The translations under genes were made by a program, and so were the position numbers. Shown here piece after piece: positions 1 to 64,000 of a DNA stretch of 64,000 bases. This DNA comes from Accumulibacter sp. (GTDB lineage Bacteria > Pseudomonadota > Gammaproteobacteria > Burkholderiales > Rhodocyclaceae): contig NZ_JAPUVI010000095.1 in NCBI RefSeq assembly GCF_029255285.1, forward strand, positions 62,001 through 126,000, in the 5' to 3' direction. The number at the start of each line of letters is the position of its first letter. Within the stretch, counting starts at the first letter, position 1. The notes under the pieces were generated by a model, which was not told the DNA's origin, did no database searches, and was given only the letters and a program-made list of their open reading frames with translations.

Positions 1-1813
1 GCTTTTTATTGGCCGAAGTTTTGAACTGATAAACCGTCGTCGGCCGAGGTTTGCCTTTACGATTTTTCTGCCAGTATTTGGCGCAGTTATGCTCGTCGGT
101 GTTCGGACCAGAAGAAGGGTAAGTCTCTCGAAATGCCGCGCACCATTCATCCGCTGTCGGAAGGCGTTTGCCGAAGGAATTGCCATACGCCTTAGCTTGC
201 TCAAGACTCACTGCGGTCGCTGGGAAATCCGCAATCGCCTCCTTCCAGTGGGTTGCGTTGCCCGGCGAAGTCGCAGTCGTGTCTTCGGCCGCAATAAGTT
301 TCCTCCACGCATCGGATGCGAAGGGGCTGTTCCAGGATCTGTCGAAAGCCGCAAACTGCCCGACGGTTACCGGATACTTGTCGACGTACAAAGCATCTGC
401 CTGTCCGGTCCTGCTTAACAACATGATTTTTCCGTCTGGCCAGCGAATCGCTCTCGGAAGGGACGTGGATGCCAGCCTGCCGTCGGCGTCGTCGCGCATG
501 AAGAGCACCGGAATGGCACCGAAGCGAAGACCGGTAGTAACTCGACTAAACCTGAATATGGGATTGTTGGCCAGTTGTTCTTGTACGAATCGCTCGGCTA
601 CCCTGCGTTCATTCAAGTCTCGACGCGCGTCGGCGACAGCTAGGTCAATTGGCTCGGCCATTGTCAGTCGCGCAAGCCGTCCGTAAAAAGACTCCGAGAA
701 ATCGCGCGCCGACTGGACCGATACCGGGGCCTGCATCCCTATCACATACGGCACGCCGGCGGCGTGGATGGATTGTGCCAGGCCGCGGCAGAGCTGACCG
801 TAGACCGCCGCCGAATCGCAGACTTGCAGAAAGACGAGTTGAGGAAGCGCTTTGTCTCCGGTTTTCCACAAGTCCCTAAGCTGGCCGCCGTAGACGCGAG
901 TCGCCAATCCTTCCTCGTCTTCCGCCTGGATTGCCGCGGCGTCGCCGGGTACCGGCGACGTGCCGTGGGCCAGGACATGGACGATATCCCAGTCCTTCTC
1001 GATGAGTTTGGCGGCGAGGGCGCCTGGGCTGGCGTGGTCCAAACACACGACGTCGAAGGCTCCTCGCCCCGCATTTCGCAGCAGATCGGCGATACCAGGT
1101 ATCGCGACTTTGGAAAGTGTGCTCGTCAAATCGCGTGGGTCGGACGCCACCAGCAAGACATCCAGGATGCCCTTGGCCCTACGGGTCGTCGCCGGAGCAA
1201 GTGTGTCGAGCTGGGGCAAGGAACGAACGAGAGACAGGTCACCGTGTTTTGCAAGTTCGTCGGTGCTCAGAACCAACTCCCAAGGAAGATAGGCCAACCA
1301 ATCGACCTTGTCGTATTCGATTGCCTCCAACTCCTCCTTTGGTATGCGCAGAATTCCTGCCTCGTTCAGTTCCCCATAGCTAGCTCGCTGCTCTTCGAGC
1401 GTGGGCATGATCCGCAGCCGCAGGCGTAGACCGCGGGAACGCGTTCTAGCAAACTTCAACGCGCCATCGCAGCACTGTGCCAGGAGATTTTCCTCACCAT
1501 TGCCGGCGCACAACATCGCTCGCAAGGCTTCGCTCAGACTCCCGTGCTCTTGCAGGAGCGTTCCCAGCTGCGGCAAGGGAACCAGGGAAAGGAGCAGGGA
1601 AGGTGGCTGAATACTCTTTCGCAGTTCTTCGTCCTGCACGAAAAGCCTGGCATAGAGCTTCACTCCTATGGAGTGAAGCTCGACCGTCAGATCGAGGTGG
1701 CTGGCTGTTTGCTGCACAATTATTTTCTGCGCCGTCGGGTCAGTGGGAGAAATCTCGCTCGTCAAACTCCCAAGCCATGGGTTGCTCCGAGTAATGCGCC
1801 GACCACAGACCAT
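1..1813 (-). CDS. CHAT caspase-like protease fused to FGE-sulfatase (SUMF1-like) domain, 3' end cut by window
   Basis: Reading the minus strand from ATG 1813 gives an open frame of about 604 codons that leaves the window at base 1. Residues ~150-400 form a CHAT domain: LPWELV near 185, the His motif DIVHVLAHG (His ~283) and the Cys motif VFLQVCDSAA (Cys ~332), followed by AAGVPYVIGMQAPVS. CHAT proteins are caspase-type cysteine peptidases. From residue ~470 a formylglycine-generating-enzyme-like fold begins (YVDKYPVTVGQF, then GKRLPTADEW near 553). This fold is shared by true FGEs and by C-lectin-type binding domains; the catalytic-cysteine region lies outside the window, so its activity is unknown. 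No signal peptide is seen. ATG 1813 lies inside the upstream gene with GGAGGG 12 bases ahead; TTG 1765 is an alternative start. Probably a cytoplasmic effector or sensor (inference). Confidence 0.85.
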   Translation of the reverse strand, partial: MVCGRRITRSNPWLGSLTSEISPTDPTAQKIIVQQTASHLDLTVELHSIGVKLYARLFVQDEELRKSIQPPSLLLSLVPLPQLGTLLQEHGSLSEALRAMLCAGNGEENLLAQCCDGALKFARTRSRGLRLRLRIMPTLEEQRASYGELNEAGILRIPKEELEAIEYDKVDWLAYLPWELVLSTDELAKHGDLSLVRSLPQLDTLAPATTRRAKGILDVLLVASDPRDLTSTLSKVAIPGIADLLRNAGRGAFDVVCLDHASPGALAAKLIEKDWDIVHVLAHGTSPVPGDAAAIQAEDEEGLATRVYGGQLRDLWKTGDKALPQLVFLQVCDSAAVYGQLCRGLAQSIHAAGVPYVIGMQAPVSVQSARDFSESFYGRLARLTMAEPIDLAVADARRDLNERRVAERFVQEQLANNPIFRFSRVTTGLRFGAIPVLFMRDDADGRLASTSLPRAIRWPDGKIMLLSRTGQADALYVDKYPVTVGQFAAFDRSWNSPFASDAWRKLIAAEDTTATSPGNATHWKEAIADFPATAVSLEQAKAYGNSFGKRLPTADEWCAAFRETYPSSGPNTDEHNCAKYWQKNRKGKPRPTTVYQFKTSANKK

Positions 1814-2711
1814 CCCTGACGTAGCCCTCCAGCAGGCAGACGTCTCTTTGTTCTTCCGGGCTCAAGTCGGTCCATAGGCTGCGCAGCGAGCCGACCCATT
1901 GTGCAATGACGCGCTCCCATGGCGCTGCGTTGAAGCGTAGCCTTATCTCGTAGGAGATTCGTGCCCATTTCAGCCCTCGGGGTACTTGAAGAATGAACGC
2001 GATGGCCGGCTGCCCCTGGCTGAATTGTTCCAGGCAGCGGAAACGCCAGGTGGCGACAACATCGGGCGGGACGGAGGTGCGGATCAGGACGTCCCTCCAG
2101 ACCCTGGTGACCGCTTGCGTAAATTTGGCTTTCAAGGTGGCGCCTGCTGCAGCCGCCGCGGCGGCCTTCGTGTCCTTGCCCAAGGACAAGGCCTCTGGAG
2201 TGGCGGCGGAGAGTTGCACCTGTCCGTTGAGTCCGATCTCCAGGGATTCCTCCCATTTCGCGGCATCCCGAGTTTCGGTTCTGGGGAAGAGCGCAAAAAA
2301 GCGCGGGTGTTCCCCGGTCTCGGAATCGGCTACCCAATCGCTTCGCAGATTGATTTCCGCTTCCTTGAAATCCAGGCTAGCCACACGCAAAGGCGCAAAG
2401 AAGAAATAAAACGCGTAGCGGTCGAGGTAGCCCGCCGCATCCAGGCTTGTACCGAAAGGATTCTTCAGGGTGTTGGAAAGTAAGGCTTCCAGGGAAGATT
2501 GCTCGATGATGCGGGCGGGAACCAGATAGGCAGGCAAGCCCAGGCATCGCACGGCCTGACGGGCTTCGTCGAGCCGCCTTCTTTCCGTGGTACTGAGAGC
2601 GCTGGCTGGGCCGAGTATTCCGTGGCGCTCGCGATAGCCAAGCAACCTGTCGAACAGGACTGAAGAGCTTGCGGGATCGTGCTGCCCTTCGGGAGCATCT
2701 AGGTTTGCCAT
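1740..2711 (-). CDS. Hypothetical protein upstream of the CHAT-FGE gene
   Basis: A 323-residue protein that I do not recognise. It starts at ATG 2711 behind a good GGAGGA site and ends inside the start region of the CHAT-FGE gene, so translation of the two is probably coupled. It is soluble, with no signal peptide or membrane segment. Visible features are an Ala-rich stretch near residues 185-192 and a mixed alpha/beta C-terminal half with many Trp and Arg residues. The gene before it on the same strand ends 22 bases upstream, so all three look like one transcript. A role as adaptor, substrate or regulator of the CHAT protein is inferred from position only. Confidence 0.7.
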   Translation of the reverse strand: MANLDAPEGQHDPASSSVLFDRLLGYRERHGILGPASALSTTERRRLDEARQAVRCLGLPAYLVPARIIEQSSLEALLSNTLKNPFGTSLDAAGYLDRYAFYFFFAPLRVASLDFKEAEINLRSDWVADSETGEHPRFFALFPRTETRDAAKWEESLEIGLNGQVQLSAATPEALSLGKDTKAAAAAAAGATLKAKFTQAVTRVWRDVLIRTSVPPDVVATWRFRCLEQFSQGQPAIAFILQVPRGLKWARISYEIRLRFNAAPWERVIAQWVGSLRSLWTDLSPEEQRDVCLLEGYVRDGLWSAHYSEQPMAWEFDERDFSH

Positions 2712-2733
2712 GAGTCCTCCATCTCCGTTGTGA

Positions 2734-3273
2734 TCATCGCGCCAGCCTGGCAGCCGACTGGCGGCCGTCGGCTTCGCCGCTCAGCGCATCGACGTCCACC
2801 ACGCGATGCAGCAGGCTGTAGGAAACACGCCACTGCTGTTGTCCGCAGACCAGCGTCACCGTCTTGTCGTTGAGCCGGACGACACGGCCGCTGCGCTGTT
2901 CCTGGTGGCGGTCGAGGAAACCGACGACATCGCCGATTGCCACTTCGTTCCGGCCCAGCCCCTGAGCCGCCTGTTCGCGGATCTCAACGTCGGCGCCGTC
3001 GAGGTTGATCGCGGCGTAGGAGATCAACCAGCGCTTGCGCGTCGCGTGATCGAGAACGAACACGTGTTTCCGCCGCAGTTCGAGAACCTGACCCGGGTGA
3101 GAGCGATTGGTCGCCGGGTCGAAGTAACTGATCGCCTGGCCGACGCGCAGCCGGGTCTGGACGGCAAGTGTCCAGCCCGGCTGGTCGAGAACGCGATCGA
3201 TCGCCGCGCGCAGGCGGAACAGTTCGAAGGCGGAGGCGCTGTTGAGGGCGGCGATGGTTTTGGAAAAGTCCAT
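2734..3273 (-). CDS. Hypothetical protein with two tandem SH3/KOW-like repeats
   Basis: About 179 residues from ATG 3273; a TTG at 3303 would add ten residues. A helical N-terminus (DFSKTIAALNSASAFELFRL) is followed by two similar units. The first, near residues 45-95, runs from RLRVGQAISYFDP to RWLISYAAI. The second, near 115-165, runs from EVAIGDVVGFLDRH to QWRVSYSLLHRV. Each has a Gly-rich strand pair and ends in a W-R/L-[IV]-S-Y motif, which suggests duplicated small beta-barrels of the KOW/SH3 kind that often bind nucleic acid or peptides (inference). It is the first gene of the minus-strand unit leading to the CHAT-FGE protein and is divergent from telA. Confidence 0.7.
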   Translation of the reverse strand: MDFSKTIAALNSASAFELFRLRAAIDRVLDQPGWTLAVQTRLRVGQAISYFDPATNRSHPGQVLELRRKHVFVLDHATRKRWLISYAAINLDGADVEIREQAAQGLGRNEVAIGDVVGFLDRHQEQRSGRVVRLNDKTVTLVCGQQQWRVSYSLLHRVVDVDALSGEADGRQSAARLAR

Positions 3274-3530
3274 GCTCGGCCGGTCGGCGTGCTTATTGGG
3301 CAAGCTCGGGTAGGCGGTGGCGATGCCGAATGCTACACCGGAACGAAACGGCGGAAACGGAAATCGCTCGACCAGGCGTGAGGCTCACCGCGGGTTTCGC
3401 CGGCTGGCCGGCAGGGCGCCTTCGGTCGCCGGCCGGGCGGCGTTGGCGGCCCCGCCGGCCGTCCCGTTCGTCGTCGGCCGCTGCCGCGGCGCCAGGCGGC
3501 AAGCCTTTCGCCGCTCGCTCGCCGACCCCT

Positions 3531-3558
3531 TTGCGCTGGCCGGGGAGCGACTTATACT
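3531..3558 (+). promoter_or_regulatory. Possible sigma-70 promoter of the telA operon
   Basis: TTGCGC at 3531-3536 and TATACT at 3553-3558 are 16 bases apart, about 95 bases before the telA ATG. The -10 is good but the -35 is weak. It lies in the 380-base divergent gap (3274-3652), where I see no gene. Confidence 0.4.
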
Positions 3559-3652
3559 TCGGCGTGCCAGCGGCGTGACGGTGTCACGACACGATGGGTG
3601 GCACCGACCACCGAAGCGACCGATCAACCCTTTTCTTCTTCCGGGAGTCGCC

Positions 3653-4783
3653 ATGAAACCGCTATTCGCCGATGCCGCGCCGGCCAACAAAACGCGCTCC
3701 ACGATGGACGGAACGCTCGCCGAGTCCCCGACCGCCCAGCCGGCGCCGCCGGTCGTGCCGCCGCAGGTGCCGGCGGCGCGCCCGGTGATGCCCTTGCCGG
3801 CCAGCCTGAATGTGCCGTCCGCCGCGCGCACGGTCAGTGAGTCCGACCTCGCGGCGCTGGGCGAGAAATCGACCAAACGGGTGGCGGCCATCTCCGAGCA
3901 ACTGCTCGGCATGGTGCGCGGCACGGGGGCCGACCAGTTCGGCGTGTCGCTCAACCAACTCGTCGCCACGGCACAACAGCTCGACCCCAAGCTTTTGTTC
4001 GACAAATCGCTGCTCGGCAAGCTGAAGGGCCTTTTCGTTTCCGCCAAAGAACAGGTCAAGTCGCAGTTTCGGTCGGTTTCGGGCCAACTCGACGCCCTGG
4101 TCGGCGAGATCGAACGTTCGGCACGTACCTACGAGCAGCGCATTCGCGAGCTCGACGACATGTATGCCGCCAACGGTGAGGAGTACACGGCACTCGGCGA
4201 GGCGGTGGAGCAGGGCAAGGAACTGCTCGCGGCGCTGAACGACGAACTGGCGCGTGCTCCCGAGACCAGCGATCCGATGGCGGCGCAGGCCATTGCCGAC
4301 CGCCGTCAGCTCGCCGTGCGCCTGGAGAAGCGGATCGACGACCTGAAGCGGGCGCAGATGATCGCCATGCAGACGGCGCCCGAGATCCGGCTGCTGCAGA
4401 ACAACTCGCGGATGCTGATCGGGAAGTTTCAGGACATCGTCGCGGTGACGATTCCGGCCTGGAAAAAGCAGTTCTCGCTGCACATTCTGATGGAGGAGCA
4501 GGCGAAGTCGGCGGCGCTGGTGACGGCCATCGACGACGCGACCAACGCGGCGCTGCGCAAGAACGCCGACCTGCTGCGACAGAATACGACCGAGATCGCG
4601 CGCGCCAACCAGCGCGCGCTGGTCGAGATGGAAACGCTGGAACATGTGCAGAAACAACTGCTCGGCGCTTTCGAGGATGTCGAGAAGATCAACCAGGAAG
4701 CCGCGGCGGCACGCGCGCAAACCGACGCCAAGCTTGGCGCCCTGCGCGACGAACTGCTCGCGCGCTTCCAGAAATCCACCTAG
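3653..4783 (+). CDS. telA: TelA-family toxic anion resistance protein
   Basis: 376 residues from ATG 3653 behind GGGAG; the frame is open further upstream but that part is not protein-like. A Pro/Ala-rich N-terminus of ~60 residues precedes the long helical TelA/KlaA domain, with the family hallmarks LQNNSRMLIGKFQDIV and VTIPAWKKQFSL in the second half. The length fits the family (about 360-400). TelA proteins are linked to tellurite and other toxic-anion or colicin tolerance; their biochemistry is unsettled. It is the first gene of a plus-strand cluster with a vWA protein and TerD, an association known from ter stress-response loci. Confidence 0.9.
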   Translation: MKPLFADAAPANKTRSTMDGTLAESPTAQPAPPVVPPQVPAARPVMPLPASLNVPSAARTVSESDLAALGEKSTKRVAAISEQLLGMVRGTGADQFGVSLNQLVATAQQLDPKLLFDKSLLGKLKGLFVSAKEQVKSQFRSVSGQLDALVGEIERSARTYEQRIRELDDMYAANGEEYTALGEAVEQGKELLAALNDELARAPETSDPMAAQAIADRRQLAVRLEKRIDDLKRAQMIAMQTAPEIRLLQNNSRMLIGKFQDIVAVTIPAWKKQFSLHILMEEQAKSAALVTAIDDATNAALRKNADLLRQNTTEIARANQRALVEMETLEHVQKQLLGAFEDVEKINQEAAAARAQTDAKLGALRDELLARFQKST

Positions 4784-4798
4784 CGGGAAGGACTTGCC

Positions 4799-5506
4799 AT
4801 GTCGCTGATCGACCTCAAGAAGAAGACCCGGATCGTGCTCGAAAAGCGTTCGCTGCCGCAGCCGCCGCGTTGCCGCGTCGGGCTGTGCATCGACATTTCG
4901 GGCTCGATGCACAATGAGTACCAGGACGGGCTGGTCCAGGAAACGGTTGACCGCCTGCTCGCCATCGCCGGCACTTTCGACGACAACGGCGAAATGGAAG
5001 TGTGGACCTTCAATCAGAAGTTCTCGACGCCGCCGCCGGCGCGCGCCGCCGATTTCGGCAACTACGTCAAGAAGGCGATCCTCGACAACCCGAAGGTGGA
5101 CAAGTGGGGCGGCACCAACTATGCGCCGGTGATGAATGCCGTTCTCGACGCCTACTTCCGCGGCGAGCGTGTCGTCAGCTCGGGGGGCTTCCTCGGTCTG
5201 TTCAAGAAGACCGAGCAGCGTCCGCCGCGCGATACGCACATTCCGGCGCTCTGCCTGTTCATTACCGATGGCGACAACAGCGACGAAGCGGCGGCCGAGA
5301 AGATCCTGCGCGAGGCGCGCCAGCACCAGATCTACTGGCAGTTGGTCGGCATCGGCAGCGATACCGATTTCCGTTTCATCAAGCAGATGGCCGCCGACCT
5401 TCCCAATGCCGGTTTCTGCCATTTTCCGAATCTGCGGATCAGCGACGAGGCGATCTACGAAGCCTTGCTGACCGCCGAACTCTGCGACTGGCTGCGCAAG
5501 CTCTGA
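4799..5506 (+). CDS. von Willebrand factor A protein of the Ter type (TerF/TerY-like)
   Basis: 235 residues, 15 bases after telA, with the site GGGAAGG before the ATG. It has a complete metal-ion-dependent adhesion site: DISGSM near residue 37, the GGTNYAPVM threonine near 105, and FITDGDNSDE near 155. Ter-locus vWA proteins act in the cytoplasm as metal-dependent scaffolds together with TerD proteins (family knowledge). No signal peptide is present. About 70 non-coding bases separate it from terD. Confidence 0.88.
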   Translation: MSLIDLKKKTRIVLEKRSLPQPPRCRVGLCIDISGSMHNEYQDGLVQETVDRLLAIAGTFDDNGEMEVWTFNQKFSTPPPARAADFGNYVKKAILDNPKVDKWGGTNYAPVMNAVLDAYFRGERVVSSGGFLGLFKKTEQRPPRDTHIPALCLFITDGDNSDEAAAEKILREARQHQIYWQLVGIGSDTDFRFIKQMAADLPNAGFCHFPNLRISDEAIYEALLTAELCDWLRKL

Positions 5507-5579
5507 CTCGCGCTGCGAGCCGCCGGCAGGCCCTCGGCAGCACCGTTCATCCGATCCACTCCGTGCAAAGGACTTCCAT

Positions 5580-6161
5580 ATGGCCATCAATCTGAAAAAG
5601 GGGCAGGGAATCAACCTGACCAAAGCGGCGCCCAAGCTGCGCATCGTCCGCGTCGGCATCGGCTGGGACATCACCCGGGTTCTCGGGCAGTGCGACCTCG
5701 ATGTCTGCGCCTTCGTCCTGAAGACCGTCGGCGAGGTCCCGGTCTGCCTGTCCGATGGCCATTTCGTCTTCTTCAACAACCTGCAGAGTCCCGAAGGCTT
5801 CCTCACGCATACCGGCGACAACCGGACCGGCGTCGGCGAAGGCGACGACGAAACGCTGAAGGTCGATCTCGCCGCCGCGCCGGCCGATGCGGCCGAGGTT
5901 TCGTTCATTGTCACCATGCACGAAGCGCTGGCTCGCCGGCAGCATTTCGGGATGGTCCAGAACGCCTATCTGAAGGTCTACAACGACGAGACCGGCGAGG
6001 TGCTCGCGGAGTACGATCTCGACGAGGAGTTCGCCGGGCAGACGGCCGTGCAGATCGGATCGCTCTTCCGCACTGGAAACGAATGGCAGTTCCAGGCCGT
6101 CGGCGCCGGCTATCAGCGCGAGTTGCTGGATTTCGTGCGGGGTTATGGCCTCGAAGCCTGA
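5580..6161 (+). CDS. terD: TerD-family stress-response protein
   Basis: 193 residues, the usual TerD length. It starts MAINLKKGQGINLTK, typical of TerD/TerZ/TerE, then has the calcium-binding core: GWDITRVLGQCDLDVCAFVL, SDGHFVFFNNLQSPEG and HTGDNRTGVGEGDDE. It ends with the family-typical AYLKVYNDETGEVLAEYDL. TerD proteins bind Ca2+ and are needed for tellurite and other stress resistance. AGGACTT precedes the ATG. The last 17 bases overlap the next gene. Which ter paralogue it is cannot be settled by eye. Confidence 0.92.
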   Translation: MAINLKKGQGINLTKAAPKLRIVRVGIGWDITRVLGQCDLDVCAFVLKTVGEVPVCLSDGHFVFFNNLQSPEGFLTHTGDNRTGVGEGDDETLKVDLAAAPADAAEVSFIVTMHEALARRQHFGMVQNAYLKVYNDETGEVLAEYDLDEEFAGQTAVQIGSLFRTGNEWQFQAVGAGYQRELLDFVRGYGLEA

Positions 6162-7116
6162 GCCCCGGCCGCGGCCTTTGTTCCAGGATGCCGGGGCGGC
6201 CGCCGCCAAGCCCCTGCGTCCACCGCCTCAGGCAACGGCGACACCGGCCTCGCCGCCGGCCGAAACGCCCGCGCCGCCGCGCCGCGTGCGGCCGCTCGAC
6301 CTGCCGCCGCCGTCCCCCCCGGCGGCGCTTCGTGTCACTCCACTGACGCTTCCCGAGCGGGCCGCCTCGGTCGCGCCGCCTTCGCCGGTGAAAGCGGTGG
6401 TGCTGCCGGATCCGGCGCCGCCCGTGGCGGCGACGGCAAGATATGCGCCGGCCTCGCTGCTCTTCGACGAAGGCAAGGGCTCCGACCTCGAACGGTTGAA
6501 GCGCAAGGCGATCGAGTCGTTCCCGGCGATCTCGGCCCGTCAGCTCGAAGCGCTCGACGAAGTGATGCGCGACCTGCTGCCGGTCGAGGTTTCGAATCTC
6601 GCCGCCTGGGGGAATGCGGTGTTGCGCCGCATCGAAGCGATGAGCGCCGAACTGCAGGCGCATGGCGCCACCGTGGCGAGCTGGAACGTCGGCGAGCTGA
6701 TTGAAAAGTGCCACCAGGTGATGGGTGCCAGCGGGCTATGGAAGATCATCCGGCGGAGTTCGCCGGGTTCACTGAAGCCGGCGCTCGAACTGATTCTCGC
6801 CCAGGTGCCACCGATGCTGGCCGCCCTCGACGACCTCGCACAGCGCTTCGCGCCCTGCCGCGATGTTCTGGCCGCCTCGCTCCTGCTGCTCAAGGTCGCG
6901 CCACAAGTCCTCGCGCTGCGCGACATCGAAGCGGAAGCGCTGGCGCGTCGCGGCCATCTGCTGACGGTTTCGGCGCAGCACTTCGATCTCCTCGAACCGC
7001 AGCTCGAGCAGCTCAGGCGCCAAGTGATCGCCTGGCAGAGCGAGGTCGAGCAGCTCGTCCGGGTGACTATCCCGGTCTGGGAACTGGCCAACGGCCGGCC
7101 GGGCGGACGGCCTTGA
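6145..7116 (+). CDS. TelA-like partner protein of the Ter cassette (hypothetical)
   Basis: 323 residues whose start overlaps terD by 17 bases. The first ~110 residues are Pro/Ala-rich and probably disordered. The rest is helical, with AISARQLEALDEVMRDLLP, a middle segment ELIEKCHQVMGASGLWKIIR, and the C-terminal stretch VEQLVRVTIPVWELANG. The last resembles the TelA signature VTIPAWKKQ seen in the first gene of this operon, so I read it as a shortened, diverged TelA relative or co-folding partner (inference). No membrane segment is seen. Position and overlap tie it to tellurite/stress function. Confidence 0.72.
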   Translation: MASKPEPRPRPLFQDAGAAAAKPLRPPPQATATPASPPAETPAPPRRVRPLDLPPPSPPAALRVTPLTLPERAASVAPPSPVKAVVLPDPAPPVAATARYAPASLLFDEGKGSDLERLKRKAIESFPAISARQLEALDEVMRDLLPVEVSNLAAWGNAVLRRIEAMSAELQAHGATVASWNVGELIEKCHQVMGASGLWKIIRRSSPGSLKPALELILAQVPPMLAALDDLAQRFAPCRDVLAASLLLLKVAPQVLALRDIEAEALARRGHLLTVSAQHFDLLEPQLEQLRRQVIAWQSEVEQLVRVTIPVWELANGRPGGRP

Positions 7117-7216
7117 GCGACCGGCCGCCGGCGTGAGGCACCCGGTCCGCCGCCGGAGAACACGATGAGATCTGTTTCGTCGGCGGCTCGTGTCGCCAAT
7201 TATTGGGCTGTCCAGG

Positions 7217-8074
7217 ATGTCTAGCGCCAAGGGCTGGCGCCAGGCGCTCGTGCTGCTGCTGGGCGGCGGCCTGCTGTCCGTCGTCGCCGGCGCCCTGTGG
7301 TGGGTGCTGCGCCCGCCGCCGCCGGCGGTCCTGGCGCCACTCGCGCTGCCGTCCGAACGACAGCGCGAGATCGATTGCGCCGCTATCGGCCAGCGCAAGG
7401 TGCTGGTCATCCTGCTGCTCGGCCAGTCCAACGCCGGCAACCACGGCCAGACGCGCGCCGAGCCGGTAGCCGACGTGTTCAGCTTTTACGACGGGCGCTG
7501 CCATGTCGCGGCCGACCCGCTGCCGGGCGCCAGCGGTGACGGCGGCAGCGTCTGGATGCGCCTGGCGCCGCGCTTGCTCCGACCGGGCCAGATCGACGCC
7601 GTTCTGTTGGCGCCCCTGGCGGTGAATAGCACGTCGATCGAACAGTGGAACCGGCATCCGCTGTTGCTCGACGGGCTGCAGCGTCTGGTCGGACAGTTGC
7701 GGCAGCGTGGCTTCCAGGTCGCGCAGGTGCTCTGGCAGCAGGGTGAGGCCGAGTCGTTCAAAGGCACGTCGGCCGACGCCTATCGCCAAGGCTTCGCGGA
7801 GATGCTGCGTCGATTGCGCGGGCTGGGGGTCGACGCGCCGGTCTGGGTGGCGCAGGCGACGCGCTGCCAAAAGCGGAGCAACGCCGCCGTCCATGCCGCG
7901 CAGGGCGAGTTGCCGGGTCTGTTGGCCGGCGTCCGCGCGGGACCGGATCTGGACCGCCTGTTCGATCCCGTATATCGGCACGACGGTTGCCATTTTTCGG
8001 CCAGCGGACTCGAAGCCGCCGCGCAGGCCTGGGCGACGGCGATCGCGGGGCCGGCGGCGGGAGCGACTCGATAG
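7217..8074 (+). CDS. Membrane-anchored SGNH/SASA-type esterase
   Basis: About 285 residues from ATG 7217; a GTG at 7190 is less likely. One N-terminal membrane segment (residues ~10-33) is followed by a Pro-rich stalk and a periplasmic SGNH-hydrolase domain. Block I is LLLGQSNAGNHG with the nucleophile Ser; a middle block is VLWQQGEAES; the catalytic His is in HDGCHFSASG near the C-terminus. This is the sialate O-acetylesterase/carbohydrate esterase-6 pattern, so an acetyl ester on a glycan is a likely substrate (inference). It follows the ter cassette at ~100 bases and converges with the BT1-like transporter gene. Confidence 0.8.
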   Translation: MSSAKGWRQALVLLLGGGLLSVVAGALWWVLRPPPPAVLAPLALPSERQREIDCAAIGQRKVLVILLLGQSNAGNHGQTRAEPVADVFSFYDGRCHVAADPLPGASGDGGSVWMRLAPRLLRPGQIDAVLLAPLAVNSTSIEQWNRHPLLLDGLQRLVGQLRQRGFQVAQVLWQQGEAESFKGTSADAYRQGFAEMLRRLRGLGVDAPVWVAQATRCQKRSNAAVHAAQGELPGLLAGVRAGPDLDRLFDPVYRHDGCHFSASGLEAAAQAWATAIAGPAAGATR

Positions 8075-8145
8075 CCGCGCCGAGCAGGCGCCGGCGCAGC
8101 GCTGGCGGAGTCGCCTCTGCCGTCGGGCCCACACCCGGAGCCGTT

Positions 8146-9837
8146 TCAGGCGCTGCGCAGGTGCAGGCGTCGCGTCAGCCAGATCGCCGCGAAGGGCAGG
8201 AGCAGACCGAGTGCGATCGAAACGGCGAACAGCGCGCCGAGCTCGCTGTAATCGGCCGCGCTCTGGAGAACGCCGCTCACCGGGTCGCGTAGCTCGCGTT
8301 TGACTTCGAACACCTGGTTCAGGTGGCGGGTCGCCAGTTGTGAGGCCGACAAGGCCAGGTTGGTGAAGGACGCCATGACCGCGAAGTAGGTCGCTTTGAG
8401 TCTGGCCGGCGCCGAATTGGCGATCCAGGCCAGCATCGGTACCATCGCGATCTGCCCGAGCGGCGACTCGAGCGCCGTGTCGACCAGCGCGATGAAGCGC
8501 GCATCGACGATGCCGCCGCTGTGCGCCGCCGTCCATTCATGCAGACCGTAGTACATGCCGAGAGTCGGCAGGCTGAGCAGCGTGCCGGCGAGGGTCAGGA
8601 AACCGACGATGTAGGCGATCGAACGTTCGCCCATGAAGCGCCGAAAAGCGAACAGACCGAACAGCGTCAGCACGCTGGCGATCAGCGAGAGCTTGGCGAG
8701 GAAGGATTGATCGAAGCCGAGCGTGTCGATCATCCACCAGGTTGCGCCGGCGCCTGGACCGGGAACGGCGCGAAAGACAAAAATCACGATCGCGGTGCCG
8801 AGCAGAGTGCGGCGGGAGTCTTCGTCCAGCTCGCGCAACAGCCGGTTCATCAGAAAGGCGATCACCGCGCTGGAAGCGAGAAAAACCAACTCCTCGCCGA
8901 ACGCCGCTTGCGACAGCCCGACGGTGAGGCTGATGGCGACGAACAGCAGGCTGCCGCCGAGGATCCACCAGTTCGGCGCCACGGGTTCGAGCGGCGCCTC
9001 GAGCAGTTCGCGCAGCTTCGCTTCGGCGAAGCCGCGGGCTCGCAGTCGCTGCCGCTGTCGTCGCTCGATGACTGCGGCGAGCACGACGCCGGCCACCGAG
9101 AGCGCCGGGACGATCAGCGCAAGGGCATAGACTTGAACGTAAATCGCCGCCTTGGCGGCCGGCGGCAAGCTTTCGGCGCCCTCGAACAGAAGAACGTTGG
9201 CCACCGAGACGAGGACGCCGCCACCGACGATGGCGACCCGGCCGAGAGTCTGCAAGGTGGTGTTCATTCGCCGCCGCAGTTCCGGCGCCAGCGGCTTGCC
9301 GCGCTCGTCGACGCGGGGTACGGCTTCGACGGTCATGGCGTCGGCGACCACGTCCTGCAGCACGTAGCCCACCGGCGAGAGCAGGGCGGACAGAACGAAC
9401 CAGGCCTCGAGTGACATGACGGCACGCATGCGCTGCGGCTCGGCGACCAGACCGAGCATGATCAGCAGGCTGAGCGCGATCAGCGCGGCGCCGAGCCACA
9501 CCAGTTTGGCTTTGTGCCGCCACATCAGGTCCACCAGATGACCGAGCGGCATTTTCAGCGCCCAGGGAATTCCGGCCCAGAAACCCAGCGCCGCTAGGAA
9601 GGCGGCCGACAGGCCGAGGTACTCCTTGACGAAGAAGGTGGCGACGATACCGGTCAGGCCGGAGACCCCGGCGGCGAGATAGACCATCAACGGCGGCAGA
9701 TAGGAAAGCCGCATTTCGCGGCCCAGTCCGACGAGGTTTTCGGTGACCCGGCGGCCAAGGGTGGCGGGCAAGGTGTGCCACCGTTCCTGGAGCGACGCGG
9801 GCTCCCGGTCGCCGTGCCCGGGTAGATCGTTTCTCAC
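8146..9837 (-). CDS. Major facilitator transporter, folate-biopterin (BT1)-like
   Basis: 563 residues if translation starts at GTG 9837, which overlaps the stop of the TPR-CHAT gene (GTGA). The frame is open further upstream, but that part is only the CHAT gene in another frame. About twelve membrane segments are visible, starting with YLPPLMVYLAAGVSGLTGIV. The conserved LQDVVADAMTVEAV resembles the DVVVD motif of BT1 transporters. A long charged central loop (ERRQRQRLRARGFAEAKLRE) separates the halves. Inner-membrane location. The substrate is unknown; folate or pterins are the family precedent. It is the third gene of the hydrolase-CHAT-transporter operon. Confidence 0.8.
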   Translation of the reverse strand: MRNDLPGHGDREPASLQERWHTLPATLGRRVTENLVGLGREMRLSYLPPLMVYLAAGVSGLTGIVATFFVKEYLGLSAAFLAALGFWAGIPWALKMPLGHLVDLMWRHKAKLVWLGAALIALSLLIMLGLVAEPQRMRAVMSLEAWFVLSALLSPVGYVLQDVVADAMTVEAVPRVDERGKPLAPELRRRMNTTLQTLGRVAIVGGGVLVSVANVLLFEGAESLPPAAKAAIYVQVYALALIVPALSVAGVVLAAVIERRQRQRLRARGFAEAKLRELLEAPLEPVAPNWWILGGSLLFVAISLTVGLSQAAFGEELVFLASSAVIAFLMNRLLRELDEDSRRTLLGTAIVIFVFRAVPGPGAGATWWMIDTLGFDQSFLAKLSLIASVLTLFGLFAFRRFMGERSIAYIVGFLTLAGTLLSLPTLGMYYGLHEWTAAHSGGIVDARFIALVDTALESPLGQIAMVPMLAWIANSAPARLKATYFAVMASFTNLALSASQLATRHLNQVFEVKRELRDPVSGVLQSAADYSELGALFAVSIALGLLLPFAAIWLTRRLHLRSA

Positions 9838-12800
9838 AACCAGTTCCCCATCAACACGTAAGGTGCCCAGAAGTGGGGGTGACGAAAATCCGATTCCCCA
9901 TCCTGGCTCTTCAGGTGGCCCCTGAGCATCGCCAACTGCGCTTCGCGTAAGGCTTCCGCCTTGCTCATCAGCCGCTGCTCGCCACGCTGGCGGTAGAACT
10001 CGATCATCAGCGGGGCGGCGCCAACGTCCTTGACCGACCAGAGCGTTGCCAGTACGGCCTTGGCGCCGCTGGCGCGAAATGCCGCGCCGAGCGATTCCAT
10101 CCCCGCCACGGTGGTTCCGGAGTCGCAGGCAGACAGCGCGATCAGGTCGTACTGTCCAAGCCGCGGGGTCGGGTCGAAGATCTCGGAAGTGCTCAGCTTG
10201 TTGCCGTCGCCGAAAAGAAGGACTGACTTGTCTTTGTTCCCCGGCCTGAAATGAGTGGCAATGTGCAGGAAGTTGGGGCCGCCCGGCCCCCTGGGGCTCA
10301 TCAGGTGGCGCAGGGTTTCCGGCGTGAAACGCGTATCCAGATAGCGTCGTCCCGCGACGACGCCTTCCCCAGGCTGACAGCCGGCGCTCTGCGCGTCGCG
10401 AATGATGCCGCATACCTCGCGGTAGGCTCCGGGCAGGGGGACGTAGTCGAACGCCGCGTCGGCCAGCCCGGTGCCCAGTGCGGCACCTTGCCAGCGGCTC
10501 CGGGGAGCCGTTTCCAGTCCGTCGAACTTGCCACCGCCATCGGCGGTGAGCGTCACCAGCGCGTAACGTTCGATCAGATGCTGACCGCTCTGCGGGTCGA
10601 TCAGCGCGGCAAAGGGCAGGTCGCGCAGACTGCCGTAGGGGACAATCGCCCACTGTTGAATGGCGGCCTGCTCGCCCACTTGCTCCTCGGCCGGCGCTAT
10701 CAGGTGGCGGTAGAGCGCTTTCGCGGGCTCACGGTAGTCGTTCTTTCCCTGCTGGACGGCTTCGCGCAGGGATTCGACGAGCAGATCCAGTTCGCCTTCC
10801 GTCACCGCTCGCGTGAGCGGCACAGCGTTCTGCCCGGTGGTGACGATCAACATCAGCCCACGCGGGTCGGGCAACATGACCAGCCCGGCGGTGCGCAGCC
10901 CTCCGCTCTCCCGCTGCTGCATTTCGTCGAGCTTTTGCGACAGGCCCGTGCGCGCCATGTCGAACGATGCGAGCCGTTTCTCGTAAGCCTGGCGGCTCGC
11001 AGCCGCGAAACGTGCCGCGGCATCGGCGAGGACGTTGGCCGTGACCTGTTCCAGTTGGTTTCGCTGTGCGTCGAGGTCGGTGACTTGCGGATCGTCGGCG
11101 CTGATCCGCTCGCCCTTGACCCGGGCTTCGGCATTGCGGCGTTCGCGGACGTAGGCACGCCATCGACTGGCAAGCTGGTCGAGTTCCTCCCGGTAGGCTT
11201 GCTCTTCCGACGTCCAGGCCAGATCGTCCCGGCTGCCTCGGGTACCCGTACCATGGCGGCGCAGGAAGTCGGTCAGTTCGGCCTCCTTGAGCATCAGCAA
11301 CACCCGTTCCGCCTCGGCAATTCGTCCTCGCTTGACCAGCAGGCGCGCGAGGTCGCTATAGACATCCTCCACCTTGCGCGTGAACGAGTCGCGCATCGCC
11401 TGCTCAAGACCACGCGTGCCGGTCCGAAGCCGCTGGAGGGTGTTGACCGCGAGCTTGAGGAAGAAGATGGCCTCGTCAAGGGCCGCCTCGCCGCCCCGTC
11501 GCTCGAGCCAATAGCCCAGCAGAACCGCGAATACGGCGCGTGTCTCGATGGCATTCTCGGCCTGGGCCGGGTTCCCGACGCTGGCCAGCGAAACGAGACG
11601 AAATCCGCGCCTGAGCAAAGGCAGCACCTCGTCGTGCCGACCGAGGTGGAAGTAGGCATTGGCCAGAGGAATCAAACTTCGGGCGGTCGCCGCGTGATCC
11701 GGCCCAAAGGCATTTTGGTTGATCGCGAGCGCTCGGAGAAACAGGCGCAGGTTCTCGTCGTCCCGCCCGGCCCCTCGGTGAAGAAGCGCCACGAGCGTCA
11801 GGCTGCGGGCCGTGTTCGGATGGGCTGGCCCGAGAGTCTTCTCGTGTATCGCCAGCGCAAGCGCGGCCTGCTTACGCGCCTCCAGGTCATGATCCTTCGA
11901 TCGAAGGGCCACATTCAACAGGGCATCGGCGGTGTTGGGGTGTTGCGGGCCGAGGGCCTGTTGAATAATCGCGAGCGCCCGGGCGGATAAGCGCCGTGCC
12001 TCGTCGTACTGGCCGATCGAATCATGGAATAGCGCGAGGTTGCTCAGACTTGCCGCGGTATTCGGGTCATTGGGGCCGAGTGCTTTCTCCCTGACAGCGA
12101 GCGCCCGGCGAAACAAGGGCAGCGCCTCCGCATACCGCCCCATCGACAAGTAAGCCACCGCCAGGTTGGTCAATGGCATGGCGTTGTCCGGGTGATCGGG
12201 ACCGAGCGCTTTCTCGGTGATCGCCAACGCCCGGGCCGAGAATTCGTGCGCCATGTCGTCCTGACCCAGCGCGAGGTGCAGATTCGCGAGGTTGTTCGAG
12301 CTGAGAGCGGTATCCGGGTGGTCGGGTCCGACGGCCTTTTGTCGGATCGCGAGCGCCCGGCCGTAGAAAACCAGAGCCTCCTCGTACTGGCCCATCTGAT
12401 GGTAGACCGTCGCCAGGTTGTGTAGCGTGCCGGCGGTATCCTCGTCCTCGAACAACTGGGCCTTTTCCCTGATCGCGAGCGCTCTGAGGATTTGGGCCAA
12501 CGCTTCATCGTAGCGGCCCATTGCGGCGTACAGTCTGCCCAGGCTGTCCAAACGGTCGGCGGTGTCTGCGTGCTCGGGGCCCAGGACGGCTTCCGTAATC
12601 GTCAACGCCCGGCGAAACAAAGGCAGTGCCTCTTGGTAGCGGCCCATCGATTCATACAGACCGGCGAGGTTGGCCAGGCTATCGGCGGTGTCCTGATGAT
12701 CAGGGCCCAGCACTCTTTCCCTGACCGCCAACACCCGGCTGTAGAGGACGAGCGACTCGTCGTAGCGTCTCATCGATTCCAGGACATCGGCCAGGTCGTT

Positions 12801-13145
12801 CAGGCTCTCGACGGTGTCCTCATGGTCGGGGCCGACTGCTTTTTCACGGATTGCCAAGGCCCGGCGGTACAGAGGCAGGGCTTCTTGGTAGCGCCGCATC
12901 GATTCCAGAATGTCGGCCAGCCTGGTGAGGCTGCTTGCCGTGTCGGGGTGCCGTCGACCCCGAAGTGCCTCGTTCAGCTTAAGCGAGCGGGTTGCCACTG
13001 CAACGGCTTCACTGTGGCGACCCTGTCGGAGCAATTCGTCGGCCCGACTATCCAAGTACTCTCCAACGGCGTGGCTTTGCTGCGGCCAGACGACGTGGAC
13101 GATAGCTAGCAGAATGAAACAGGCGGCATGGTGGTGAGCCTTCAT
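9834..13145 (-). CDS. Exported TPR-CHAT caspase-like protein
   Basis: 1103 residues from ATG 13145, which overlaps the upstream stop (ATGA). The N-terminus is a signal peptide (FILLAIVHVVWPQQSHA, cleavage probably after SHA). Residues ~40-560 carry about eleven 42-residue kinesin-light-chain-type TPRs, each with a GPDHPDTA-like motif and MGRYEEALPL-type helices. A helical linker leads to a C-terminal CHAT domain: FLHIATHFRPG (His ~965) and LSACDSG (Cys ~1007), ending HPHFWAPYVLMGNWL. Both catalytic residues are present. Being exported distinguishes it from most cytoplasmic CHAT effectors. Its substrate is unknown; the flanking hydrolase and transporter are probably co-translated. Confidence 0.92.
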   Translation of the reverse strand: MKAHHHAACFILLAIVHVVWPQQSHAVGEYLDSRADELLRQGRHSEAVAVATRSLKLNEALRGRRHPDTASSLTRLADILESMRRYQEALPLYRRALAIREKAVGPDHEDTVESLNDLADVLESMRRYDESLVLYSRVLAVRERVLGPDHQDTADSLANLAGLYESMGRYQEALPLFRRALTITEAVLGPEHADTADRLDSLGRLYAAMGRYDEALAQILRALAIREKAQLFEDEDTAGTLHNLATVYHQMGQYEEALVFYGRALAIRQKAVGPDHPDTALSSNNLANLHLALGQDDMAHEFSARALAITEKALGPDHPDNAMPLTNLAVAYLSMGRYAEALPLFRRALAVREKALGPNDPNTAASLSNLALFHDSIGQYDEARRLSARALAIIQQALGPQHPNTADALLNVALRSKDHDLEARKQAALALAIHEKTLGPAHPNTARSLTLVALLHRGAGRDDENLRLFLRALAINQNAFGPDHAATARSLIPLANAYFHLGRHDEVLPLLRRGFRLVSLASVGNPAQAENAIETRAVFAVLLGYWLERRGGEAALDEAIFFLKLAVNTLQRLRTGTRGLEQAMRDSFTRKVEDVYSDLARLLVKRGRIAEAERVLLMLKEAELTDFLRRHGTGTRGSRDDLAWTSEEQAYREELDQLASRWRAYVRERRNAEARVKGERISADDPQVTDLDAQRNQLEQVTANVLADAAARFAAASRQAYEKRLASFDMARTGLSQKLDEMQQRESGGLRTAGLVMLPDPRGLMLIVTTGQNAVPLTRAVTEGELDLLVESLREAVQQGKNDYREPAKALYRHLIAPAEEQVGEQAAIQQWAIVPYGSLRDLPFAALIDPQSGQHLIERYALVTLTADGGGKFDGLETAPRSRWQGAALGTGLADAAFDYVPLPGAYREVCGIIRDAQSAGCQPGEGVVAGRRYLDTRFTPETLRHLMSPRGPGGPNFLHIATHFRPGNKDKSVLLFGDGNKLSTSEIFDPTPRLGQYDLIALSACDSGTTVAGMESLGAAFRASGAKAVLATLWSVKDVGAAPLMIEFYRQRGEQRLMSKAEALREAQLAMLRGHLKSQDGESDFRHPHFWAPYVLMGNWL

Positions 13146-14590
13146 TGCCTGAACTCCCAATAGGTGCCCTTGGCACCGCCATCGACTCGCTTTAGCCGCG
13201 GGCGTCTGTCGGGGGGCAGGCCGTGGTGGATGAGCACGAAAAGGTCGCTCATCACGCTGGCGTTGTCGCCGAAATAGCTGTGACTGAGGCCGAACCACTC
13301 GCGAGTGATGGCGCTCGCGTCGATCGAATCGAGCTTGTTGAAAACAGCGATGTCGGCCCCCCCGGAACCCAGCCGCGGCTCGCCATGCAGCCAGGCTGAA
13401 AGGCTCACCGGGAGGTCCTGGTCCGAGGCGTAGAGCGTGAAGCGCGGCGTGTTGCTGGCGGCCAGTTCGAACACCCAGCGCTGGCGGAACTCTTCGCGGC
13501 CAATGTCGGGCGAGGCGAGCACCACCTGGCGGAAAGCGTCTCGGGCACTGGGACGACGACGCAGCAGCTCCGCCAGGCCCTGCGTGAGGATGCGGTTGCC
13601 CATGCTGTGCGCGACCACATAGACCGGCACGCCCCGACCAAGGCGGCTGAGCTGGTCGAGTACGTCGGCAATCTGCCGCCAGGCGTTGCGGGCGTCTTCC
13701 TCGTCTTTCACGTAAGCCAACAGTTGACCGTCCGAGGGCCAACTGTAGAGCACCGTTGGGCCGGTGAAAGCCAGGTCGTAGGCGAACTGCGCGGCGCGCT
13801 GCGCGGCTTCCGCGAAAGAGTTGTTGAAGCCGTGCACGAAGAGCAGGACGCCCGGCTTTCCGAACGCGCCGGCGCGGCGCGCCAATTCAGCCTGCCACTC
13901 GGAGGGCGTCAAGGCCGTCAAGCCTGGCGCCAGGACGACGTGCCGGTCGGCATCGGCGTCCCACTCGAGGCGCAGTAACGACGGGCTTTCGAGCCTGGCC
14001 CAGCGGTGGTCGGCGGGAATGGAGACCTCGACACTACCGAAGTGCAGGCCCTTGCTGAGCTCCTTGCCGAAGGCCTTGGCCGCGTTGGCGGCACCCGTAG
14101 TCTGGCGGCTGGTGGCGAAATAGAGTCGTAGCCAGTCGTGACGCCTGGCTGTGTCGAGCGTCCCCGGAGGAGCGGCTCTGGGTGGCGCGGGACTGGCCGC
14201 CGCTTGCCTGGCCACAGCGCGCAGGCGCGTTTGCTCGGCGGGACCGCGAGTGGCTTCCCGAGCGATGGCGGCGAGATCGTCGGCACGGTAGTGGACCGTC
14301 AGTTCGGCGGTAGGCTCGTGGCCGCATAGCGCGGCGTCGAAAGGTATGACTCGGACTTCGCCCTCGGTCAGATCGGGCCACAGCTTTTCCCGCATGCTTC
14401 GACTGGCGACCAGAGGGACAAGATCGCCCAGCGGCGGACCGTCCGTTGTAAAGCGCATCTGGCGCGTCTGGACGAACTCACGTCCGGGAACGAAGGATTT
14501 TCCCTGTACGCAGAGCCGTATTTCGTCGCACCGAGCGGGTACCGGGGCGAGAAGGAGCAGAGCGACGGAAACCACTGACAGAAAGCGCAT
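13142..14590 (-). CDS. Exported alpha/beta hydrolase, DUF900 family
   Basis: 482 residues from ATG 14590 behind GGGAGGAG. A signal peptide (SVVSVALLLLAPVPARC) precedes an N-terminal part that I do not recognise (to ~150) and a DUF900 alpha/beta hydrolase domain. That domain shows LLFVHGFNNSF, VLYSWPSDG, the nucleophile elbow VVAHSMG (Ser ~329), SPDIG (Asp ~362) and LSHSYF (His ~437). A Cys at residue 21 could be lipidated, but the preceding PVPAR is not a good lipobox. The substrate is unknown; the family resembles lipases and esterases. It heads an operon with the TPR-CHAT protease and the transporter, sharing 4-base overlaps. Confidence 0.88.
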   Translation of the reverse strand: MRFLSVVSVALLLLAPVPARCDEIRLCVQGKSFVPGREFVQTRQMRFTTDGPPLGDLVPLVASRSMREKLWPDLTEGEVRVIPFDAALCGHEPTAELTVHYRADDLAAIAREATRGPAEQTRLRAVARQAAASPAPPRAAPPGTLDTARRHDWLRLYFATSRQTTGAANAAKAFGKELSKGLHFGSVEVSIPADHRWARLESPSLLRLEWDADADRHVVLAPGLTALTPSEWQAELARRAGAFGKPGVLLFVHGFNNSFAEAAQRAAQFAYDLAFTGPTVLYSWPSDGQLLAYVKDEEDARNAWRQIADVLDQLSRLGRGVPVYVVAHSMGNRILTQGLAELLRRRPSARDAFRQVVLASPDIGREEFRQRWVFELAASNTPRFTLYASDQDLPVSLSAWLHGEPRLGSGGADIAVFNKLDSIDASAITREWFGLSHSYFGDNASVMSDLFVLIHHGLPPDRRPRLKRVDGGAKGTYWEFRQ

Positions 14591-15030
14591 TTCTCCTCCC
14601 TCGGAATCATGTGTGCTCGGCAGTCCTGCGCCGAGCCCGCTGGCCCGTGGGGCAGGATGGTAGGCAGTATATTGGGCCCACGCCTATTGTGCGCGATGTG
14701 CTTCTCGCCGGCCCGACTCGGCGTCTTGTCGGGCGACAGAGCAAGCCGGGTTTCACGCCCGGCAAGGATGGGAGGTGGTCTGCAGTGGTCCACCCGGCCG
14801 GGTGGCGCGGCGTAGCGACGCTCCGGCGCGGCAACGGCAACTGCCGGCTGTTCTCACTTACGCCACCGCTTCCGGTCTCCGACGAAGGCGTCTGGTGGCC
14901 GGGAGAACACCCGGAAAGCGGCTTCGACACCATCAAGCCTGGGGCGGGCTGGGCGGTTTCGAGTTGCCTTCGAAACCGGTCACGGCGACACGCGGGGGAC
15001 TGCCTTGGCTCGTCGCGTCCTGGCCGAAAG
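14591..15030. other. Non-coding gap with two hairpins
   Basis: I find no convincing gene in these 440 bases. GCCCGAC and GTCGGGC arms (about 14713-14737) and GCCGGG/CCCGGC arms (about 14747-14765) form adjacent hairpins without a clear T-tract. A TATACT on the minus strand at 14671-14666 may be the -10 of the hydrolase operon, but no good -35 is seen. Confidence 0.4.
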
Positions 15031-15327
15031 CTAAAGGCGCTCGCCCGGTTCGCGACGCCGGGGCCGCGCCAGATCGTCGCGCTCGCCGGCGGCGCGCTTG
15101 AGCGCGTCCTTGGCCGCTTGCGGCATCATGAAATAGGTCATCAGGCTGGAGCACATGCAGATTAGCCAGAAGAGCAGGAAACCCGTCGAATAGGTCGCCG
15201 TCGGCGACCATTCGACGAGTTCGCCGAAGAGGTACAACTGGCGCGGATCGATCATCGTGAAGAACAGCGTTTCGGCGATTCCGGCAGCGATGAAGGCCGG
15301 CCACATGACCCAGATGACGTGCTTCAT
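15031..15327 (-). CDS. Small inner-membrane protein downstream of leuD
   Basis: 98 residues from ATG 15327, which overlaps the leuD stop (ATGA). Two membrane segments are clear: [20 protein letters not shown] (residues ~4-24) and a second from [12 protein letters not shown] on (~45-70). A charged tail ([21 protein letters not shown]) follows. It has no catalytic motif. The coupling to leuD suggests it is expressed with the cimA-leuCD operon, but a link to amino-acid synthesis is not evident. Similar two-helix proteins are common unknowns in Betaproteobacteria. Confidence 0.72.
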
Positions 15328-15965
15328 GCCTGGAAAAGCCACGCGGCTTCGGCCCGGCGACGCTCCTCATAGGCTTTGATCCGGTCGGTGTGCAACAGGG
15401 TCAGACCGATGTCGTCGAGGCCATTGAACAGGCGGTGCTTGCTCTCGCCATCGACGGCGAAGCGAATCACCTCGCCGGCCGGAGTGGTCACGGTTTGTGC
15501 GGCAAGATCGATGGTCAGCCGATAGCCTTCCTGCGCTTCGGTTTCGCGGAACAGGCGATCGACCACGTCGGCCGCCAGCACGATCGGCAGGATACCGTTC
15601 TTGAAGCAGTTGTTGAAGAAGATGTCGGCAAAGCTCGGGGCGATGATGGCCCGGAAGCCGAAGTCCTCGAGCGCCCACGGCGCATGCTCGCGGCTCGAGC
15701 CACAGCCGAAGTTCTCGCGCGCGAGCAGGATCGAGGCGCCCCGGTAGCGCGCTTGATTGAGGACGAAATCCGGATTCAGCGGACGCGCCGAGCAATCACG
15801 GTCCGGTTCGCCGCGATCGAGATAGCGCCATTCGTCGAAAGCGTTGGGACCGAAGCCGGAGCGCTTGATCGATTTGAGAAACTGCTTGGGGATGATGGCG
15901 TCGGTATCGACGTTGGCGCGGTCGAGCGGGGCGACCAGGCCCTGCAAGGTGGTGAATGGTTTCAT
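15324..15965 (-). CDS. leuD: 3-isopropylmalate/citramalate isomerase small subunit LeuD
   Basis: 213 residues, the normal LeuD length. It starts [20 protein letters not shown] with GGAAGG upstream, and carries the swivelling-domain hallmark [15 protein letters not shown] near residue 85, then [18 protein letters not shown]. With LeuC it isomerises 2-isopropylmalate in leucine synthesis or, with CimA upstream, (R)-citramalate via citraconate to 3-methylmalate for isoleucine. Its start overlaps the stop of a 36-codon ORF, and its own stop overlaps the next gene. Confidence 0.96.
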
Positions 15966-16072
15966 TGGTCGTCCTTCCGGCTGGTCACGCCAGCCCACTG
16001 AAATTCCTCGGCGCCGGCTAGGGCAGGGCGGTCAGCGACGGCGGCCGTGCGGCTGCCCGCTCGCCGGCTCAT
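15962..16072 (-). CDS. 36-residue ORF linking leuC and leuD through two ATGA overlaps
   Basis: A short ORF fills the leuC-leuD gap exactly. Its ATG (16072) overlaps the leuC stop as ATGA, and its stop overlaps the leuD ATG as ATGA. The product starts [18 protein letters not shown] and ends TSRKDDQ; it is basic, hydrophilic and lacks the signal and lipobox of entericidin-type proteins that can occupy this slot in related genomes. Either it is a real small protein or it serves to carry ribosomes from leuC to leuD. The double coupling is direct observation; function is unknown. Confidence 0.45.
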
Positions 16073-17502
16073 CGCTGCGCCGCGCCGTGCAGGCCGCGGA
16101 TGTCCACGAAATGGCCGAAGACTGCCGCTGCTGCGGCCATCGCCGGTGACACCAGGTGCGTGCGGCCGCCCTGTCCCTGGCGCCCTTCGAAGTTGCGATT
16201 CGACGTCGAAGCGCAACGCTCGCCGGGTTCCAGCCGGTCGGCGTTCATCGCCAGACACATCGAGCAGCCCGGCTCGCGCCATTCGAAACCGGCGGCGCGG
16301 AAGTCCTGGTCTAGGCCTTCCGCTTCGGCTTGCGCCTTGACCAGGCCGGAGCCGGGAACGACGATCGCCAGCCTGACCGTGTCGGCGACGCGGCGTCCCT
16401 GGGAGACCGCCCAGCGTGCGACGGCGGCCGCTTCGCGCAGGTCTTCGATGCGCGAATTGGTGCATGATCCGATGAAAGCCTTGTCGATCGAAATCTCACC
16501 TATCGGCGTGCCGGCGGCCAAGCCCATGTAGGCCAGCGCCCGTTCCCAGTCGGCCTTCTTCACCGCGCTCGGCGCGTCGGCCGGGTTTGGCACGCGGTCT
16601 TCGACCGACAGAACCATTTCGGGTGAGGTCCCCCAGGTCACTTGCGGCTTGATCGCCGCGCCGTCGAATTCGAGAACCGCATCGAAAGGAGCGCCGTCGT
16701 CCGAGTGCAGGCTGCGCCAGTAGGCCACCGCCTGCTGCCAGTGGACACCCTTCGGCGCCTGCGGTCGGCCTTCGACGTAGGCGATGGTCTTCTCGTCGGC
16801 GGCTACCATGCCGGCTCGCGCGCCGGCCTCGATCGCCATGTTGCACAGCGTCATGCGGCCTTCCATCGACAGCGCGCGTATCGTGCTGCCGCCGAACTCG
16901 ATGGCGTAACCGTTGCCGCCGGCGGTGCCGATGCGGCCGATGATCGCCAGGGCAAGATCCTTGGCGGTGACGCCGAGCGGCAGGTCGCCGTTCACGTTGA
17001 CCAGCATCGACTTCGATTTCTTTTGCCACAGACATTGCGTCGCCAGCACCTGCTCGACTTCCGAAGTGCCGATACCGAAGGCCAGCGCGGCGAAAGCGCC
17101 GTGCGTGCTGGTGTGCGAATCGCCACAGACGAGCGTCGCTCCGGGCAGCGTGAAGCCCTGCTCGGGGCCGATGACGTGGACGATTCCCTGGCGACTGTCG
17201 TCCATGCGGAACTCGTTGAGCCCGAACTCGGCGCAATTGGCGTCGAGCGTTTCCACCTGAGTGCGCGAAACCGGATCGACGATGCCGGCCGCACGATCGG
17301 TGGTCGGCACGTTGTGGTCCGGTGTGGCGAGCACCGTCTTCGCCTGCCACAACCGGCGGCCTGCCAGCTTGAGTCCTTCGAAAGCCTGCGGGCTGGTGAC
17401 TTCGTGTACCAGGTGGCGGTCGATATAGATCAGCGCCGTGCCATTTTCTTCCTGGTGGACGACGTGCGCGTCCCAGAGTTTGTCGTAGAGCGTGCGTGCC
17501 AT
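16069..17502 (-). CDS. leuC: 3-isopropylmalate/citramalate isomerase large subunit LeuC
   Basis: 477 residues starting [15 protein letters not shown], a full-length LeuC. The aconitase-type features are present: [34 protein letters not shown], the iron-sulfur cysteines in [13 protein letters not shown] and [12 protein letters not shown], and the C-terminal [14 protein letters not shown]. It binds a [4Fe-4S] cluster and works with LeuD. It lies 76 bases after cimA on the same strand. The gap has a run of nine T just before the ATG and a weak GATAAT, so a second promoter is possible. leuB does not follow, unlike many betaproteobacterial leuCDB clusters. Confidence 0.97.
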
Positions 17503-17578
17503 GATTGTTCTGCCAGCGCCAAAAAAAAACGTAGATTATCGTATTTCGCCGACCTTGGTCGCCCGAATTCCGCCTTTC

Positions 17579-19144
17579 TCAGCCTACTCTTGCCAGGCGG
17601 ATCAGCGCGTACTCCATGCTGTCGGAGAGCGCGCGCCAGCTGGCGTCGATGATGTTGGCGTTGGCGCCGACCGTCGTCCAGGCTTCCGTTCCGCTCTGGA
17701 AGTCGATCAGCACACGGGTGTTGGCGGCCGTTCCGGCGGCACCGCCGAGGATGCGCACCTTGTAGTCGGCGAGGCGGACCGTGCGTAGAACCGGATAGTC
17801 GTCGACCAGAGCTTCCTGTAGTGCGGTGGCGAGCGCGTTGACCGGACCGTTGCCTTCGGCGGCGGTGAATTTCACCGTCTGGCCGACCTTGACCTTGACC
17901 GTCGCCTCGGCGACCAGTCCGCGGCCATGCCGCCGTTCGGTGATGGCGAAGTAATCGAGCAGTTCGAAGGGCCGGCGGTAGGTCGGGCTCAGGCGGTGGA
18001 ACATCAGTTCGACACTCGCTTCGGCGGCCTCGAAAGTGAAGCCCTCGTGCTCCAGGTGCTTGATCTGGCCGAGCACGTGCTGCGCCGCCTCGTTGTCGAG
18101 GTCCAGCCCCATGCGGCGCGCTTGCAGGACGATGTTGCCGCGGCCGGACAGCTCCGAGGTCACCGAGCGCATCACATTGCCCACCCGCTCAGGGTCGATG
18201 TGCTGGTAAGTGTCGGGGGATTTCAGAATCGCCGCGACATGGATGCCACCCTTGTGCGCGAAGGCGGAATGACCCGTATAAGGCTGGTGATCGTTGTGCT
18301 TGAGGTTCGCCACTTCGGCGACGTAGCGCGACAGCGTGGTCAGGTCGCGCAGGCGATCGTCCGGCAGCACCGGGTAGCCCATCTTCAGTTGCAGATTGGG
18401 CAGGATGGTCACCAAATCGGCGTTGCCGACGCGTTCCCCATAGCCGTTGATCGTCCCCTGTACCATGGTCGCCCCGGAGCGCACCGCCGCCAGCGAGTTG
18501 GCGACGCCGCAGCCGGTGTCGTTGTGGCAATGCACGCCGATCCGCGAGTCGGACAGCCGTTCGGCGACGGCGCGCGTGATCGACTCCATTTCCCAGGGCA
18601 GTTTGCCGCCGTTGGTTTCGCAGAGCACCAGCCAATCGGCGCCGCCGTCGGCCGCCGCGCGCAGCGTCGCCAAGGCGTAGTCCGGGTTGGCCAGAAACCC
18701 GTCGTAGAAATGCTCGGCGTCGAAAACCACTTCCTTGCCCCGCGCTTTCATCCAGGCGACGCTGTCGCGAATCATCGCCAGGTTTTCCTCGAGCGTCGTC
18801 GACAGCACCTGCGTGACGTGGTAGTCCCAGGCCTTGCCGACCAGAGTGACTACCGGCGTACCGGCGACGACCAGGGCGTGCAGGTTGCTGTCCTCGTCAC
18901 ACGATCCGTTGGCGTTGCGCGTGCGGCCGAAGGCCGCAAGCCGCGCCGGCAGATCGAGGCGGATGGCGCGGGCAAAGAAGTCGGCGTCCTTGGGGTTGGA
19001 ACCCGGCCAGCCGCATTCGATGTAGTGCATGCCGAAGCTCGCCAGGCGCTGCGCGATGGCCAGTTTGTCTTCGACGGACAGCGAGATGTCCTCGCGCTGC
19101 GAACCGTCACGCAGGGTGGTGTCGTAAAGAAAGATCGGAGTCAT
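17579..19144 (-). CDS. cimA: (R)-citramalate synthase
   Basis: About 521 residues from ATG 19144 (a TTG six bases earlier is possible; neither has a clear ribosome site). The HMG-CoA-lyase-like TIM barrel opens with IFLYDTTLRDGSQRED and shows IGVHCHNDTGCGVANSL and VQGTINGYGERVGNADL. The C-terminal half is the LeuA-dimer regulatory domain, usually responsible for feedback control. Length and sequence fit CimA rather than 2-isopropylmalate synthase. It condenses pyruvate with acetyl-CoA to (R)-citramalate, giving a threonine-independent route to 2-ketobutyrate and isoleucine, with LeuCD encoded next in the operon. Confidence 0.94.
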   Translation of the reverse strand: MTPIFLYDTTLRDGSQREDISLSVEDKLAIAQRLASFGMHYIECGWPGSNPKDADFFARAIRLDLPARLAAFGRTRNANGSCDEDSNLHALVVAGTPVVTLVGKAWDYHVTQVLSTTLEENLAMIRDSVAWMKARGKEVVFDAEHFYDGFLANPDYALATLRAAADGGADWLVLCETNGGKLPWEMESITRAVAERLSDSRIGVHCHNDTGCGVANSLAAVRSGATMVQGTINGYGERVGNADLVTILPNLQLKMGYPVLPDDRLRDLTTLSRYVAEVANLKHNDHQPYTGHSAFAHKGGIHVAAILKSPDTYQHIDPERVGNVMRSVTSELSGRGNIVLQARRMGLDLDNEAAQHVLGQIKHLEHEGFTFEAAEASVELMFHRLSPTYRRPFELLDYFAITERRHGRGLVAEATVKVKVGQTVKFTAAEGNGPVNALATALQEALVDDYPVLRTVRLADYKVRILGGAAGTAANTRVLIDFQSGTEAWTTVGANANIIDASWRALSDSMEYALIRLARVG

Positions 19145-19305
19145 GGGCAAGGAGGAAAATCACCAATAATGAGCGCCCGGCATCTTCCCGGACAAGGTAG
19201 CGCACGCGCCGGAAGCCGCAGGCTGCCGGCTGGCGAGCGGACGGCCGGATCCGGCGACGACAGGGGAGGAGGGCGAGGCAGACGGTAGGGCGCGCGGAAG
19301 TCACG

Positions 19306-19344
19306 GCGCCGACCGGGCCGGAGTATCTCCGGCCCGGTCGGCGC
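19306..19344. promoter_or_regulatory. Perfect 18-bp inverted repeat over the cimA promoter
   Basis: The left arm GCGCCGACCGGGCCGGAG and right arm CTCCGGCCCGGTCGGCGC are perfect complements around the triplet TAT. The centre falls on the putative -10 of cimA. There is no following T-tract, so it looks more like an operator or cruciform than an intrinsic terminator of the cytochrome gene (stop at 19441). Confidence 0.7.
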
Positions 19345-19350
19345 TGTCAA
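19322..19350 (-). promoter_or_regulatory. Probable sigma-70 promoter of cimA-leuCD
   Basis: On the minus strand a perfect TTGACA (19350-19345) is followed after exactly 17 bases by GATACT (19327-19322). The start site would be near 19315, giving a leader of about 170 bases before cimA. Spacer and -10 lie inside the perfect dyad. Confidence 0.6.
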
Positions 19351-19440
19351 GCGCCACCAGCGACTGGTCGGCGATCGGCCTTCGGGCAAGGGCGATCCGG
19401 TGACGGCTCGCCGCTTAGCTAGCCGCGCGGGCAGCGATGG

Positions 19441-20172
19441 TCAGGAGGAGGGCTGGCAGAAGCGGGGCTTCACGGACCATTGCCGCAAGCTGCTGGTCAA
19501 GGCCGCCTGGTAGGCTGCGATGGCGATCAACTGAGCGTTGTCGTACCTGGCGATGACGCGCACCATGTCCGGATGGCTGTTGCGGCGCGTTCCGTCACGT
19601 ATCTGGCGCATCTGACGCAGCAGGTAGGCGTAGTGCTGGCCGGCGATCAGCGGGTAGAGTCTTTCTTTGGCGCCGTCGCCGTTGGCACGGTGGCACTGGA
19701 CGCAATCCTTGTCGTAGAGCATTTTGCCGTAAGCCACCAGACTGGCCGCTTCCGGACCTTCGTAGCGTCCGGTGTCGCGCGGCACACAGAGCGTTTCGAT
19801 ATAGGCGGCGACGTCGGCCAGTGCCTGCGCGCTGGCCAATCGTTTGGCGTACGGATACATGGTCGGGTTGTCACGCAAACCGGAACGAATGTCGGCCAGC
19901 TGCTTGACGAGGACGGTCGAATGCTGGCCGGCGAGGCGCGGAACGCTGCCGTCGGGGAGGCCGGCGCCGCTCGCCAGGTGGCAGGTTGCGCACAAGGCTT
20001 CGTAATCGGCCTGACCCGCCTTGGCATTGCCCGGCAGTTTAAGTGCCTGGAACCTCTCGGTGTCCGGCGCATACCATTGGTAGCTCCTGCTTTCGATGCC
20101 CATCGGCTCCCCGATGACCGTACCGGCGGCGGCCAGCGACAGGACGAGGGCGATGCGCGGTGCCTGATACAT
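19441..20172 (-). CDS. Exported diheme cytochrome c (c4-like)
   Basis: 243 residues with a signal-type N-terminus (IALVLSLAAAGTVIGEP) and two class-I heme c sites: CATCH at 61-65 and CVQCH at 157-161. Each half has the VPRLAGQH / YPLIAGQHYAYL pattern with Met ligands expected downstream, typical of periplasmic cytochrome c4 and related diheme electron carriers. It precedes nothing obviously respiratory here; upstream on the same strand are a cupin and an enoyl-CoA hydratase, with a 56-base gap to the cupin gene. Its electron partners cannot be read from the window. Confidence 0.88.
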   Translation of the reverse strand: MYQAPRIALVLSLAAAGTVIGEPMGIESRSYQWYAPDTERFQALKLPGNAKAGQADYEALCATCHLASGAGLPDGSVPRLAGQHSTVLVKQLADIRSGLRDNPTMYPYAKRLASAQALADVAAYIETLCVPRDTGRYEGPEAASLVAYGKMLYDKDCVQCHRANGDGAKERLYPLIAGQHYAYLLRQMRQIRDGTRRNSHPDMVRVIARYDNAQLIAIAAYQAALTSSLRQWSVKPRFCQPSS

Positions 20173-20228
20173 GCCTGTTTCCTTTTACTTGTGTGGCGGA
20201 GACGCGGTATCTTCCGGTCGGCGGGCGT

Positions 20229-20738
20229 TCAATCCTCGCCGTCCCAGTAAGCGACGCTGTCGGCCAGACGGCCGATGTGCGAGAAGCTTCGCTGGTCCTT
20301 GTCGCCGCCGGGAGGCGACCCGGCGAGGACGAAGAACTTGTCGGAATCCGGGTAGAGGCCGATGTCCGGCGCTTCCATGGTCGACACGCACAGGTAGCGC
20401 AGCGCCTCGGACGAGGAGGAGTTGACGACTTGGTGCGCGGTTTCGACGCCGCCCGGCGGCAGCGCCACGACATCGCCGACGCGCAGCGGCAGTTCGCGTT
20501 CGCCAAGACGCAGCCTGCCCTGGCCGGCAAGGACGAAGATCATCTCCTCGTTGACCACATGCGCGTGGTAGGGCCATGCCGCCTTGCCGGGCGGCACGAC
20601 ACACAGGCGGGCGCCCAGTTTGCGCGCTCCGATGCGCGGACCGATCTGCGCCATCGCGGCTTCGAAGCGCTCGCCGTGCTTCTGGACCACCCATTCGAGC
20701 GCGTCCAGGTTGGCGATCGGCATTCCATTTTCGCTCAT
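20229..20738 (-). CDS. Cupin-domain protein
   Basis: 169 residues from ATG 20738, overlapping the enoyl-CoA hydratase stop (ATGA). A single conserved beta-barrel is visible: PYHAHVVNEEMIFVLAGQGRL is the first cupin motif with its metal-binding His/Glu, and GDVVALPPGGVETAHQVVN is the second. It probably binds a divalent metal in the cytoplasm. Specific function is unknown; the C-terminal part (DSDKFFVLAGSPPGGDKD) resembles stand-alone cupins annotated as cupin 2. Co-translation with the enoyl-CoA hydratase suggests a shared catabolic task (inference). Confidence 0.85.
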   Translation of the reverse strand: MSENGMPIANLDALEWVVQKHGERFEAAMAQIGPRIGARKLGARLCVVPPGKAAWPYHAHVVNEEMIFVLAGQGRLRLGERELPLRVGDVVALPPGGVETAHQVVNSSSSEALRYLCVSTMEAPDIGLYPDSDKFFVLAGSPPGGDKDQRSFSHIGRLADSVAYWDGED

Positions 20739-21529
20739 TCCGATTTTCCTTCCGAACGCGGCTGCCGAAACTGCGCCAGCCGCCTGCCCACCTCCGTGAA
20801 GTCGCCGATGCAGGAGTAGGCATTGATCGCTTCCAGGCGCAGAGCGTCGTCGAGCGGCCGACCGATCAGATCGAGCACCGTTTCCTTGGCCGAGCGCACT
20901 GCCCGCTGGCCGTTGCTGCGTATCCGCTGCGCCCAGTCCAGCGCGGTGGCGGCGAGTTCCTGGGGGGCGACGACGGCGCTCACCAGGCGCAAGCGATGCG
21001 CTTCGGCGGCGTCGATCTCACGCCCGGTCAGGGTCAGGTCGAGCGCGACGCCGATGCCGGCGATGGCGACCAGTCGTGCCAGCCCGCCGTCGCCTTGATG
21101 GATTCCCTGCCTGACCTCGAACACACCGAAGCGCGCGGTGTCCGACGCGAGACGGATGTCGCAAGCGAGCGCCAGTTCGAAACCGCCACCGTAGGCGCCA
21201 CCGCCGATCGCCGCGATGACCGGCTTGGCCAGCCGGTGTTGGCCGCGCGTGATGCCGCCGGCGATGCCGAATGCCGCATTGCGCCGCAGATCCCACAGGT
21301 TGGCGTGTTCCCATTTCGGAATCCAGGTCTTCAGGTCGGCGCCAGCACAGAACGCGCGTCCGGCGCCGCTCAGGATGGCGACATCGAGGCTCGCATCGGC
21401 GGCAAAGTCCTGCCAGATGCCGTCGAGCGCCGCATTCAGCGAATCGTCGAGGGCATTCATCGCCTGCGGGCGATTGAGCGTGATGCGCGCGATGCCGTCC
21501 GATTTTTCATAGATCACGTCTTCCGCCAT
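20735..21529 (-). CDS. Enoyl-CoA hydratase/isomerase family protein
   Basis: 264 residues, the usual crotonase length. The fold markers are ITLNRPQAMNALDDSL, the oxyanion-hole segments GAGRAFCAGADLKTW and AIGGGAYGGGFELALACD, then FEVRQGIHQGDGGLARL. In this last segment the place of the second catalytic Glu of hydratases seems to be taken by another residue, so the exact reaction is uncertain. It would act on acyl-CoA esters in the cytoplasm. It is the first gene of a cluster with the cupin and diheme cytochrome, with a likely promoter about 75 bases upstream. Confidence 0.88.
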   Translation of the reverse strand: MAEDVIYEKSDGIARITLNRPQAMNALDDSLNAALDGIWQDFAADASLDVAILSGAGRAFCAGADLKTWIPKWEHANLWDLRRNAAFGIAGGITRGQHRLAKPVIAAIGGGAYGGGFELALACDIRLASDTARFGVFEVRQGIHQGDGGLARLVAIAGIGVALDLTLTGREIDAAEAHRLRLVSAVVAPQELAATALDWAQRIRSNGQRAVRSAKETVLDLIGRPLDDALRLEAINAYSCIGDFTEVGRRLAQFRQPRSEGKSE

Positions 21530-21601
21530 GTTTCCACTCGGGCCTGATTACGATAGGCCATTCGAGCACGCGGCGGGTTGTCGTTCAAACGCAATTTGCG
21601 C

Positions 21602-21630
21602 TCGATACGCATTCTTATGGATCATGTCAA
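21602..21630 (-). promoter_or_regulatory. Likely sigma-70 promoter of the enoyl-CoA hydratase operon
   Basis: A perfect TTGACA (21630-21625) and TATCGA (21607-21602) are separated by 17 bases on the minus strand, ~73 bases before the ATG at 21529. The rest of the gap 21631-22152 holds no gene I can support. Confidence 0.5.
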
Positions 21631-22152
21631 TTAAGGACTTGTCGTCGTCGGAATTCTTTTTTTTGATCTGTATATCGTTGTCTCGCAGTTGAAATTGCAT
21701 TCTCAAAGCGCACTTCCGAAGGCGCGCCAGACGTCTGCCGGAGGCCGCCGGCCGGGGTCGAATGCAGGCACCACTCGGCGCGTCGCCGCCGCTGTTCCCG
21801 CCGGTCGCGCCATGGCGCTCCGCTGTTCGTGATGACCGATACCCGGGTCCGTGCATTGCTGCGCCAACCGCCTGGCTGAGAAGGCTGTGCGACAGGCCAG
21901 CGTCGACCTGCCGATGGCCGGGAGACCTTGCTCACTGCGCCGAGGTCGGCAACAATAGTCCGCACGCTCGTCCAGCGACGAAAATGGCCGATCGGACGAT
22001 GTCCGGGCGGCGGTGGAGTGCCGCTTCCTGACCGCGATAGCGACGCCGGCCAGACCGAAGAGCTTGCGGTTGCGTCAGGCGCTGCCCGCAGGCGCCGACG
22101 GACCGAGCTGTTCAACACTCACCGGGCCAAACCAAGCCAAGGAAAACGCTCC

Positions 22153-23253
22153 ATGTCTGAACTGTTCTCGCCCTTCCAGTTGAAATCCGTCACTCTGCGC
22201 AACCGCATCGCCGTCCCGCCGATGTGCCAGTATTCCGCCGTCGATGGCGTATTGAACGACTGGCATCTGGCGCATTACAGCGGGCTGGCTCGTGGCGGCG
22301 CCGGCCTGGTCATCGTCGAAGCGACGGCCGTTTCTCCGGAGGGCCGTATTACTCCCGGCTGCTCCGGGCTCTGGAACGACGCTCAGGCCCAAGCGCTGGC
22401 ACCGATCGCCGCCGCCATCCGGGCCGCCGGGGCCGTGCCCGGCATCCAGATCGGGCACGCCGGCCGCAAGGCCAGCGCCAACCGTCCGTGGGAAGGCGAC
22501 GACCATATCCCGGACGGCGACGCACGCGGCTGGCCGACGCTCTCGCCGTCGGCCATCGCCTTCGGTGCTCACCTTCCCAAAGTGCCGCAGGCGATGCGCG
22601 AGGAGGACATTGCGCGGGTGCGCGGCGATTTTCGCACCGCCGCCCGACGCGCCCGCGAGGCCGGGTTCGCATGGCTGGAACTTCACTTCGCGCACGGCTA
22701 CCTCGGCCAGAGTTTCTTTTCGGTACACGCCAACCGGCGCCAAGACCGGTATGGCGGGAGCGCCGAGAATCGCAGTCGTTTCCTGCTCGAAACTTTGGCC
22801 GCGGTACGCGAGGAGTGGCCCGAACACTTGCCGCTGACCGCTCGTTTCGGCGTCATCGAGTACGACGGTCGCGACGCGGAAACACTCGCCGAGTCGATCG
22901 CGCTGGCAAAAGCCTTCAAAAGCGGCGGGCTGGATCTGCTCAGCGTCAGCGTCGGCTTCTCGACACTGCAGGCGAACATCCCCTGGGCCCCGGCCTTCCT
23001 CGCCCCGATTGCCGGCCAGGTCCGTCGTCAGGCCGGCATTCCGGTCGCTGCGGCCTGGAGCATCGATGCTCCGGAAACTGCCGAGAGTACGGTCGCTACA
23101 GGACAACTGGATCTGGTGATGGTCGGTCGGGCTCACCTGGCGAATCCGCACTGGCCGTACCATGCCGCGCTCAAACTCAAGGTGGACCGCGCCGCCTGGG
23201 TTCTGCCCGCACCATATGCTCATTGGCTGGCGCGCTACCGGCCCGTGAGCTGA
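22153..23253 (+). CDS. NADH:flavin oxidoreductase, Old Yellow Enzyme family (YqjM-like)
   Basis: 366 residues from ATG 22153 with AAGGAA upstream; the frame is open further 5' but that part is not protein-like. It starts MSELFSPFQLKSVTLRNRI, followed by PPMCQYSA with the YqjM-class active-site Cys (~25). QIGHAGRKAS and the signature HFAHGYLGQSF with YGGSAENRSRF bind FMN and close the TIM barrel. The thermophilic-like OYE class reduces activated C=C bonds of enals, enones or xenobiotics with NAD(P)H. It is a single gene with no co-directional partner. Confidence 0.94.
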   Translation: MSELFSPFQLKSVTLRNRIAVPPMCQYSAVDGVLNDWHLAHYSGLARGGAGLVIVEATAVSPEGRITPGCSGLWNDAQAQALAPIAAAIRAAGAVPGIQIGHAGRKASANRPWEGDDHIPDGDARGWPTLSPSAIAFGAHLPKVPQAMREEDIARVRGDFRTAARRAREAGFAWLELHFAHGYLGQSFFSVHANRRQDRYGGSAENRSRFLLETLAAVREEWPEHLPLTARFGVIEYDGRDAETLAESIALAKAFKSGGLDLLSVSVGFSTLQANIPWAPAFLAPIAGQVRRQAGIPVAAAWSIDAPETAESTVATGQLDLVMVGRAHLANPHWPYHAALKLKVDRAAWVLPAPYAHWLARYRPVS

Positions 23254-23410
23254 GTCACCGCCTACCCGTCGTACGGCGCCCGGCCGCGCAGCCTCCGGTC
23301 CGAGCGGCGGCCGGGGCGAATCGGGCTCGCCGAGCGTGCGGCGTGCGCAGAGCAAACGCGCCGCGCGGCTGAACATTTCCGCGCCCGCGGTCTAACGACG
23401 CCTGCCAGGT

Positions 23411-23656
23411 CTATCCGCGCAACTGCGCAAAGGCGTAGAGCCTCTGAACGGTCCTTGCGATGCGGTGGTGGTCCGGTCTGTCCAAGGTGTCGCTGTACGC
23501 GTGACAGTTCTTGTTCCGCATGAAGGGTGCGTCGGTGACCATGATCGCCGGCATGCCCTCGTTCCAGCAGCTTGGGTGATCCGGAAGATCCACACCTCGC
23601 AGGAGGTGGCACGTTGATGGAGTAGACGGGAAGCGATATCGCGTCCGTCATGGCGG
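23411..23656 (-). pseudogene. C-terminal remnant of an M28-type peptidase, frameshifted
   Basis: The minus strand encodes SLPVYSINVPP in one frame and LLRGVDLPDHPSCWNEGMPA, then IMVTDAPFMRN, HAYSDTLD and IARTVQRLYAF in the next. Together they match the end of an M28 zinc aminopeptidase (the SDH, TD-F-RN and SDT-D motifs). A one-base shift near 23600 breaks it and no N-terminal half is present. A related scrap lies at ~29.7 kb. Confidence 0.65.
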
Positions 23657-23711
23657 AGGTTGTGCAACCCTTTGTAAGAGTTCGCAGGCGATTCCCTTGG
23701 GATGTCGAGTT

Positions 23712-23858
23712 CGGTGTTTCAAATGGAGATAGACCTTGCCGGTCATCCATTCCTCGCCGTCTTTCGCGCAAGGCGGAAATAAGGCGCAGACAGGATGCGG
23801 TATTCGGGAAGATCGAAGCGACGCGGGTGCGGCGCTTGATCTCACGATAGATCTGATC
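23712..23858 (-). mobile_element. C-terminal remnant of an IS256-family transposase
   Basis: The minus strand reads DQIYREIKRRTRVASIFPN then TASCLRLISAL, and after a frame change AKDGEEWMTGKVYLHL. This is the conserved end of IS256/Mutator transposases (REIKRRTRVV-IFPN, then W-TG-YL). No catalytic DDE core and no terminal repeats are visible, so it is a relic. Confidence 0.75.
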
Positions 23859-24228
23859 CCCTGCCGCATGGGAAAAGGTCAGCAGCAGGGCGGGATTGGG
23901 CGGCGTGCTGAGTCAGGCGGGCGACACCGGCGAGCAGCAGGGGACGGCTGGTGATCGCCTCCAGGCGGGCCTTTGCATGCGCTAGGCACCTTGCATCGCA
24001 CCCGGCGAGGACTCCCGGTTGACGATGAGTTGTGGGAGCGACGATACTTACTCGATCGGGAGTGGATTTCCTATCCTTCGTCAGCCCGTCGGGAGCACGT
24101 TCGGTTGCTCTCGTCGGGCGCAGGGTGCTGTCAGACCAGGATGATCCGAGCGTGTCAGCGTTGGTCGGAGCGTCGTGGCCGGCGACAGCGAGTGTTCACG
24201 GTCTGGTCGTCTAGTTGAAGGGAATCGC
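23859..24228. other. Degraded sequence before the sulfatase gene
   Basis: No intact gene is seen. Short open frames on both strands lack start sites and family motifs. The stretch probably combines IS debris with the 5' region of the sulfatase. Confidence 0.35.
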
Positions 24229-26745
24229 ATGGTCAAGCACAGGCAAACCGCTATCGCCGCGACGTTCGCAGCCATCTGGGGAGTGGCCGCTGCCACTGCC
24301 TTCGCGCAGCAGGTCACGGGCACGCCCGGCGCGCCGAGCGCCACGACGACGATTCCGAATACGCAGCTGCCGCCGCCCGACCCGAAGTTTGGCGGCGTGA
24401 TCCACGAGAGCGCGCTGCAATCGAAGGCTTGGTGGCCGCCGCGCGTCGTGCCGCCCCAGGGTGCGCCCAACGTGCTGCTCATCATCACCGACGACGCGGG
24501 CTTTGGGGTGCCAAGCACCTTCGGCGGCGTCATCCCGACGCCGACCATGGACAGTCTGGCGGCCGAAGGCCTACGCTACAACCGCGTGTTCTCCACGGCG
24601 CTCTCGTCGCCGACGCGGGCCGCCCTGATCACGGGACGCAACCACCACTCGGCGGGCTTCGGCGTGATCTCCGAGCAGTCCACCGGCTTCCCCGGCTACA
24701 ACAGCATCATCGGCCGCGACAAGGCCACGATCGGACGTATCCTGAAGGACAATGGCTACGCGACCTCTTGGTTCGGCAAGAACCACAACACGCCAGCCTT
24801 CGCGGCGAGCCAGGCCGGACCGTTCGACCAGTGGCCGACGGGCATGGGCTTCGAGTACTTCTACGGCTTCGTCGGCGGTGACGCCAACCAGTGGCAGCCC
24901 AACCTGTTCCGCAATACGACGCAGATCTTTCCGTTTGAGGGCAAGGCGCCGGGCACTTGGAACCTGGTCACGGCCATGGCCGACGACGCCATCGACTACA
25001 TGACGCGGATGCGCCAGATCGATCCGTCGAAGCCGATCTTCATCAAGTATGCGCCGGGTGCCACGCATGCGCCGCATCACCCGACAAAGGAATGGGTGGA
25101 CAGGATTCGCGCCCTGAAGCTCTTCGACGACGGCTACGAGAAGCTGCGTGAGCGCATCTTCGAGAACCAGAAACGGTTGGGCGTCATCCCCAAGGACACC
25201 GCGCTTGCGCCGTGGCCGAAGGACATTCTCAAGCCCTGGGGCGAGCTCACCGCCGACGAGAAGAAGCTATTCATTCGCCAGGTCGAGATTTTCGCGGCCT
25301 ATGTCGCCTACAACGACCATGAGATCGGGCGCGTCGTCGACCAGTTCAGGAAGCTCGCCGGGGACGACGCCCTGATCATCTACATCAATGGCGACAACGG
25401 CACGTCCGCCGAGGGCGGGCCGCTCGGCACGCCCAACGAGGTCGCGTTCTTCAACGGCTTGAACCAGCTGCCGCCCGAAGTGCAACTCAAGTTCTACGAC
25501 GCGTGGGGAACAGAAGCCACTTACAATCACATGTCGGCTGGCTGGTCATGGGCGTTTGACACTCCGTTCTCCTGGTTCAAGCAGAACGCCTCGGCGCTGG
25601 GCGGCATCAACCAGAACATGGTGGTTTCGTGGCCAGCACGAATCAAGGACAAGGGCGGGCTACGCGAACAGTTCGTGCACGTGATCGACGTGGTGCCCAC
25701 AATCCTCGAGGCGAGCGGCATCAAGGCGCCGCAGATCGTGGACGGCATCAAGCAGGCGCCCATCGAGGGCACGAGTTTCGTTTACACCTTCGACGCGAAG
25801 AACGCCAGCGCGCTGTCGCAGCACAAGACCCAATACTTCGAGATGATGGGGCAGTGGGCGCTCTTCGACGACGGCTGGTTCCTCAGCACCAAGGTCAACC
25901 GCGCCCCGTGGCAGGCCTTCGGACCGGCGAACCCGGACCCGCTGAACAAACAGGTGCTTGAGCTCTACAACCTGAACAAGGACTTCAGCCAGACCGAGGA
26001 CCTCGCGAAGAAGCACCCCGAGAAAGTACGCGAGCTCAAGCAGAAGTTCGTCGCGGAGGCGAAGAAGTATGGGGTGTTTCCGATGGACGCGTCGGTCGCC
26101 GGGCGCATCGTCGCTCCACGTCCGAACATCACCGCGGGGCGTACCGAGTTCGTCTACACCCGGCCAATGGTCGGGCTGCCGCAGGGTGACTCGCCGAACA
26201 TCCTCAACGCCTCGTATGTCTTCACGGCCGACATCGAGGTGCCGCCGGGCGGGGCTGAAGGAATGATTGTGACCTCAGGCGGGCGCTTCGCTGGCTACGG
26301 CTTCTACCTGCTCAAGGGCAAGCCCGTATTCCTGTGGAACCTGGTGGACCTCGAGCGCCTGAAGTGGGAGGCATCCGACGCGTTGCCGCCCGGACGCCAC
26401 ACGGTCGAGTTCGAGTTCAAGTACCAGGGTCTCGGCGCTGCCACGCTGGCGTTCAACGATTTCAGCGGGCTCGGCCAGCCCGGCGTCGGGACCCTGAAGG
26501 TCAATGGCAAGGCGGTAGACAGCAAGCCGATGAAACGCACCCTGCCGATGATTCTGCAGTGGGACGAGAGCTTCGACGTCGGCTCCGACACTCTCACCGG
26601 CGTGAACGACGACGACTACCGGCCGCCCTTCGCCTTGAACGCGAAGCTAAACAAGCTGACCATCAAGGTCGATCGGCCGCAGCTCTCGCCGGCTGACGTG
26701 AAGAGGCTCGAGGCCGCGATGAAGGAGATGGCCCAGCGTGAGTAG
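24229..26745 (+). CDS. Exported arylsulfatase, Ser-type
   Basis: 838 residues from ATG 24229 behind AAGGGA. A signal peptide (to about AFAQQ, residue 27) leads to a sulfatase domain: NVLLIITDDAGFG with the metal-binding Asp pair (88-89), then LSSPTRAALITGRN. In the latter the modifiable residue is Ser126 (S-x-P-x-R), so this is a Ser-type rather than Cys-type sulfatase. INGDNGTSAEGG gives the later metal ligands. The last ~180 residues form an extra C-terminal domain typical of long (~780-850 residue) bacterial arylsulfatases. Ser-type enzymes need a radical-SAM maturase, which is the next recognisable gene. Substrate: a sulfate ester, identity unknown. Confidence 0.93.
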   Translation: MVKHRQTAIAATFAAIWGVAAATAFAQQVTGTPGAPSATTTIPNTQLPPPDPKFGGVIHESALQSKAWWPPRVVPPQGAPNVLLIITDDAGFGVPSTFGGVIPTPTMDSLAAEGLRYNRVFSTALSSPTRAALITGRNHHSAGFGVISEQSTGFPGYNSIIGRDKATIGRILKDNGYATSWFGKNHNTPAFAASQAGPFDQWPTGMGFEYFYGFVGGDANQWQPNLFRNTTQIFPFEGKAPGTWNLVTAMADDAIDYMTRMRQIDPSKPIFIKYAPGATHAPHHPTKEWVDRIRALKLFDDGYEKLRERIFENQKRLGVIPKDTALAPWPKDILKPWGELTADEKKLFIRQVEIFAAYVAYNDHEIGRVVDQFRKLAGDDALIIYINGDNGTSAEGGPLGTPNEVAFFNGLNQLPPEVQLKFYDAWGTEATYNHMSAGWSWAFDTPFSWFKQNASALGGINQNMVVSWPARIKDKGGLREQFVHVIDVVPTILEASGIKAPQIVDGIKQAPIEGTSFVYTFDAKNASALSQHKTQYFEMMGQWALFDDGWFLSTKVNRAPWQAFGPANPDPLNKQVLELYNLNKDFSQTEDLAKKHPEKVRELKQKFVAEAKKYGVFPMDASVAGRIVAPRPNITAGRTEFVYTRPMVGLPQGDSPNILNASYVFTADIEVPPGGAEGMIVTSGGRFAGYGFYLLKGKPVFLWNLVDLERLKWEASDALPPGRHTVEFEFKYQGLGAATLAFNDFSGLGQPGVGTLKVNGKAVDSKPMKRTLPMILQWDESFDVGSDTLTGVNDDDYRPPFALNAKLNKLTIKVDRPQLSPADVKRLEAAMKEMAQRE

Positions 26746-26859
26746 CACGGGCCGAAACGTGCGGTGGCCGGCGTGCTATTCCTGCCGGTTCCGCCTTGTT
26801 CGAGCAGGGGTCAGACATCAGGGAGATCACAGTGAAAGAACTCTCCCCTCAAGCAACAG

Positions 26860-27069
26860 ATGGCTATCGTAGACCAGCCGGGGCCGGGCGTGCTGGTGAC
26901 CCGTAATATGAACTCGGGCGCGGTCGGCGCAGCCCAGACCTGGGCGAGCGGGTACATGAACGCCTTCCAGCAGTGGTCGTACGCGAGGAACGCGTTCGAC
27001 AGGTGGGCCGTACAGCTCGCGCAGCGTCTCGCGGCGGTCAGGGGGTTTGCGCCGAAGGCGATGCCATAG
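26860..27069 (+). CDS. Small hypothetical ORF between sulfatase and maturase
   Basis: 69 residues starting MAIVDQPGPGVLVTRNMN. Codon third positions are strongly G/C like the neighbours, and a Trp/Ala-rich amphipathic segment (SYARNAFDRWAVQLAQRLAA) is visible. No ribosome site precedes the ATG, so it could be a C-terminal remnant of a lost gene. No function can be assigned. Confidence 0.35.
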   Translation: MAIVDQPGPGVLVTRNMNSGAVGAAQTWASGYMNAFQQWSYARNAFDRWAVQLAQRLAAVRGFAPKAMP

Positions 27070-27108
27070 TCTGTCCCCGCCGCTGCCCATCACTATCCGC
27101 CGACTGCC

Positions 27109-28404
27109 GTGACCACACCCGACGACCCGTCTCCCGCCGACAAGTACCACGTTCCGCAGTGGCTCGGCGATCGGGCCACGCGGCGCTTCCACGTCATGGC
27201 CAAGCCGGCCGGCTCTGCCTGCAACCTCGACTGCCGGTACTGCTTCTACCTCAGCAAGGAGAAGCTCAAGGGCGGCCCCGGGCCAGGGCACATGCGGGAC
27301 GACGTGCTTGAGACCTTCGTCCGCGACTATGTCGCGAGCGTGACCGGCGACGAGGTCGTGTTCTCGTGGCAGGGCGGTGAGCCGACACTGATGGGCGTCG
27401 AGTTCTTCGAGAAAGTCGTCGCGTTCGAGAAGAGGTACGCCAAGCCCGGTCAGAGGATCTCCAACGACCTGCAGACCAACGGTACGCTGCTCGACGACGA
27501 CTGGGGGCGCTTCCTCAAGCGGCACAACTTCCTCGTAGGCCTGTCGGTCGACGGCCCGAAGGACGTGCACGATGCGATGCGCCCAACCAAGCGCGACCAG
27601 CCGTCGTTCGACGACGTGATGCGCGGGTGGGAGGTTCTGAAACGACACGGCGTGCCAATCAATACCCTCACCTGCGTGCACCGCTTCAACGCCTCGCGGC
27701 CGCTCGACGTCTATCGCTTTCTGCGGCGGGAACTTGGATCGACCTACCTCCAGTTCATCCCGATCGTCGAACCCCGCGACTTCGAATCCGCAGCGCCGCA
27801 GGCGAGGGATCTTTCACTCCTGCCGATCGTGGGTACTCCCGAGGCAAAGCCGAGCCATCCGGATTCGGTCGTCACCCCGTGGTCTGTGGACCCTGAGGAG
27901 TACGGCTACTTCCTCTCCAAGATCTGGGACGAGTGGCTCTCCCGCGACCTCGGCAAGGCGTACGTCACACATTGCGAGACGCTGGTGGTGCAGCGCATGG
28001 GAATGCCGGCCCAGACCTGCGTGCACGCCGAGACGTGCGGCAAGGGGGTGGCGATCGAGCACGACGGCGGCGTCTACTCCTGCGACCATTACGTTTACCC
28101 CGAGTACCGCCTCGGCAGCATCCGCGAGCGGTCGCTGGGTGACATGGTGTTCTCGCCGGAGCAAGTGAAGTTCGGCTACGCCAAATCGGAGACGCTGCCG
28201 AAGTTCTGCCGGGAGTGCACCTACCTCACGGACTGCAGGGGTGAGTGCCCGAAGAACCGGCTGCTGCGCACACCCGATGGAGAGCCGGGCCTCAACTACC
28301 TCTGCCGGGGCTTCAAGCGTTTCTTCGCACACGCGCGGCGCGATGCGGACCGCATGGCGAGCGAGCTGCTCGCCTCCGGAGTGGTCGGCAAGCCGCGGAT
28401 GTAG
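27109..28404 (+). CDS. Anaerobic sulfatase-maturating enzyme (radical SAM, SPASM)
   Basis: 431 residues from GTG 27109. The radical-SAM cluster motif is C38-x3-C42-x2-C45 (ACNLDCRYCFYL). FSWQGGEPTLMG and NDLQTNGTLLDD are the usual SAM-binding segments. Two auxiliary [4Fe-4S] (SPASM) cysteine clusters lie toward the C-terminus (CVHAETCGKGVAIEHDGG, YSCDHYVYP and CRECTYLTDCRGECPKNR). This is the anSME architecture, which oxidises an active-site Ser or Cys of sulfatases to formylglycine without oxygen. Its placement after a Ser-type sulfatase makes that enzyme the obvious substrate. Confidence 0.94.
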   Translation: MTTPDDPSPADKYHVPQWLGDRATRRFHVMAKPAGSACNLDCRYCFYLSKEKLKGGPGPGHMRDDVLETFVRDYVASVTGDEVVFSWQGGEPTLMGVEFFEKVVAFEKRYAKPGQRISNDLQTNGTLLDDDWGRFLKRHNFLVGLSVDGPKDVHDAMRPTKRDQPSFDDVMRGWEVLKRHGVPINTLTCVHRFNASRPLDVYRFLRRELGSTYLQFIPIVEPRDFESAAPQARDLSLLPIVGTPEAKPSHPDSVVTPWSVDPEEYGYFLSKIWDEWLSRDLGKAYVTHCETLVVQRMGMPAQTCVHAETCGKGVAIEHDGGVYSCDHYVYPEYRLGSIRERSLGDMVFSPEQVKFGYAKSETLPKFCRECTYLTDCRGECPKNRLLRTPDGEPGLNYLCRGFKRFFAHARRDADRMASELLASGVVGKPRM

Positions 28405-28475
28405 CGGACAGTTTTCGTCGGCTGCCATATTGGGCGTATGCACCCAGCTGCTGATAATATTCGTGAGGCCGTCCG

Positions 28476-28793
28476 CGCACAGGTGCTACGGGTTCTCACT
28501 TCGCCGGCTACTGTGTCGACTTCTTGTACGACCGGATCGTATTTGCGGAGATGCGGCTGTCGCTGGAGCCGGGGCTCCACCTGCTCCGTTTCTGGGGCGG
28601 CGAGCCACACGCGATCGCTGAGCCCGGATATTTCATCCTGGAAACCGCAGTTGGAGGTGCCCGTTGGTGCGGTTGGGCGGATTGCGGGCGCGAAGCGACG
28701 ACGCGGCAGGCTCGTGCCTATATGGATAACCGACAAAGTCGACGGCCCGGCCGGGGCCGCGCCAACGAGGACGTAGCGGACTCTCCCTGGTGA
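28476..28793 (+). pseudogene. Unidentified gene fragment
   Basis: One plus-strand frame reads protein-like, from GSHFAGYCVDFLYDRIVFAE through LEPGLHLLRFWGGEPH to AEPGYFILE. It then decays into Arg-rich sequence before a stop at 28793. It has no start codon of its own before the conserved part. I do not recognise the family. The remainder of 28405-29079 shows no other coding signal. Confidence 0.35.
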
Positions 28794-29079
28794 TGACCTG
28801 TGGTCAGGACAATACAGCGTGGATTCATGAGGCTTCAAGGCAATGGCAAGCGGCCAACTGCGGATTCGAGGTTCAACCACCGGGCGCCCAGGACGTCCGA
28901 AGCTAAAATCTGGCATCGGCGGAACCCCTCCAAATCCGTCCAGGCACCTGTAATTGGCGCGCCTTGCAGCCGTTCCGACGATCCCTCCTCGTGAAATGTT
29001 CGGGCCAAGTCCTACTTCCAGCCGGCGAAGCCACCCGTAGATTGATTGCGTTCGCAATGACCATGGAGGAAACGACGCG

Positions 29080-29690
29080 ATGAAACGTATGGCCAGGACT
29101 TTGCTGAAACGGCTAACGTGCTGCCTACTTCTGTCGCTGTCCTCTTATTGGCCTGACAAGCGCAGCAGACAGTGCCGTCAACCGCAAGCTTGAGGCACTG
29201 AGATCACTCAAGGGAGAGGTAGCCAATCGCTCGGCCACACTGAGTAGCGAAAACAAGCTCGACCCGGCAACCGGTGATGCCGCTTTGGAACGCCTCAAAC
29301 AGGCGCAACAGCTGCTGGACATCGCCATCGCCGACCGGGTCGCGGTGCAGCGTCGCGCCGAGGAGCGGCTTGCTGCGCCCCGTCTGTTGGCCGAGATGGA
29401 AGCCGTTACGAACGGACCCATGCCTTTGACAGGCAACGAGCACTGGAGTGGGATACCGATCGTCCAGCTCGAGATCACCGGCTCGGAGATCGAAGGTCTC
29501 TCTCGGGACGCACAACAGCGCGTGGCCGAAGCGCGTTAGCAGCTGGCCGAAACGCGCAGCAGCCGCGCACAGCTTGGTGCCGACCTCGCCGCGATCCGTG
29601 ACAGCCTGAGTGAGGCGCGGAAGGATGCGGAACAAGTCGCCGCGACGACGCAGGGCGTTGCCAGTATGCAGAGCTCCGGTGATCCGAAAA
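29080..29690 (+). pseudogene. Broken gene for an exported coiled-coil protein
   Basis: ATG 29080 behind GGAGGAAA starts a signal peptide (KRLTCCLLLSLSS). A frameshift near 29145 moves the reading to LIGLTSAADSAVNRKLEAL, which continues as a helical coiled coil (LERLKQAQQLLDIAIADR) to an in-frame TAG at 29537. Past the stop the same frame continues QLAETRSSRAQLGADLAAI to about 29680. The two lesions and the conserved periodicity mark it as a pseudogene. The original family is not identifiable. Confidence 0.6.
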
Positions 29691-29930
29691 ATCCACGCCC
29701 TGCAGGACAGGTGGCACGTTGATCGAGTAAAAGGGAAGCGATGTCGCGCCCGTCATGGCGGCGAACGTCGGGACGTGACGCAGACCGGGCAGCAGGCTTG
29801 ACCAGGCCGCCCCCACCGCGAGCCGATCCGGCTTGGTAGCCGCCGCCTCTCGTCTGCGCACGACCAACACCAACAGGCAACGATCCCGCGCAACCGCGTG
29901 CCTCACCGATCGAGGCACGCGGATATCAGG
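29670..29930 (-). pseudogene. Second remnant of an M28-type peptidase
   Basis: The minus strand reads LPFYSINVPPVLQGVDFSDH, clearly related to the remnant at 23.4-23.7 kb (about 80 bases of high DNA similarity). Upstream sequence such as DRLAVGAAWSSLLPGLRHVP may belong to the same gene. After SDH the similarity stops where the broken plus-strand coiled-coil gene ends, so the fragment was joined to foreign sequence. Confidence 0.55.
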
Positions 29931-29953
29931 AACGCCATACTCCGCCAGCTCGA

Positions 29954-32485
29954 TCAGGTCGGAAAGGGCATCCAGTTCTTGTCGATCCAGTTCGGATATC
30001 CGGGATCGATGCCGTTTTCCACGTTGGTATAGCGGACGTATTGGCGATTCCGGAAGAAGTAGATCTGGTGCATATCCCAGCGCATCAAAGCCGCGTCGAT
30101 GCCGTCGTTGAACGAACTCGGCAGCCCGGTCCAATTGCCGGCGATCGGCTTCGGGTAGCCGGGGTCCACCGTTGTCTCGGTCAACCGTACATACTGATCG
30201 CCTTTGAAGAGATAGATCTTGCCATTGGATTCGCGTAGGAAGGCGGCGTCGATCCCCTGCTGGAAACTCACCGGCAGTCCGTTCCAGTTGCCGGCAATCG
30301 GCTTCGGATAGCCCTCGTCCATCGCCGAGCCCGTCATCCGAACATACTTGCTCCCCTTGAACAGGTAGAGCTTGTTGTTGGAGTCACGATAGAGCGCGGC
30401 GTCGAGGTTGGAAAGGAATTCGCTCGGCAGCCCGGTCCAGTTGCCGGCGATCTTCTTCGGGTATCCCTCGTCGATACCGTTGCTGATGTTTGAATATCGC
30501 ACATACCACTCGCCGCTGAACAGGTACGCATGGTCGTTATCCTTGCGCCAGACGGCGGCGTCGATCTTCGAGAGGAAGGCGCCCCAGCCAAAGTGCAGCG
30601 GCGTAAAGGAGCACAGCGCCGAGCTGTTGGACGACATCAGGCAGGGAACCCCGTCGCTCATCCTGACAAACTGACTCCCGTCGAACAGGTACATGGCCTT
30701 GCGTTCGCGGTGCGTGAACCCGGCGCTGATGCCGTTCGTGAACGACGCGGGCAACCCCTTCCAGTTGCCCGCGATCGGTCGCGGATAGCCGGCGTCCATC
30801 GTCGTATCGGTGATGCGCACATACTCGCTCCCCTTGAACATGTAGATCTTGTCGTTGCTCTCACGCCAGACGACCGCGTCTACCCCGCTCTGAAAGCTCG
30901 CCGGCAGATCCTTCCAATTACCCGCGATCGGCTTCGGATACCCGGCGTCGACCGTCGTGCCAGACAATCGAACGTACTGGTTTCCCTTGAACAGGTAGAT
31001 TTTGTTGTTCGTCTTGCGCCAGCAAGCCGCGTCGATGCCGCTCTCGAAACTCGCCGGCAGGCCGTTCCAGTTGCCCGCAATCGGCTTCGGATAGCCGGCG
31101 TCGGCCGTCGTGCCGGAGAGGCGGACGTACTCATTCCCCTTGAAGAAGTAGGCCTTCTTGTTGTCCTCACGCCACAACGCCGCATCGAGTCCGCTCTGGA
31201 AGCTCGCCGGCAACCCGCTCCAACTGCCGGCGATCCCCTTCGGGTAACCGTCGTCCATAGAAATCGCAGTCGCGCACAGCTTGCAATTGCCGTTCGCGGC
31301 GCGGAAGAAGCGGCCGAACTCGTCGGCGCAGTTGCACTTGCTGGACGCATATTCATCCGGCGCCCCGAACGTGTGCCCGGTTTCGTGGGCGACCACGCGA
31401 TCGAAGTTCGGTGAGTCGCTCCAGGCCATCACGATCCTCGGCGTTCCGGCATAGGCGACCCAGCCGACGGGATACTTGGTGATGAAGATGACGATTCCCC
31501 ATTCGGTGCCGAACTCCTCGCGCAGTCCCGCCACGTACTCCTTGTACCCTTCCTCGCCCGAGGCCACGCCGAGTTCCGCCTGCACCGGATCACGCCACAG
31601 CGCCTCGGCGCCCGCCTTGTCTAGTCCGCCGACGTACCGCGGATATCCGGCATCCACCGTCTGCGTGATATCGCTGAAACGGACATAATCGGTGAGCGTG
31701 CGGCGCGGATGCCTGGCGAAGAAATAAACCTTGTCGTTGCTTCCACGCCAGAACGCGGACTGAATGCCTTCTTCCATATGCTCGGGCAGTCCCTTGAAAT
31801 TCCCCTTGATCGGCTTGGGATAGCCGGCATCCATCGTCGATCCGGTCAGGCGAATGTATTTATCGCCCTTGAACATGTAGATCTTGTTCGTCCCGGAGTG
31901 CATGAACACGGCATCGATTCCCTCCTCGAACGTGCCGGGAATTCCCATCCAGTTTCCGGCGATCGACTTTGGATAGCCAGCGTCCACCTGCGTCTCGGTA
32001 AGGCGTACGTACTGATCGCCCTTGAACAGGTAGATTTTGCCGTTCGTCTTGCGCCAGAACGCCGCGTCGATGCCGTCGTTGAACACTGCGGGCAATCCCT
32101 GCCAGTTCCCAGCGATCGGCTTCGGATAGCCCGCATCCGCCGTGGAGCCCGTCAGGCGCACGTAGTTCGGGCCGTTGAACATGTAGATCTTGCCGTTCGA
32201 TTCACGCCACAGAACCGCATCGATCGATTTCTGATACATCTCGCGCGGAAGTCCGGCCCACGGCGCGTTCGGCCACGGCACTTGATTGGTGGACACGGTC
32301 TTGCAGTCGTACACCCAGGAAACCTTTGCCTGCGGCTCCAGCGTCGCGAGCCACGCAAGCCCTTCCTCCACTTCCGCACACATCTTCAGCCGCTCGGCAT
32401 TCGTCATCTGCAAATCGGACGTGGGCCCTTGCACGAGCACAACGCCGACCGCAACCTCGTTGATTAACCGTTGATTGAGTGCCAT
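29954..32485 (-). CDS. Metzincin-like metallopeptidase interleaved with twelve hemopexin repeats
   Basis: 843 residues from ATG 32485 with GAGGGA upstream. Residues 10-75 (VAVGVVLVQGPTSDLQ; ERLKMCAEVEEGLAWL) look like the first part of a peptidase domain. Four hemopexin repeats (~80-285, each with GIDAAFWR, KIYLFKGDQYVRL and DAGYPKPIAGNW-like motifs) follow. The catalytic part is at ~286-410, with HETGHTFGAPDEY (His367, Glu368, His371, Gly374, Asp377) and several Cys. Eight more repeats fill 411-843. Twelve repeats would make three four-bladed propellers. No signal peptide is seen, so export, if any, is non-classical. The small gene upstream is probably co-transcribed. Confidence 0.9.
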   Translation of the reverse strand: MALNQRLINEVAVGVVLVQGPTSDLQMTNAERLKMCAEVEEGLAWLATLEPQAKVSWVYDCKTVSTNQVPWPNAPWAGLPREMYQKSIDAVLWRESNGKIYMFNGPNYVRLTGSTADAGYPKPIAGNWQGLPAVFNDGIDAAFWRKTNGKIYLFKGDQYVRLTETQVDAGYPKSIAGNWMGIPGTFEEGIDAVFMHSGTNKIYMFKGDKYIRLTGSTMDAGYPKPIKGNFKGLPEHMEEGIQSAFWRGSNDKVYFFARHPRRTLTDYVRFSDITQTVDAGYPRYVGGLDKAGAEALWRDPVQAELGVASGEEGYKEYVAGLREEFGTEWGIVIFITKYPVGWVAYAGTPRIVMAWSDSPNFDRVVAHETGHTFGAPDEYASSKCNCADEFGRFFRAANGNCKLCATAISMDDGYPKGIAGSWSGLPASFQSGLDAALWREDNKKAYFFKGNEYVRLSGTTADAGYPKPIAGNWNGLPASFESGIDAACWRKTNNKIYLFKGNQYVRLSGTTVDAGYPKPIAGNWKDLPASFQSGVDAVVWRESNDKIYMFKGSEYVRITDTTMDAGYPRPIAGNWKGLPASFTNGISAGFTHRERKAMYLFDGSQFVRMSDGVPCLMSSNSSALCSFTPLHFGWGAFLSKIDAAVWRKDNDHAYLFSGEWYVRYSNISNGIDEGYPKKIAGNWTGLPSEFLSNLDAALYRDSNNKLYLFKGSKYVRMTGSAMDEGYPKPIAGNWNGLPVSFQQGIDAAFLRESNGKIYLFKGDQYVRLTETTVDPGYPKPIAGNWTGLPSSFNDGIDAALMRWDMHQIYFFRNRQYVRYTNVENGIDPGYPNWIDKNWMPFPT

Positions 32486-32530
32486 GGTGTCCCTCGATTC
32501 TTTGGGCGACGAATTTCGCGAAGGCGAACG

Positions 32531-32854
32531 TCACATGCGTTCAAAAATCACACCCCAATCCTCTCCTACGTCCGGACGGCGCTCCTTCGCACGCCGATAC
32601 CCTGCCGATAGACGCAGACGATGCGCCAGCAGGGCGAGATCCTCGTCGCGCAATTCGGCCGGGGCGACGGCCAGCGGTTCGACGGCCACGGCACGCGTCG
32701 CGCGCTCGACATCGCCCGTCGGATCGGAGACCGTGTTCCCCTCCACCACCAGCGTGTCACCAAAGCGGTGCAGCACGCGCACCCCTCTCCGCCTCAGCAA
32801 GGCAGCCGCCGCTTCGGGCCTGCCCTGAACGACTTTTCGCAGATGTTCCTTCAT
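32531..32854 (-). CDS. Small protein upstream of the hemopexin peptidase, possible propeptide-like inhibitor
   Basis: 107 residues from ATG 32854 behind a strong AGGAGAAGG. It begins MKEHLRKVVQGRPEAAAALL and has a compact alpha/beta look (VRVLHRFGDTLVVEGNTV), reminiscent of peptidase propeptide or I9-like inhibitor folds; this resemblance is weak and by eye. The hemopexin peptidase starts 45 bases downstream on the same strand. Candidate role: chaperone, inhibitor or immunity partner of that peptidase (inference). Confidence 0.6.
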   Translation of the reverse strand: MKEHLRKVVQGRPEAAAALLRRRGVRVLHRFGDTLVVEGNTVSDPTGDVERATRAVAVEPLAVAPAELRDEDLALLAHRLRLSAGYRRAKERRPDVGEDWGVIFERM

Positions 32855-33090
32855 GGCCTTCTCCTGTTGGCTTGAAACGTGCGCCGCCGACGCGATTTTG
32901 TCCGCCTATAATCGGAGTCGACGCAAAAAATGGATAGGAGTTCCGACGCCACTTTCGCAAGTGCCCGGCATTGAGAAAACATAGCGTCATCTGGCGATGA
33001 CCGCTGACGAGCGCGTCCGCGCGATCCAATAGTGGGGTTTGGGGCGTTCCAGGCAACCGGCGAGAGGAAACGTCAGAACGTGGCTCGGCA

Positions 33091-33119
33091 TTTACGCAAG
33101 TCGAGATTTTCGTTATAAT
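33091..33119 (+). promoter_or_regulatory. Sigma-70 promoter of the rimP-nusA-infB operon
   Basis: TTTACG (33091-33096) and a perfect TATAAT (33114-33119) are spaced 17 bases apart, about 75 bases before rimP. The rest of 32855-33090 shows no gene. Confidence 0.75.
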
Positions 33120-33136
33120 TGAAAGGTTTTCCGCTC

Positions 33137-33185
33137 GCCCCCTAGGGGGCAATTTTTTCGGGGATGGGCGTTTCGCCCATTTTTT
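33137..33185 (+). terminator. Tandem attenuator-like hairpins in the rimP leader
   Basis: GCCCCC-TA-GGGGGC (33137-33150) is followed by AATTTTTT. Then ATGGGCG-TTT-CGCCCAT (33164-33180) is followed by a run of six T. Both are intrinsic-terminator-like, and both lie between the promoter and the rimP ATG at 33196. Confidence 0.7.
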
Positions 33186-33195
33186 GTTTGCAGCC

Positions 33196-33663
33196 ATGGA
33201 TTTGCACGAAATTCTTGAAGTAACCGTCACGGGTCTCGGCTACCAGTTGGTGGACGTCGAGCAGAGCCCGCGTGGCCGTGTGTTGCGCCTCTTCATCGAC
33301 CAGCCGGAGAAGCCGGGTGGTGTCGATATCGAAGACTGCGCGCTGGTCAGCAACCATCTGTCGCGCGTGTTGCTGGTTGAGAATATCGACTACGAGCGCC
33401 TCGAGGTTTCTTCGCCGGGTATCGACCGGCTGCTGAAGAAGGAGGCTGACTTCGAGCGTTTTGCGGGTTCCGAGGTGACCGTCAGGTTGCGCTTGCCGAT
33501 CAACGGCCGTCGCAACTTCAGCGGCGTCCTGCGCGGCGTGCAGGATCACCGGGTGCGCGTGCAGATCGACTCGGGCGAGATGGAGTTCGACCTGGACAAC
33601 ATTGACAAGACACGCTTGGTTCCGCACTTCGACGTGAAGAAATCGGGCGACCGGCTGGTATAG
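33196..33663 (+). CDS. rimP: Ribosome maturation factor RimP
   Basis: 155 residues from ATG 33196 ([20 protein letters not shown]). RimP hallmarks are [33 protein letters not shown] and [17 protein letters not shown], then the C-terminal SH3-like domain. RimP helps the 30S subunit mature in the cytoplasm. It is the first gene of the conserved rimP-nusA-infB-rbfA-truB operon; nusA follows after 14 bases. The leader before it contains tandem attenuator-like hairpins. Confidence 0.97.
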
Positions 33664-33677
33664 GAGGTAATGGGAAA

Positions 33678-35150
33678 ATGAGCCGCGAAATCTTGCTGCT
33701 GGTGGATGTCCTGGCGCGCGAAAAGAACGTCACCAAGGACATCGTCTTCGGCGCGCTCGAACTGGCGCTGGCGTCGGCTACCAAGAAGCGCATTCACGAT
33801 GACGCCAACGTTCGCGTCGTGGTCGACCGCGAAACCGGCGATTTCGAAACTTTTCGCCGCTGGGAAGTCGTCGCCGATGGCGATTTTCTCGATGAGGAAC
33901 AGCAGATCCCCTTGTCGGATGCGCAAGAGCAGGATCCGGAGGTCGAGATCGGCGATTTTCTGGAAGAGTCGCTCGAACCGATCGACTTCGGCCGCATTGG
34001 CGCACAAGCGGCCAAGCAGGTGATTCTACAGAAGATCCGCGACGCCGAACGCGAGCAGATCCTGAGTGACTTTCTGGCGCGCAAAGAGCACCTCGTGACG
34101 GGTACGATCAAGCGTATGGAGCGCGGTAACGCGATCATCGAAACCGGCAAGATCGAGGCCGTCCTGCCTCGCGACCAGATGATTCCGCGCGAAAACCTGC
34201 GCCTCGGTGATCGTGTCAAGGCCTATCTGCTGCGCATCGATCGTTCGGCGCGTGGACCACAACTGATTCTCTCGCGCACGGCGCCCGAGTTCATCATCAA
34301 GTTGTTTGCGCTGGAAGTACCGGAAGTCGATGATGGTCTTCTGGAGATCAAGGCAGCCGCGCGCGACCCGGGAATGCGTGCCAAAATTGCGGTCAAGTCG
34401 AACGATCAGCGTATCGATCCGATCGGCACCTGCGTCGGCATGCGCGGCACGCGGGTGACGGCGGTGACCAACGAGCTGGCGGGCGAACGTGTTGACATCG
34501 TGCTTTGGTCGGCCGATGCGGCGCAGTTCGTGGTTGGCGCCCTGGCGCCGGCTGAAGTCAGCTCGATCATCGTCGATGAAGACAAGCACAGCATGGACGT
34601 CGTCGTCGATGAGCAGAATCTGGCGATCGCCATTGGTCGTGGTGGCCAGAACGTTCGTCTGGCCTCGGAATTGACCGGCTGGACGATCAACCTGATGACC
34701 GAGGAGGAGTCCAAGACCCTCGTCGAGGCCGAGGCGGCAGCGATTCGCGTGCTGTTCATGGAAAAACTGGATGTCGATGAGGAACTGGCCAACATCCTCA
34801 TCGAGGAAGGCTTCTCGACGCTCGAGGAAGTGGCCTATGTGCCGCTCCATGAAATGATCGAGATCGAGGCTTTCGACGAGGCGACCGTTCAGGAGTTGCG
34901 TGAGCGGGCGCGCAACGTCCTGCTCACCGACGCTATCGTCACGGAGGAGATCATCGGCGAGGTGGCGGAGGACATGCTGAGCCTCGACGGTATGGATAGG
35001 GCGCTGGCGGGAAAGCTGGCGGGGAGCGGAATCAAGACGCGCGACGATCTGGCCGATCTGGCGGTCGACGAACTGACCGAGATGACCGGCATCGATGCCC
35101 AGAGGGCCAAACAACTGATCACCACGGCGCGTGCGCACTGGTTCGAGTAA
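33678..35150 (+). CDS. nusA: Transcription termination/antitermination factor NusA
   Basis: 490 residues with AGGAGG upstream. An N-terminal RNA-polymerase-binding domain ([18 protein letters not shown]), an S1 domain ([18 protein letters not shown]), two KH domains ([38 protein letters not shown]) and two C-terminal acidic helix-hairpin repeats, as in E. coli, are all present. It modulates pausing, termination and antitermination. In other bacteria NusA autoregulates this operon, which fits the hairpins in the rimP leader. Confidence 0.98.
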
Positions 35151-35169
35151 GCAGGAAAGAGGAGTTCAT

Positions 35170-38022
35170 ATGGCGCAAACAAGTGTTGCCCAATTTGCCA
35201 CCCAGCTCAAGATGCCGGCTGGTGCGCTACTCGAGCAATTGCAGAAAGCCGGTGTCGGCAGGCGGCAGCCAGAAGACTTGTTGTCCGAACAGGACAAGTC
35301 GAAACTGCTCGAGTATCTGCGTCGCGCCCACGGACGGGCCGACGGCAAGACCAAGATTACCCTGACGCGCAAGGAAACCACCGAGATCCGGTCGCAGGAT
35401 GCGCATGGCAAATCGCATACGGTGCAGGTCGAAGTACGCAAGAAGAGGGTGCTCGTCAAGCGCGATACACTCGAGGTGCGCCCCGCCGAGGCGCCTCTCC
35501 AGCCAGTTTCGTCGATCCGACCGGAGGCGGTGACCAAGGCTGTCCCCGAAACGGTGGTGGCGCCAGTTCCCGAACCGGTCCGCGCAGCGGTGGTGACCGC
35601 GGCCGACGTGACCGGCGAACCACCAGTTGAAACCAAGGTGTCGCCGAGCGCTCACGCGCCAGTGGTCGGCGAATCGGTAGTGGTGCCGCCGGTGCCCGAG
35701 GCCAAAGCGCCGGCGATCGAGGGAAAAGCCGAAGCACCGGCCGATGGCAAGGCCGGCGCCAAGAAAGTGGTGACGCGCGCGTCTATCATCGGCGAGGAGC
35801 AGCAGCGACTGCGTGCCGAAGAAGAGCGTCGCAACGCCGAATTGCGTGCTCGTCAGGAGGCCGAATTCAAGAGCAAGCAGCAGCGTACGGCCGATCTGGC
35901 GCGCTTGAAGCAGGACGCCGAGGAGAAGGCGGTGGCCGCCAAGGCGGCCGGAGTCGCCAAGCAAGTGGCGGCGCAGACCGCCAGCGAGCGTCCGGCTGAG
36001 GACAAGACCTTGCACAAACCGGCGCCAAAGCCCGGCAGCAGCGACAAGAAGACGACCGACAAGGATAAAAAGGCGCCGGAGAAGAAGGCGGCCGATAAGA
36101 AAGGGGCTTGGAAAAGCGAGGGCGCCAACAAACGTCCCGGGCTGAAGACGCGCGGAGCCACCGGCGGCACCGGCTGGCGGGACAACAAGCATGGCAAGCG
36201 GCCCGCTCGTGGCAGCGGTGGCGAGGAAGAGGAGCACTCCTTTCAGTTGCCGATCGAGCCGGTTATCCATCAGGTTTATATCCCGGAGACCATCTCCGTG
36301 GCCGACCTGGCGCACAAGATGGCGGTCAAGGCGACCGAGGTGATCAAGGCGCTGATGAAGATGGGTTCGATGGTGACCATCAACCAGTCGCTCGATCAGG
36401 AAACGGCGATGATCATCGTCGAGGAAATGGGCCACAAAGCTTTTGCCGCCAAGCTCGACGATCCCGACGCCTTCCTCGACGAAGCGAATGCTGACCAGAA
36501 GGATGTCGTCCTCGAGTCGCGTGCACCGGTGGTGACCGTCATGGGGCACGTCGATCATGGCAAGACCTCGTTGCTCGACTACATTCGCCGCACGCGGGTG
36601 GCCAGCGGCGAAGCGGGCGGCATTACCCAGCACATTGGCGCTTATCACGTCGAAACCGAACGCGGCATGGTGACCTTCCTCGACACGCCGGGTCACGAAG
36701 CGTTCACGGCGATGCGCGCCCGTGGGGCGAAGGCCACTGACCTGGTCATTCTCGTGGTGGCGGCTGACGATGGCGTGATGCCGCAGACCAGGGAGGCGAT
36801 TCACCACGCCAAAGCGGCCGGAGTGCCGATCATCGTCGCCGTCAACAAGATCGACAAGCCCGGTGCGCAGCCCGAGCGGGTCAAGCAGGAACTGGTCGTC
36901 GAGGAGGTCGTTCCGGAAGAATACGGTGGCGATGCGCCCTTTGTTTCCGTCTCCGCGAAAACCGGTGCCGGGATCGACGAGTTGCTCGAAAACGTCCTGT
37001 TGCAGGCTGACGTCCTCGAACTCAAGGCGGCGCGCGACGCGCCGGCGAAGGGCCTGATCATCGAGGCTCGCCTCGACCGCGGGCGCGGACCGGTGGCGAC
37101 GATGCTGGTTTTGTCGGGAACGCTTCGCCAAGGAGACGTGTTGTTGGCTGGCCAGGTTTTTGGCCGGGTGCGCGCGATGCTCGACGAGAATGGCAAGCCG
37201 ATCAAGGAGGCGGGTCCGTCGATTCCGGTCGAAATCCTCGGCTTGTCCGACGTTCCGGCCGCCGGACAGGAAGCCGTCGTGCTCGCCGATGAGCGCAAGG
37301 CGCGCGAAATTGCGCTTTTCCGGCAGGGCAAGTACCGTGACGTGAAGCTGGCCACCAAACAGGCCGCCAACCTCGAGAACCTGCTCGACCAGATGACGGA
37401 GGCGGAAGCCAAGGTTCTGGCGCTGATCATCAAGGCCGACGTGCAGGGTTCGCAGGAGGCGCTGGTGCAATCGCTGCAGAAGCTGTCGACCGGCGAAGTC
37501 AAGGTCAACGTCATTCACGCCGCCGTGGGAGCGATCAGCGAGTCCGACGTGCACCTGGCGCAGGCGTCAAAGGCGGTGATCATTGGCTTCAATACGCGCG
37601 CCGACGCTGGCGCGCGCAAGGCCGCCGAAACCGCCGGGGTCGACATTCGCTACTACAACATCATTTACGACGCGGTGGACGAAGTTCGGGCGGCGCTTTC
37701 CGGCATGCTTTCGCCCGAAAAGCGGGAAGACGTCACCGGCCTGGTCGAGATCAGACAGGTTTTTCATGCCACGAGGATCGGAACGATTGCTGGCTGCTAC
37801 GTTCTGGAGGGCGTCGTCAAACGCAGTTCGCGCGCCCGCCTGCTACGCCGGCACATCGTTGTCTGGGATGGCGAGATTGAATCACTCAAACGCTTCAAGG
37901 ACGATGCCAAGGAAGTTCGGGCCGGTTTCGAATGTGGTCTGTCGCTGCGGAACTTCAATGCCTACGAGGAGGGCGATCAACTCGAGGTGTACGACGTGAC
38001 GGAAGTCGCCAGGACGCTGTAG
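35170..38022 (+). CDS. infB: Translation initiation factor IF-2
   Basis: 950 residues from ATG 35170 behind AGAGGAG. An N-terminal IF2N module ([19 protein letters not shown]) is followed by a long charged linker rich in Ala/Lys/Glu, a second IF2N, and the GTPase domain: [10 protein letters not shown] near residue 459, DTPGHEAF and NKIDKPG. Domains II-IV end the protein. IF-2 recruits initiator fMet-tRNA and promotes subunit joining. Internal in-frame ATGs could give shorter isoforms as in enterobacteria, but none is clearly supported. Confidence 0.98.
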
Positions 38023-38439
38023 ATGAGTGGCCAAAAGGGGTTTTCGCGCCGCGACCGGATTGCCGAGCAGATCCGTCGCGAAGTTGCGGAGCTGATCCGC
38101 ACCGAGGTGAGGGATCCGCGGGTCGGCATGGTCAGCCTGACCGAGGTGCAGCTGAGTGCCGACTATGCGCACGCCAAAGTGTTCTTCAGCACGCTCGCCG
38201 GTAGCGACCATCTCGACGTGGTGCAGGCCGGTCTGCAGCACGCGTCCGGATTTTTGCGCGGCGAACTGGGCAAGCGGATCAGCATTCACACGACGCCGCA
38301 ACTGCATTTCGTTTTCGATCAGTCGCTCGAACGCGGAGCGCAGATCTCGCAACTGATACGCGAAGCCGTGGCAATTTCGGATCACGGCGCTGCGCCGGGC
38401 CAGGGCCCCGAACCCGACCCCGACCCCGACCAGCATTGA
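38023..38439 (+). CDS. rbfA: Ribosome-binding factor A
   Basis: 138 residues starting immediately after the infB stop. KH-type fold markers are RRDRIAEQIRREVAELI, VRDPRVGMVSLTEVQLSADY and LHFVFDQSLERGAQI. It ends with an unusual acidic Pro-Asp repeat tail (PEPDPDPDPDQH). RbfA binds the 30S subunit and acts in late 16S maturation and cold adaptation. It is contiguous with infB and truB in one operon. Confidence 0.96.
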   Translation: MSGQKGFSRRDRIAEQIRREVAELIRTEVRDPRVGMVSLTEVQLSADYAHAKVFFSTLAGSDHLDVVQAGLQHASGFLRGELGKRISIHTTPQLHFVFDQSLERGAQISQLIREAVAISDHGAAPGQGPEPDPDPDQH

Positions 38440-38440
38440 G

Positions 38441-39346
38441 TTGAGCGACAAGAAACGCTGGCGGCAGGTCGACGGCGTACTGCTGCTCGACAAACCGACC
38501 GGCATGACTTCCAACTCGGCCCTGCAGGCGGCGCGGCGTCTGTTTTCGGCGGCCAAGGCGGGGCACACCGGCACGCTCGATCCGCTGGCCAGCGGCCTGC
38601 TGCCGCTCTGCTTTGGCGAGGCGACCAAGTTCTCGCTCGATCTCCTCGTGGCCGACAAGACTTACGAAGCTGAAATGCTGTTCGGCGTGCAGACCGATAC
38701 CGGTGACGCCGACGGCGTGATTGTCAGACGTTGCCCGGTGGATTTCGGGCTGGCCGAAGTCGAGGCCGTACTGCCGCGCTTTCGCGGCCCGTTGGAGCAG
38801 ATTCCACCGATGTACTCGGCCTTGAAGCGCAATGGCCAACCGCTTTACGAGATGGCGCGTCGCGGCGTCGAAGTGGAGCGTGCCGCGCGTGCGGTGACGA
38901 TCCACTCCTTGCGAGTGCTGGGTTTTTCCGGCCATCGCTGCCGCCTGCGGCTGACTTGCAGCAAGGGTACCTATGTGCGTACGCTGGCCGAGGATTTGGC
39001 GGCGGCGCTAGGTTGCGCGGCGCATCTGACGGCCTTGCGGCGAGTGGCGGTGGGTGTGTTGGACGTCGTCGAAGCGGTGCCGCTCGATCAACTCGCCGCG
39101 CTTTCTGAAGACGAGCGCGGAGAATGGCTGCGCACACCCGACACGCTGTTGCAGAGCCTGCCAGCGATACAACTCGATAGCGACGCTGGGCACCGCTTCG
39201 TCCATGGCAATGCGTTCAGTGCCGCGGCGGAAGCGGGAAAGTACCGGGTATACAGCGAAGGTCGCCTGTTGGGTATCGGCGATGTCGATGGCAGTGGCCG
39301 ACTACAGCCTCGACGCGTCGTTGCCGGCAGTGCCCCAGCGCCGTAG
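38441..39346 (+). CDS. truB: tRNA pseudouridine-55 synthase TruB
   Basis: 301 residues from TTG 38441, one base after the rbfA stop; no ATG fits the conserved N-terminus DGVLLLDKPTGMTSN. The catalytic motif is AGHTGTLDPLASGLLP with the nucleophilic Asp. YEAEMLFGVQTDTGDADG and CSKGTYVRTLAEDLAAALG are further TruB signatures. It makes the universal pseudouridine of the T-loop. The C-terminal part looks like a short PUA-related segment. Confidence 0.96.
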   Translation: MSDKKRWRQVDGVLLLDKPTGMTSNSALQAARRLFSAAKAGHTGTLDPLASGLLPLCFGEATKFSLDLLVADKTYEAEMLFGVQTDTGDADGVIVRRCPVDFGLAEVEAVLPRFRGPLEQIPPMYSALKRNGQPLYEMARRGVEVERAARAVTIHSLRVLGFSGHRCRLRLTCSKGTYVRTLAEDLAAALGCAAHLTALRRVAVGVLDVVEAVPLDQLAALSEDERGEWLRTPDTLLQSLPAIQLDSDAGHRFVHGNAFSAAAEAGKYRVYSEGRLLGIGDVDGSGRLQPRRVVAGSAPAP

Positions 39347-39544
39347 TCAACCGGCTTGAGCGGATGTGTGTTCGCTCGACGAGTCGTCTTCGTCGTCTAT
39401 CTTCCTGCCCATACGGAGAGTCGTGGCTCGACTGCTGCTCTTGGCTAGCCAGCGTTCAGGCAAAGCGAAAAATAGGCGGAGAAGCACGTCAGCGCCCCTC
39501 GCGGCTTGTCGAGCCTTGGCAAGTAATTCGGGTCGTGCATTCAT
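39347..39544 (-). CDS. Small hypothetical protein converging on truB
   Basis: 65 residues from ATG 39544 with GGAGAG upstream on the minus strand. A basic amphipathic helix region (LLAKARQAARGADVLLRLFF) is followed by a charged, Ser-rich acidic tail (KIDDEDDSSSEH). The stop touches the end of truB. I do not recognise it. Ribosome site and codon usage make it plausible, but short frames in the overlapping plus strand compete. Confidence 0.4.
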   Translation of the reverse strand: MNARPELLAKARQAARGADVLLRLFFALPERWLAKSSSRATTLRMGRKIDDEDDSSSEHTSAQAG

Positions 39545-39637
39545 TACGTTGGAGTCTCTCCGGGAGCGGGCCGCGCCTGTGTTACTATGTGTGGTTACCA
39601 TCATTGTCCCGCCCGGACTTCCGACCGGCTCCTTACC

Positions 39638-40468
39638 GTGTTGAACTGCGATCTGCACTGCCATTCCACCTGCTCCGACGGTCTTCTTCCGGCGACAGAG
39701 GTCGCTCGCCGGGCAGCGGGTAATGGAGTCGACATGTTGGCGCTGACCGACCACGATGACCTCGGTGGTCTGGCTGCGGCGCGCGAGGTAGCGGAGGCAG
39801 CCGGCATGGCCTTTGTGAACGGGGTTGAGATCTCGATCGAGTGGGAGCGCTTGCAGATCCACATCCTCGGTCTCTCTTTCGAGGTTACCGATCCGGCGCT
39901 AAGCGCCGGTCTGGCGAGCGTACGCTCGGGCCGCATCGAGCGTGCCCGGCGGATGTCGGCCGAACTCGAAAAAGTCGGTATCGACGGGGCGTTCGAGGGG
40001 GCTATGCGCCATGCGGCCAACCCCTCCCTGATCAGCCGATCGCATTTCGGACGCTACCTGGTCGAAGTGGGTGTCTGCAAGGACGTGCGCAGCGTCTTCG
40101 AATCATATTTGGTTCCCGGCCGACCGGGTTACGTCGAGCATCGCTGGGCGACGCTGGCCGATTCCGTGCAGTGGATTCTCGGTGCCGGTGGCGTCGCCGC
40201 GGTCGCCCATCCGGGCCGCTACAAGCTGTCACGCGCCGATATGCGGCGCTTTCTTGGCGAATTCAAGGATCTTGGTGGGCAGGCGATCGAAGTCATGTCG
40301 GGTAGTCACACGCCGGAGCACATCGATCTCTACGGTCGCCTGGCGAGGGAATATGGTTTTCTGGCCTCGCGCGGTTCGGACTTTCACGGGCCGGGCGAGA
40401 GCTACGTCGATCTTGGCAATCTGGCGCCGCTGCCGGAAGGGCTGCAGCCTATCTGGGAAGCTTTCTGA
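39638..40468 (+). CDS. PHP-domain phosphoesterase (nucleoside 3',5'-bisphosphate phosphatase, TrpH/YciV-like)
   Basis: About 277 residues if started at GTG 39638 or TTG 39641; an ATG at 39587 would add 17 unlikely residues. Metal-binding PHP motifs are in order: DLHCHSTCSDG, ALTDHDDLGG, FVNGVEISIEW, VAHPGRYKLSR and SRGSDFHGPGES. E. coli YciV/RnaAM dephosphorylates pAp-type nucleotides and trims RNA 5' ends, using Mn2+; the same role is likely here. It is followed by yciO after 15 bases, an arrangement also seen in other proteobacteria. Confidence 0.9.
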   Translation: MLNCDLHCHSTCSDGLLPATEVARRAAGNGVDMLALTDHDDLGGLAAAREVAEAAGMAFVNGVEISIEWERLQIHILGLSFEVTDPALSAGLASVRSGRIERARRMSAELEKVGIDGAFEGAMRHAANPSLISRSHFGRYLVEVGVCKDVRSVFESYLVPGRPGYVEHRWATLADSVQWILGAGGVAAVAHPGRYKLSRADMRRFLGEFKDLGGQAIEVMSGSHTPEHIDLYGRLAREYGFLASRGSDFHGPGESYVDLGNLAPLPEGLQPIWEAF

Positions 40469-40483
40469 GGCACCGGGAAACTC

Positions 40484-41110
40484 ATGGCCCAGTATCTTTC
40501 CATTCATCCGGACAACCCGCAGGGTCGATTGCTGCAGCGAGCGGTCGACGTCATCGCTCAGGGCGGAGTCATCGCCTTGCCGACCGACTCCAGTTACGCA
40601 CTCGGTTGCCATCTCGGCGACAAGGCAGCAGTCGAGCGTATCCGTAGCCTGCGCGGCGTCGATGATCGGCATCATCTGACACTGATGTGCCGCGATTTGT
40701 CACAGATCGGCCAGTTTGCCCGTGTCGATAACGCTCGCTATCGCCTGCTCAAGGCGACGACACCGGGGAGCTATACCTTCATTCTCGAGGGGACGAAGGA
40801 ACTACCACGGCGCGTCTTGCACCCGAAGCGCAAGACGATCGGCCTGCGCGTACCGGCGCTGGGAGTCACTCTGGCGTTGCTGCAGCAGTTGGGCGAGCCC
40901 TTGCTGACGTCGACGCTGATCGTCGCCGGAGACGACGCGCCGCTGACGGAAGCCTGGGAGATCCAGGACCGGCTCGACAATCAGCTCGAACTGATTCTCG
41001 ATGGCGGACGTTGTGGCGTCGAGCCGACCAGCGTTATCGATCTGACTGGTCCGCTGCCCGTCCTGATTCGCGCCGGAATCGGTTCTCTGACACCTTTCGG
41101 CCTCGATTGA
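40484..41110 (+). CDS. yciO: YciO/Sua5/YrdC-family protein
   Basis: 208 residues. YrdC-fold markers are GGVIALPTDSSYALGCHL, AVERIRSLRGVDDRHHLTL and PGSYTFILEGTKELPRRV. The start (MAQYLSIHPDNPQGRLL) is typical of YciO rather than TsaC. Sua5/TsaC make threonylcarbamoyl-AMP for tRNA t6A; YciO has the fold but its role is less settled. It lies between the PHP phosphatase and the site-2 protease in a tightly packed plus-strand cluster. Confidence 0.92.
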   Translation: MAQYLSIHPDNPQGRLLQRAVDVIAQGGVIALPTDSSYALGCHLGDKAAVERIRSLRGVDDRHHLTLMCRDLSQIGQFARVDNARYRLLKATTPGSYTFILEGTKELPRRVLHPKRKTIGLRVPALGVTLALLQQLGEPLLTSTLIVAGDDAPLTEAWEIQDRLDNQLELILDGGRCGVEPTSVIDLTGPLPVLIRAGIGSLTPFGLD

Positions 41111-41120
41111 CGAGGATCTC

Positions 41121-41774
41121 GTGGAAGCGCTGATCCAGACCGTCGCCATTGCTGCCTTGCCAGTCGTCCTTGCCATCACGCTGCACGAGGCGGCACATGG
41201 CTACGCGGCCCGCCATTTCGGCGATCCGACAGCCTGGCAGCAGGGTCGAATTACGGCCAACCCATTGAAACACATTGACTTGGTCGGTACGGTCATCGTG
41301 CCGATCGTCATTCTGCTGCTTTCCACGGGTGGCATTCTTTTCGGTTGGGCGAAGCCCGTGCCGGTCGACTTTTCCCGCCTTCGTCGTCCGAAGAGTGACA
41401 TGTTGTGGGTTGCCGCGGCCGGTCCGGGAGCCAATCTGGCCATGCTCTTGTTTTGGGCAGGAATGATGAAACTGGCCTGGCTTTTGCCGCTCAATGTGTT
41501 CAGCCTGCCGATGGCACGCATGGCGGAGGTCGGCATGTCGGTAAACATCGCGCTGATGGTACTCAACCTTTTTCCGCTACCGCCACTCGACGGCGGCCGA
41601 ATCGTCGTCAGCCTTCTGCCGCCCGACGCCGCGTGGCGCTTTGCGCAGATCGAGCGTTTCGGCTTTCCGATTCTCTTACTCCTGTTGTTTTCCGGCGTGC
41701 TCGGTTTGCTGTTGACGCCGGTAATGCAACTGGTCGGCGGAATGATCGAGTTCCTCTTTCAATTTCCTTTCTGA
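41121..41774 (+). CDS. Site-2 protease family (M50) membrane metallopeptidase
   Basis: 217 residues from GTG 41121. About five or six membrane segments. The zinc site is ITLHEAAHGYAARHFGD (HExxH) in the first helix and NLFPLPPLDGGRIV (N-x2-P-x2-P-LDG) in a later helix. Small M50 proteins of this FTSH/YwhC-like group lack PDZ domains; substrates are mostly unknown. It sits ten bases after yciO and seven before trpS. Confidence 0.92.
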   Translation: MEALIQTVAIAALPVVLAITLHEAAHGYAARHFGDPTAWQQGRITANPLKHIDLVGTVIVPIVILLLSTGGILFGWAKPVPVDFSRLRRPKSDMLWVAAAGPGANLAMLLFWAGMMKLAWLLPLNVFSLPMARMAEVGMSVNIALMVLNLFPLPPLDGGRIVVSLLPPDAAWRFAQIERFGFPILLLLLFSGVLGLLLTPVMQLVGGMIEFLFQFPF

Positions 41775-41781
41775 ACCGAAA

Positions 41782-42984
41782 ATGTACGCAGAACGAGTCC
41801 TTTCCGGTATGCGGCCAACCGGCAGCCTGCATCTGGGTCACTACCACGGCGTGCTGAAGAACTGGGTCCGCCTGCAGAACGACTACCCCTGTCTATTTTT
41901 TGTTGCCGACTGGCACGCGCTGACCACCCAGTACGACGATCCGCATGGGATCGTCGATTCATCGTGGGAGATGGTCATCGACTGGTTGGCGGCAGGCGTC
42001 GACCCGGAGCGTGCAACGTTGTTCATCCAGTCGCAGGTACCCGAACACGCTGAGTTGCATTTGTTGCTCTCGATGATGACTCCACTCGGCTGGCTGGAGC
42101 GCGTGCCGACCTATAAGGATCAACAGGAAAAGCTTGAAAGCAAGGACTTGTCCACCTACGGCTTTCTCGGCTATCCCTTGCTGCAGGCCGCCGACATCTT
42201 GATCTACCGGGCGGACAAGGTGCCGGTGGGTGAGGATCAGGTGCCGCATATCGAGTTTTCGCGGGAGATCGCGCGCCGCTTCAATCACCTCTATGGACGT
42301 GAAGCCGGTTTCGAGGACAAGGCCAAAGAGGCGTTGAGCCGGCTTGGCGCGAAGCGCGCGCGGCGCTATCAGGATTTGCGCACGCGCTTTCAGCAGCACG
42401 GTGATCAGGCGGCAATAGAGAGCGCGCACGCCTTGCTCGACGAAGTGGCAGGTCTGTCGCAGATCGACCGTGAGCGGCTTGGCGGCTATCTCGAAGGAAC
42501 CGGCAAGATGATTCTCGTCGAGCCGGGCGCCTTGCTGACCGAGGCCTCGCGAATGCCCGGTCTAGATGGTCAGAAGATGTCGAAGTCCTATGGCAACACG
42601 ATCACTCTGCGTGAGGATGCCGCCTCGGTAACGCACAAGCTCAGACGAATGCCGACCGACCCGGCACGCGTTCGCCGCGGCGATCCCGGTGATCCGGCCA
42701 AGTGTCCGGTCTGGCAGTGGCATCAGGTGTACTCGGACGACGCTTGCCAGTCGTGGGTGCAGCAAGGGTGCCGCAGTGCCGCGATAGGCTGCCTGGACTG
42801 CAAGAAGCCGGTGATCGAGGGTATTCTCGCGGAGCAGGCGCCGATGCGCGAGCGCGCGCAACCGTATCTCGACGACCGGCGCCTGGTGCGCGAAATCATT
42901 GGCGAGGGCAACCGCAAGGCACGCCATCTGGCGCGTGAAACGATGCGTGAGGTGCGCGACGCCATCGGGTTGAACTACGCTTGA
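41782..42984 (+). CDS. trpS: Tryptophanyl-tRNA synthetase
   Basis: 400 residues, longer than the ~335 of E. coli but usual for this betaproteobacterial type. Class I motifs are SGMRPTGSLHLGHYHG (HIGH-type) and DGQKMSKSYGNT (KMSKS). A Cys-rich insertion near the C-terminus (CPVWQWHQVYSD; GCLDCKK) is characteristic of the longer form. It charges tRNA-Trp in the cytoplasm. The stop overlaps the TTG start proposed for scpA. Confidence 0.97.
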   Translation: MYAERVLSGMRPTGSLHLGHYHGVLKNWVRLQNDYPCLFFVADWHALTTQYDDPHGIVDSSWEMVIDWLAAGVDPERATLFIQSQVPEHAELHLLLSMMTPLGWLERVPTYKDQQEKLESKDLSTYGFLGYPLLQAADILIYRADKVPVGEDQVPHIEFSREIARRFNHLYGREAGFEDKAKEALSRLGAKRARRYQDLRTRFQQHGDQAAIESAHALLDEVAGLSQIDRERLGGYLEGTGKMILVEPGALLTEASRMPGLDGQKMSKSYGNTITLREDAASVTHKLRRMPTDPARVRRGDPGDPAKCPVWQWHQVYSDDACQSWVQQGCRSAAIGCLDCKKPVIEGILAEQAPMRERAQPYLDDRRLVREIIGEGNRKARHLARETMREVRDAIGLNYA

Positions 42985-43871
42985 CTGCCGCGGTGACAGA
43001 TCGATCATCGATCATCGATACGGTGACGGTCGATAACGACAACGCGTCGCCGCTTGACCCGCTGGCCAGCCCACTGGCGCGGATTTACGGCGAGCCTCTG
43101 GTGCAGTTGCCGCACGATCTCTATATTCCGCCTGACGCGATGGCAGTCATGCTCGATGCGTTCGAGGGTCCGCTCGACCTCCTGCTGTACTTGATCCGCA
43201 AGGCCAACGTGAATGTGCTCGACATCCCTATGGCGCCGTTGACGGATCAGTACCTGGTGTACGTCGAAGCGATGCGCTCGCAGAATCTCGAGTTGGCGGC
43301 CGATTATCTGGTCATGGCAGCGATGCTGATCGAGATCAAGTCGCGTATGCTTCTGCCTCGACCCAAAATCGTCGAAGGGAGCGAGGCCGAGGATCCCCGC
43401 GCCGAACTGGTTCGTCGACTAATCGAGTACGAGCAGATGAAGCGTGCAGCGCTTGCCCTCAACGAGTCGCCGCAGGCCGAGCGTGATTTCGACTGGGTCG
43501 AGGTCTGGGTGGAGAAGGACTTGCTGCGGCGGCTGCCCGAGGTCAACGCGCTGGACTTGCGGAGTGCCTGGAGTACCATCCTGCGGCAGGCCAAGCTACA
43601 CACCCATCACCTCGTCCAGCGGGAGGAATTGTCGGTGCGAGAGCATATGGGCTCGATCCTGCGCCGCTTGCGCGGTGCCGCCGGTTTCGTCGAGTTCAGT
43701 GATCTGTTCGATCCGACGCAAGGCGCGTCGGTCCTGGTGGTGCACTTCCTGGCGCTGCTTGAACTGGCGCGTGAGCACCTGCTCGAAATGACGCAGGTCG
43801 AAGCCTTTGCGCCGATTTACCTGAGGTTGGCGGATGCGCAGAACGAATTCCGATCCCCAGCCAGAGCCTGA
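42981..43871 (+). CDS. scpA: Segregation and condensation protein A
   Basis: 296 residues from TTG 42981 (TTGA overlap with trpS); the conserved part begins at [22 protein letters not shown] near residue 57. It continues [33 protein letters not shown]-type helices and ends with a winged-helix segment. ScpA is the kleisin that joins ScpB and SMC in the chromosome-condensation complex. A start nearer ATG 43140 cannot be excluded. It overlaps scpB by 38 bases. Confidence 0.95.
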
Positions 43872-44421
43872 ACTGCCGGTCAATCGCGGCGAGTTGAAGC
43901 GGGTTCTCGAAGCGCTCCTGCTTAGCGCTCGCGAACCCTTGTCTCTGGCCGATTTACGGAAGGCCTTCGACGAACGGGTTGGCACCGACCTTCTTCGGAG
44001 CTTGCTCGAAGAATTGCGTGCCGAGTGGAGCGACCGGTCGCTGGAGTTGCTGCAGGTGGCGAGCGGCTGGCGTTTTAGGACGCGCGTCGAGTTCATGCCT
44101 TATATTGAGCGGCTGAACCCGGAAAAGCCACCGCGCTACTCGCGCGCCGTTCTGGAAACGCTGGCCATCATCGCCTATCGGCAACCGGTGACACGTGGCG
44201 ACATCGAGGACATTCGCGGCGTTACGGTGGCGACGCAGGTAATCCGGGTGCTCGAAGAGCGCGGCTGGGTCGACGTTGTGGGACATCGCGATACGCCAGG
44301 ACGACCAGCGCTACTGGCGACAACGCGCAAGTTCCTCGACGATCTTGGTCTGCGCAGCCTGTCCGAGTTGCCGGCACTCGAACACATCAATCCCACACTG
44401 GACCTTGCTGATGCCCAATAG
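43834..44421 (+). CDS. scpB: Segregation and condensation protein B
   Basis: 195 residues. Two winged-helix units are visible: [19 protein letters not shown] at the start, and [20 protein letters not shown] with [18 protein letters not shown] in the middle. These are standard ScpB motifs. It binds ScpA-SMC. It is translationally coupled to scpA by overlap, and its end overlaps the rluB start by eleven bases. Confidence 0.96.
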
Positions 44422-45391
44422 TACTCGTAAATTCCCAGGCGTCCTAACGCGCCCGCCGCGTTCGACGCGCCCGGCCGGTGCCGGGCGACGGTCACCGGCG
44501 GCGGCGCCCGGACCGCTCGGATCTACTGGCGGCGCGGCTGGAAGATCGAGCGACGGACCAGGTGGTGGCCGGGGTGAATCGACCCGGCAAACACGGCACC
44601 AGGAGACTGAGGCAAAACCTGAGCGCTTGCACAAGTTGTTAGCGCAGAGCGGCGTCGGTTCGCGGCGTGAAATGGAGGGGCTCATTGCCGCCGGGCGTAT
44701 ATCGGTCAATGGCCAGGCGGCGCAGCTCGGCCAGACCGCCAGTCCGGGCGATCGCGTGAAAGTCAATGGCAAACTGGTCCAGTTACGCTTCTCGGACCGT
44801 TTGCCGCGCGTCGTCATCTATCACAAGCCAGAAGGCGAGATTGTTTCGCGCAATGACCCCGATCATCGTCCGAACGTGTTTACCTCGATGCCGCGTATCT
44901 CCGCCGGACGATGGGTGGCGGTCGGCCGACTCGACTTCAATACGAGTGGCCTGCTGTTGCTGACAACATCCGGCGACCTCGCCAATCGTCTGATGCATCC
45001 GCGTTACCAGTTGATCCGCGAGTATGCGGTGCGAATTCTCGGTGAGTTGTCCGATGAGTTGCGCCAACGCCTACTCGACGGCGTCGAACTCGACGATGGT
45101 CCGGCACAGTTTGCGAGCTTTCAGGCGGCGGGTGGCGAGGGCGCCAATCGGTGGTACCGGGTGACGCTCTACGAGGGCAGGAACCGTGAGGTGCGCCGGA
45201 TGTTCGAAGCGGTCGGCGTCGTCGTCAGTCGCCTGATGCGTGTCCGCTACGGCCCCTTTGTGTTGCCGCCGGGCCTGAAGCGGGGACAGGTCCTGGAACT
45301 GAGCGAAGCGGAAGTGAAAGGATTGCTGGCTGATCTTGGCATGTTTAAATCGGGGGCCGATCGCCCGCCGCGTCGCTTGCTTCGGCGCTGA
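44411..45391 (+). CDS. rluB: 23S rRNA pseudouridine synthase, RluB/RsuA family
   Basis: 326 residues from ATG 44411. A low-complexity Pro/Gly/Arg linker fills residues 5-65, then an S4 RNA-binding domain ([20 protein letters not shown]) and the RsuA catalytic domain with [19 protein letters not shown], where the Asp is the nucleophile. The end is short and basic. The scpAB-rluB order is common and favours RluB (23S U2605) over RsuA. The 400 bases after it hold no gene before the tRNA. Confidence 0.92.
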
Positions 45392-45719
45392 ACAATTTTG
45401 CCGCTGAGGCTCGCTGAGGCTTTTTCCTTTATTTCGCGCGAGCTGGGATTGAGACGTGGGCGCCAGGTTTTTACCGCGCTGGGGCGCGTTGGTACGACAT
45501 CTCTTCTGTATCGCGAGGGCAGGGCTCGAGTCGGCAGCCCCTAGCCAAACTGAGCCAAATCAGGAACGGCGCACCGGCTGGTCAGGTGTTGTGGCGGTGG
45601 CATGGATGATGCGCAAGGCGTGATTCTCCTGGCCAGTCTTCCGCGGGAGAAGTAACCATTTAATTCACTACAGGTCGCCCGACAGGGCAAAGTCATCGTG
45701 CATTGGACAGAGCCTGCGC

Positions 45720-45747
45720 TTGACTTGCCATAGCGGCGTCGTATAAT
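45720..45747 (+). promoter_or_regulatory. Sigma-70 promoter of tRNA-Val
   Basis: TTGACT (45720-45725) and a perfect TATAAT (45742-45747) are spaced 16 bases apart, 43 bases before the mature tRNA 5' end. Confidence 0.75.
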
Positions 45748-45790
45748 GCGCACTCTCCTCAAGGACGCTGGTGATCTCGGCGTCAATGAA

Positions 45791-45866
45791 GGCGCGTAGC
45801 TCAGCTGGTTAGAGCACCACCTTGACATGGTGGGGGTCGTTGGTTCGAGTCCAATCGCGCCTACCA
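45791..45866 (+). tRNA. tRNA-Val (GAC anticodon)
   Basis: A 76-base cloverleaf. The acceptor arm GGCGCGT pairs with the 3' strand before an encoded CCA. The D-arm is GCTC...GAGC, the anticodon stem CCACC/GGTGG encloses loop TTGACAT with anticodon GAC, and the T-arm has GGTTCGAGTCC. Confidence 0.97.
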
Positions 45867-46821
45867 ACAACACCAAGTAAAAACAGCAGGATGCGAAAGT
45901 TATATGCATGCTGATGTACTTGGAACTGTGGCCAACAGACTGCCTGAATCGGTCACATCCCGCATAAATCGGGCATGTCGTGTCACGATTTGGTCACTTC
46001 GACAGGCGGCTTTTTGTGTTCCACTCGCCGGTCAACACCAGCCGAAGCCACCGCGACCGGCACCATTTTTCCTCCACGTCCTATATGCCCGCTCACGGCA
46101 GCCGCGGCAGCGGATAATCCTGGCGCGCCGACTTCGAGCTGATTCACAGCCTGGAAAGCGCGTGCAGAACCTCTACGGGTCGTTCAACGGCTAGATCGGG
46201 CGTTTGTTCACGATCATCGCGCCATTGACACCGGGTCGATACTCCATTTTCCGAATAGCGCTTTCTGTCCGCACAATCGCGGCCACCTTTCTCGGATGGG
46301 GATGGCTGAGAGCGTTGTAGCAACGGCGTTTTGTAGTATCCTCTGGCCAAGTGTATGCTGTAGCTGAACCCGCTGCGCGGCGCCGGATGTCGAAAAATGT
46401 CATGACGATGCGGCACCTTAGGGCGACGATCGACGGGTCAGGATCTGGCAGCAGGGACGGCTCGGAGGCCGGCGGCGACCTTTATCTGGCGATTGCCGCG
46501 ACGACGCCCAACGGCATCGCATGTCGACTGATGGAGTTTCTCGGTCGACTCTTTTCCGATTCGCGCCGGATAGCTTGGGTGGCGGCTTCGCCCGGAGAGA
46601 TGCCGCGCGCTGCGTAGGCTAAGCACTGGCCGATCTTCGGGGCGATCCTTGCCGGGCAGGCGAAATCGGGCACAAGAAGGCGCCGCGCTCGAGCATCTGA
46701 GACGCGGGCGGGTATCCCTTCGCCGAGATCTGAGCGGCGAAGGCGCGAGCGACTCCGGCGGCACGACGCCGGATTTTGGGCGACGGCCTTCGCCCAGCGA
46801 CCAATTGTTCGAGGAGGCGCC
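45867..46821. other. Gap of 955 bases without a supported gene
   Basis: Short frames exist on both strands but none has a family motif together with a start site. One minus-strand frame (46403-46191) is weakly protein-like. The gap is downstream of a tRNA, a common integration site, yet no integrase and no repeat of the tRNA 3' end was noticed. Confidence 0.4.
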
Positions 46822-48297
46822 ATGAGTCTGCAAGAACCCGTCGCCGATCGCCGCTTTGCGGTCGACCGGAAGAGACTGATTGATCGCCTGCGCGAGGTGT
46901 TGCCGGCGTCGGCATTGCTCGGCGAGGAGGAGGAGAGGCGGCCGTACGACTGCGACGGCCTGACGGCCTATCGGCAGTTGCCACTGGTCGTCGTTCTACC
47001 GGAAAACGAAACGCAAGCGCAGGCGATCCTCAAAATCTGCCATGAGCTGAAGGCTCCAGTGGTAGCGCGCGGTGCCGCAACCGGACTTTCGGGTGGTGCG
47101 ACGCCGCATCCCGACGGAGTGTTGCTGTCGCTTGCCAAGCTGAAAAACATAGTCCACGTCGATCCCGTGTCGCGCACCGCGGTGGTTCAGCCCGGTGTGC
47201 GCAATCTGGCCGTTTCCGAAGCGGCCGCCGCCTACGGTCTGTACTATGCGCCCGATCCGTCGTCGCAAATCGCCTGCACGATCGGCGGCAATGTCGCCGA
47301 GAATGCCGGTGGCGTGCACTGCCTGAAGTACGGCTTGACCGTACACAATGTGATGCGCGTGCGCGGACTGACGATCGAGGGCGAGGTCGTCGAATTCGGC
47401 AACGCGGCGCTCGACGCCGCGGGCTACGACCTGCTGGCCCTGTTGAACGGCTCGGAGGGCCTGCTGGCGGTGATTACCGAGGTTACTGTCAAACTGACGC
47501 CGAAACCTCAGCTTGCGCAGGTGGTGATCGCTTCTTTCGATGACGTGCGCAGGGCGGGCGATGCGGTCGCCAGCATCATTGCCGCGGGCATCATCCCTGC
47601 TGGTCTGGAAATGATGGACAAGAAGGCCATCCACGCCGTCGAACCGTACGTCAATGCCGGCTACGACATGGCTGCCGAGGCGATTCTGCTCTGCGAGTCG
47701 GACGGCACGCCGGAGGAGGTGGCCGAGGAGATCGGCCGTATGAAGTCGGTGCTCGAAATGAGCGGCGCCGCCGGGATTCGCGTCTCGCGCGACGAAGCCG
47801 AGCGACTCAAGTTCTGGGCCGGGCGTAAGGCAGCCTTTCCGGCGGTCGGGCGAATGACTCCCGACTACCTTTGCATGGATGGCACCATTCCGCGCAAGCG
47901 GCTGGCCGAAATGCTCGACGCCGTCGCCGGCTTGTCCGAGAAGTACGGGCTGCGCTGTGCCAACGTTTTTCACGCTGGCGACGGCAATTTGCATCCGCTG
48001 ATTATGTACGATGCCAATCAGCCGGGAGAGCTCGATCGAGCGGTGGCTTTCGGGGCTGAGATTCTCGAGCTGTCCGTGCGCTTCGGAGGCACGATTACCG
48101 GTGAGCACGGAGTAGGTATCGAGAAGATCACGCTTATGGCCGAGCAGTTCAGCGAGGCCGAGATCGGTGCTTTCCATCGGCTCAAGGCGGCTTTCGACGA
48201 GTACGGGCTGCTCAATCCCGGCAAGGGCGTACCGACGCTGGCGCGTTGCCGTGAGTACACTCAGGCGCGCGCCGGCGTGGCTTCTACCCCGAGATGA
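46822..48297 (+). CDS. glcD: Glycolate oxidase FAD subunit GlcD
   Basis: 491 residues. The PCMH-type FAD domain shows PVVARGAATGLSGGATPHPD, CTIGGNVAENAGGVHCLKYG and LLALLNGSEGLLAVITEVT. The C-terminal domain ends with NVFHAGDGNLHPLIMYD and TITGEHGVGIEK. GlcD with GlcE and GlcF oxidises glycolate (or D-lactate) to glyoxylate at the membrane. AGGAGG precedes the ATG. Its stop overlaps glcE (ATGA). Confidence 0.96.
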   Translation: MSLQEPVADRRFAVDRKRLIDRLREVLPASALLGEEEERRPYDCDGLTAYRQLPLVVVLPENETQAQAILKICHELKAPVVARGAATGLSGGATPHPDGVLLSLAKLKNIVHVDPVSRTAVVQPGVRNLAVSEAAAAYGLYYAPDPSSQIACTIGGNVAENAGGVHCLKYGLTVHNVMRVRGLTIEGEVVEFGNAALDAAGYDLLALLNGSEGLLAVITEVTVKLTPKPQLAQVVIASFDDVRRAGDAVASIIAAGIIPAGLEMMDKKAIHAVEPYVNAGYDMAAEAILLCESDGTPEEVAEEIGRMKSVLEMSGAAGIRVSRDEAERLKFWAGRKAAFPAVGRMTPDYLCMDGTIPRKRLAEMLDAVAGLSEKYGLRCANVFHAGDGNLHPLIMYDANQPGELDRAVAFGAEILELSVRFGGTITGEHGVGIEKITLMAEQFSEAEIGAFHRLKAAFDEYGLLNPGKGVPTLARCREYTQARAGVASTPR

Positions 48298-49367
48298 CGA
48301 TGGACAGCTTGATCGAAAACTGGATCCAGCGAATTGCCGAGGCGGCGCGTACGGGCCGGGCACTGGCGATTCGCGGTGGGGGCAGCAAGGACTTCTATGG
48401 CGGGCCAGCGCGCGGTGAACCGTTTGAGGTCGCTGCCTACTCCGGCATCGTGGCCTACGAACCGACCGAACTGGTGGTCACAGTGCGCGCCGGAACACCA
48501 CTGGTCGATCTGGCGGCGGTGCTGGCCGCGAAAGGTCAATGCCTGGCTTTCGAGGCACCGCATTTCGGGCCGTCGGCGACGGTCGGAGGGATGTTGGCGG
48601 CGGGCTTGTCGGGACCGCGGCGACCGGCGGTCGGCGCCGTGCGCGACTTCGTTCTTGGCGTCAAGATTCTGAACGGCATCGGCGAAGTGCTTTCTTTCGG
48701 TGGCCAGGTAATGAAGAACGTCGCCGGCTACGATGTGGCGCGACTGATGGCCGGCAGCTTGGGCACGCTTGGTGTGGTACTTGAAGTTTCCTTGAAGGTG
48801 TTGCCCTTGCCGGTGGCAGAAAAGAGCCTGTCTTTTGTGCTCGACGAGACGACGGCGCTCGCCAGGCTCAACCAGTGGGCCGGCCAGCCCTGGCCGATTT
48901 CGGCCTCGGCCTGGAATGACGGGGTACTGACTCTGCGTTTGTCAGGGGCCGCGGCCGCGGTCGCTGCCGCGCAACGGACCCTTGGCGGAGAGCTCTTGTC
49001 CGACGCCGAAGGCGGCGCCTTCTGGCAATCGCTGCGCGAGCAAGAACATGAGTTCTTTAACGGTGGAGAAGCTTTGTGGCGCCTGTCGCTGCCCTCCACC
49101 GCGCCGGCCCAGACCTTGGGACGGACACTGATCGAATGGGGTGGTGCGCAGCGCTGGTTGCGAAGCGGCGATCCCACGTCGATCCGGGCGGCTTCGGCAA
49201 GCGTCGGTGGGCACGCGACGCTGTTTCGTGGCGACGACGCGCTGAAGGCTTCGGTCGGCGTATTTCAACCGCTGGGCGAACCGTTGGCGCGAATACACCG
49301 CCGTCTGAAACAGGCCTTCGATCCGCACGGGGTTTTCAACCCAGGCCGGATGTATCCGGATTTTTGA
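48294..49367 (+). CDS. glcE: Glycolate oxidase FAD-binding subunit GlcE
   Basis: 357 residues starting in the glcD stop. A second, shorter FAD-binding domain is visible (LAIRGGGSKDFYGG; GPSATVGGMLAAGLSGPRRP; GQVMKNVAGYDVARLMAGSLGT, each part of the GlcE pattern). The end HGVFNPGRMYPDF is typical. It is needed for the GlcDEF complex although glycolate oxidation is on GlcD. glcF follows after ten bases. Confidence 0.96.
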   Translation: MTMDSLIENWIQRIAEAARTGRALAIRGGGSKDFYGGPARGEPFEVAAYSGIVAYEPTELVVTVRAGTPLVDLAAVLAAKGQCLAFEAPHFGPSATVGGMLAAGLSGPRRPAVGAVRDFVLGVKILNGIGEVLSFGGQVMKNVAGYDVARLMAGSLGTLGVVLEVSLKVLPLPVAEKSLSFVLDETTALARLNQWAGQPWPISASAWNDGVLTLRLSGAAAAVAAAQRTLGGELLSDAEGGAFWQSLREQEHEFFNGGEALWRLSLPSTAPAQTLGRTLIEWGGAQRWLRSGDPTSIRAASASVGGHATLFRGDDALKASVGVFQPLGEPLARIHRRLKQAFDPHGVFNPGRMYPDF

Positions 49368-49377
49368 GAGCCCGCTC

Positions 49378-50643
49378 ATGCAAACCAATCTAGCCGAATT
49401 TATCAGGCATACGCCGGTCGGTCTCGAGGCCGACGCGATTTTGCGTAGCTGCGTCCACTGTGGATTCTGTACCGCCACCTGTCCGACCTTCCAGTTACTC
49501 GGCGACGAACTCGACGGGCCGCGCGGGAGGATCTATCTGATCAAACAGATGCTCGAGGGGCAGCCGGTCAGCGAAAAGACTCAGATCCATCTCGACCGCT
49601 GTCTGAGTTGCCGGTCATGCGAAACCACCTGTCCGTCGGGGGTCAAGTACCACCGTCTGCTCGAAATCGGACGCGACGTGATCGAGGACCGGATACCACG
49701 CTCCTTTGCCTCTCGAGCGATCCGCTTCCTGCTCTGCGAGGCGTTGCCGCGGAGCTGGATCTTCAATCCGGCCGTACGCCTTGGCCAACTTTTGCGACCT
49801 CTGCTGCCGGCCGTGCTGGCCGACAAGGTGCCTGTGTCGGCCGGACCCGGCAACCGAAGGTGGCCGCCGGCCAAGGGTCACCAGCGGCGCATGGTCGCGC
49901 TCGCCGGTTGCGTGCAGCCGACCCTGACGCCCAATACGAATGCGGCAACGGCGCGTGTCCTCGACCACCTGGGCATCGAACTGGTCGAAGTGCCGGGCGC
50001 CGCCTGTTGTGGCGCCCTTCGTTACCACCTGCAGGCGCAGGAGAAAGCGCGTAACGACATGCGCCGGGTGATCGATGCCTGGTGGCCGCTGGTCGAGAGC
50101 GGGCGTGTGGAGGGCTTCGTGATGACCGCCTCGGGCTGTGGCGAGCACGTGCGAGTCTACGGCGAGGTGCTGCGGGACGACCCAGCATACGCCGAGAAGG
50201 CGGCCCGCATTTCGGCAATGACGCGCGACGTCTCCGAGGTGCTGGTCAGCGAGCAGGACCGCCTGAGCGATTTTCTGCGTCAGATCGGCGGTGCTACCGG
50301 CGAGCGTGTCGCTTTTCACTCGCCTTGCACGCTGCAGCATGCGCAGAAGATACGTGGGCTGGTCGAAGCACTGCTGACGACCGCCGGCTATCGATTGACC
50401 GCGGTCGCCGATCCGCACCTGTGCTGCGGATCGGCAGGCACCTACTCGATCAGCCAGCCGCTACTGGCCACCCAGTTGCGTGACAACAAGCTGGCGGCAC
50501 TGACTGCCGGTTCGCCGGACTTCCTGGTTACGGCCAATATCGGCTGCCAGACGCATCTGCAGAGTGGCAGCACAGCGCCAGTGCGGCATTGGATCGAACT
50601 TCTCGACGAGCGCCTGAGCGACCAGGCTCGGTCGAGCGGGTGA
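49378..50643 (+). CDS. glcF: Glycolate oxidase iron-sulfur subunit GlcF
   Basis: 421 residues. Two [4Fe-4S] ferredoxin motifs lie at the N-terminus (CVHCGFCTATCPTFQ, CLSCRSCETTCPSG). Two CCG-type domains follow (VPGAACCGALRYH; PHLCCGSAGTYS), which usually bind heme or another cluster in related subunits. GlcF passes electrons from GlcDE toward the quinone pool. The gene ends the glc operon, 12 bases before the degenerate ligase. Confidence 0.96.
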   Translation: MQTNLAEFIRHTPVGLEADAILRSCVHCGFCTATCPTFQLLGDELDGPRGRIYLIKQMLEGQPVSEKTQIHLDRCLSCRSCETTCPSGVKYHRLLEIGRDVIEDRIPRSFASRAIRFLLCEALPRSWIFNPAVRLGQLLRPLLPAVLADKVPVSAGPGNRRWPPAKGHQRRMVALAGCVQPTLTPNTNAATARVLDHLGIELVEVPGAACCGALRYHLQAQEKARNDMRRVIDAWWPLVESGRVEGFVMTASGCGEHVRVYGEVLRDDPAYAEKAARISAMTRDVSEVLVSEQDRLSDFLRQIGGATGERVAFHSPCTLQHAQKIRGLVEALLTTAGYRLTAVADPHLCCGSAGTYSISQPLLATQLRDNKLAALTAGSPDFLVTANIGCQTHLQSGSTAPVRHWIELLDERLSDQARSSG

Positions 50644-50655
50644 ACGGCAGGACAA

Positions 50656-52032
50656 ATGGATATCGGCGTTCAGTCGGCCAGCTACGAGGATCTCTGCCGC
50701 TCTTTCCGCTGGCAGCTTGCGGAGCAGTACAACATCGGGCGGGACGTCTGTGGTCGCTGGGCCGATGATCGTAGCCGCTTTGCGCTGTATTTCGAGGACG
50801 AGAACGGCTTCACGTCGGCGCATACTTTCTGGGACATTCAGCGCGAGGCGAACCGCCTGTCCAACGTCCTGGCGGCGCTCGGTACCCTGCCGGGCGATCG
50901 CGTGGCAATTGCCCTAGCACCTTGTCCGCAAGCGGCGATCGCCCACGTGGCGACCTACCAGATGGGTGCCCTGACCGTGCCTCTGGCGTCGTTCTTGACG
51001 CCGGATGCGCTCGAGCACCGTCTTGGCGATTCAGCTGCCCATCTCGCCATCGTCGATGAAGGGACTTGGCCGAGACTCTTCTCGCTGCGTGAGCGGTTGC
51101 CGCAGTTGCGCCACGTGATCGGTGTTGGCGCCGCCGTCGGTCATGGCCTCAGGATGTGGGCAGAGCTTCTCGAACACGCGTCGCCGCACTATACTCCGCG
51201 TCCAACCCTGGCCAGGGATCCGGCCATGCTCCTGTACGCCAGCCGTGCCAGTGGTCGGCCGAGAGGCGTACTGATGGCGCAAGGGACGCTCATCGGCAGC
51301 CTCAGCGCTTACGTCAGTGCGCACGACTTCTTTCCGCAACCGCGCGATTTGTTCTGGTCGTCGACCGACTGGGCGGGGGCCGCCGGCCTGTGGGCCGGAC
51401 TGCTACCGACCTGGCACTTCGGGATGCCGCTGCTGGCCTACAATGGATCCTTCGACGCCGACAAGGCGTTTTCCCTGATCGACCGGTACGGCGTGCGCAA
51501 TCTCCTGCTTTCACGAGCGGCGCTGTGGGCGATGAAAGAGTCGATGCCCGAGCCGCGAGCGACTTACGATGTCGACCTGCGCAGCATGGTGAGCGTCGGC
51601 GAATCGATCGGCTCCGAGATTCGCCAGTGGACCAGGGAAAAGCTCGGCGTGACGGTCAACGAGTTGTTCGGCCAGACGGAGACGACTTACGTGGCGGGTA
51701 CGGGCGCATCCCGCTGGCCGATCGCGCCAGGAAGCGCGCGAGCCTATCCCGGTCACCGCGTGGCGGTCGTCGATCGGCAGGGAAACGTCCTGCCGAACGG
51801 CGAGATCGGCGAGTTGGCCGTCAATCGCCGCTGTAACGGCGAGGATGACCCGGCGATGATGCTCGGCTACTGGCAGGATCGAGCGGCGACGGAGGTGAGC
51901 TTTGTCGGCGACGGATGGTACCTGACCGGCTGTCTTGCCACTTGTGATGATGTTGGCAATTTTCGTAGCGAGGGCGGTCAGACCGATGTCTTCCACATCG
52001 GGCGCGACGAAAGCGATAGAATGGCGCGCTGA
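50656..52032 (+). CDS. Degenerate, C-terminally truncated acyl-CoA ligase (AMP-binding) homologue
   Basis: 458 residues of the benzoate/medium-chain acyl-CoA ligase type. The N-domain is well preserved (MGALTVPLASFLTPDALEHR; VNELFGQTET). Key catalytic spots are altered: the P-loop reads YASRASGRPRGVL (residues 194-206) instead of a TSGTTG-PKG form, and the ribose-binding TGD motif is TGC (WYLTGCLA, Cys426). The protein ends ~18 residues after the hinge, so the C-terminal domain with the adenylation lysine is missing (full enzymes have ~540 residues). It is probably catalytically dead or a binding protein. The frame itself is intact, with a ribosome site near the start, downstream of glcF. Confidence 0.82.
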   Translation: MDIGVQSASYEDLCRSFRWQLAEQYNIGRDVCGRWADDRSRFALYFEDENGFTSAHTFWDIQREANRLSNVLAALGTLPGDRVAIALAPCPQAAIAHVATYQMGALTVPLASFLTPDALEHRLGDSAAHLAIVDEGTWPRLFSLRERLPQLRHVIGVGAAVGHGLRMWAELLEHASPHYTPRPTLARDPAMLLYASRASGRPRGVLMAQGTLIGSLSAYVSAHDFFPQPRDLFWSSTDWAGAAGLWAGLLPTWHFGMPLLAYNGSFDADKAFSLIDRYGVRNLLLSRAALWAMKESMPEPRATYDVDLRSMVSVGESIGSEIRQWTREKLGVTVNELFGQTETTYVAGTGASRWPIAPGSARAYPGHRVAVVDRQGNVLPNGEIGELAVNRRCNGEDDPAMMLGYWQDRAATEVSFVGDGWYLTGCLATCDDVGNFRSEGGQTDVFHIGRDESDRMAR

Positions 52033-52123
52033 ACGGTTGAGAACGACTCCGACGGTGGCGCAGGGTGGGCATGTTGTGCGCTGGCCGGAAATGACGTTCG
52101 GAGCATGCGCGAAAGGGGATCGA

Positions 52124-52432
52124 ATGAGCGACGAGCTGGGGGGCCGGGGCGCCCCGGAGGAGGAGCGGCGGCGAAACCTGCGTCTGCGGGCGGCTTTTGA
52201 CGACGCCTTCGTGATGATCGAGCCGTTTTTCGATCCGGAGCAGGGTTGGGGAGGGCAAGCGCTTGCGCACCTGGCGTACCGTATCGTGCGCGAAAATTTC
52301 CCAGCGCTGAGTGGTGAGGAGGTCCATGCGCTGGTCGTCGCCGCGCACCGCGTGTATGCCGAGCGTTACCCAGAACGAAGCGCTCACTTGCCGGCGCCGG
52401 AAGATCTTCGAACGGCCAGCTTCAAGCCGTGA
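52124..52432 (+). CDS. Small hypothetical protein
   Basis: 102 residues from ATG 52124 with AAAGGGGA upstream. It is acidic and helical, from RRRNLRLRAAFDDAFVMIEP through GGQALAHLAYRIVREN to VHALVVAAHRVYAERYPER. No membrane segment or known motif. It lies between the ligase relic and the PP2C gene on the same strand. The helical pattern and codon usage make it a real gene, but I cannot assign a function. Confidence 0.65.
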   Translation: MSDELGGRGAPEEERRRNLRLRAAFDDAFVMIEPFFDPEQGWGGQALAHLAYRIVRENFPALSGEEVHALVVAAHRVYAERYPERSAHLPAPEDLRTASFKP

Positions 52433-52525
52433 CACCCTTTCGAGCTTGCCGGTGCCAGCCATGCTCGCGGTCGGCCGGCCAGACCCACGGAAGGCTTGCC
52501 GCGCGCTGCCAGGAAGCTTGACACC

Positions 52526-53332
52526 ATGCCGATTTCAATCGATGCGTGCGTCGCCCAGCATCGCGGTGATCGCCGTGAGCAGCAGGATCGGGTGGCAATC
52601 GTACCGCATCCCAGCGGCGGTGGTGTCGCGCTGGCCGTAGTGGCGGACGGCATGGGCGGTCACACGGGCGGCACGATTGCTGCTCAGCAAGTCATCCACA
52701 CGGCGCGCAACAACCTTGAGCGATTCTCGGCGCGAACCGAGTCGGCGCGCGTCTTGCTGGAATCGAGCATCAGTGAAGCGCACATGTTGATCAAGGCCTG
52801 TCGCTTCATCAACGAAAAAGACCCGCACAGCACGGTCGTGATGTTGCTTCTTCAGCCCGGGAAAGTGAGCTGGGCGCACTGCGGAGACAGTCGCTTCTAC
52901 CATTTTCGTGGCGACAGCCTGGTTTTTCGCAGTACCGACCACTCTTACGTCGCGCAACTCGTAGTACAAGGTAAGATCACCCCCGAACAGGCCATCGTGC
53001 ATCCCAACCGGAACATTCTGCTGACTTCACTGGGGGGTGTCGAAGCGCCCAAGGTCGCTTTTGGCGAGGCCGAGGGATTGCAGGCGGGCGATACTTTTCT
53101 GCTTTGCTCGGACGGCCTCTGGGGCTATTTCACCGATCAGGAACTGGCTTGGGTGATCGACGGCGCGTCCTCGGCGCGGGAGGCCTCGGAATTGCTGATT
53201 GGCCGGGCCCGGGCGATGGGCAAGGGAGACGGTGACAATATCTCGCTGGCCATCCTCAAGCTCGTGGAAACGCCGTCGGCGCGTGACGTGGCTAGCGGCA
53301 GCCGATCACTTCCGCCCCAGTCCGCCAAGTAG
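52526..53332 (+). CDS. PP2C-type Ser/Thr protein phosphatase
   Basis: 268 residues from ATG 52526 ([20 protein letters not shown]). PPM motifs in order: [18 protein letters not shown] (metal-binding Asp and Gly), [26 protein letters not shown] and [11 protein letters not shown]. It is a stand-alone, Mn/Mg-dependent Stp-like phosphatase, soluble. No partner kinase gene is adjacent. Its 3' end overlaps the convergent rhlE gene by 27 bases. Confidence 0.94.
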
Positions 53333-54775
53333 TGCGGCGACGGGACGGCGTGGCTTGTGCGGATGTTCGACATGGCCCAAGGACTTGCCGGCGTCGTTGT
53401 CAACTCCAACGGCTGGTGGCAGCGGAGCGGAGCATTCGTAGGGTTTGCTGAAGTCGAAGCCATCGGCCGTGATGTGCGGCGCGCGACGGGAACTGCCCGG
53501 ACGTTCCGTCGCCTCGCGCCGCGCGTCAACGCGTGGCGGTGCGCGTTCACCGCGCGCCTTCGATGCCGGTAGCGCGGTGGCGGGCGACCAGCGTCGCCGC
53601 TGCTGGTCGCCCGGCGGGTAAATGTAGTCGTACTCCGGCTCGAAACCGGGGACGACGACCTGCTCGACCCGAATCTTGATCAGCTTCTCGATGTCGACCA
53701 GATACTGGACTTCGCTTGCCGAAACCAGCGAAATCGCCGTTCCCGGTTTACCGGCCCGACCGGTTCGCCCGATGCGGTGGATGTAATCCTCGGGCGTCCG
53801 CGGCAGCTCGAAATTGATGACATGCGGCAATTCGTCGATATCGAGGCCGCGCGCGGCGACATCGGTTGCCACCAGTACCAGTACCGAGCCATCCTTGAAA
53901 GCTTCGAGCGCCTTCAAGCGCTCCTGCTGACTCTTGTCACCGTGGATCGAGTCGGCCGCGATCCCCGCCCGCTGTAGTTCACGTGCGAGTTTGTTGGTTT
54001 CGATCTTGGTGCGCGTAAACACCAGGACCTGATTGACGTCGGACGATCTCAGGAGCTTGGTCAGCAAAGCACGCTTGGCTTCCGCCGCCACCGGATGTAC
54101 GCGGTGGGTGATCGTCTCCGAAACCGTGTTGCGCCTGGCGACCTCGATCAAGACCGGAGACTTGAGCATACGATCGGCCAGCTTCTTGATCTCTTCCGAG
54201 AAAGTCGCCGAAAAGAGCAGGCTCTGGCGTCGCTGTGGCAGCAGATTGATGATGCGGGTCACGTCGGGGATGAAGCCCATGTCAAGCATGCGATCGGCCT
54301 CGTCGAGCACCAGCGCCTGGACGCTGGCGAAGTTGAGGCATTTCTGCTCGATCAGGTCGAGTAGCCGGCCGGGTGTCGCCACGAGGACTTCGACGCCCAG
54401 ACGAACCTCGGCAATCTGCGGCTTGATGTCGACGCCGCCGAATACGCAGGCACTCCTCAGCGCGACATACTTGCTGTAGCCTCTGACCGCTTCGTGCACC
54501 TGGATTGCGAGTTCGCGGGTCGGTGCCAGCATCAATACGCGTACCGGATGGCGCGCCGGCGACGGACTCGGGCTGGCGAAGGGTAGGATGCGCTGCAGCA
54601 AGGGCAGCGTGAAGGCCGCCGTCTTGCCGGTGCCGGTCTGCGCGCCGCCCATCAGATCCTGGCCAGCAAGGACAATCGGTATGGCTTGTGCCTGGATCGG
54701 CGTCGGCTCGGTGTAGCCCTGTTCGGCGATGGCTTTCAGCAGATCAGGGGTCAGACCGAGTTCATCAAAACGCAT
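53306..54775 (-). CDS. rhlE: DEAD-box RNA helicase RhlE
   Basis: 489 residues from ATG 54775 ([20 protein letters not shown]); a TTG 24 bases earlier is less likely. The helicase core motifs are complete: [46 protein letters not shown] and [11 protein letters not shown] basic, disordered C-terminal tail of ~110 residues follows, as in RhlE proteins. It remodels RNA during ribosome assembly and RNA decay. Confidence 0.95.
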
Positions 54776-54865
54776 GGGCAGAGCCTCAAAATCAGCCAAA
54801 ACAGTCCAAAATCAATGGGATCAAGCGCTTATTATACATTGAATGGCTGCCCGGGGTTTCGCCGT

Positions 54866-56956
54866 TTACTGCGCATCAAGGCTCTGCAGAGCTCGCTCGG
54901 CCGCCGCGTCGAAGGTGGCGATACGGGAGACGACCTGCGCTCGCTTGGCGGCGATCTGCTCGTCGAGAGTGGAGGGGGCGATGGCCACCGCGTAACCCCA
55001 GTCCGGATTGAACAAAAGAACCGTTCCCGACGCCGGATTTCGCCAGCAGCAGAGGCCGCACACGGCTTCCTGTTCCGATGCCCGAAAACGCAGCCAATCA
55101 CCCACCTGCCAGCTACTCGATGCGCCCTGATGGGTGCGGGTATTCGCCGTGACCAGGTAATGGATTCGCATTCCACTGCCGGTAAGTAGCCGCGGTCCTT
55201 GCTTCGGGCTGGCGGTGGCGCTCGACCCGGTGAGTGTCCTGTTGTCCGATGCGCCGGACGGGATCGCTGGCTGGCCACGCAGGGCCGCAGTCTGCAAGTC
55301 GAACAAACAGTTGAGGAATGGCGCCCGCTCTGCCGCCGAAACACCGATCGCATCGAGCCCGGCGCCGATCCGCCTGACCAGCGACGATGCTTGTCCAGCG
55401 AGTCGCTTGCGTTCTTCCGCCGTTTCCTTGGGCAGTACGCTCCAGATCAGATCCTCGCCGGTGGCGCTGTCCTCTTGCCAGCGTTTGCCTTCGCTACCCC
55501 CTTCGAGTGCGGCGGTGATCATCACTCGCAACCAGTAGCGGTCGAGGAAGGAGGCGATCTCGGGCGAGCGATTGCGTGCCAGGCTGGTGCGCAGCCAATC
55601 ACGAGCGAGTTGTTCGGCGTGTTGGCGGGTCTCGTGCGTCGCCAGCAGTAGCGCATACGCTTCGCCGGCCAGCCGTACCTCACGGTCGCGCGCATCGATC
55701 AGGCTTCCGAGTTCGGCAAGATAGGGATCCAGTCCTCCGCTGTTCGCCGAGAGAGTTTCGCGCACAGCGGCGCTCAAAGCCGCCAGGCGCTGGCAGACCG
55801 GGTGTTCTCTTCCGGCTTGTCGAGGCAGTCCAACCGCCGCCCTCGCCATGCGATTGATCAGCATGCGTGCCGGATGCTGGCTATTGGCGAAAAGCGATGG
55901 GTCGATGATCGCCAGCTTGAGGAGCGGAATTTGCAGCCGTGCGATTGCCGCCTTGACCGCGTCGGGTAGTTCCGTGGAGTCGAAAATTGCTTCGAAGATC
56001 AGGGCCAAGGTGTCCAGGGTGATCGCCTCGGGAATACCCAGTGGCAGATCCAGATCTTTCGATTTCAGGGCGCGCAAATCTTGACGCGGCAGCGAGTCAG
56101 TTTCTGTCGAATCGGTGGCCCGCGCAGTCGAGCACGCTTCGAGGACGCTCAGGCGCTCAAGCAGGTGCTGGAGCATCAGCATTGCTGCGGCGTCGAGGGT
56201 GGGGTTGCCCGATCTGGCCGGGCTCTCCGCCGCGGAGTCGCCGGTCTCGGCCGGTGACTCCGCGGCACTTCGCTGGCGAACGACCTGCCGCAGCGCTGAC
56301 AGCGGATTGGTCGGTACTTCACCACGCCGGTCCGGCGTCTCGTTGCCCGGGCCTCGACGCGTCGGCATTCCCACTGCGTTTGCGGCCACAGCCGCTTCGA
56401 CACCGCCACGTGTCAGCAGACCGTCGATCTCTCGATAGAGCCTGGGCAGTTCCTCGCCCAGGCTGCGCTCGAGTCGGTCGAGCAGCGTGAGTCTCTGTTC
56501 GAGACTTCCGCCAAACTCCCGACAGAGCGCCCGGAGGCCGAGACAGATCACTTCGAAACCGATCGGGTCAGCGGCTTCTTCTATCGTTGGGCGATGGAGC
56601 AGCGTCATATAACGCGACCGGGCGCGCCACAGATCGCGACCCACGGCCTCGCGCAGGTGAGTGCCGATTTCGCGCAGGCGGATATCCAGTTCGAGGTCCT
56701 CATCGCCCAGCAAGGTCAGTCGCGAGGCGGTGAGTTCGCCTATCTGGTCGAAGCCGTCGAGTGGGCCAGCCGACGCCAACTGGTCATGGGCCTCGCCAAG
56801 CTCCCGGCCGAAGGCCGCGAGTGCCGACGGCAAAGAGATCCCCGACTGTTTGACGATTTCGGTCAGTCGGCCTTGAAAAAGTTCACCGCTGGCGCGCAAC
56901 AGATCGCAGGAATCTTCGTCGGGAGGGACGGGCGGCTGTGTCTGCCAGGAGGTCAT
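54866..56956 (-). CDS. DUF1631 family protein
   Basis: 696 residues from ATG 56956 (weak ribosome site). Long helical N- and middle parts (SELFQGRLTEIVKQSGISLP; LDTLALIFEAIFDSTELPD; LPLLKLAIIDPSLF-like) and the conserved helix ARMLINRMARAAVGL followed by ENPVCQRL-type sequence are typical of DUF1631, a family common in Betaproteobacteria. The C-terminal ~120 residues (SSSWQVGDWLRF; VCGLCCWRNPASGTVLLF) form a beta-rich domain resembling PilZ. Function unknown. Divergent orientation to none; 90 bases before rhlE on the same strand. Confidence 0.85.
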   Translation of the reverse strand: MTSWQTQPPVPPDEDSCDLLRASGELFQGRLTEIVKQSGISLPSALAAFGRELGEAHDQLASAGPLDGFDQIGELTASRLTLLGDEDLELDIRLREIGTHLREAVGRDLWRARSRYMTLLHRPTIEEAADPIGFEVICLGLRALCREFGGSLEQRLTLLDRLERSLGEELPRLYREIDGLLTRGGVEAAVAANAVGMPTRRGPGNETPDRRGEVPTNPLSALRQVVRQRSAAESPAETGDSAAESPARSGNPTLDAAAMLMLQHLLERLSVLEACSTARATDSTETDSLPRQDLRALKSKDLDLPLGIPEAITLDTLALIFEAIFDSTELPDAVKAAIARLQIPLLKLAIIDPSLFANSQHPARMLINRMARAAVGLPRQAGREHPVCQRLAALSAAVRETLSANSGGLDPYLAELGSLIDARDREVRLAGEAYALLLATHETRQHAEQLARDWLRTSLARNRSPEIASFLDRYWLRVMITAALEGGSEGKRWQEDSATGEDLIWSVLPKETAEERKRLAGQASSLVRRIGAGLDAIGVSAAERAPFLNCLFDLQTAALRGQPAIPSGASDNRTLTGSSATASPKQGPRLLTGSGMRIHYLVTANTRTHQGASSSWQVGDWLRFRASEQEAVCGLCCWRNPASGTVLLFNPDWGYAVAIAPSTLDEQIAAKRAQVVSRIATFDAAAERALQSLDAQ

Positions 56957-57034
56957 CGGTGGGTAAGCGACAAGGGGAATACTGGACGTCGGTCGGAAGG
57001 CGTTCCTACGGCCTGGCCAGCAAGACGTTGCACC

Positions 57035-57400
57035 TCAGCGGGCCTCGCCGGCCTTGCTGTCACCGGCTGTTTCGTCGCTCGGCGAGGCCTTCCTCTTCTT
57101 GGCGCCTGGCGCTTGTGGCGGCGGTAGTTGTGGTTCGACGGTCGACAGTTTGTTGTCGCGCATGTAGCCGTCCATGTCCCGCCAGCCGTCGTAAATGGCG
57201 GCCTTCGGCAACCACGAGTAGATCGAATAGCAATCCTCGATGGCGCGGCCGGACTGGCGGCAGGCACCACCAACCGCCTTGCCTTCGGCCTCGAGCCGCG
57301 CCGCTTTGGTGGCGGGAGCTTCGATTCCCAGTTTTTGCTGGACGGCGTCGCAACCGGACAGGTTCGGCAACAGCGCGCTGGCGAGCAAGAGGACGCACAT
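57035..57400 (-). CDS. Small predicted lipoprotein
   Basis: About 121 residues from ATG 57400 (MCVLLLASALLPNLSGCDAV). The lipobox LSGC supports an exported, lipidated protein. A conserved-looking middle (ACRQSGRAIEDCYSIYSWLP; YDGWRDMDGYMRDN) with paired Cys suggests a disulfide. The tail is Pro/Lys-rich. An upstream TTG start would also fit. Function unknown. It lies between prsT and the DUF1631 gene, same strand. Confidence 0.75.
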   Translation of the reverse strand: MCVLLLASALLPNLSGCDAVQQKLGIEAPATKAARLEAEGKAVGGACRQSGRAIEDCYSIYSWLPKAAIYDGWRDMDGYMRDNKLSTVEPQLPPPQAPGAKKRKASPSDETAGDSKAGEAR

Positions 57401-57554
57401 CTGACTTGGGCGGTGGTCGAGCAACAGAAACCTCGTAGCATCGGTAGCGAGAGTGAATTCTAAACACAAACGGCTTCCTTGGTACGGCCGGGTACCGTTC
57501 CCGCACGCACAAATTGGTGCTCCTTGCCGTCCGGGTTGCTCGCCGCCTCCTTGC

Positions 57555-60419
57555 CTACAAGGAGTGCAACAGGCGACGTGCTTCCTGCTCTTCGGGAAAG
57601 GTCTGACCCGAGCCGAGAATCTGTTCCAGTTCCCGTAGCGCATCGCCCCGGCGTCCGCTCTTGGCTAAAGCGGAGGCGTAATGAAAACCGATGGTCGGCG
57701 ACTTTGGGGCCAACTGGCGGGCCTTGCTCAGCAGGTCGACGGCGGGGGCGAGTTCCCCCCGCTCGAGCCGGATGACGCCCAGCGTGTCGAGTATTCTCGG
57801 GTCGCCGGGTGCCAGTTGGTAGGCCTTTTCCGCATACTCGAGGGCACGCGGATCCTTGGTTTCGAGTGAGATCCAGGCAAGATTGTTCAGTGCCAGCGCG
57901 TTACCTGGCTGCAGCGCGATCACCGTCGCCAGTTGTCCTTTGGCACCGTCGAAGTCACGGTTCTCGATCAGGCGCTCGGCCAGATAAGCCCGAAAATCGC
58001 CGTCCTTGGGATGTTCGGTGACCCAGGTCTGAGCAAATTGGGCCGCGTCGGCGGGATTGCCACCAGCGGCCATCGACTGATGAAGCCTGACCGCCGCGAT
58101 GGCCGACGGGGCAACGGTCAGCGCCTTGCGAAACAGCGCAGTGGCCTGGGCATAGCGCTTGTCGGCCAGCAAGATGTCGCCTTCGGCGAGATAGCCGTCG
58201 GCCAGCTTCGGGTAGGATTTTTGGAAACTGCGAGCCAGATCGAGCGCCGCCGCGCGACTCCCGGCACGCATCTCGAGCCGGATTTGCGCCATTTTCGCCG
58301 CCGCATTCTGCGGTTCCAACTCCAGCGTACGCTTGAGCGATTGCCGCGCGCTGGCAGGATCGCCCGCCGCCAATTGGGCTTGCGCGAGTTGGAAGTGGGC
58401 GGCGGCAACCCGGTCCTGCGTAGCGATGACTTCGCGCAGTGTCGTCACGGCCTGTTGCGCATCGCCCGATGCCAGCTGCGCGCGGCCCAGCAGAGAGGTG
58501 ATTTCGGCGTTACGGGGAAATTTGGCCTTTGCCGCCTGTGCGGCATCCAGGGCTTTGCTGACTTCGCCACCGGCGAGGTACCAGCGTATCAGCGCGATGC
58601 GCGGCAGCACGGCTTCGGCATTGGCGGACACCGCTTTTTCGACCAGAGCGATCACTTCCGGGCGGCCGCTGCCGGTGTGCGCCTTGAGTTCGGCCAAAGC
58701 CAGCAGACCTTCGGGATTGCTCGGCTGGCGCGCCAGCAGGTCCTCGAGACGCTTGCGGGCACCGTCCGCATTGCCCTCGGCCAGGTCGAGGTTGACCAGA
58801 TTCATCGCCGCCGGGGTGTATAGAGGATCAGTCGCCAGCGCCGCCTCGAACGCCTGCCGCGCGCCCGGCACATCGCGCTTGCGCAACAGGACGACGCCGC
58901 GCAGGTTGAAGGTCAAGGGGTTGCGAGGCTGTTTGGCTTCCAGTGCCGTTACCGCGCGAAGCGCCTTGTCCGGATCTCTCTGTTCCAGGTAGGTCAAGAC
59001 CAGCATGACTTCGGAAGCATATTGCGAACGGTCGCTGACGCCCAGTTCCTGCAAGGTTCCAATGCCGGCCGAGACGTCGCCGCTGCGTATCTGCGCCTGG
59101 GCCAAGGCGGCCCGCATCTGTCCATCCTGTGGGTCCGCCTCGGCGGCACGCTTGAACAGTTGCTTTGCACGCACAAAGTCGCCGCGCTGCATTTCGATCT
59201 GCCCGCCGAGCGCCAGCGTCAGGGCGTCGGCGGAAGACGATTGCAGAATCGGCTCCAGGGCGGCACGGGCGGCATCCGGTTTGCCGAGCCGCAAGCGGGC
59301 GTCGGCCAGCAGGCGGCGGGCGCGCGAGTCGCGCGGTGAGCGCTCGACCACCTTGTTCAGGTGCGCTTCGGCGACCTCTGGGGATCCGTTGGTCAGTTCT
59401 ATCGTACCGGCGAGGAGCAGGGCCTGGACATGCTCGGGCACCACTTTGAGAACCAGTGCCACCGCTTCACGAGCCTCCTGGTACTTGTTCTCCTTGAAGG
59501 CGAGTTGGGCATCGAGCAGGGTAGCTTCGAGGTCGCCGCCCGGCACCTCGTGCAGCAGGGCGACTTGCTGGCGCACCTCGTCGTATCGCTCGGCGGCGAA
59601 CAGCATCGTGACCAGCGCGATGCGTGGCCAGACAGCGGCGGGTGCGGCAGCGACGGCTTCGGCCAGGCGCGCCTGAGCGACGCCGTATTGACCCTGGGCA
59701 CCGGCGATTCGTGCGCGCAGGACCAGGGCGTCGATTTCAGTCGGATACTTCGCCAGAACGCCGTCGATGATCTGCGCCGCCACGTTCAGATCCTTGCCAT
59801 GCACCAGGACCTGCGCCTGGGATACCGCCGCCGCGGCGAGTTGAGGACTCGCCCGCAACACGGCATCGGCCATTGCCTTGGCTTCTTCGACATTGCCTTT
59901 TGCCAGCAGCGCGCGTGCTCGGTAGCTGTCAAGCAGCGCGCGCGCTGTCGGGTCGTTCAAGGTGGCCGGATTGATGTCGCTCAGCACCTTGTCGGGCTGG
60001 CCGAGTTCCAGCAAAGCGCGGGCCAGCAGCGGGCCGACCTTGTTGGCGTCGTAGCCGGTTTCCCACGCCCGTCGCAATTCCTTTTCGGCGGTCGCGAAAT
60101 CCCAGGCTTCCAGGGTCAGTTGCCCGAGCAGGAAGCGCGCCTCGGCGTTGTTGGGCTGTTCCTTGAGGACATTCTTGAACTGCAGTTCGGCGCCTCGACG
60201 ATCATTCTTTTCGAGCAGGCGCTTGCCGTCGGCCAACAGGCTGTCACTGTTCGAAGCCGAGCACGCCGCGAGCAGCAGTGCGGTGTACGCGAGCAGGCAG
60301 GCGACCAAGGAAGCCGGCCGTCGGCTCGTTCTCCCGTCGCTGGCATTCGGCTGCTCATCCGGCAGGGACCTGCGCGCTGGCAGCGTGACTCGCAAAAATT
60401 CATGAAAACGACTTCTCAT
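57555..60419 (-). CDS. prsT: PEP-CTERM system TPR-repeat lipoprotein PrsT
   Basis: 954 residues from ATG 60419. A basic N-terminus is followed by a hydrophobic segment ending in lipobox LLAACS. After it comes the near-invariant PrsT start SLLADGKRLLEKNDRRGAEL. About twenty TPR-type repeats (VQLKNVLKEQPNNAEARFLLG-like) fill the rest. PrsT belongs to the exosortase/PEP-CTERM export and exopolysaccharide system; it probably scaffolds the secretion of surface polymers at the outer membrane (family inference). The PEP-CTERM gene lies directly upstream, separated by a terminator. No exosortase is in the window. Confidence 0.92.
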   Translation of the reverse strand: MRSRFHEFLRVTLPARRSLPDEQPNASDGRTSRRPASLVACLLAYTALLLAACSASNSDSLLADGKRLLEKNDRRGAELQFKNVLKEQPNNAEARFLLGQLTLEAWDFATAEKELRRAWETGYDANKVGPLLARALLELGQPDKVLSDINPATLNDPTARALLDSYRARALLAKGNVEEAKAMADAVLRASPQLAAAAVSQAQVLVHGKDLNVAAQIIDGVLAKYPTEIDALVLRARIAGAQGQYGVAQARLAEAVAAAPAAVWPRIALVTMLFAAERYDEVRQQVALLHEVPGGDLEATLLDAQLAFKENKYQEAREAVALVLKVVPEHVQALLLAGTIELTNGSPEVAEAHLNKVVERSPRDSRARRLLADARLRLGKPDAARAALEPILQSSSADALTLALGGQIEMQRGDFVRAKQLFKRAAEADPQDGQMRAALAQAQIRSGDVSAGIGTLQELGVSDRSQYASEVMLVLTYLEQRDPDKALRAVTALEAKQPRNPLTFNLRGVVLLRKRDVPGARQAFEAALATDPLYTPAAMNLVNLDLAEGNADGARKRLEDLLARQPSNPEGLLALAELKAHTGSGRPEVIALVEKAVSANAEAVLPRIALIRWYLAGGEVSKALDAAQAAKAKFPRNAEITSLLGRAQLASGDAQQAVTTLREVIATQDRVAAAHFQLAQAQLAAGDPASARQSLKRTLELEPQNAAAKMAQIRLEMRAGSRAAALDLARSFQKSYPKLADGYLAEGDILLADKRYAQATALFRKALTVAPSAIAAVRLHQSMAAGGNPADAAQFAQTWVTEHPKDGDFRAYLAERLIENRDFDGAKGQLATVIALQPGNALALNNLAWISLETKDPRALEYAEKAYQLAPGDPRILDTLGVIRLERGELAPAVDLLSKARQLAPKSPTIGFHYASALAKSGRRGDALRELEQILGSGQTFPEEQEARRLLHSL

Positions 60420-60509
60420 TGCACGCTCCGCCCCCACCTTGTTCTGCGCCAAATCTGCCCGCACGCCACGTCGCGGCAAAAAATGTTACCACGCGGCGGT
60501 AGGCAGACG

Positions 60510-60537
60510 AAAAAAAACCCCGCCGGGTGCGGCGGGG
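60510..60537 (-). terminator. Intrinsic terminator of the PEP-CTERM gene
   Basis: On the minus strand CCCCGCCG-CACC-CGGCGGGG is followed by eight T, 20 bases after the stop of the PEP-CTERM gene. It separates that gene from prsT transcription. Confidence 0.92.
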
Positions 60538-60557
60538 TCGTGGCTGACCTCGGAAGC

Positions 60558-61496
60558 TCAGCCGGCCTTGCGGCGCCGCGCCGCAAAACCCAGCCCGGCG
60601 AAAGCCAGACCGAACAGGGCGAGACTTCCCGGCTCCGGAACCCGGATCGGTTCGGTGGTGATCGCGAAGGCGAACTGGACGGTCGTCGCCGCGTCTTCCG
60701 CCGTCTTGAAGCCCTGGCAACCGGCCGCCAGGCCCAGGGCCGCGCATTCGCCGGCCGCCAGCGTGCCGATCGGGCTGGCACCGCCTCCCGGGCCGAGGAC
60801 GAAGATGCTGGCCAGGTAGGTCTCGCCCGCATAGACGAAGCTCTGATTCAGCGTCGACGTGCCGCTGAAGCCGAACAGGTCGCCGCAGCCGCCGACGGGG
60901 GGCGGTGTGCCGTCGGCGCAGAGTCCGCTGGCAGGGTCATTCGGCGTCTCGCGGAACTCGAAGTTGAAGATGATCGGGGTGAGCGTCGTCGTCGGACCGG
61001 GTATCGGGGAGAACTCCGGCGCCGGAGCGATTGCCGTCAGGGTCAAGGTATCGGTGACCTGGCCGCGCAAAAGCGTATTGAAGTCGCCGCTGATCGGATT
61101 GTTGAAGTGGGTGAAGGTGACGCCAGTTCCAATCTGGCCGAGGATCACGCTCGGCACGCCGCCGAAGGTGGTATTGATCGTTCCCGTCGCCGGTCCGCCG
61201 CTGTAACGGCTGGCGCCGGTGCTTCCGGTGCCGATGGTCAGCGCGCTACGGTTTGACTCCGCATCTCCGGTATCGACCGTAAAGTTGCCACCGGTGGCGC
61301 CCCACGACAATTGATTACCGTCGACGGTCTGGGTCGTCGTACCGCCACCGCCGGTCTCGAACGTCGATCCGGTAAAGTTGGCGTCGGTCGAGTAGCTCCA
61401 GGTCGTTGCCTGGACGGCAGACGCCGTTCCCGACGCCATCACCAAGCCTAATCCCAAACCCGCCGCGATTGCCGTCAGTCTGTTGCGTTGTTTCAT
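60558..61496 (-). CDS. PEP-CTERM protein, THxN-like
   Basis: 312 residues from ATG 61496 behind AGAAGGAGA. A signal peptide (LTAIAAGLGLGLVMASGTASA) precedes a Thr/Gly/Ser-rich body with the segment VTFTHFNNPISGDFNTLL, characteristic of the THxN group. The end is the PEP-CTERM sorting signal: VPEPGSLALFGLAFAGLGF then the basic ARRRKAG. Exosortase would cleave it and the protein would reach the cell surface or matrix. A sigma-54-type promoter lies at -24/-12 and a strong terminator follows the gene, so it is a monocistronic unit. Confidence 0.94.
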   Translation of the reverse strand: MKQRNRLTAIAAGLGLGLVMASGTASAVQATTWSYSTDANFTGSTFETGGGGTTTQTVDGNQLSWGATGGNFTVDTGDAESNRSALTIGTGSTGASRYSGGPATGTINTTFGGVPSVILGQIGTGVTFTHFNNPISGDFNTLLRGQVTDTLTLTAIAPAPEFSPIPGPTTTLTPIIFNFEFRETPNDPASGLCADGTPPPVGGCGDLFGFSGTSTLNQSFVYAGETYLASIFVLGPGGGASPIGTLAAGECAALGLAAGCQGFKTAEDAATTVQFAFAITTEPIRVPEPGSLALFGLAFAGLGFAARRRKAG

Positions 61497-61548
61497 GTTT
61501 GTCTCCTTCTCTCGGAAAATGCCAGCCCCCGGCTGTCATCTAGTCGAA

Positions 61549-61564
61549 AGCAGATTGCGTGCCA
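61549..61564 (-). promoter_or_regulatory. Sigma-54 (RpoN) promoter of the PEP-CTERM gene
   Basis: TGGCACGCAATCTGCT on the minus strand fits the -24/-12 consensus (TGGCAC-N5-TTGC) with one mismatch. The GG and GC pairs are exactly ten bases apart. Predicted start ~61538, 42 bases before the ATG at 61496. Confidence 0.7.
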
Positions 61565-61882
61565 TAAACTTGATGATTATGATATAAAGAGAAAAGAGGT
61601 AATCACGATCGAAATCTTTTATCCGCTGTGTAAAGTTTCCCGACATTTTCGAAGTCGATCGGCTATCCGCTCCGACGTGCTTTCGCGTACACTACGGCAC
61701 CAGTGGCACGCGTAATCGGCGGGTAGACCGTTCGGAGGATTTCACTCGATGGCCAGCGTGGCCGCGCTTGTCGACTACTGGCTCTGTGCGTTTCCAGGGC
61801 AAAGCGGACCGCGGCGGCGTCGCGTCGACGGATGCCCTATCGACCTTCGTCGGACGAGAGAACCCATCATTCAAAACCCTTC

Positions 61883-63205
61883 ATGAGCAAGAGAAGCAGG
61901 CATGCCTTTCGTGGTGTCGCCGCGGCAGCGGCGCTGATGCTGTCCGCTACCGCGGCGGCAGCGGCGCAAGCCGGCTCGGAAAACGAGTGGCGTATCGACA
62001 GCGCGGCGGTTTCGGCCGTTCCCTTCATCAGTCAGTTCGTCGGCGGACAGTGGGTTCAGCGCTTACCAGCGACGAACGGTACGCTGCTCGAGGTACGCGG
62101 TATCCTCAAGGTGGAGGGAGACGGGGCCTTCGGGCCGCTGCGCCTGTCGGAAGTCGGGTTGCTGTCCGGCACGAGCGGCGTTCCGGCGGCGGCTGAACTC
62201 GTGGCCGTCGGCGTCGGCTCGGTAAGCTGCAAGTATCTTCCGGCCCAACTCGGGACGGGCGGACCAACCGAAGTCAAACTTGGCGCGGGCAAGGAGTTTA
62301 CGCTGCTGCGCGACGCCGCAACGGGCTCGGTGTTGCTCAGGACGCGTGCGCCGACGCTCGATCTGTGCATGGCTTTCGAAGTGGTGGGAACGCCGCCGCC
62401 GGCATTGCTCTGGAGCGTCGCCCGCCGGCCGATCTCGCTCACCGTCGGCTCGCTGGCACGGACAGCGCCGGCGGTGCCAGCAACCCGCGGCGCTGCGCCG
62501 GCAAGCGTGGTGCCGGCGCCAGTGTCGGTCACACCGGCTCAGACCGGGGCGGCGGCGGTCTCCTTGCCGATGCTTTGGGGTGCGCTGGCCGGCGCAGCGG
62601 CGCTAGCCCTAGTGGCGACGATCGTGCTTCTGGTGCGCCGCCGGCGCCAGCGTGAAACGAGCGACGCGGCGCCGGCTGCCACGCGCGATGGCCGCCTGCC
62701 TTTCAGCATCGCGCGCGTCACGCCGGCGCACCTGCCAAGTTCCTTTGCGCGTGTCGAAGCGGATGGCGGGGCGGGTCAAGCGCTTTTCCGCGAAGCCTTG
62801 GCCTCGATCAGGTTGGGTGAATGGGTGCGCGCCGATCAACTGTTCGGTGAGGCAATCGACACCGGCTTGACGCCGACCTTCGAGGCCGGCGCGTGGAGCC
62901 TGCGCGGTGAAGCGCGGCTCAATGACAACCAACTCATCGCGGCGCTGGACTGCTTTCTGCGGTCGCTGAGTTGCCGCGCCGTAACCTCGGAGTCGGCGCT
63001 CGTTTCCGCCAACCACCTGGCGGCGATCTACCGCGAATTGCGTCTGCGGCGGGATGCCTCCAAGATGGAAAAACTGCGGGTGCGGGTGAACCCGTTTGCT
63101 AGCGAACTCAGTCCGGAGCGCGTCGAGCTGATCGTCCGTCTGGCGACGGAGTTCAAGCGCCGGCGGCGGGCGGCGGTGCTTTCCCGCTTGCTGCCCTTTC
63201 GCTGA
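61883..63205 (+). CDS. Single-pass membrane protein of unknown function
   Basis: 440 residues from ATG 61883. A signal peptide (GVAAAAALMLSATAAAAAQA) and an extracytoplasmic domain of ~190 residues with two Cys (~116, 162) lead to a Pro/Ala stalk. One membrane helix (LWGALAGAAALALVATIVLL, ~231-250) follows, then a basic stop-transfer and a cytoplasmic helical domain of ~185 residues. The latter has TPR-like pairs (ALASIRLGEWVRADQLFGEA; AALDCFLRSLSC). I do not recognise the family. It is near the PEP-CTERM gene but divergent from it. The 386-base gap before it (61497-61882) holds the RpoN site and no gene. Confidence 0.78.
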   Translation: MSKRSRHAFRGVAAAAALMLSATAAAAAQAGSENEWRIDSAAVSAVPFISQFVGGQWVQRLPATNGTLLEVRGILKVEGDGAFGPLRLSEVGLLSGTSGVPAAAELVAVGVGSVSCKYLPAQLGTGGPTEVKLGAGKEFTLLRDAATGSVLLRTRAPTLDLCMAFEVVGTPPPALLWSVARRPISLTVGSLARTAPAVPATRGAAPASVVPAPVSVTPAQTGAAAVSLPMLWGALAGAAALALVATIVLLVRRRRQRETSDAAPAATRDGRLPFSIARVTPAHLPSSFARVEADGGAGQALFREALASIRLGEWVRADQLFGEAIDTGLTPTFEAGAWSLRGEARLNDNQLIAALDCFLRSLSCRAVTSESALVSANHLAAIYRELRLRRDASKMEKLRVRVNPFASELSPERVELIVRLATEFKRRRRAAVLSRLLPFR

Positions 63206-63273
63206 AGCGGGCCGCGCTCCGCTTTTCGTCCGCCGCCTTGGCCCGCCCAGCGGTTTCGCTCGGCGGGCTTGCT

Positions 63274-64000
63274 TCAGCGTCCAGGGAAGTCGCAGGCGAC
63301 GGCCTTGCGTTCGCCGTGCAGGCGGCATTGCGTGATGGCCCGCCCGTCGGGGTCTCGCAAGCTGGCTGTCCAGCCGCCGCCCGCGCGCTCGAGCAGCAGG
63401 AAGCCGTAACGATTGACCAGGATTCCGCTACTGGCGGCCATCCCGTCGTAGACCTGGCTGCCGGGATGACTTCTTTCCTTGCTGCCGGTGCCGCTTCGTC
63501 CCTCAAAAAGCGGCGACTGAGGATCGAAGGCCTCGAGCTGGGTGCCGCTGTTCCCGACGATCAGTTGTGCCGGACGAGCGGCCGGATAGCCGGCCGGGTC
63601 GTCCTTGGCGGCGAAATTGAGCGTCGCGAAGACGTGCTGGTGGCCGGCGAAGACGAACTGCAGGTCGGCCGGCAGCTTGTGGCGCAAATGTTCCTGCAGC
63701 GCATTGGGTTGCGCGCTGGCTGCCAGAAACTCGTACCAAAGCGGCTTGTGGAGCAGCAGCCAGACCGGCTGACCGTCGGTCGCCGCATCGAGCGCCCTCA
63801 GACTGCGGCGCAAGAGTTCGACATCCTGCTCTTTCCGGCTCGCCGGCAGATAGTCCTCGAAACCCGCGTTGTCAGCGACGACCAGCGTCAGTTGGCGACC
63901 AAAGTCGATGCGATAGGCGTCGGCGGTCAGATTGTTGGTGAGCACCGAGTGGCTGGCCGTTCCGTACGCCTGGTTGCCGCAAGCGCGGTAGGGTAGGGGC
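63274..64000 (-). CDS. Calcineurin-like metallophosphoesterase, C-terminal part, cut by window edge
   Basis: An open minus-strand frame of ~242 codons runs in from the right edge and ends at 63274. Visible motifs of the metallophosphoesterase fold are ACGNQAYGTASHSV (near the edge), LLLHKPLWYEFLA, FAGHQHVFATLNF (the GHxH metal ligands) and IVGNSGTQLEAF. The N-terminal D-x-H and GDxxD motifs would lie beyond base 64000. The C-terminus (CRLHGERKAVACDF) has a possible disulfide. Probably an exported or periplasmic phosphoesterase; substrate unknown. Confidence 0.85.
   Translation of the reverse strand, partial: PLPYRACGNQAYGTASHSVLTNNLTADAYRIDFGRQLTLVVADNAGFEDYLPASRKEQDVELLRRSLRALDAATDGQPVWLLLHKPLWYEFLAASAQPNALQEHLRHKLPADLQFVFAGHQHVFATLNFAAKDDPAGYPAARPAQLIVGNSGTQLEAFDPQSPLFEGRSGTGSKERSHPGSQVYDGMAASSGILVNRYGFLLLERAGGGWTASLRDPDGRAITQCRLHGERKAVACDFPGR

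Follow-up and report, generated by a model that had tools for sequence, protein, structure and literature searches.

A rare, foreign-looking three-gene unit of Accumulibacter sp. sets a CHAT-FGE protein beside a KAP NTPase and is a candidate conflict module

Three collinear genes of an Accumulibacter sp. genome (4.19 Mb, 113 contigs) form a rare, foreign-looking unit, and the central one encodes a real and complete protein, here CHAT-FGE, in which a CHAT protease domain and a formylglycine-generating-enzyme-like (FGE) domain share one chain. The other two encode unk323, a protein of 323 residues, and an 814-residue P-loop NTPase of the KAP family. With a probability of roughly 0.55, we hypothesize that the three proteins constitute a soluble conflict module that depends on NTP and was acquired horizontally; in it, ligand binding by the FGE domain and KAP-driven assembly would lead to proteolysis by CHAT and to arrest or death of the cell. 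Positions given below refer to the window, that is, the whole stretch of 64,000 nucleotides that was analysed (C95:62001-126000); they equal the positions in L006, the extended region, minus 16000, and negative values lie to the left of the window edge.

Results

The CHAT-FGE gene runs on the minus strand from position 1813 to -247 (L006:15753-17813) and is a single frame of 686 codons with no internal stop. In a preliminary description based on the window, the 3' end of this gene had been placed beyond the window edge, and the leftward extension of the contig indeed supplied the 82 residues missing after residue 604; the check for a frameshift artefact joining two separate genes was negative. 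Residues 171-403 score 74.5 bits against the CHAT family of Pfam (PF12770; cut-off 24, E 1.3e-20), and residues 471-617 score 54.6 bits against FGE-sulfatase (PF03781; cut-off 23.3, E 1.6e-14), where they cover positions 33-189 of the 255 in the profile. The catalytic residues His283 (codon CAC, 965..967, minus strand) and Cys332 (codon TGC, 818..820, minus strand) align with histidine and cysteine in all ten other CHAT sequences of the alignment. The earlier reading, in which a CHAT domain that has the two catalytic residues continues in the same frame into an FGE fold, is upheld. On this sequence evidence the protein classifies as a predicted CHAT protease, and its C-terminal part as a predicted FGE/FGS fold. 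The ATG start adopted here creates an overlap of 74 bp with unk323; translation might also begin further into the frame, at the GTG of codon 33.

Formylglycine-generating enzymes carry two active-site cysteines, separated by four residues and located after GGSY, and this pair is catalytic. In the solved SUMF1 chain 2aii the segment reads GGSYMCHRSYC; the corresponding loop of CHAT-FGE is GGSYNDWFDLKTDEYS, in which the cysteines are missing. Of the landmarks shared with the other FGE domains of the genome, RLPTADEW, GN, GGS and GFR are retained in the FGE half. Due to the absence of the SUMF1-type pair, the domain is probably no formylglycine-generating enzyme, a reading that was dropped, and its more likely role is ligand binding, one of the two roles that the preliminary description had named for such folds. 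The same description had considered a link to diversity-generating retroelements (DGRs), the targets of which have a variable repeat that differs from its template at template adenines only. The genome contains three loci with RVT_1 (C63, C60 and C93) and 13 FGE matches, and the RVT_1 loci of C63 and C60 are DGRs of textbook form that vary other FGE domains of the same genome: the C63 template (L104:8582-8709) has two variable copies, with 14 and 16 template adenines changed and one other base in each, and the C60 template (L103:2804-2929) has one, with 14 adenines and two other bases changed. At the chosen threshold, however, neither the C63 nor the C60 locus matched the FGE domain of CHAT-FGE in 30 kb of C95, and the domain was accordingly rejected as a target of these two templates.

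The KAP gene begins 57 bp downstream of CHAT-FGE, on the same strand (-305 to -2749; L006:13251-15695), and lies entirely beyond the window. Residues 70-328 of its product match PF07693 (E 2.2e-20, 73.5 bits, cut-off 20), and alignment A1 displays a Walker A motif, GDWGAGKSS, and a Walker B motif, CFVDDLDRC, which fits the D-D-x-D-R pattern; by domain and motifs, it is a predicted KAP NTPase. Members of this family commonly carry membrane inserts. A hydrophobicity scan of this one revealed none, with no 19-residue peak above 1.1, and its repeat-like tail gave weak TPR-type matches in Pfam and NCBIfam. A terminator-like site is found 116 bp past the KAP stop, as a consensus match only and in a region with 13 such sites versus 7.5 in shuffles, and no promoter-like site was detected in the region (0 versus 1.9 in shuffles).

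The gene of unk323 (1740..2711, minus strand) is the first of the unit, and its product had been described as belonging to no known family. This held in searches of Pfam, NCBIfam and PHROGs, which gave no match up to E 10, 0.1 and 1, respectively, and of the PDB (nothing better than E 0.61), with a single weak PADLOC match (E 0.022). Among 200 related genomes it occurs in its own genome only, nothing was found in plasmids or phages, and exact short-peptide scans of viral and genome contigs, the reach of which is limited to close relatives, were equally negative. The search of the class returned 7 of 369, namely its own entry and six weak matches (E 5e-4 to 0.0095); two of these, in L010 and L013, align over residues about 14-78 with 30-32% identity to proteins that resemble PBP1A, and were treated as minor or chance similarities. 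No toxin or membrane feature is apparent in unk323 (hydrophobic peak 0.87). Structures modelled from the single sequences of unk323 and of the CHAT-FGE residues within the window were unusable (mean pLDDT 36.9 and 34.3, respectively).

The three genes probably form one unit within a low-GC island. They are arranged with the 74 bp overlap followed by the 57 bp gap and occupy about 5.5 kb. GC content stays at 0.49-0.60 in all eleven 500-base steps of the interval -3000 to 2500, whereas the 25 other steps between -8000 and 10000 have 0.62-0.75; GC3 is 0.63 in KAP, 0.65 in CHAT-FGE and 0.68 in unk323, versus 0.79-0.87 in the 12 other genes measured. The gene preceding unk323 (2734..3303, minus strand) encodes an SH3/KOW-like protein of 189 residues, for which the duplication noted in the preliminary description was confirmed (residues 49-100 versus 118-166 score 43, whereas 300 shuffles reached 41 at best). 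Its matches to KOW and phage families are weak (phrog_2251 with E 4.4e-6; PF23291 with E 0.004, short of the cut-off). Its stop lies 22 bp upstream of the unk323 start on the same strand, a spacing that may allow a shared transcript. Its GC3 of 0.81 is host-like, and relatives, present in 16 of 61 genomes including its own (22 matches), stand beside other genes in all 12 loci compared (11 genomes), several of which have neighbors in common; none of these loci, four of them shortened by contig ends, matched unk323, CHAT-FGE, KAP or TelA (tblastn, 1e-8). Based on composition and neighborhood, the SH3-like protein is probably a bystander rather than a component. The three-component module of the preliminary description, composed of this protein, unk323 and CHAT-FGE, is therefore retained for CHAT-FGE, in a probable conflict module, and abandoned for the SH3-like gene, whose place is probably better filled by KAP.

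On the side of the SH3-like gene the unit is adjoined by a divergent TelA/vWA/TerD cluster (from 3653, plus strand), known from 6 of 28 genus genomes, its own included, and with identical four-gene content at all five other loci. The vWA protein is TerF-like and a member of this Ter cluster; of the MoxR ATPase and the VMAP protein that accompany vWA in the VMAP/MoxR-vWA ternary system, neither was present among ten proteins scanned. A histidine kinase on the opposite flank is found in 7 of 28 genus genomes, again including its own. Ten loci, five for each flank, contained no match to unk323, CHAT-FGE or KAP (tblastn, 1e-10, 40% identity filter), and in none of the relatives examined were both flanks adjacent to each other. 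Since the loci compared for the flanks and for the SH3-like gene lack the three genes, and composition contrasts, the two-component system and the Ter cluster, like the SH3-like gene, are probably older genes of the genus, between which the low-GC genes apparently entered.

Relatives of CHAT-FGE were found in 23 of 299 phylum genomes, its own included, in three plasmids and in no phage, and among the matches listed all but its own cover only part of the protein (up to about 240 of 686 residues for the phylum genomes, 43% of the query for plasmids). KAP relatives occur in 11 of 274 class genomes, and searches with profile A2, which consists of two rows, gave 6 of 378 and 3 of 349, its own being counted each time and all others matching NTPase segments only; six plasmid records match the NTPase part only, and viral contigs searched with A2 gave no match. 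A scan of genome contigs with A1 reached at least 590 stretches, and the best 80 of 310 relatives were used. Among the matches listed, Kitasatospora sp. DSM 101779 is the only relative across both NTPase and tail (144 bits in total, 80 bits for the tail, 28% identity). Its next gene encodes 215 residues with an N-terminal part that is hydrophobic by eye and is not CHAT, a profile search found no CHAT or FGE match nearby, and plasmids contain no match to this KAP-like protein.

No second locus with the order unk323/CHAT-FGE/KAP was found among relatives, class and phylum genomes and contig scans (for KAP, at least 590 contig stretches). Both KAP and unk323 are absent near nine loci fetched for CHAT/FGE similarity (tblastn, 1e-3), that is, L109-L111 and six other CHAT loci that were read, where the gene called at the L057 match was on the wrong strand. 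Among 130 loci fetched for KAP similarity, none has a convincing CHAT beside KAP; the CHAT profile yielded a single weak match, in L189 (E 0.0064), and its matches in L109 and L110 arise by construction, as both are rows of that profile. FGE is linked to KAP elsewhere. In 132 loci (125 from two KAP scans, one of which kept the best 80 of 310 relatives, and seven from plasmids) the KAP query matches 118 reading frames at E 1e-4, and 10 of these carry FGE on the same chain, as detected with a profile that holds some wrong-strand rows; all three of the ten that were tested against Pfam were confirmed. Three KAP+FGE loci (L217, L199 and L183) each have a short neighbor gene, the product of which presumably resembles a DGR accessory protein. 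As no other locus was found to pair the genes, we infer their co-function from anatomy, composition and the behavior of the domains elsewhere.

Discussion

In our best reading, unk323, CHAT-FGE and KAP may represent a variant of published, predicted FGS/NTPase counter-invader systems. In the available sections of Kaur et al. (2021; PMC8195603), FGS-centred systems combine STAND, KAP or AP-GTPase switches with caspase, trypsin or other effectors, FGS is proposed to bind invader molecules, and the word CHAT is not used in the main text as available. The unit is similar in its FGE/FGS domain as proposed sensor, with KAP among the switches and caspase among the effectors of those systems. However, the core of those systems consists of NTPase and FGS on a single chain, the N-terminal part of which is an effector or adaptor domain, whereas here, by sequence, the FGS domain is fused to the protease, KAP has its own gene and a repeat-like tail, and unk323 is added. 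Likewise, the DGR-diversified FGE/CLec sensors of multicellular bacteria occur with NTPases, some with KAP, and one target holds CHAT and TIR (PMC10907252, available part); the present unit also brings together FGE, NTPase, KAP and CHAT, but unlike those sensors its FGE matches neither the C63 nor the C60 template. A caspase-like protease and FGE on one chain are also known from metacaspases, 33 of 671 of which carry an FGE-sulfatase domain, although these have Peptidase_C14 instead of CHAT and no KAP partner in the text covered (PMC3501461). Among open-licence papers we found none joining CHAT with FGE-sulfatase.

CHAT proteases in defence include Borvo and type III-E CRISPR, in which the CHAT protein Csx29 cleaves its partner Csx30 (PMC10952713, available part), and the PADLOC profile SAVED_CHAT matches residues 234-382 of CHAT-FGE (E 3e-7). 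In contrast to SAVED-CHAT, type III-E and Borvo, no SAVED, CRISPR or Borvo partner is present among ten PADLOC-scanned proteins. The KAP domain is matched by the PADLOC profiles of PifA (E 1.1e-18) and QatA (E 2.3e-12), but with 46.9 bits the protein falls far below the cut-off of the NCBIfam QatA model (600), and no Qat partner genes were seen.

We propose that the FGE-fold, C-type-lectin-like end of CHAT-FGE would bind an invader-derived ligand, and that the KAP ATPase would act as a nucleotide-driven assembly switch with its repeat-like tail as scaffold. CHAT proteases clustered in this manner may turn active and cleave cellular proteins, by which the infected cell would be arrested or killed, with unk323 as a putative adaptor, inhibitor or first substrate. 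The conflict role suggested in the preliminary description gains from the domains and from the non-catalytic-looking FGE, which point to a probable module, the function itself being predicted. In favor of a module are the tight collinear genes, their low GC3, the intact histidine and cysteine of CHAT, the missing FGE cysteine pair, the KAP-FGE chains and the systems reported in the available part of PMC8195603; it is weakened by the lack of a second locus, of a convincing CHAT by KAP elsewhere, of KAP and unk323 at the nine CHAT/FGE loci, of CHAT or FGE near the Kitasatospora relative and of a promoter-like site, as well as by the unusable models. A more specific form, which we advance tentatively, is a split three-chain sensor-protease-switch, in which CHAT carries the lectin-like sensor, a separate repeat-tailed KAP performs the assembly and unk323 founds a new effector or substrate family.

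A doubtful alternative, yet one suggested by the position of the unk323 gene directly upstream of, and overlapping, CHAT-FGE, is that unk323 is a killer or its inhibitor on which CHAT acts, with FGE sensing and KAP regulating. Partner cleavage by CHAT has its precedent in Csx29 and Csx30 (PMC10952713, available part), but no cleavage site is predictable in unk323, and a protein of no family with so low a hydrophobic peak bears no mark of a toxin. That the genes have no joint function, being unrelated foreign genes gathered in one low-GC accessory patch, would be compatible with an order seen in no other genome and with the want of a convincing CHAT beside KAP in the 130 loci; gene overlap, tight collinear spacing and matching composition, together with the FGE-KAP linkage found elsewhere and in the available part of PMC8195603, render it improbable. 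It is very improbable that the unit assists the divergent TelA/vWA/TerD cluster in a stress response. The two are adjacent, but the SH3-like gene intervenes, composition differs, and the cluster, in the few genus genomes that have it, stands without unk323, CHAT-FGE and KAP at all five other loci (tblastn, 40% identity filter), for which reasons it was rejected as a partner.

If the conflict-module reading is correct, predicted apoptosis-like systems of bacteria would be able to distribute sensor, protease and NTPase switch over their chains in more than one way. A compact and soluble set of three genes in about 5.5 kb would then allow a direct test of the control of a caspase-like protease by KAP, and the substrate of this protease would possibly be encoded by the adjoining gene.

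Neighbouring genes in the window

The duplicated SH3/KOW-like gene (window 2734-3303) belongs to a small multi-copy family of unassigned role, with six match rows in the related genome G035 that are distributed over contigs C31, C62, C83, C90 and C106 among varied neighbours, two of the six being partial and carrying a stop. On the plus strand, a TelA / vWA-TerF / TerD cluster is found together with a 323-aa protein (window 3653-7116), and this four-gene set displays an identical order in all five other loci of the genus that were fetched; the 323-aa protein itself has no match in Pfam. Another CHAT-containing protein, a TPR-CHAT protein of 1302 aa (window 9834-13742, minus strand; CHAT at residues 1004-1300, E 8.6e-49), scores 207.6 bits with the FxSxx_TPR profile, under the cut-off of 300, and is separated from the CHAT-FGE gene by 8 kb.

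FGE proteins and diversity-generating retroelements

The source genome harbors a diversity-generating retroelement (DGR) on contig C63 (locus L104:4140-9705), which comprises a reverse transcriptase, a template (L104:8582-8709) and two FGE-domain targets containing the variable copies (L104:6756-6883 and L104:9540-9668); FGE is the sole Pfam domain of the 967-aa target. In a second retroelement, on contig C60 (L103:1-4647), the target is a NACHT-FGE protein, an 883-aa open frame truncated by the contig start, accompanied by a template (L103:2804-2929) and a variable copy (L103:2521-2646). Large FGE proteins are also present on contigs C1 (L105:1642-5739), C85 (L108:2526-4883) and C35 (L106:4157-6826), namely a NACHT-FGE, an nSTAND1-FGE and one with FGE only.

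Among the other loci, a Kitasatospora KAP protein (L162:9923-13136) has a tail of the same kind as the KAP protein of the low-GC unit. The next gene there codes for a short protein whose N-terminal part is hydrophobic, and the pair may constitute a separate two-gene KAP system. At loci L217, L199 and L183, short proteins that resemble DGR accessory proteins adjoin the KAP-FGE proteins; these KAP-FGE proteins are possible retroelement targets.
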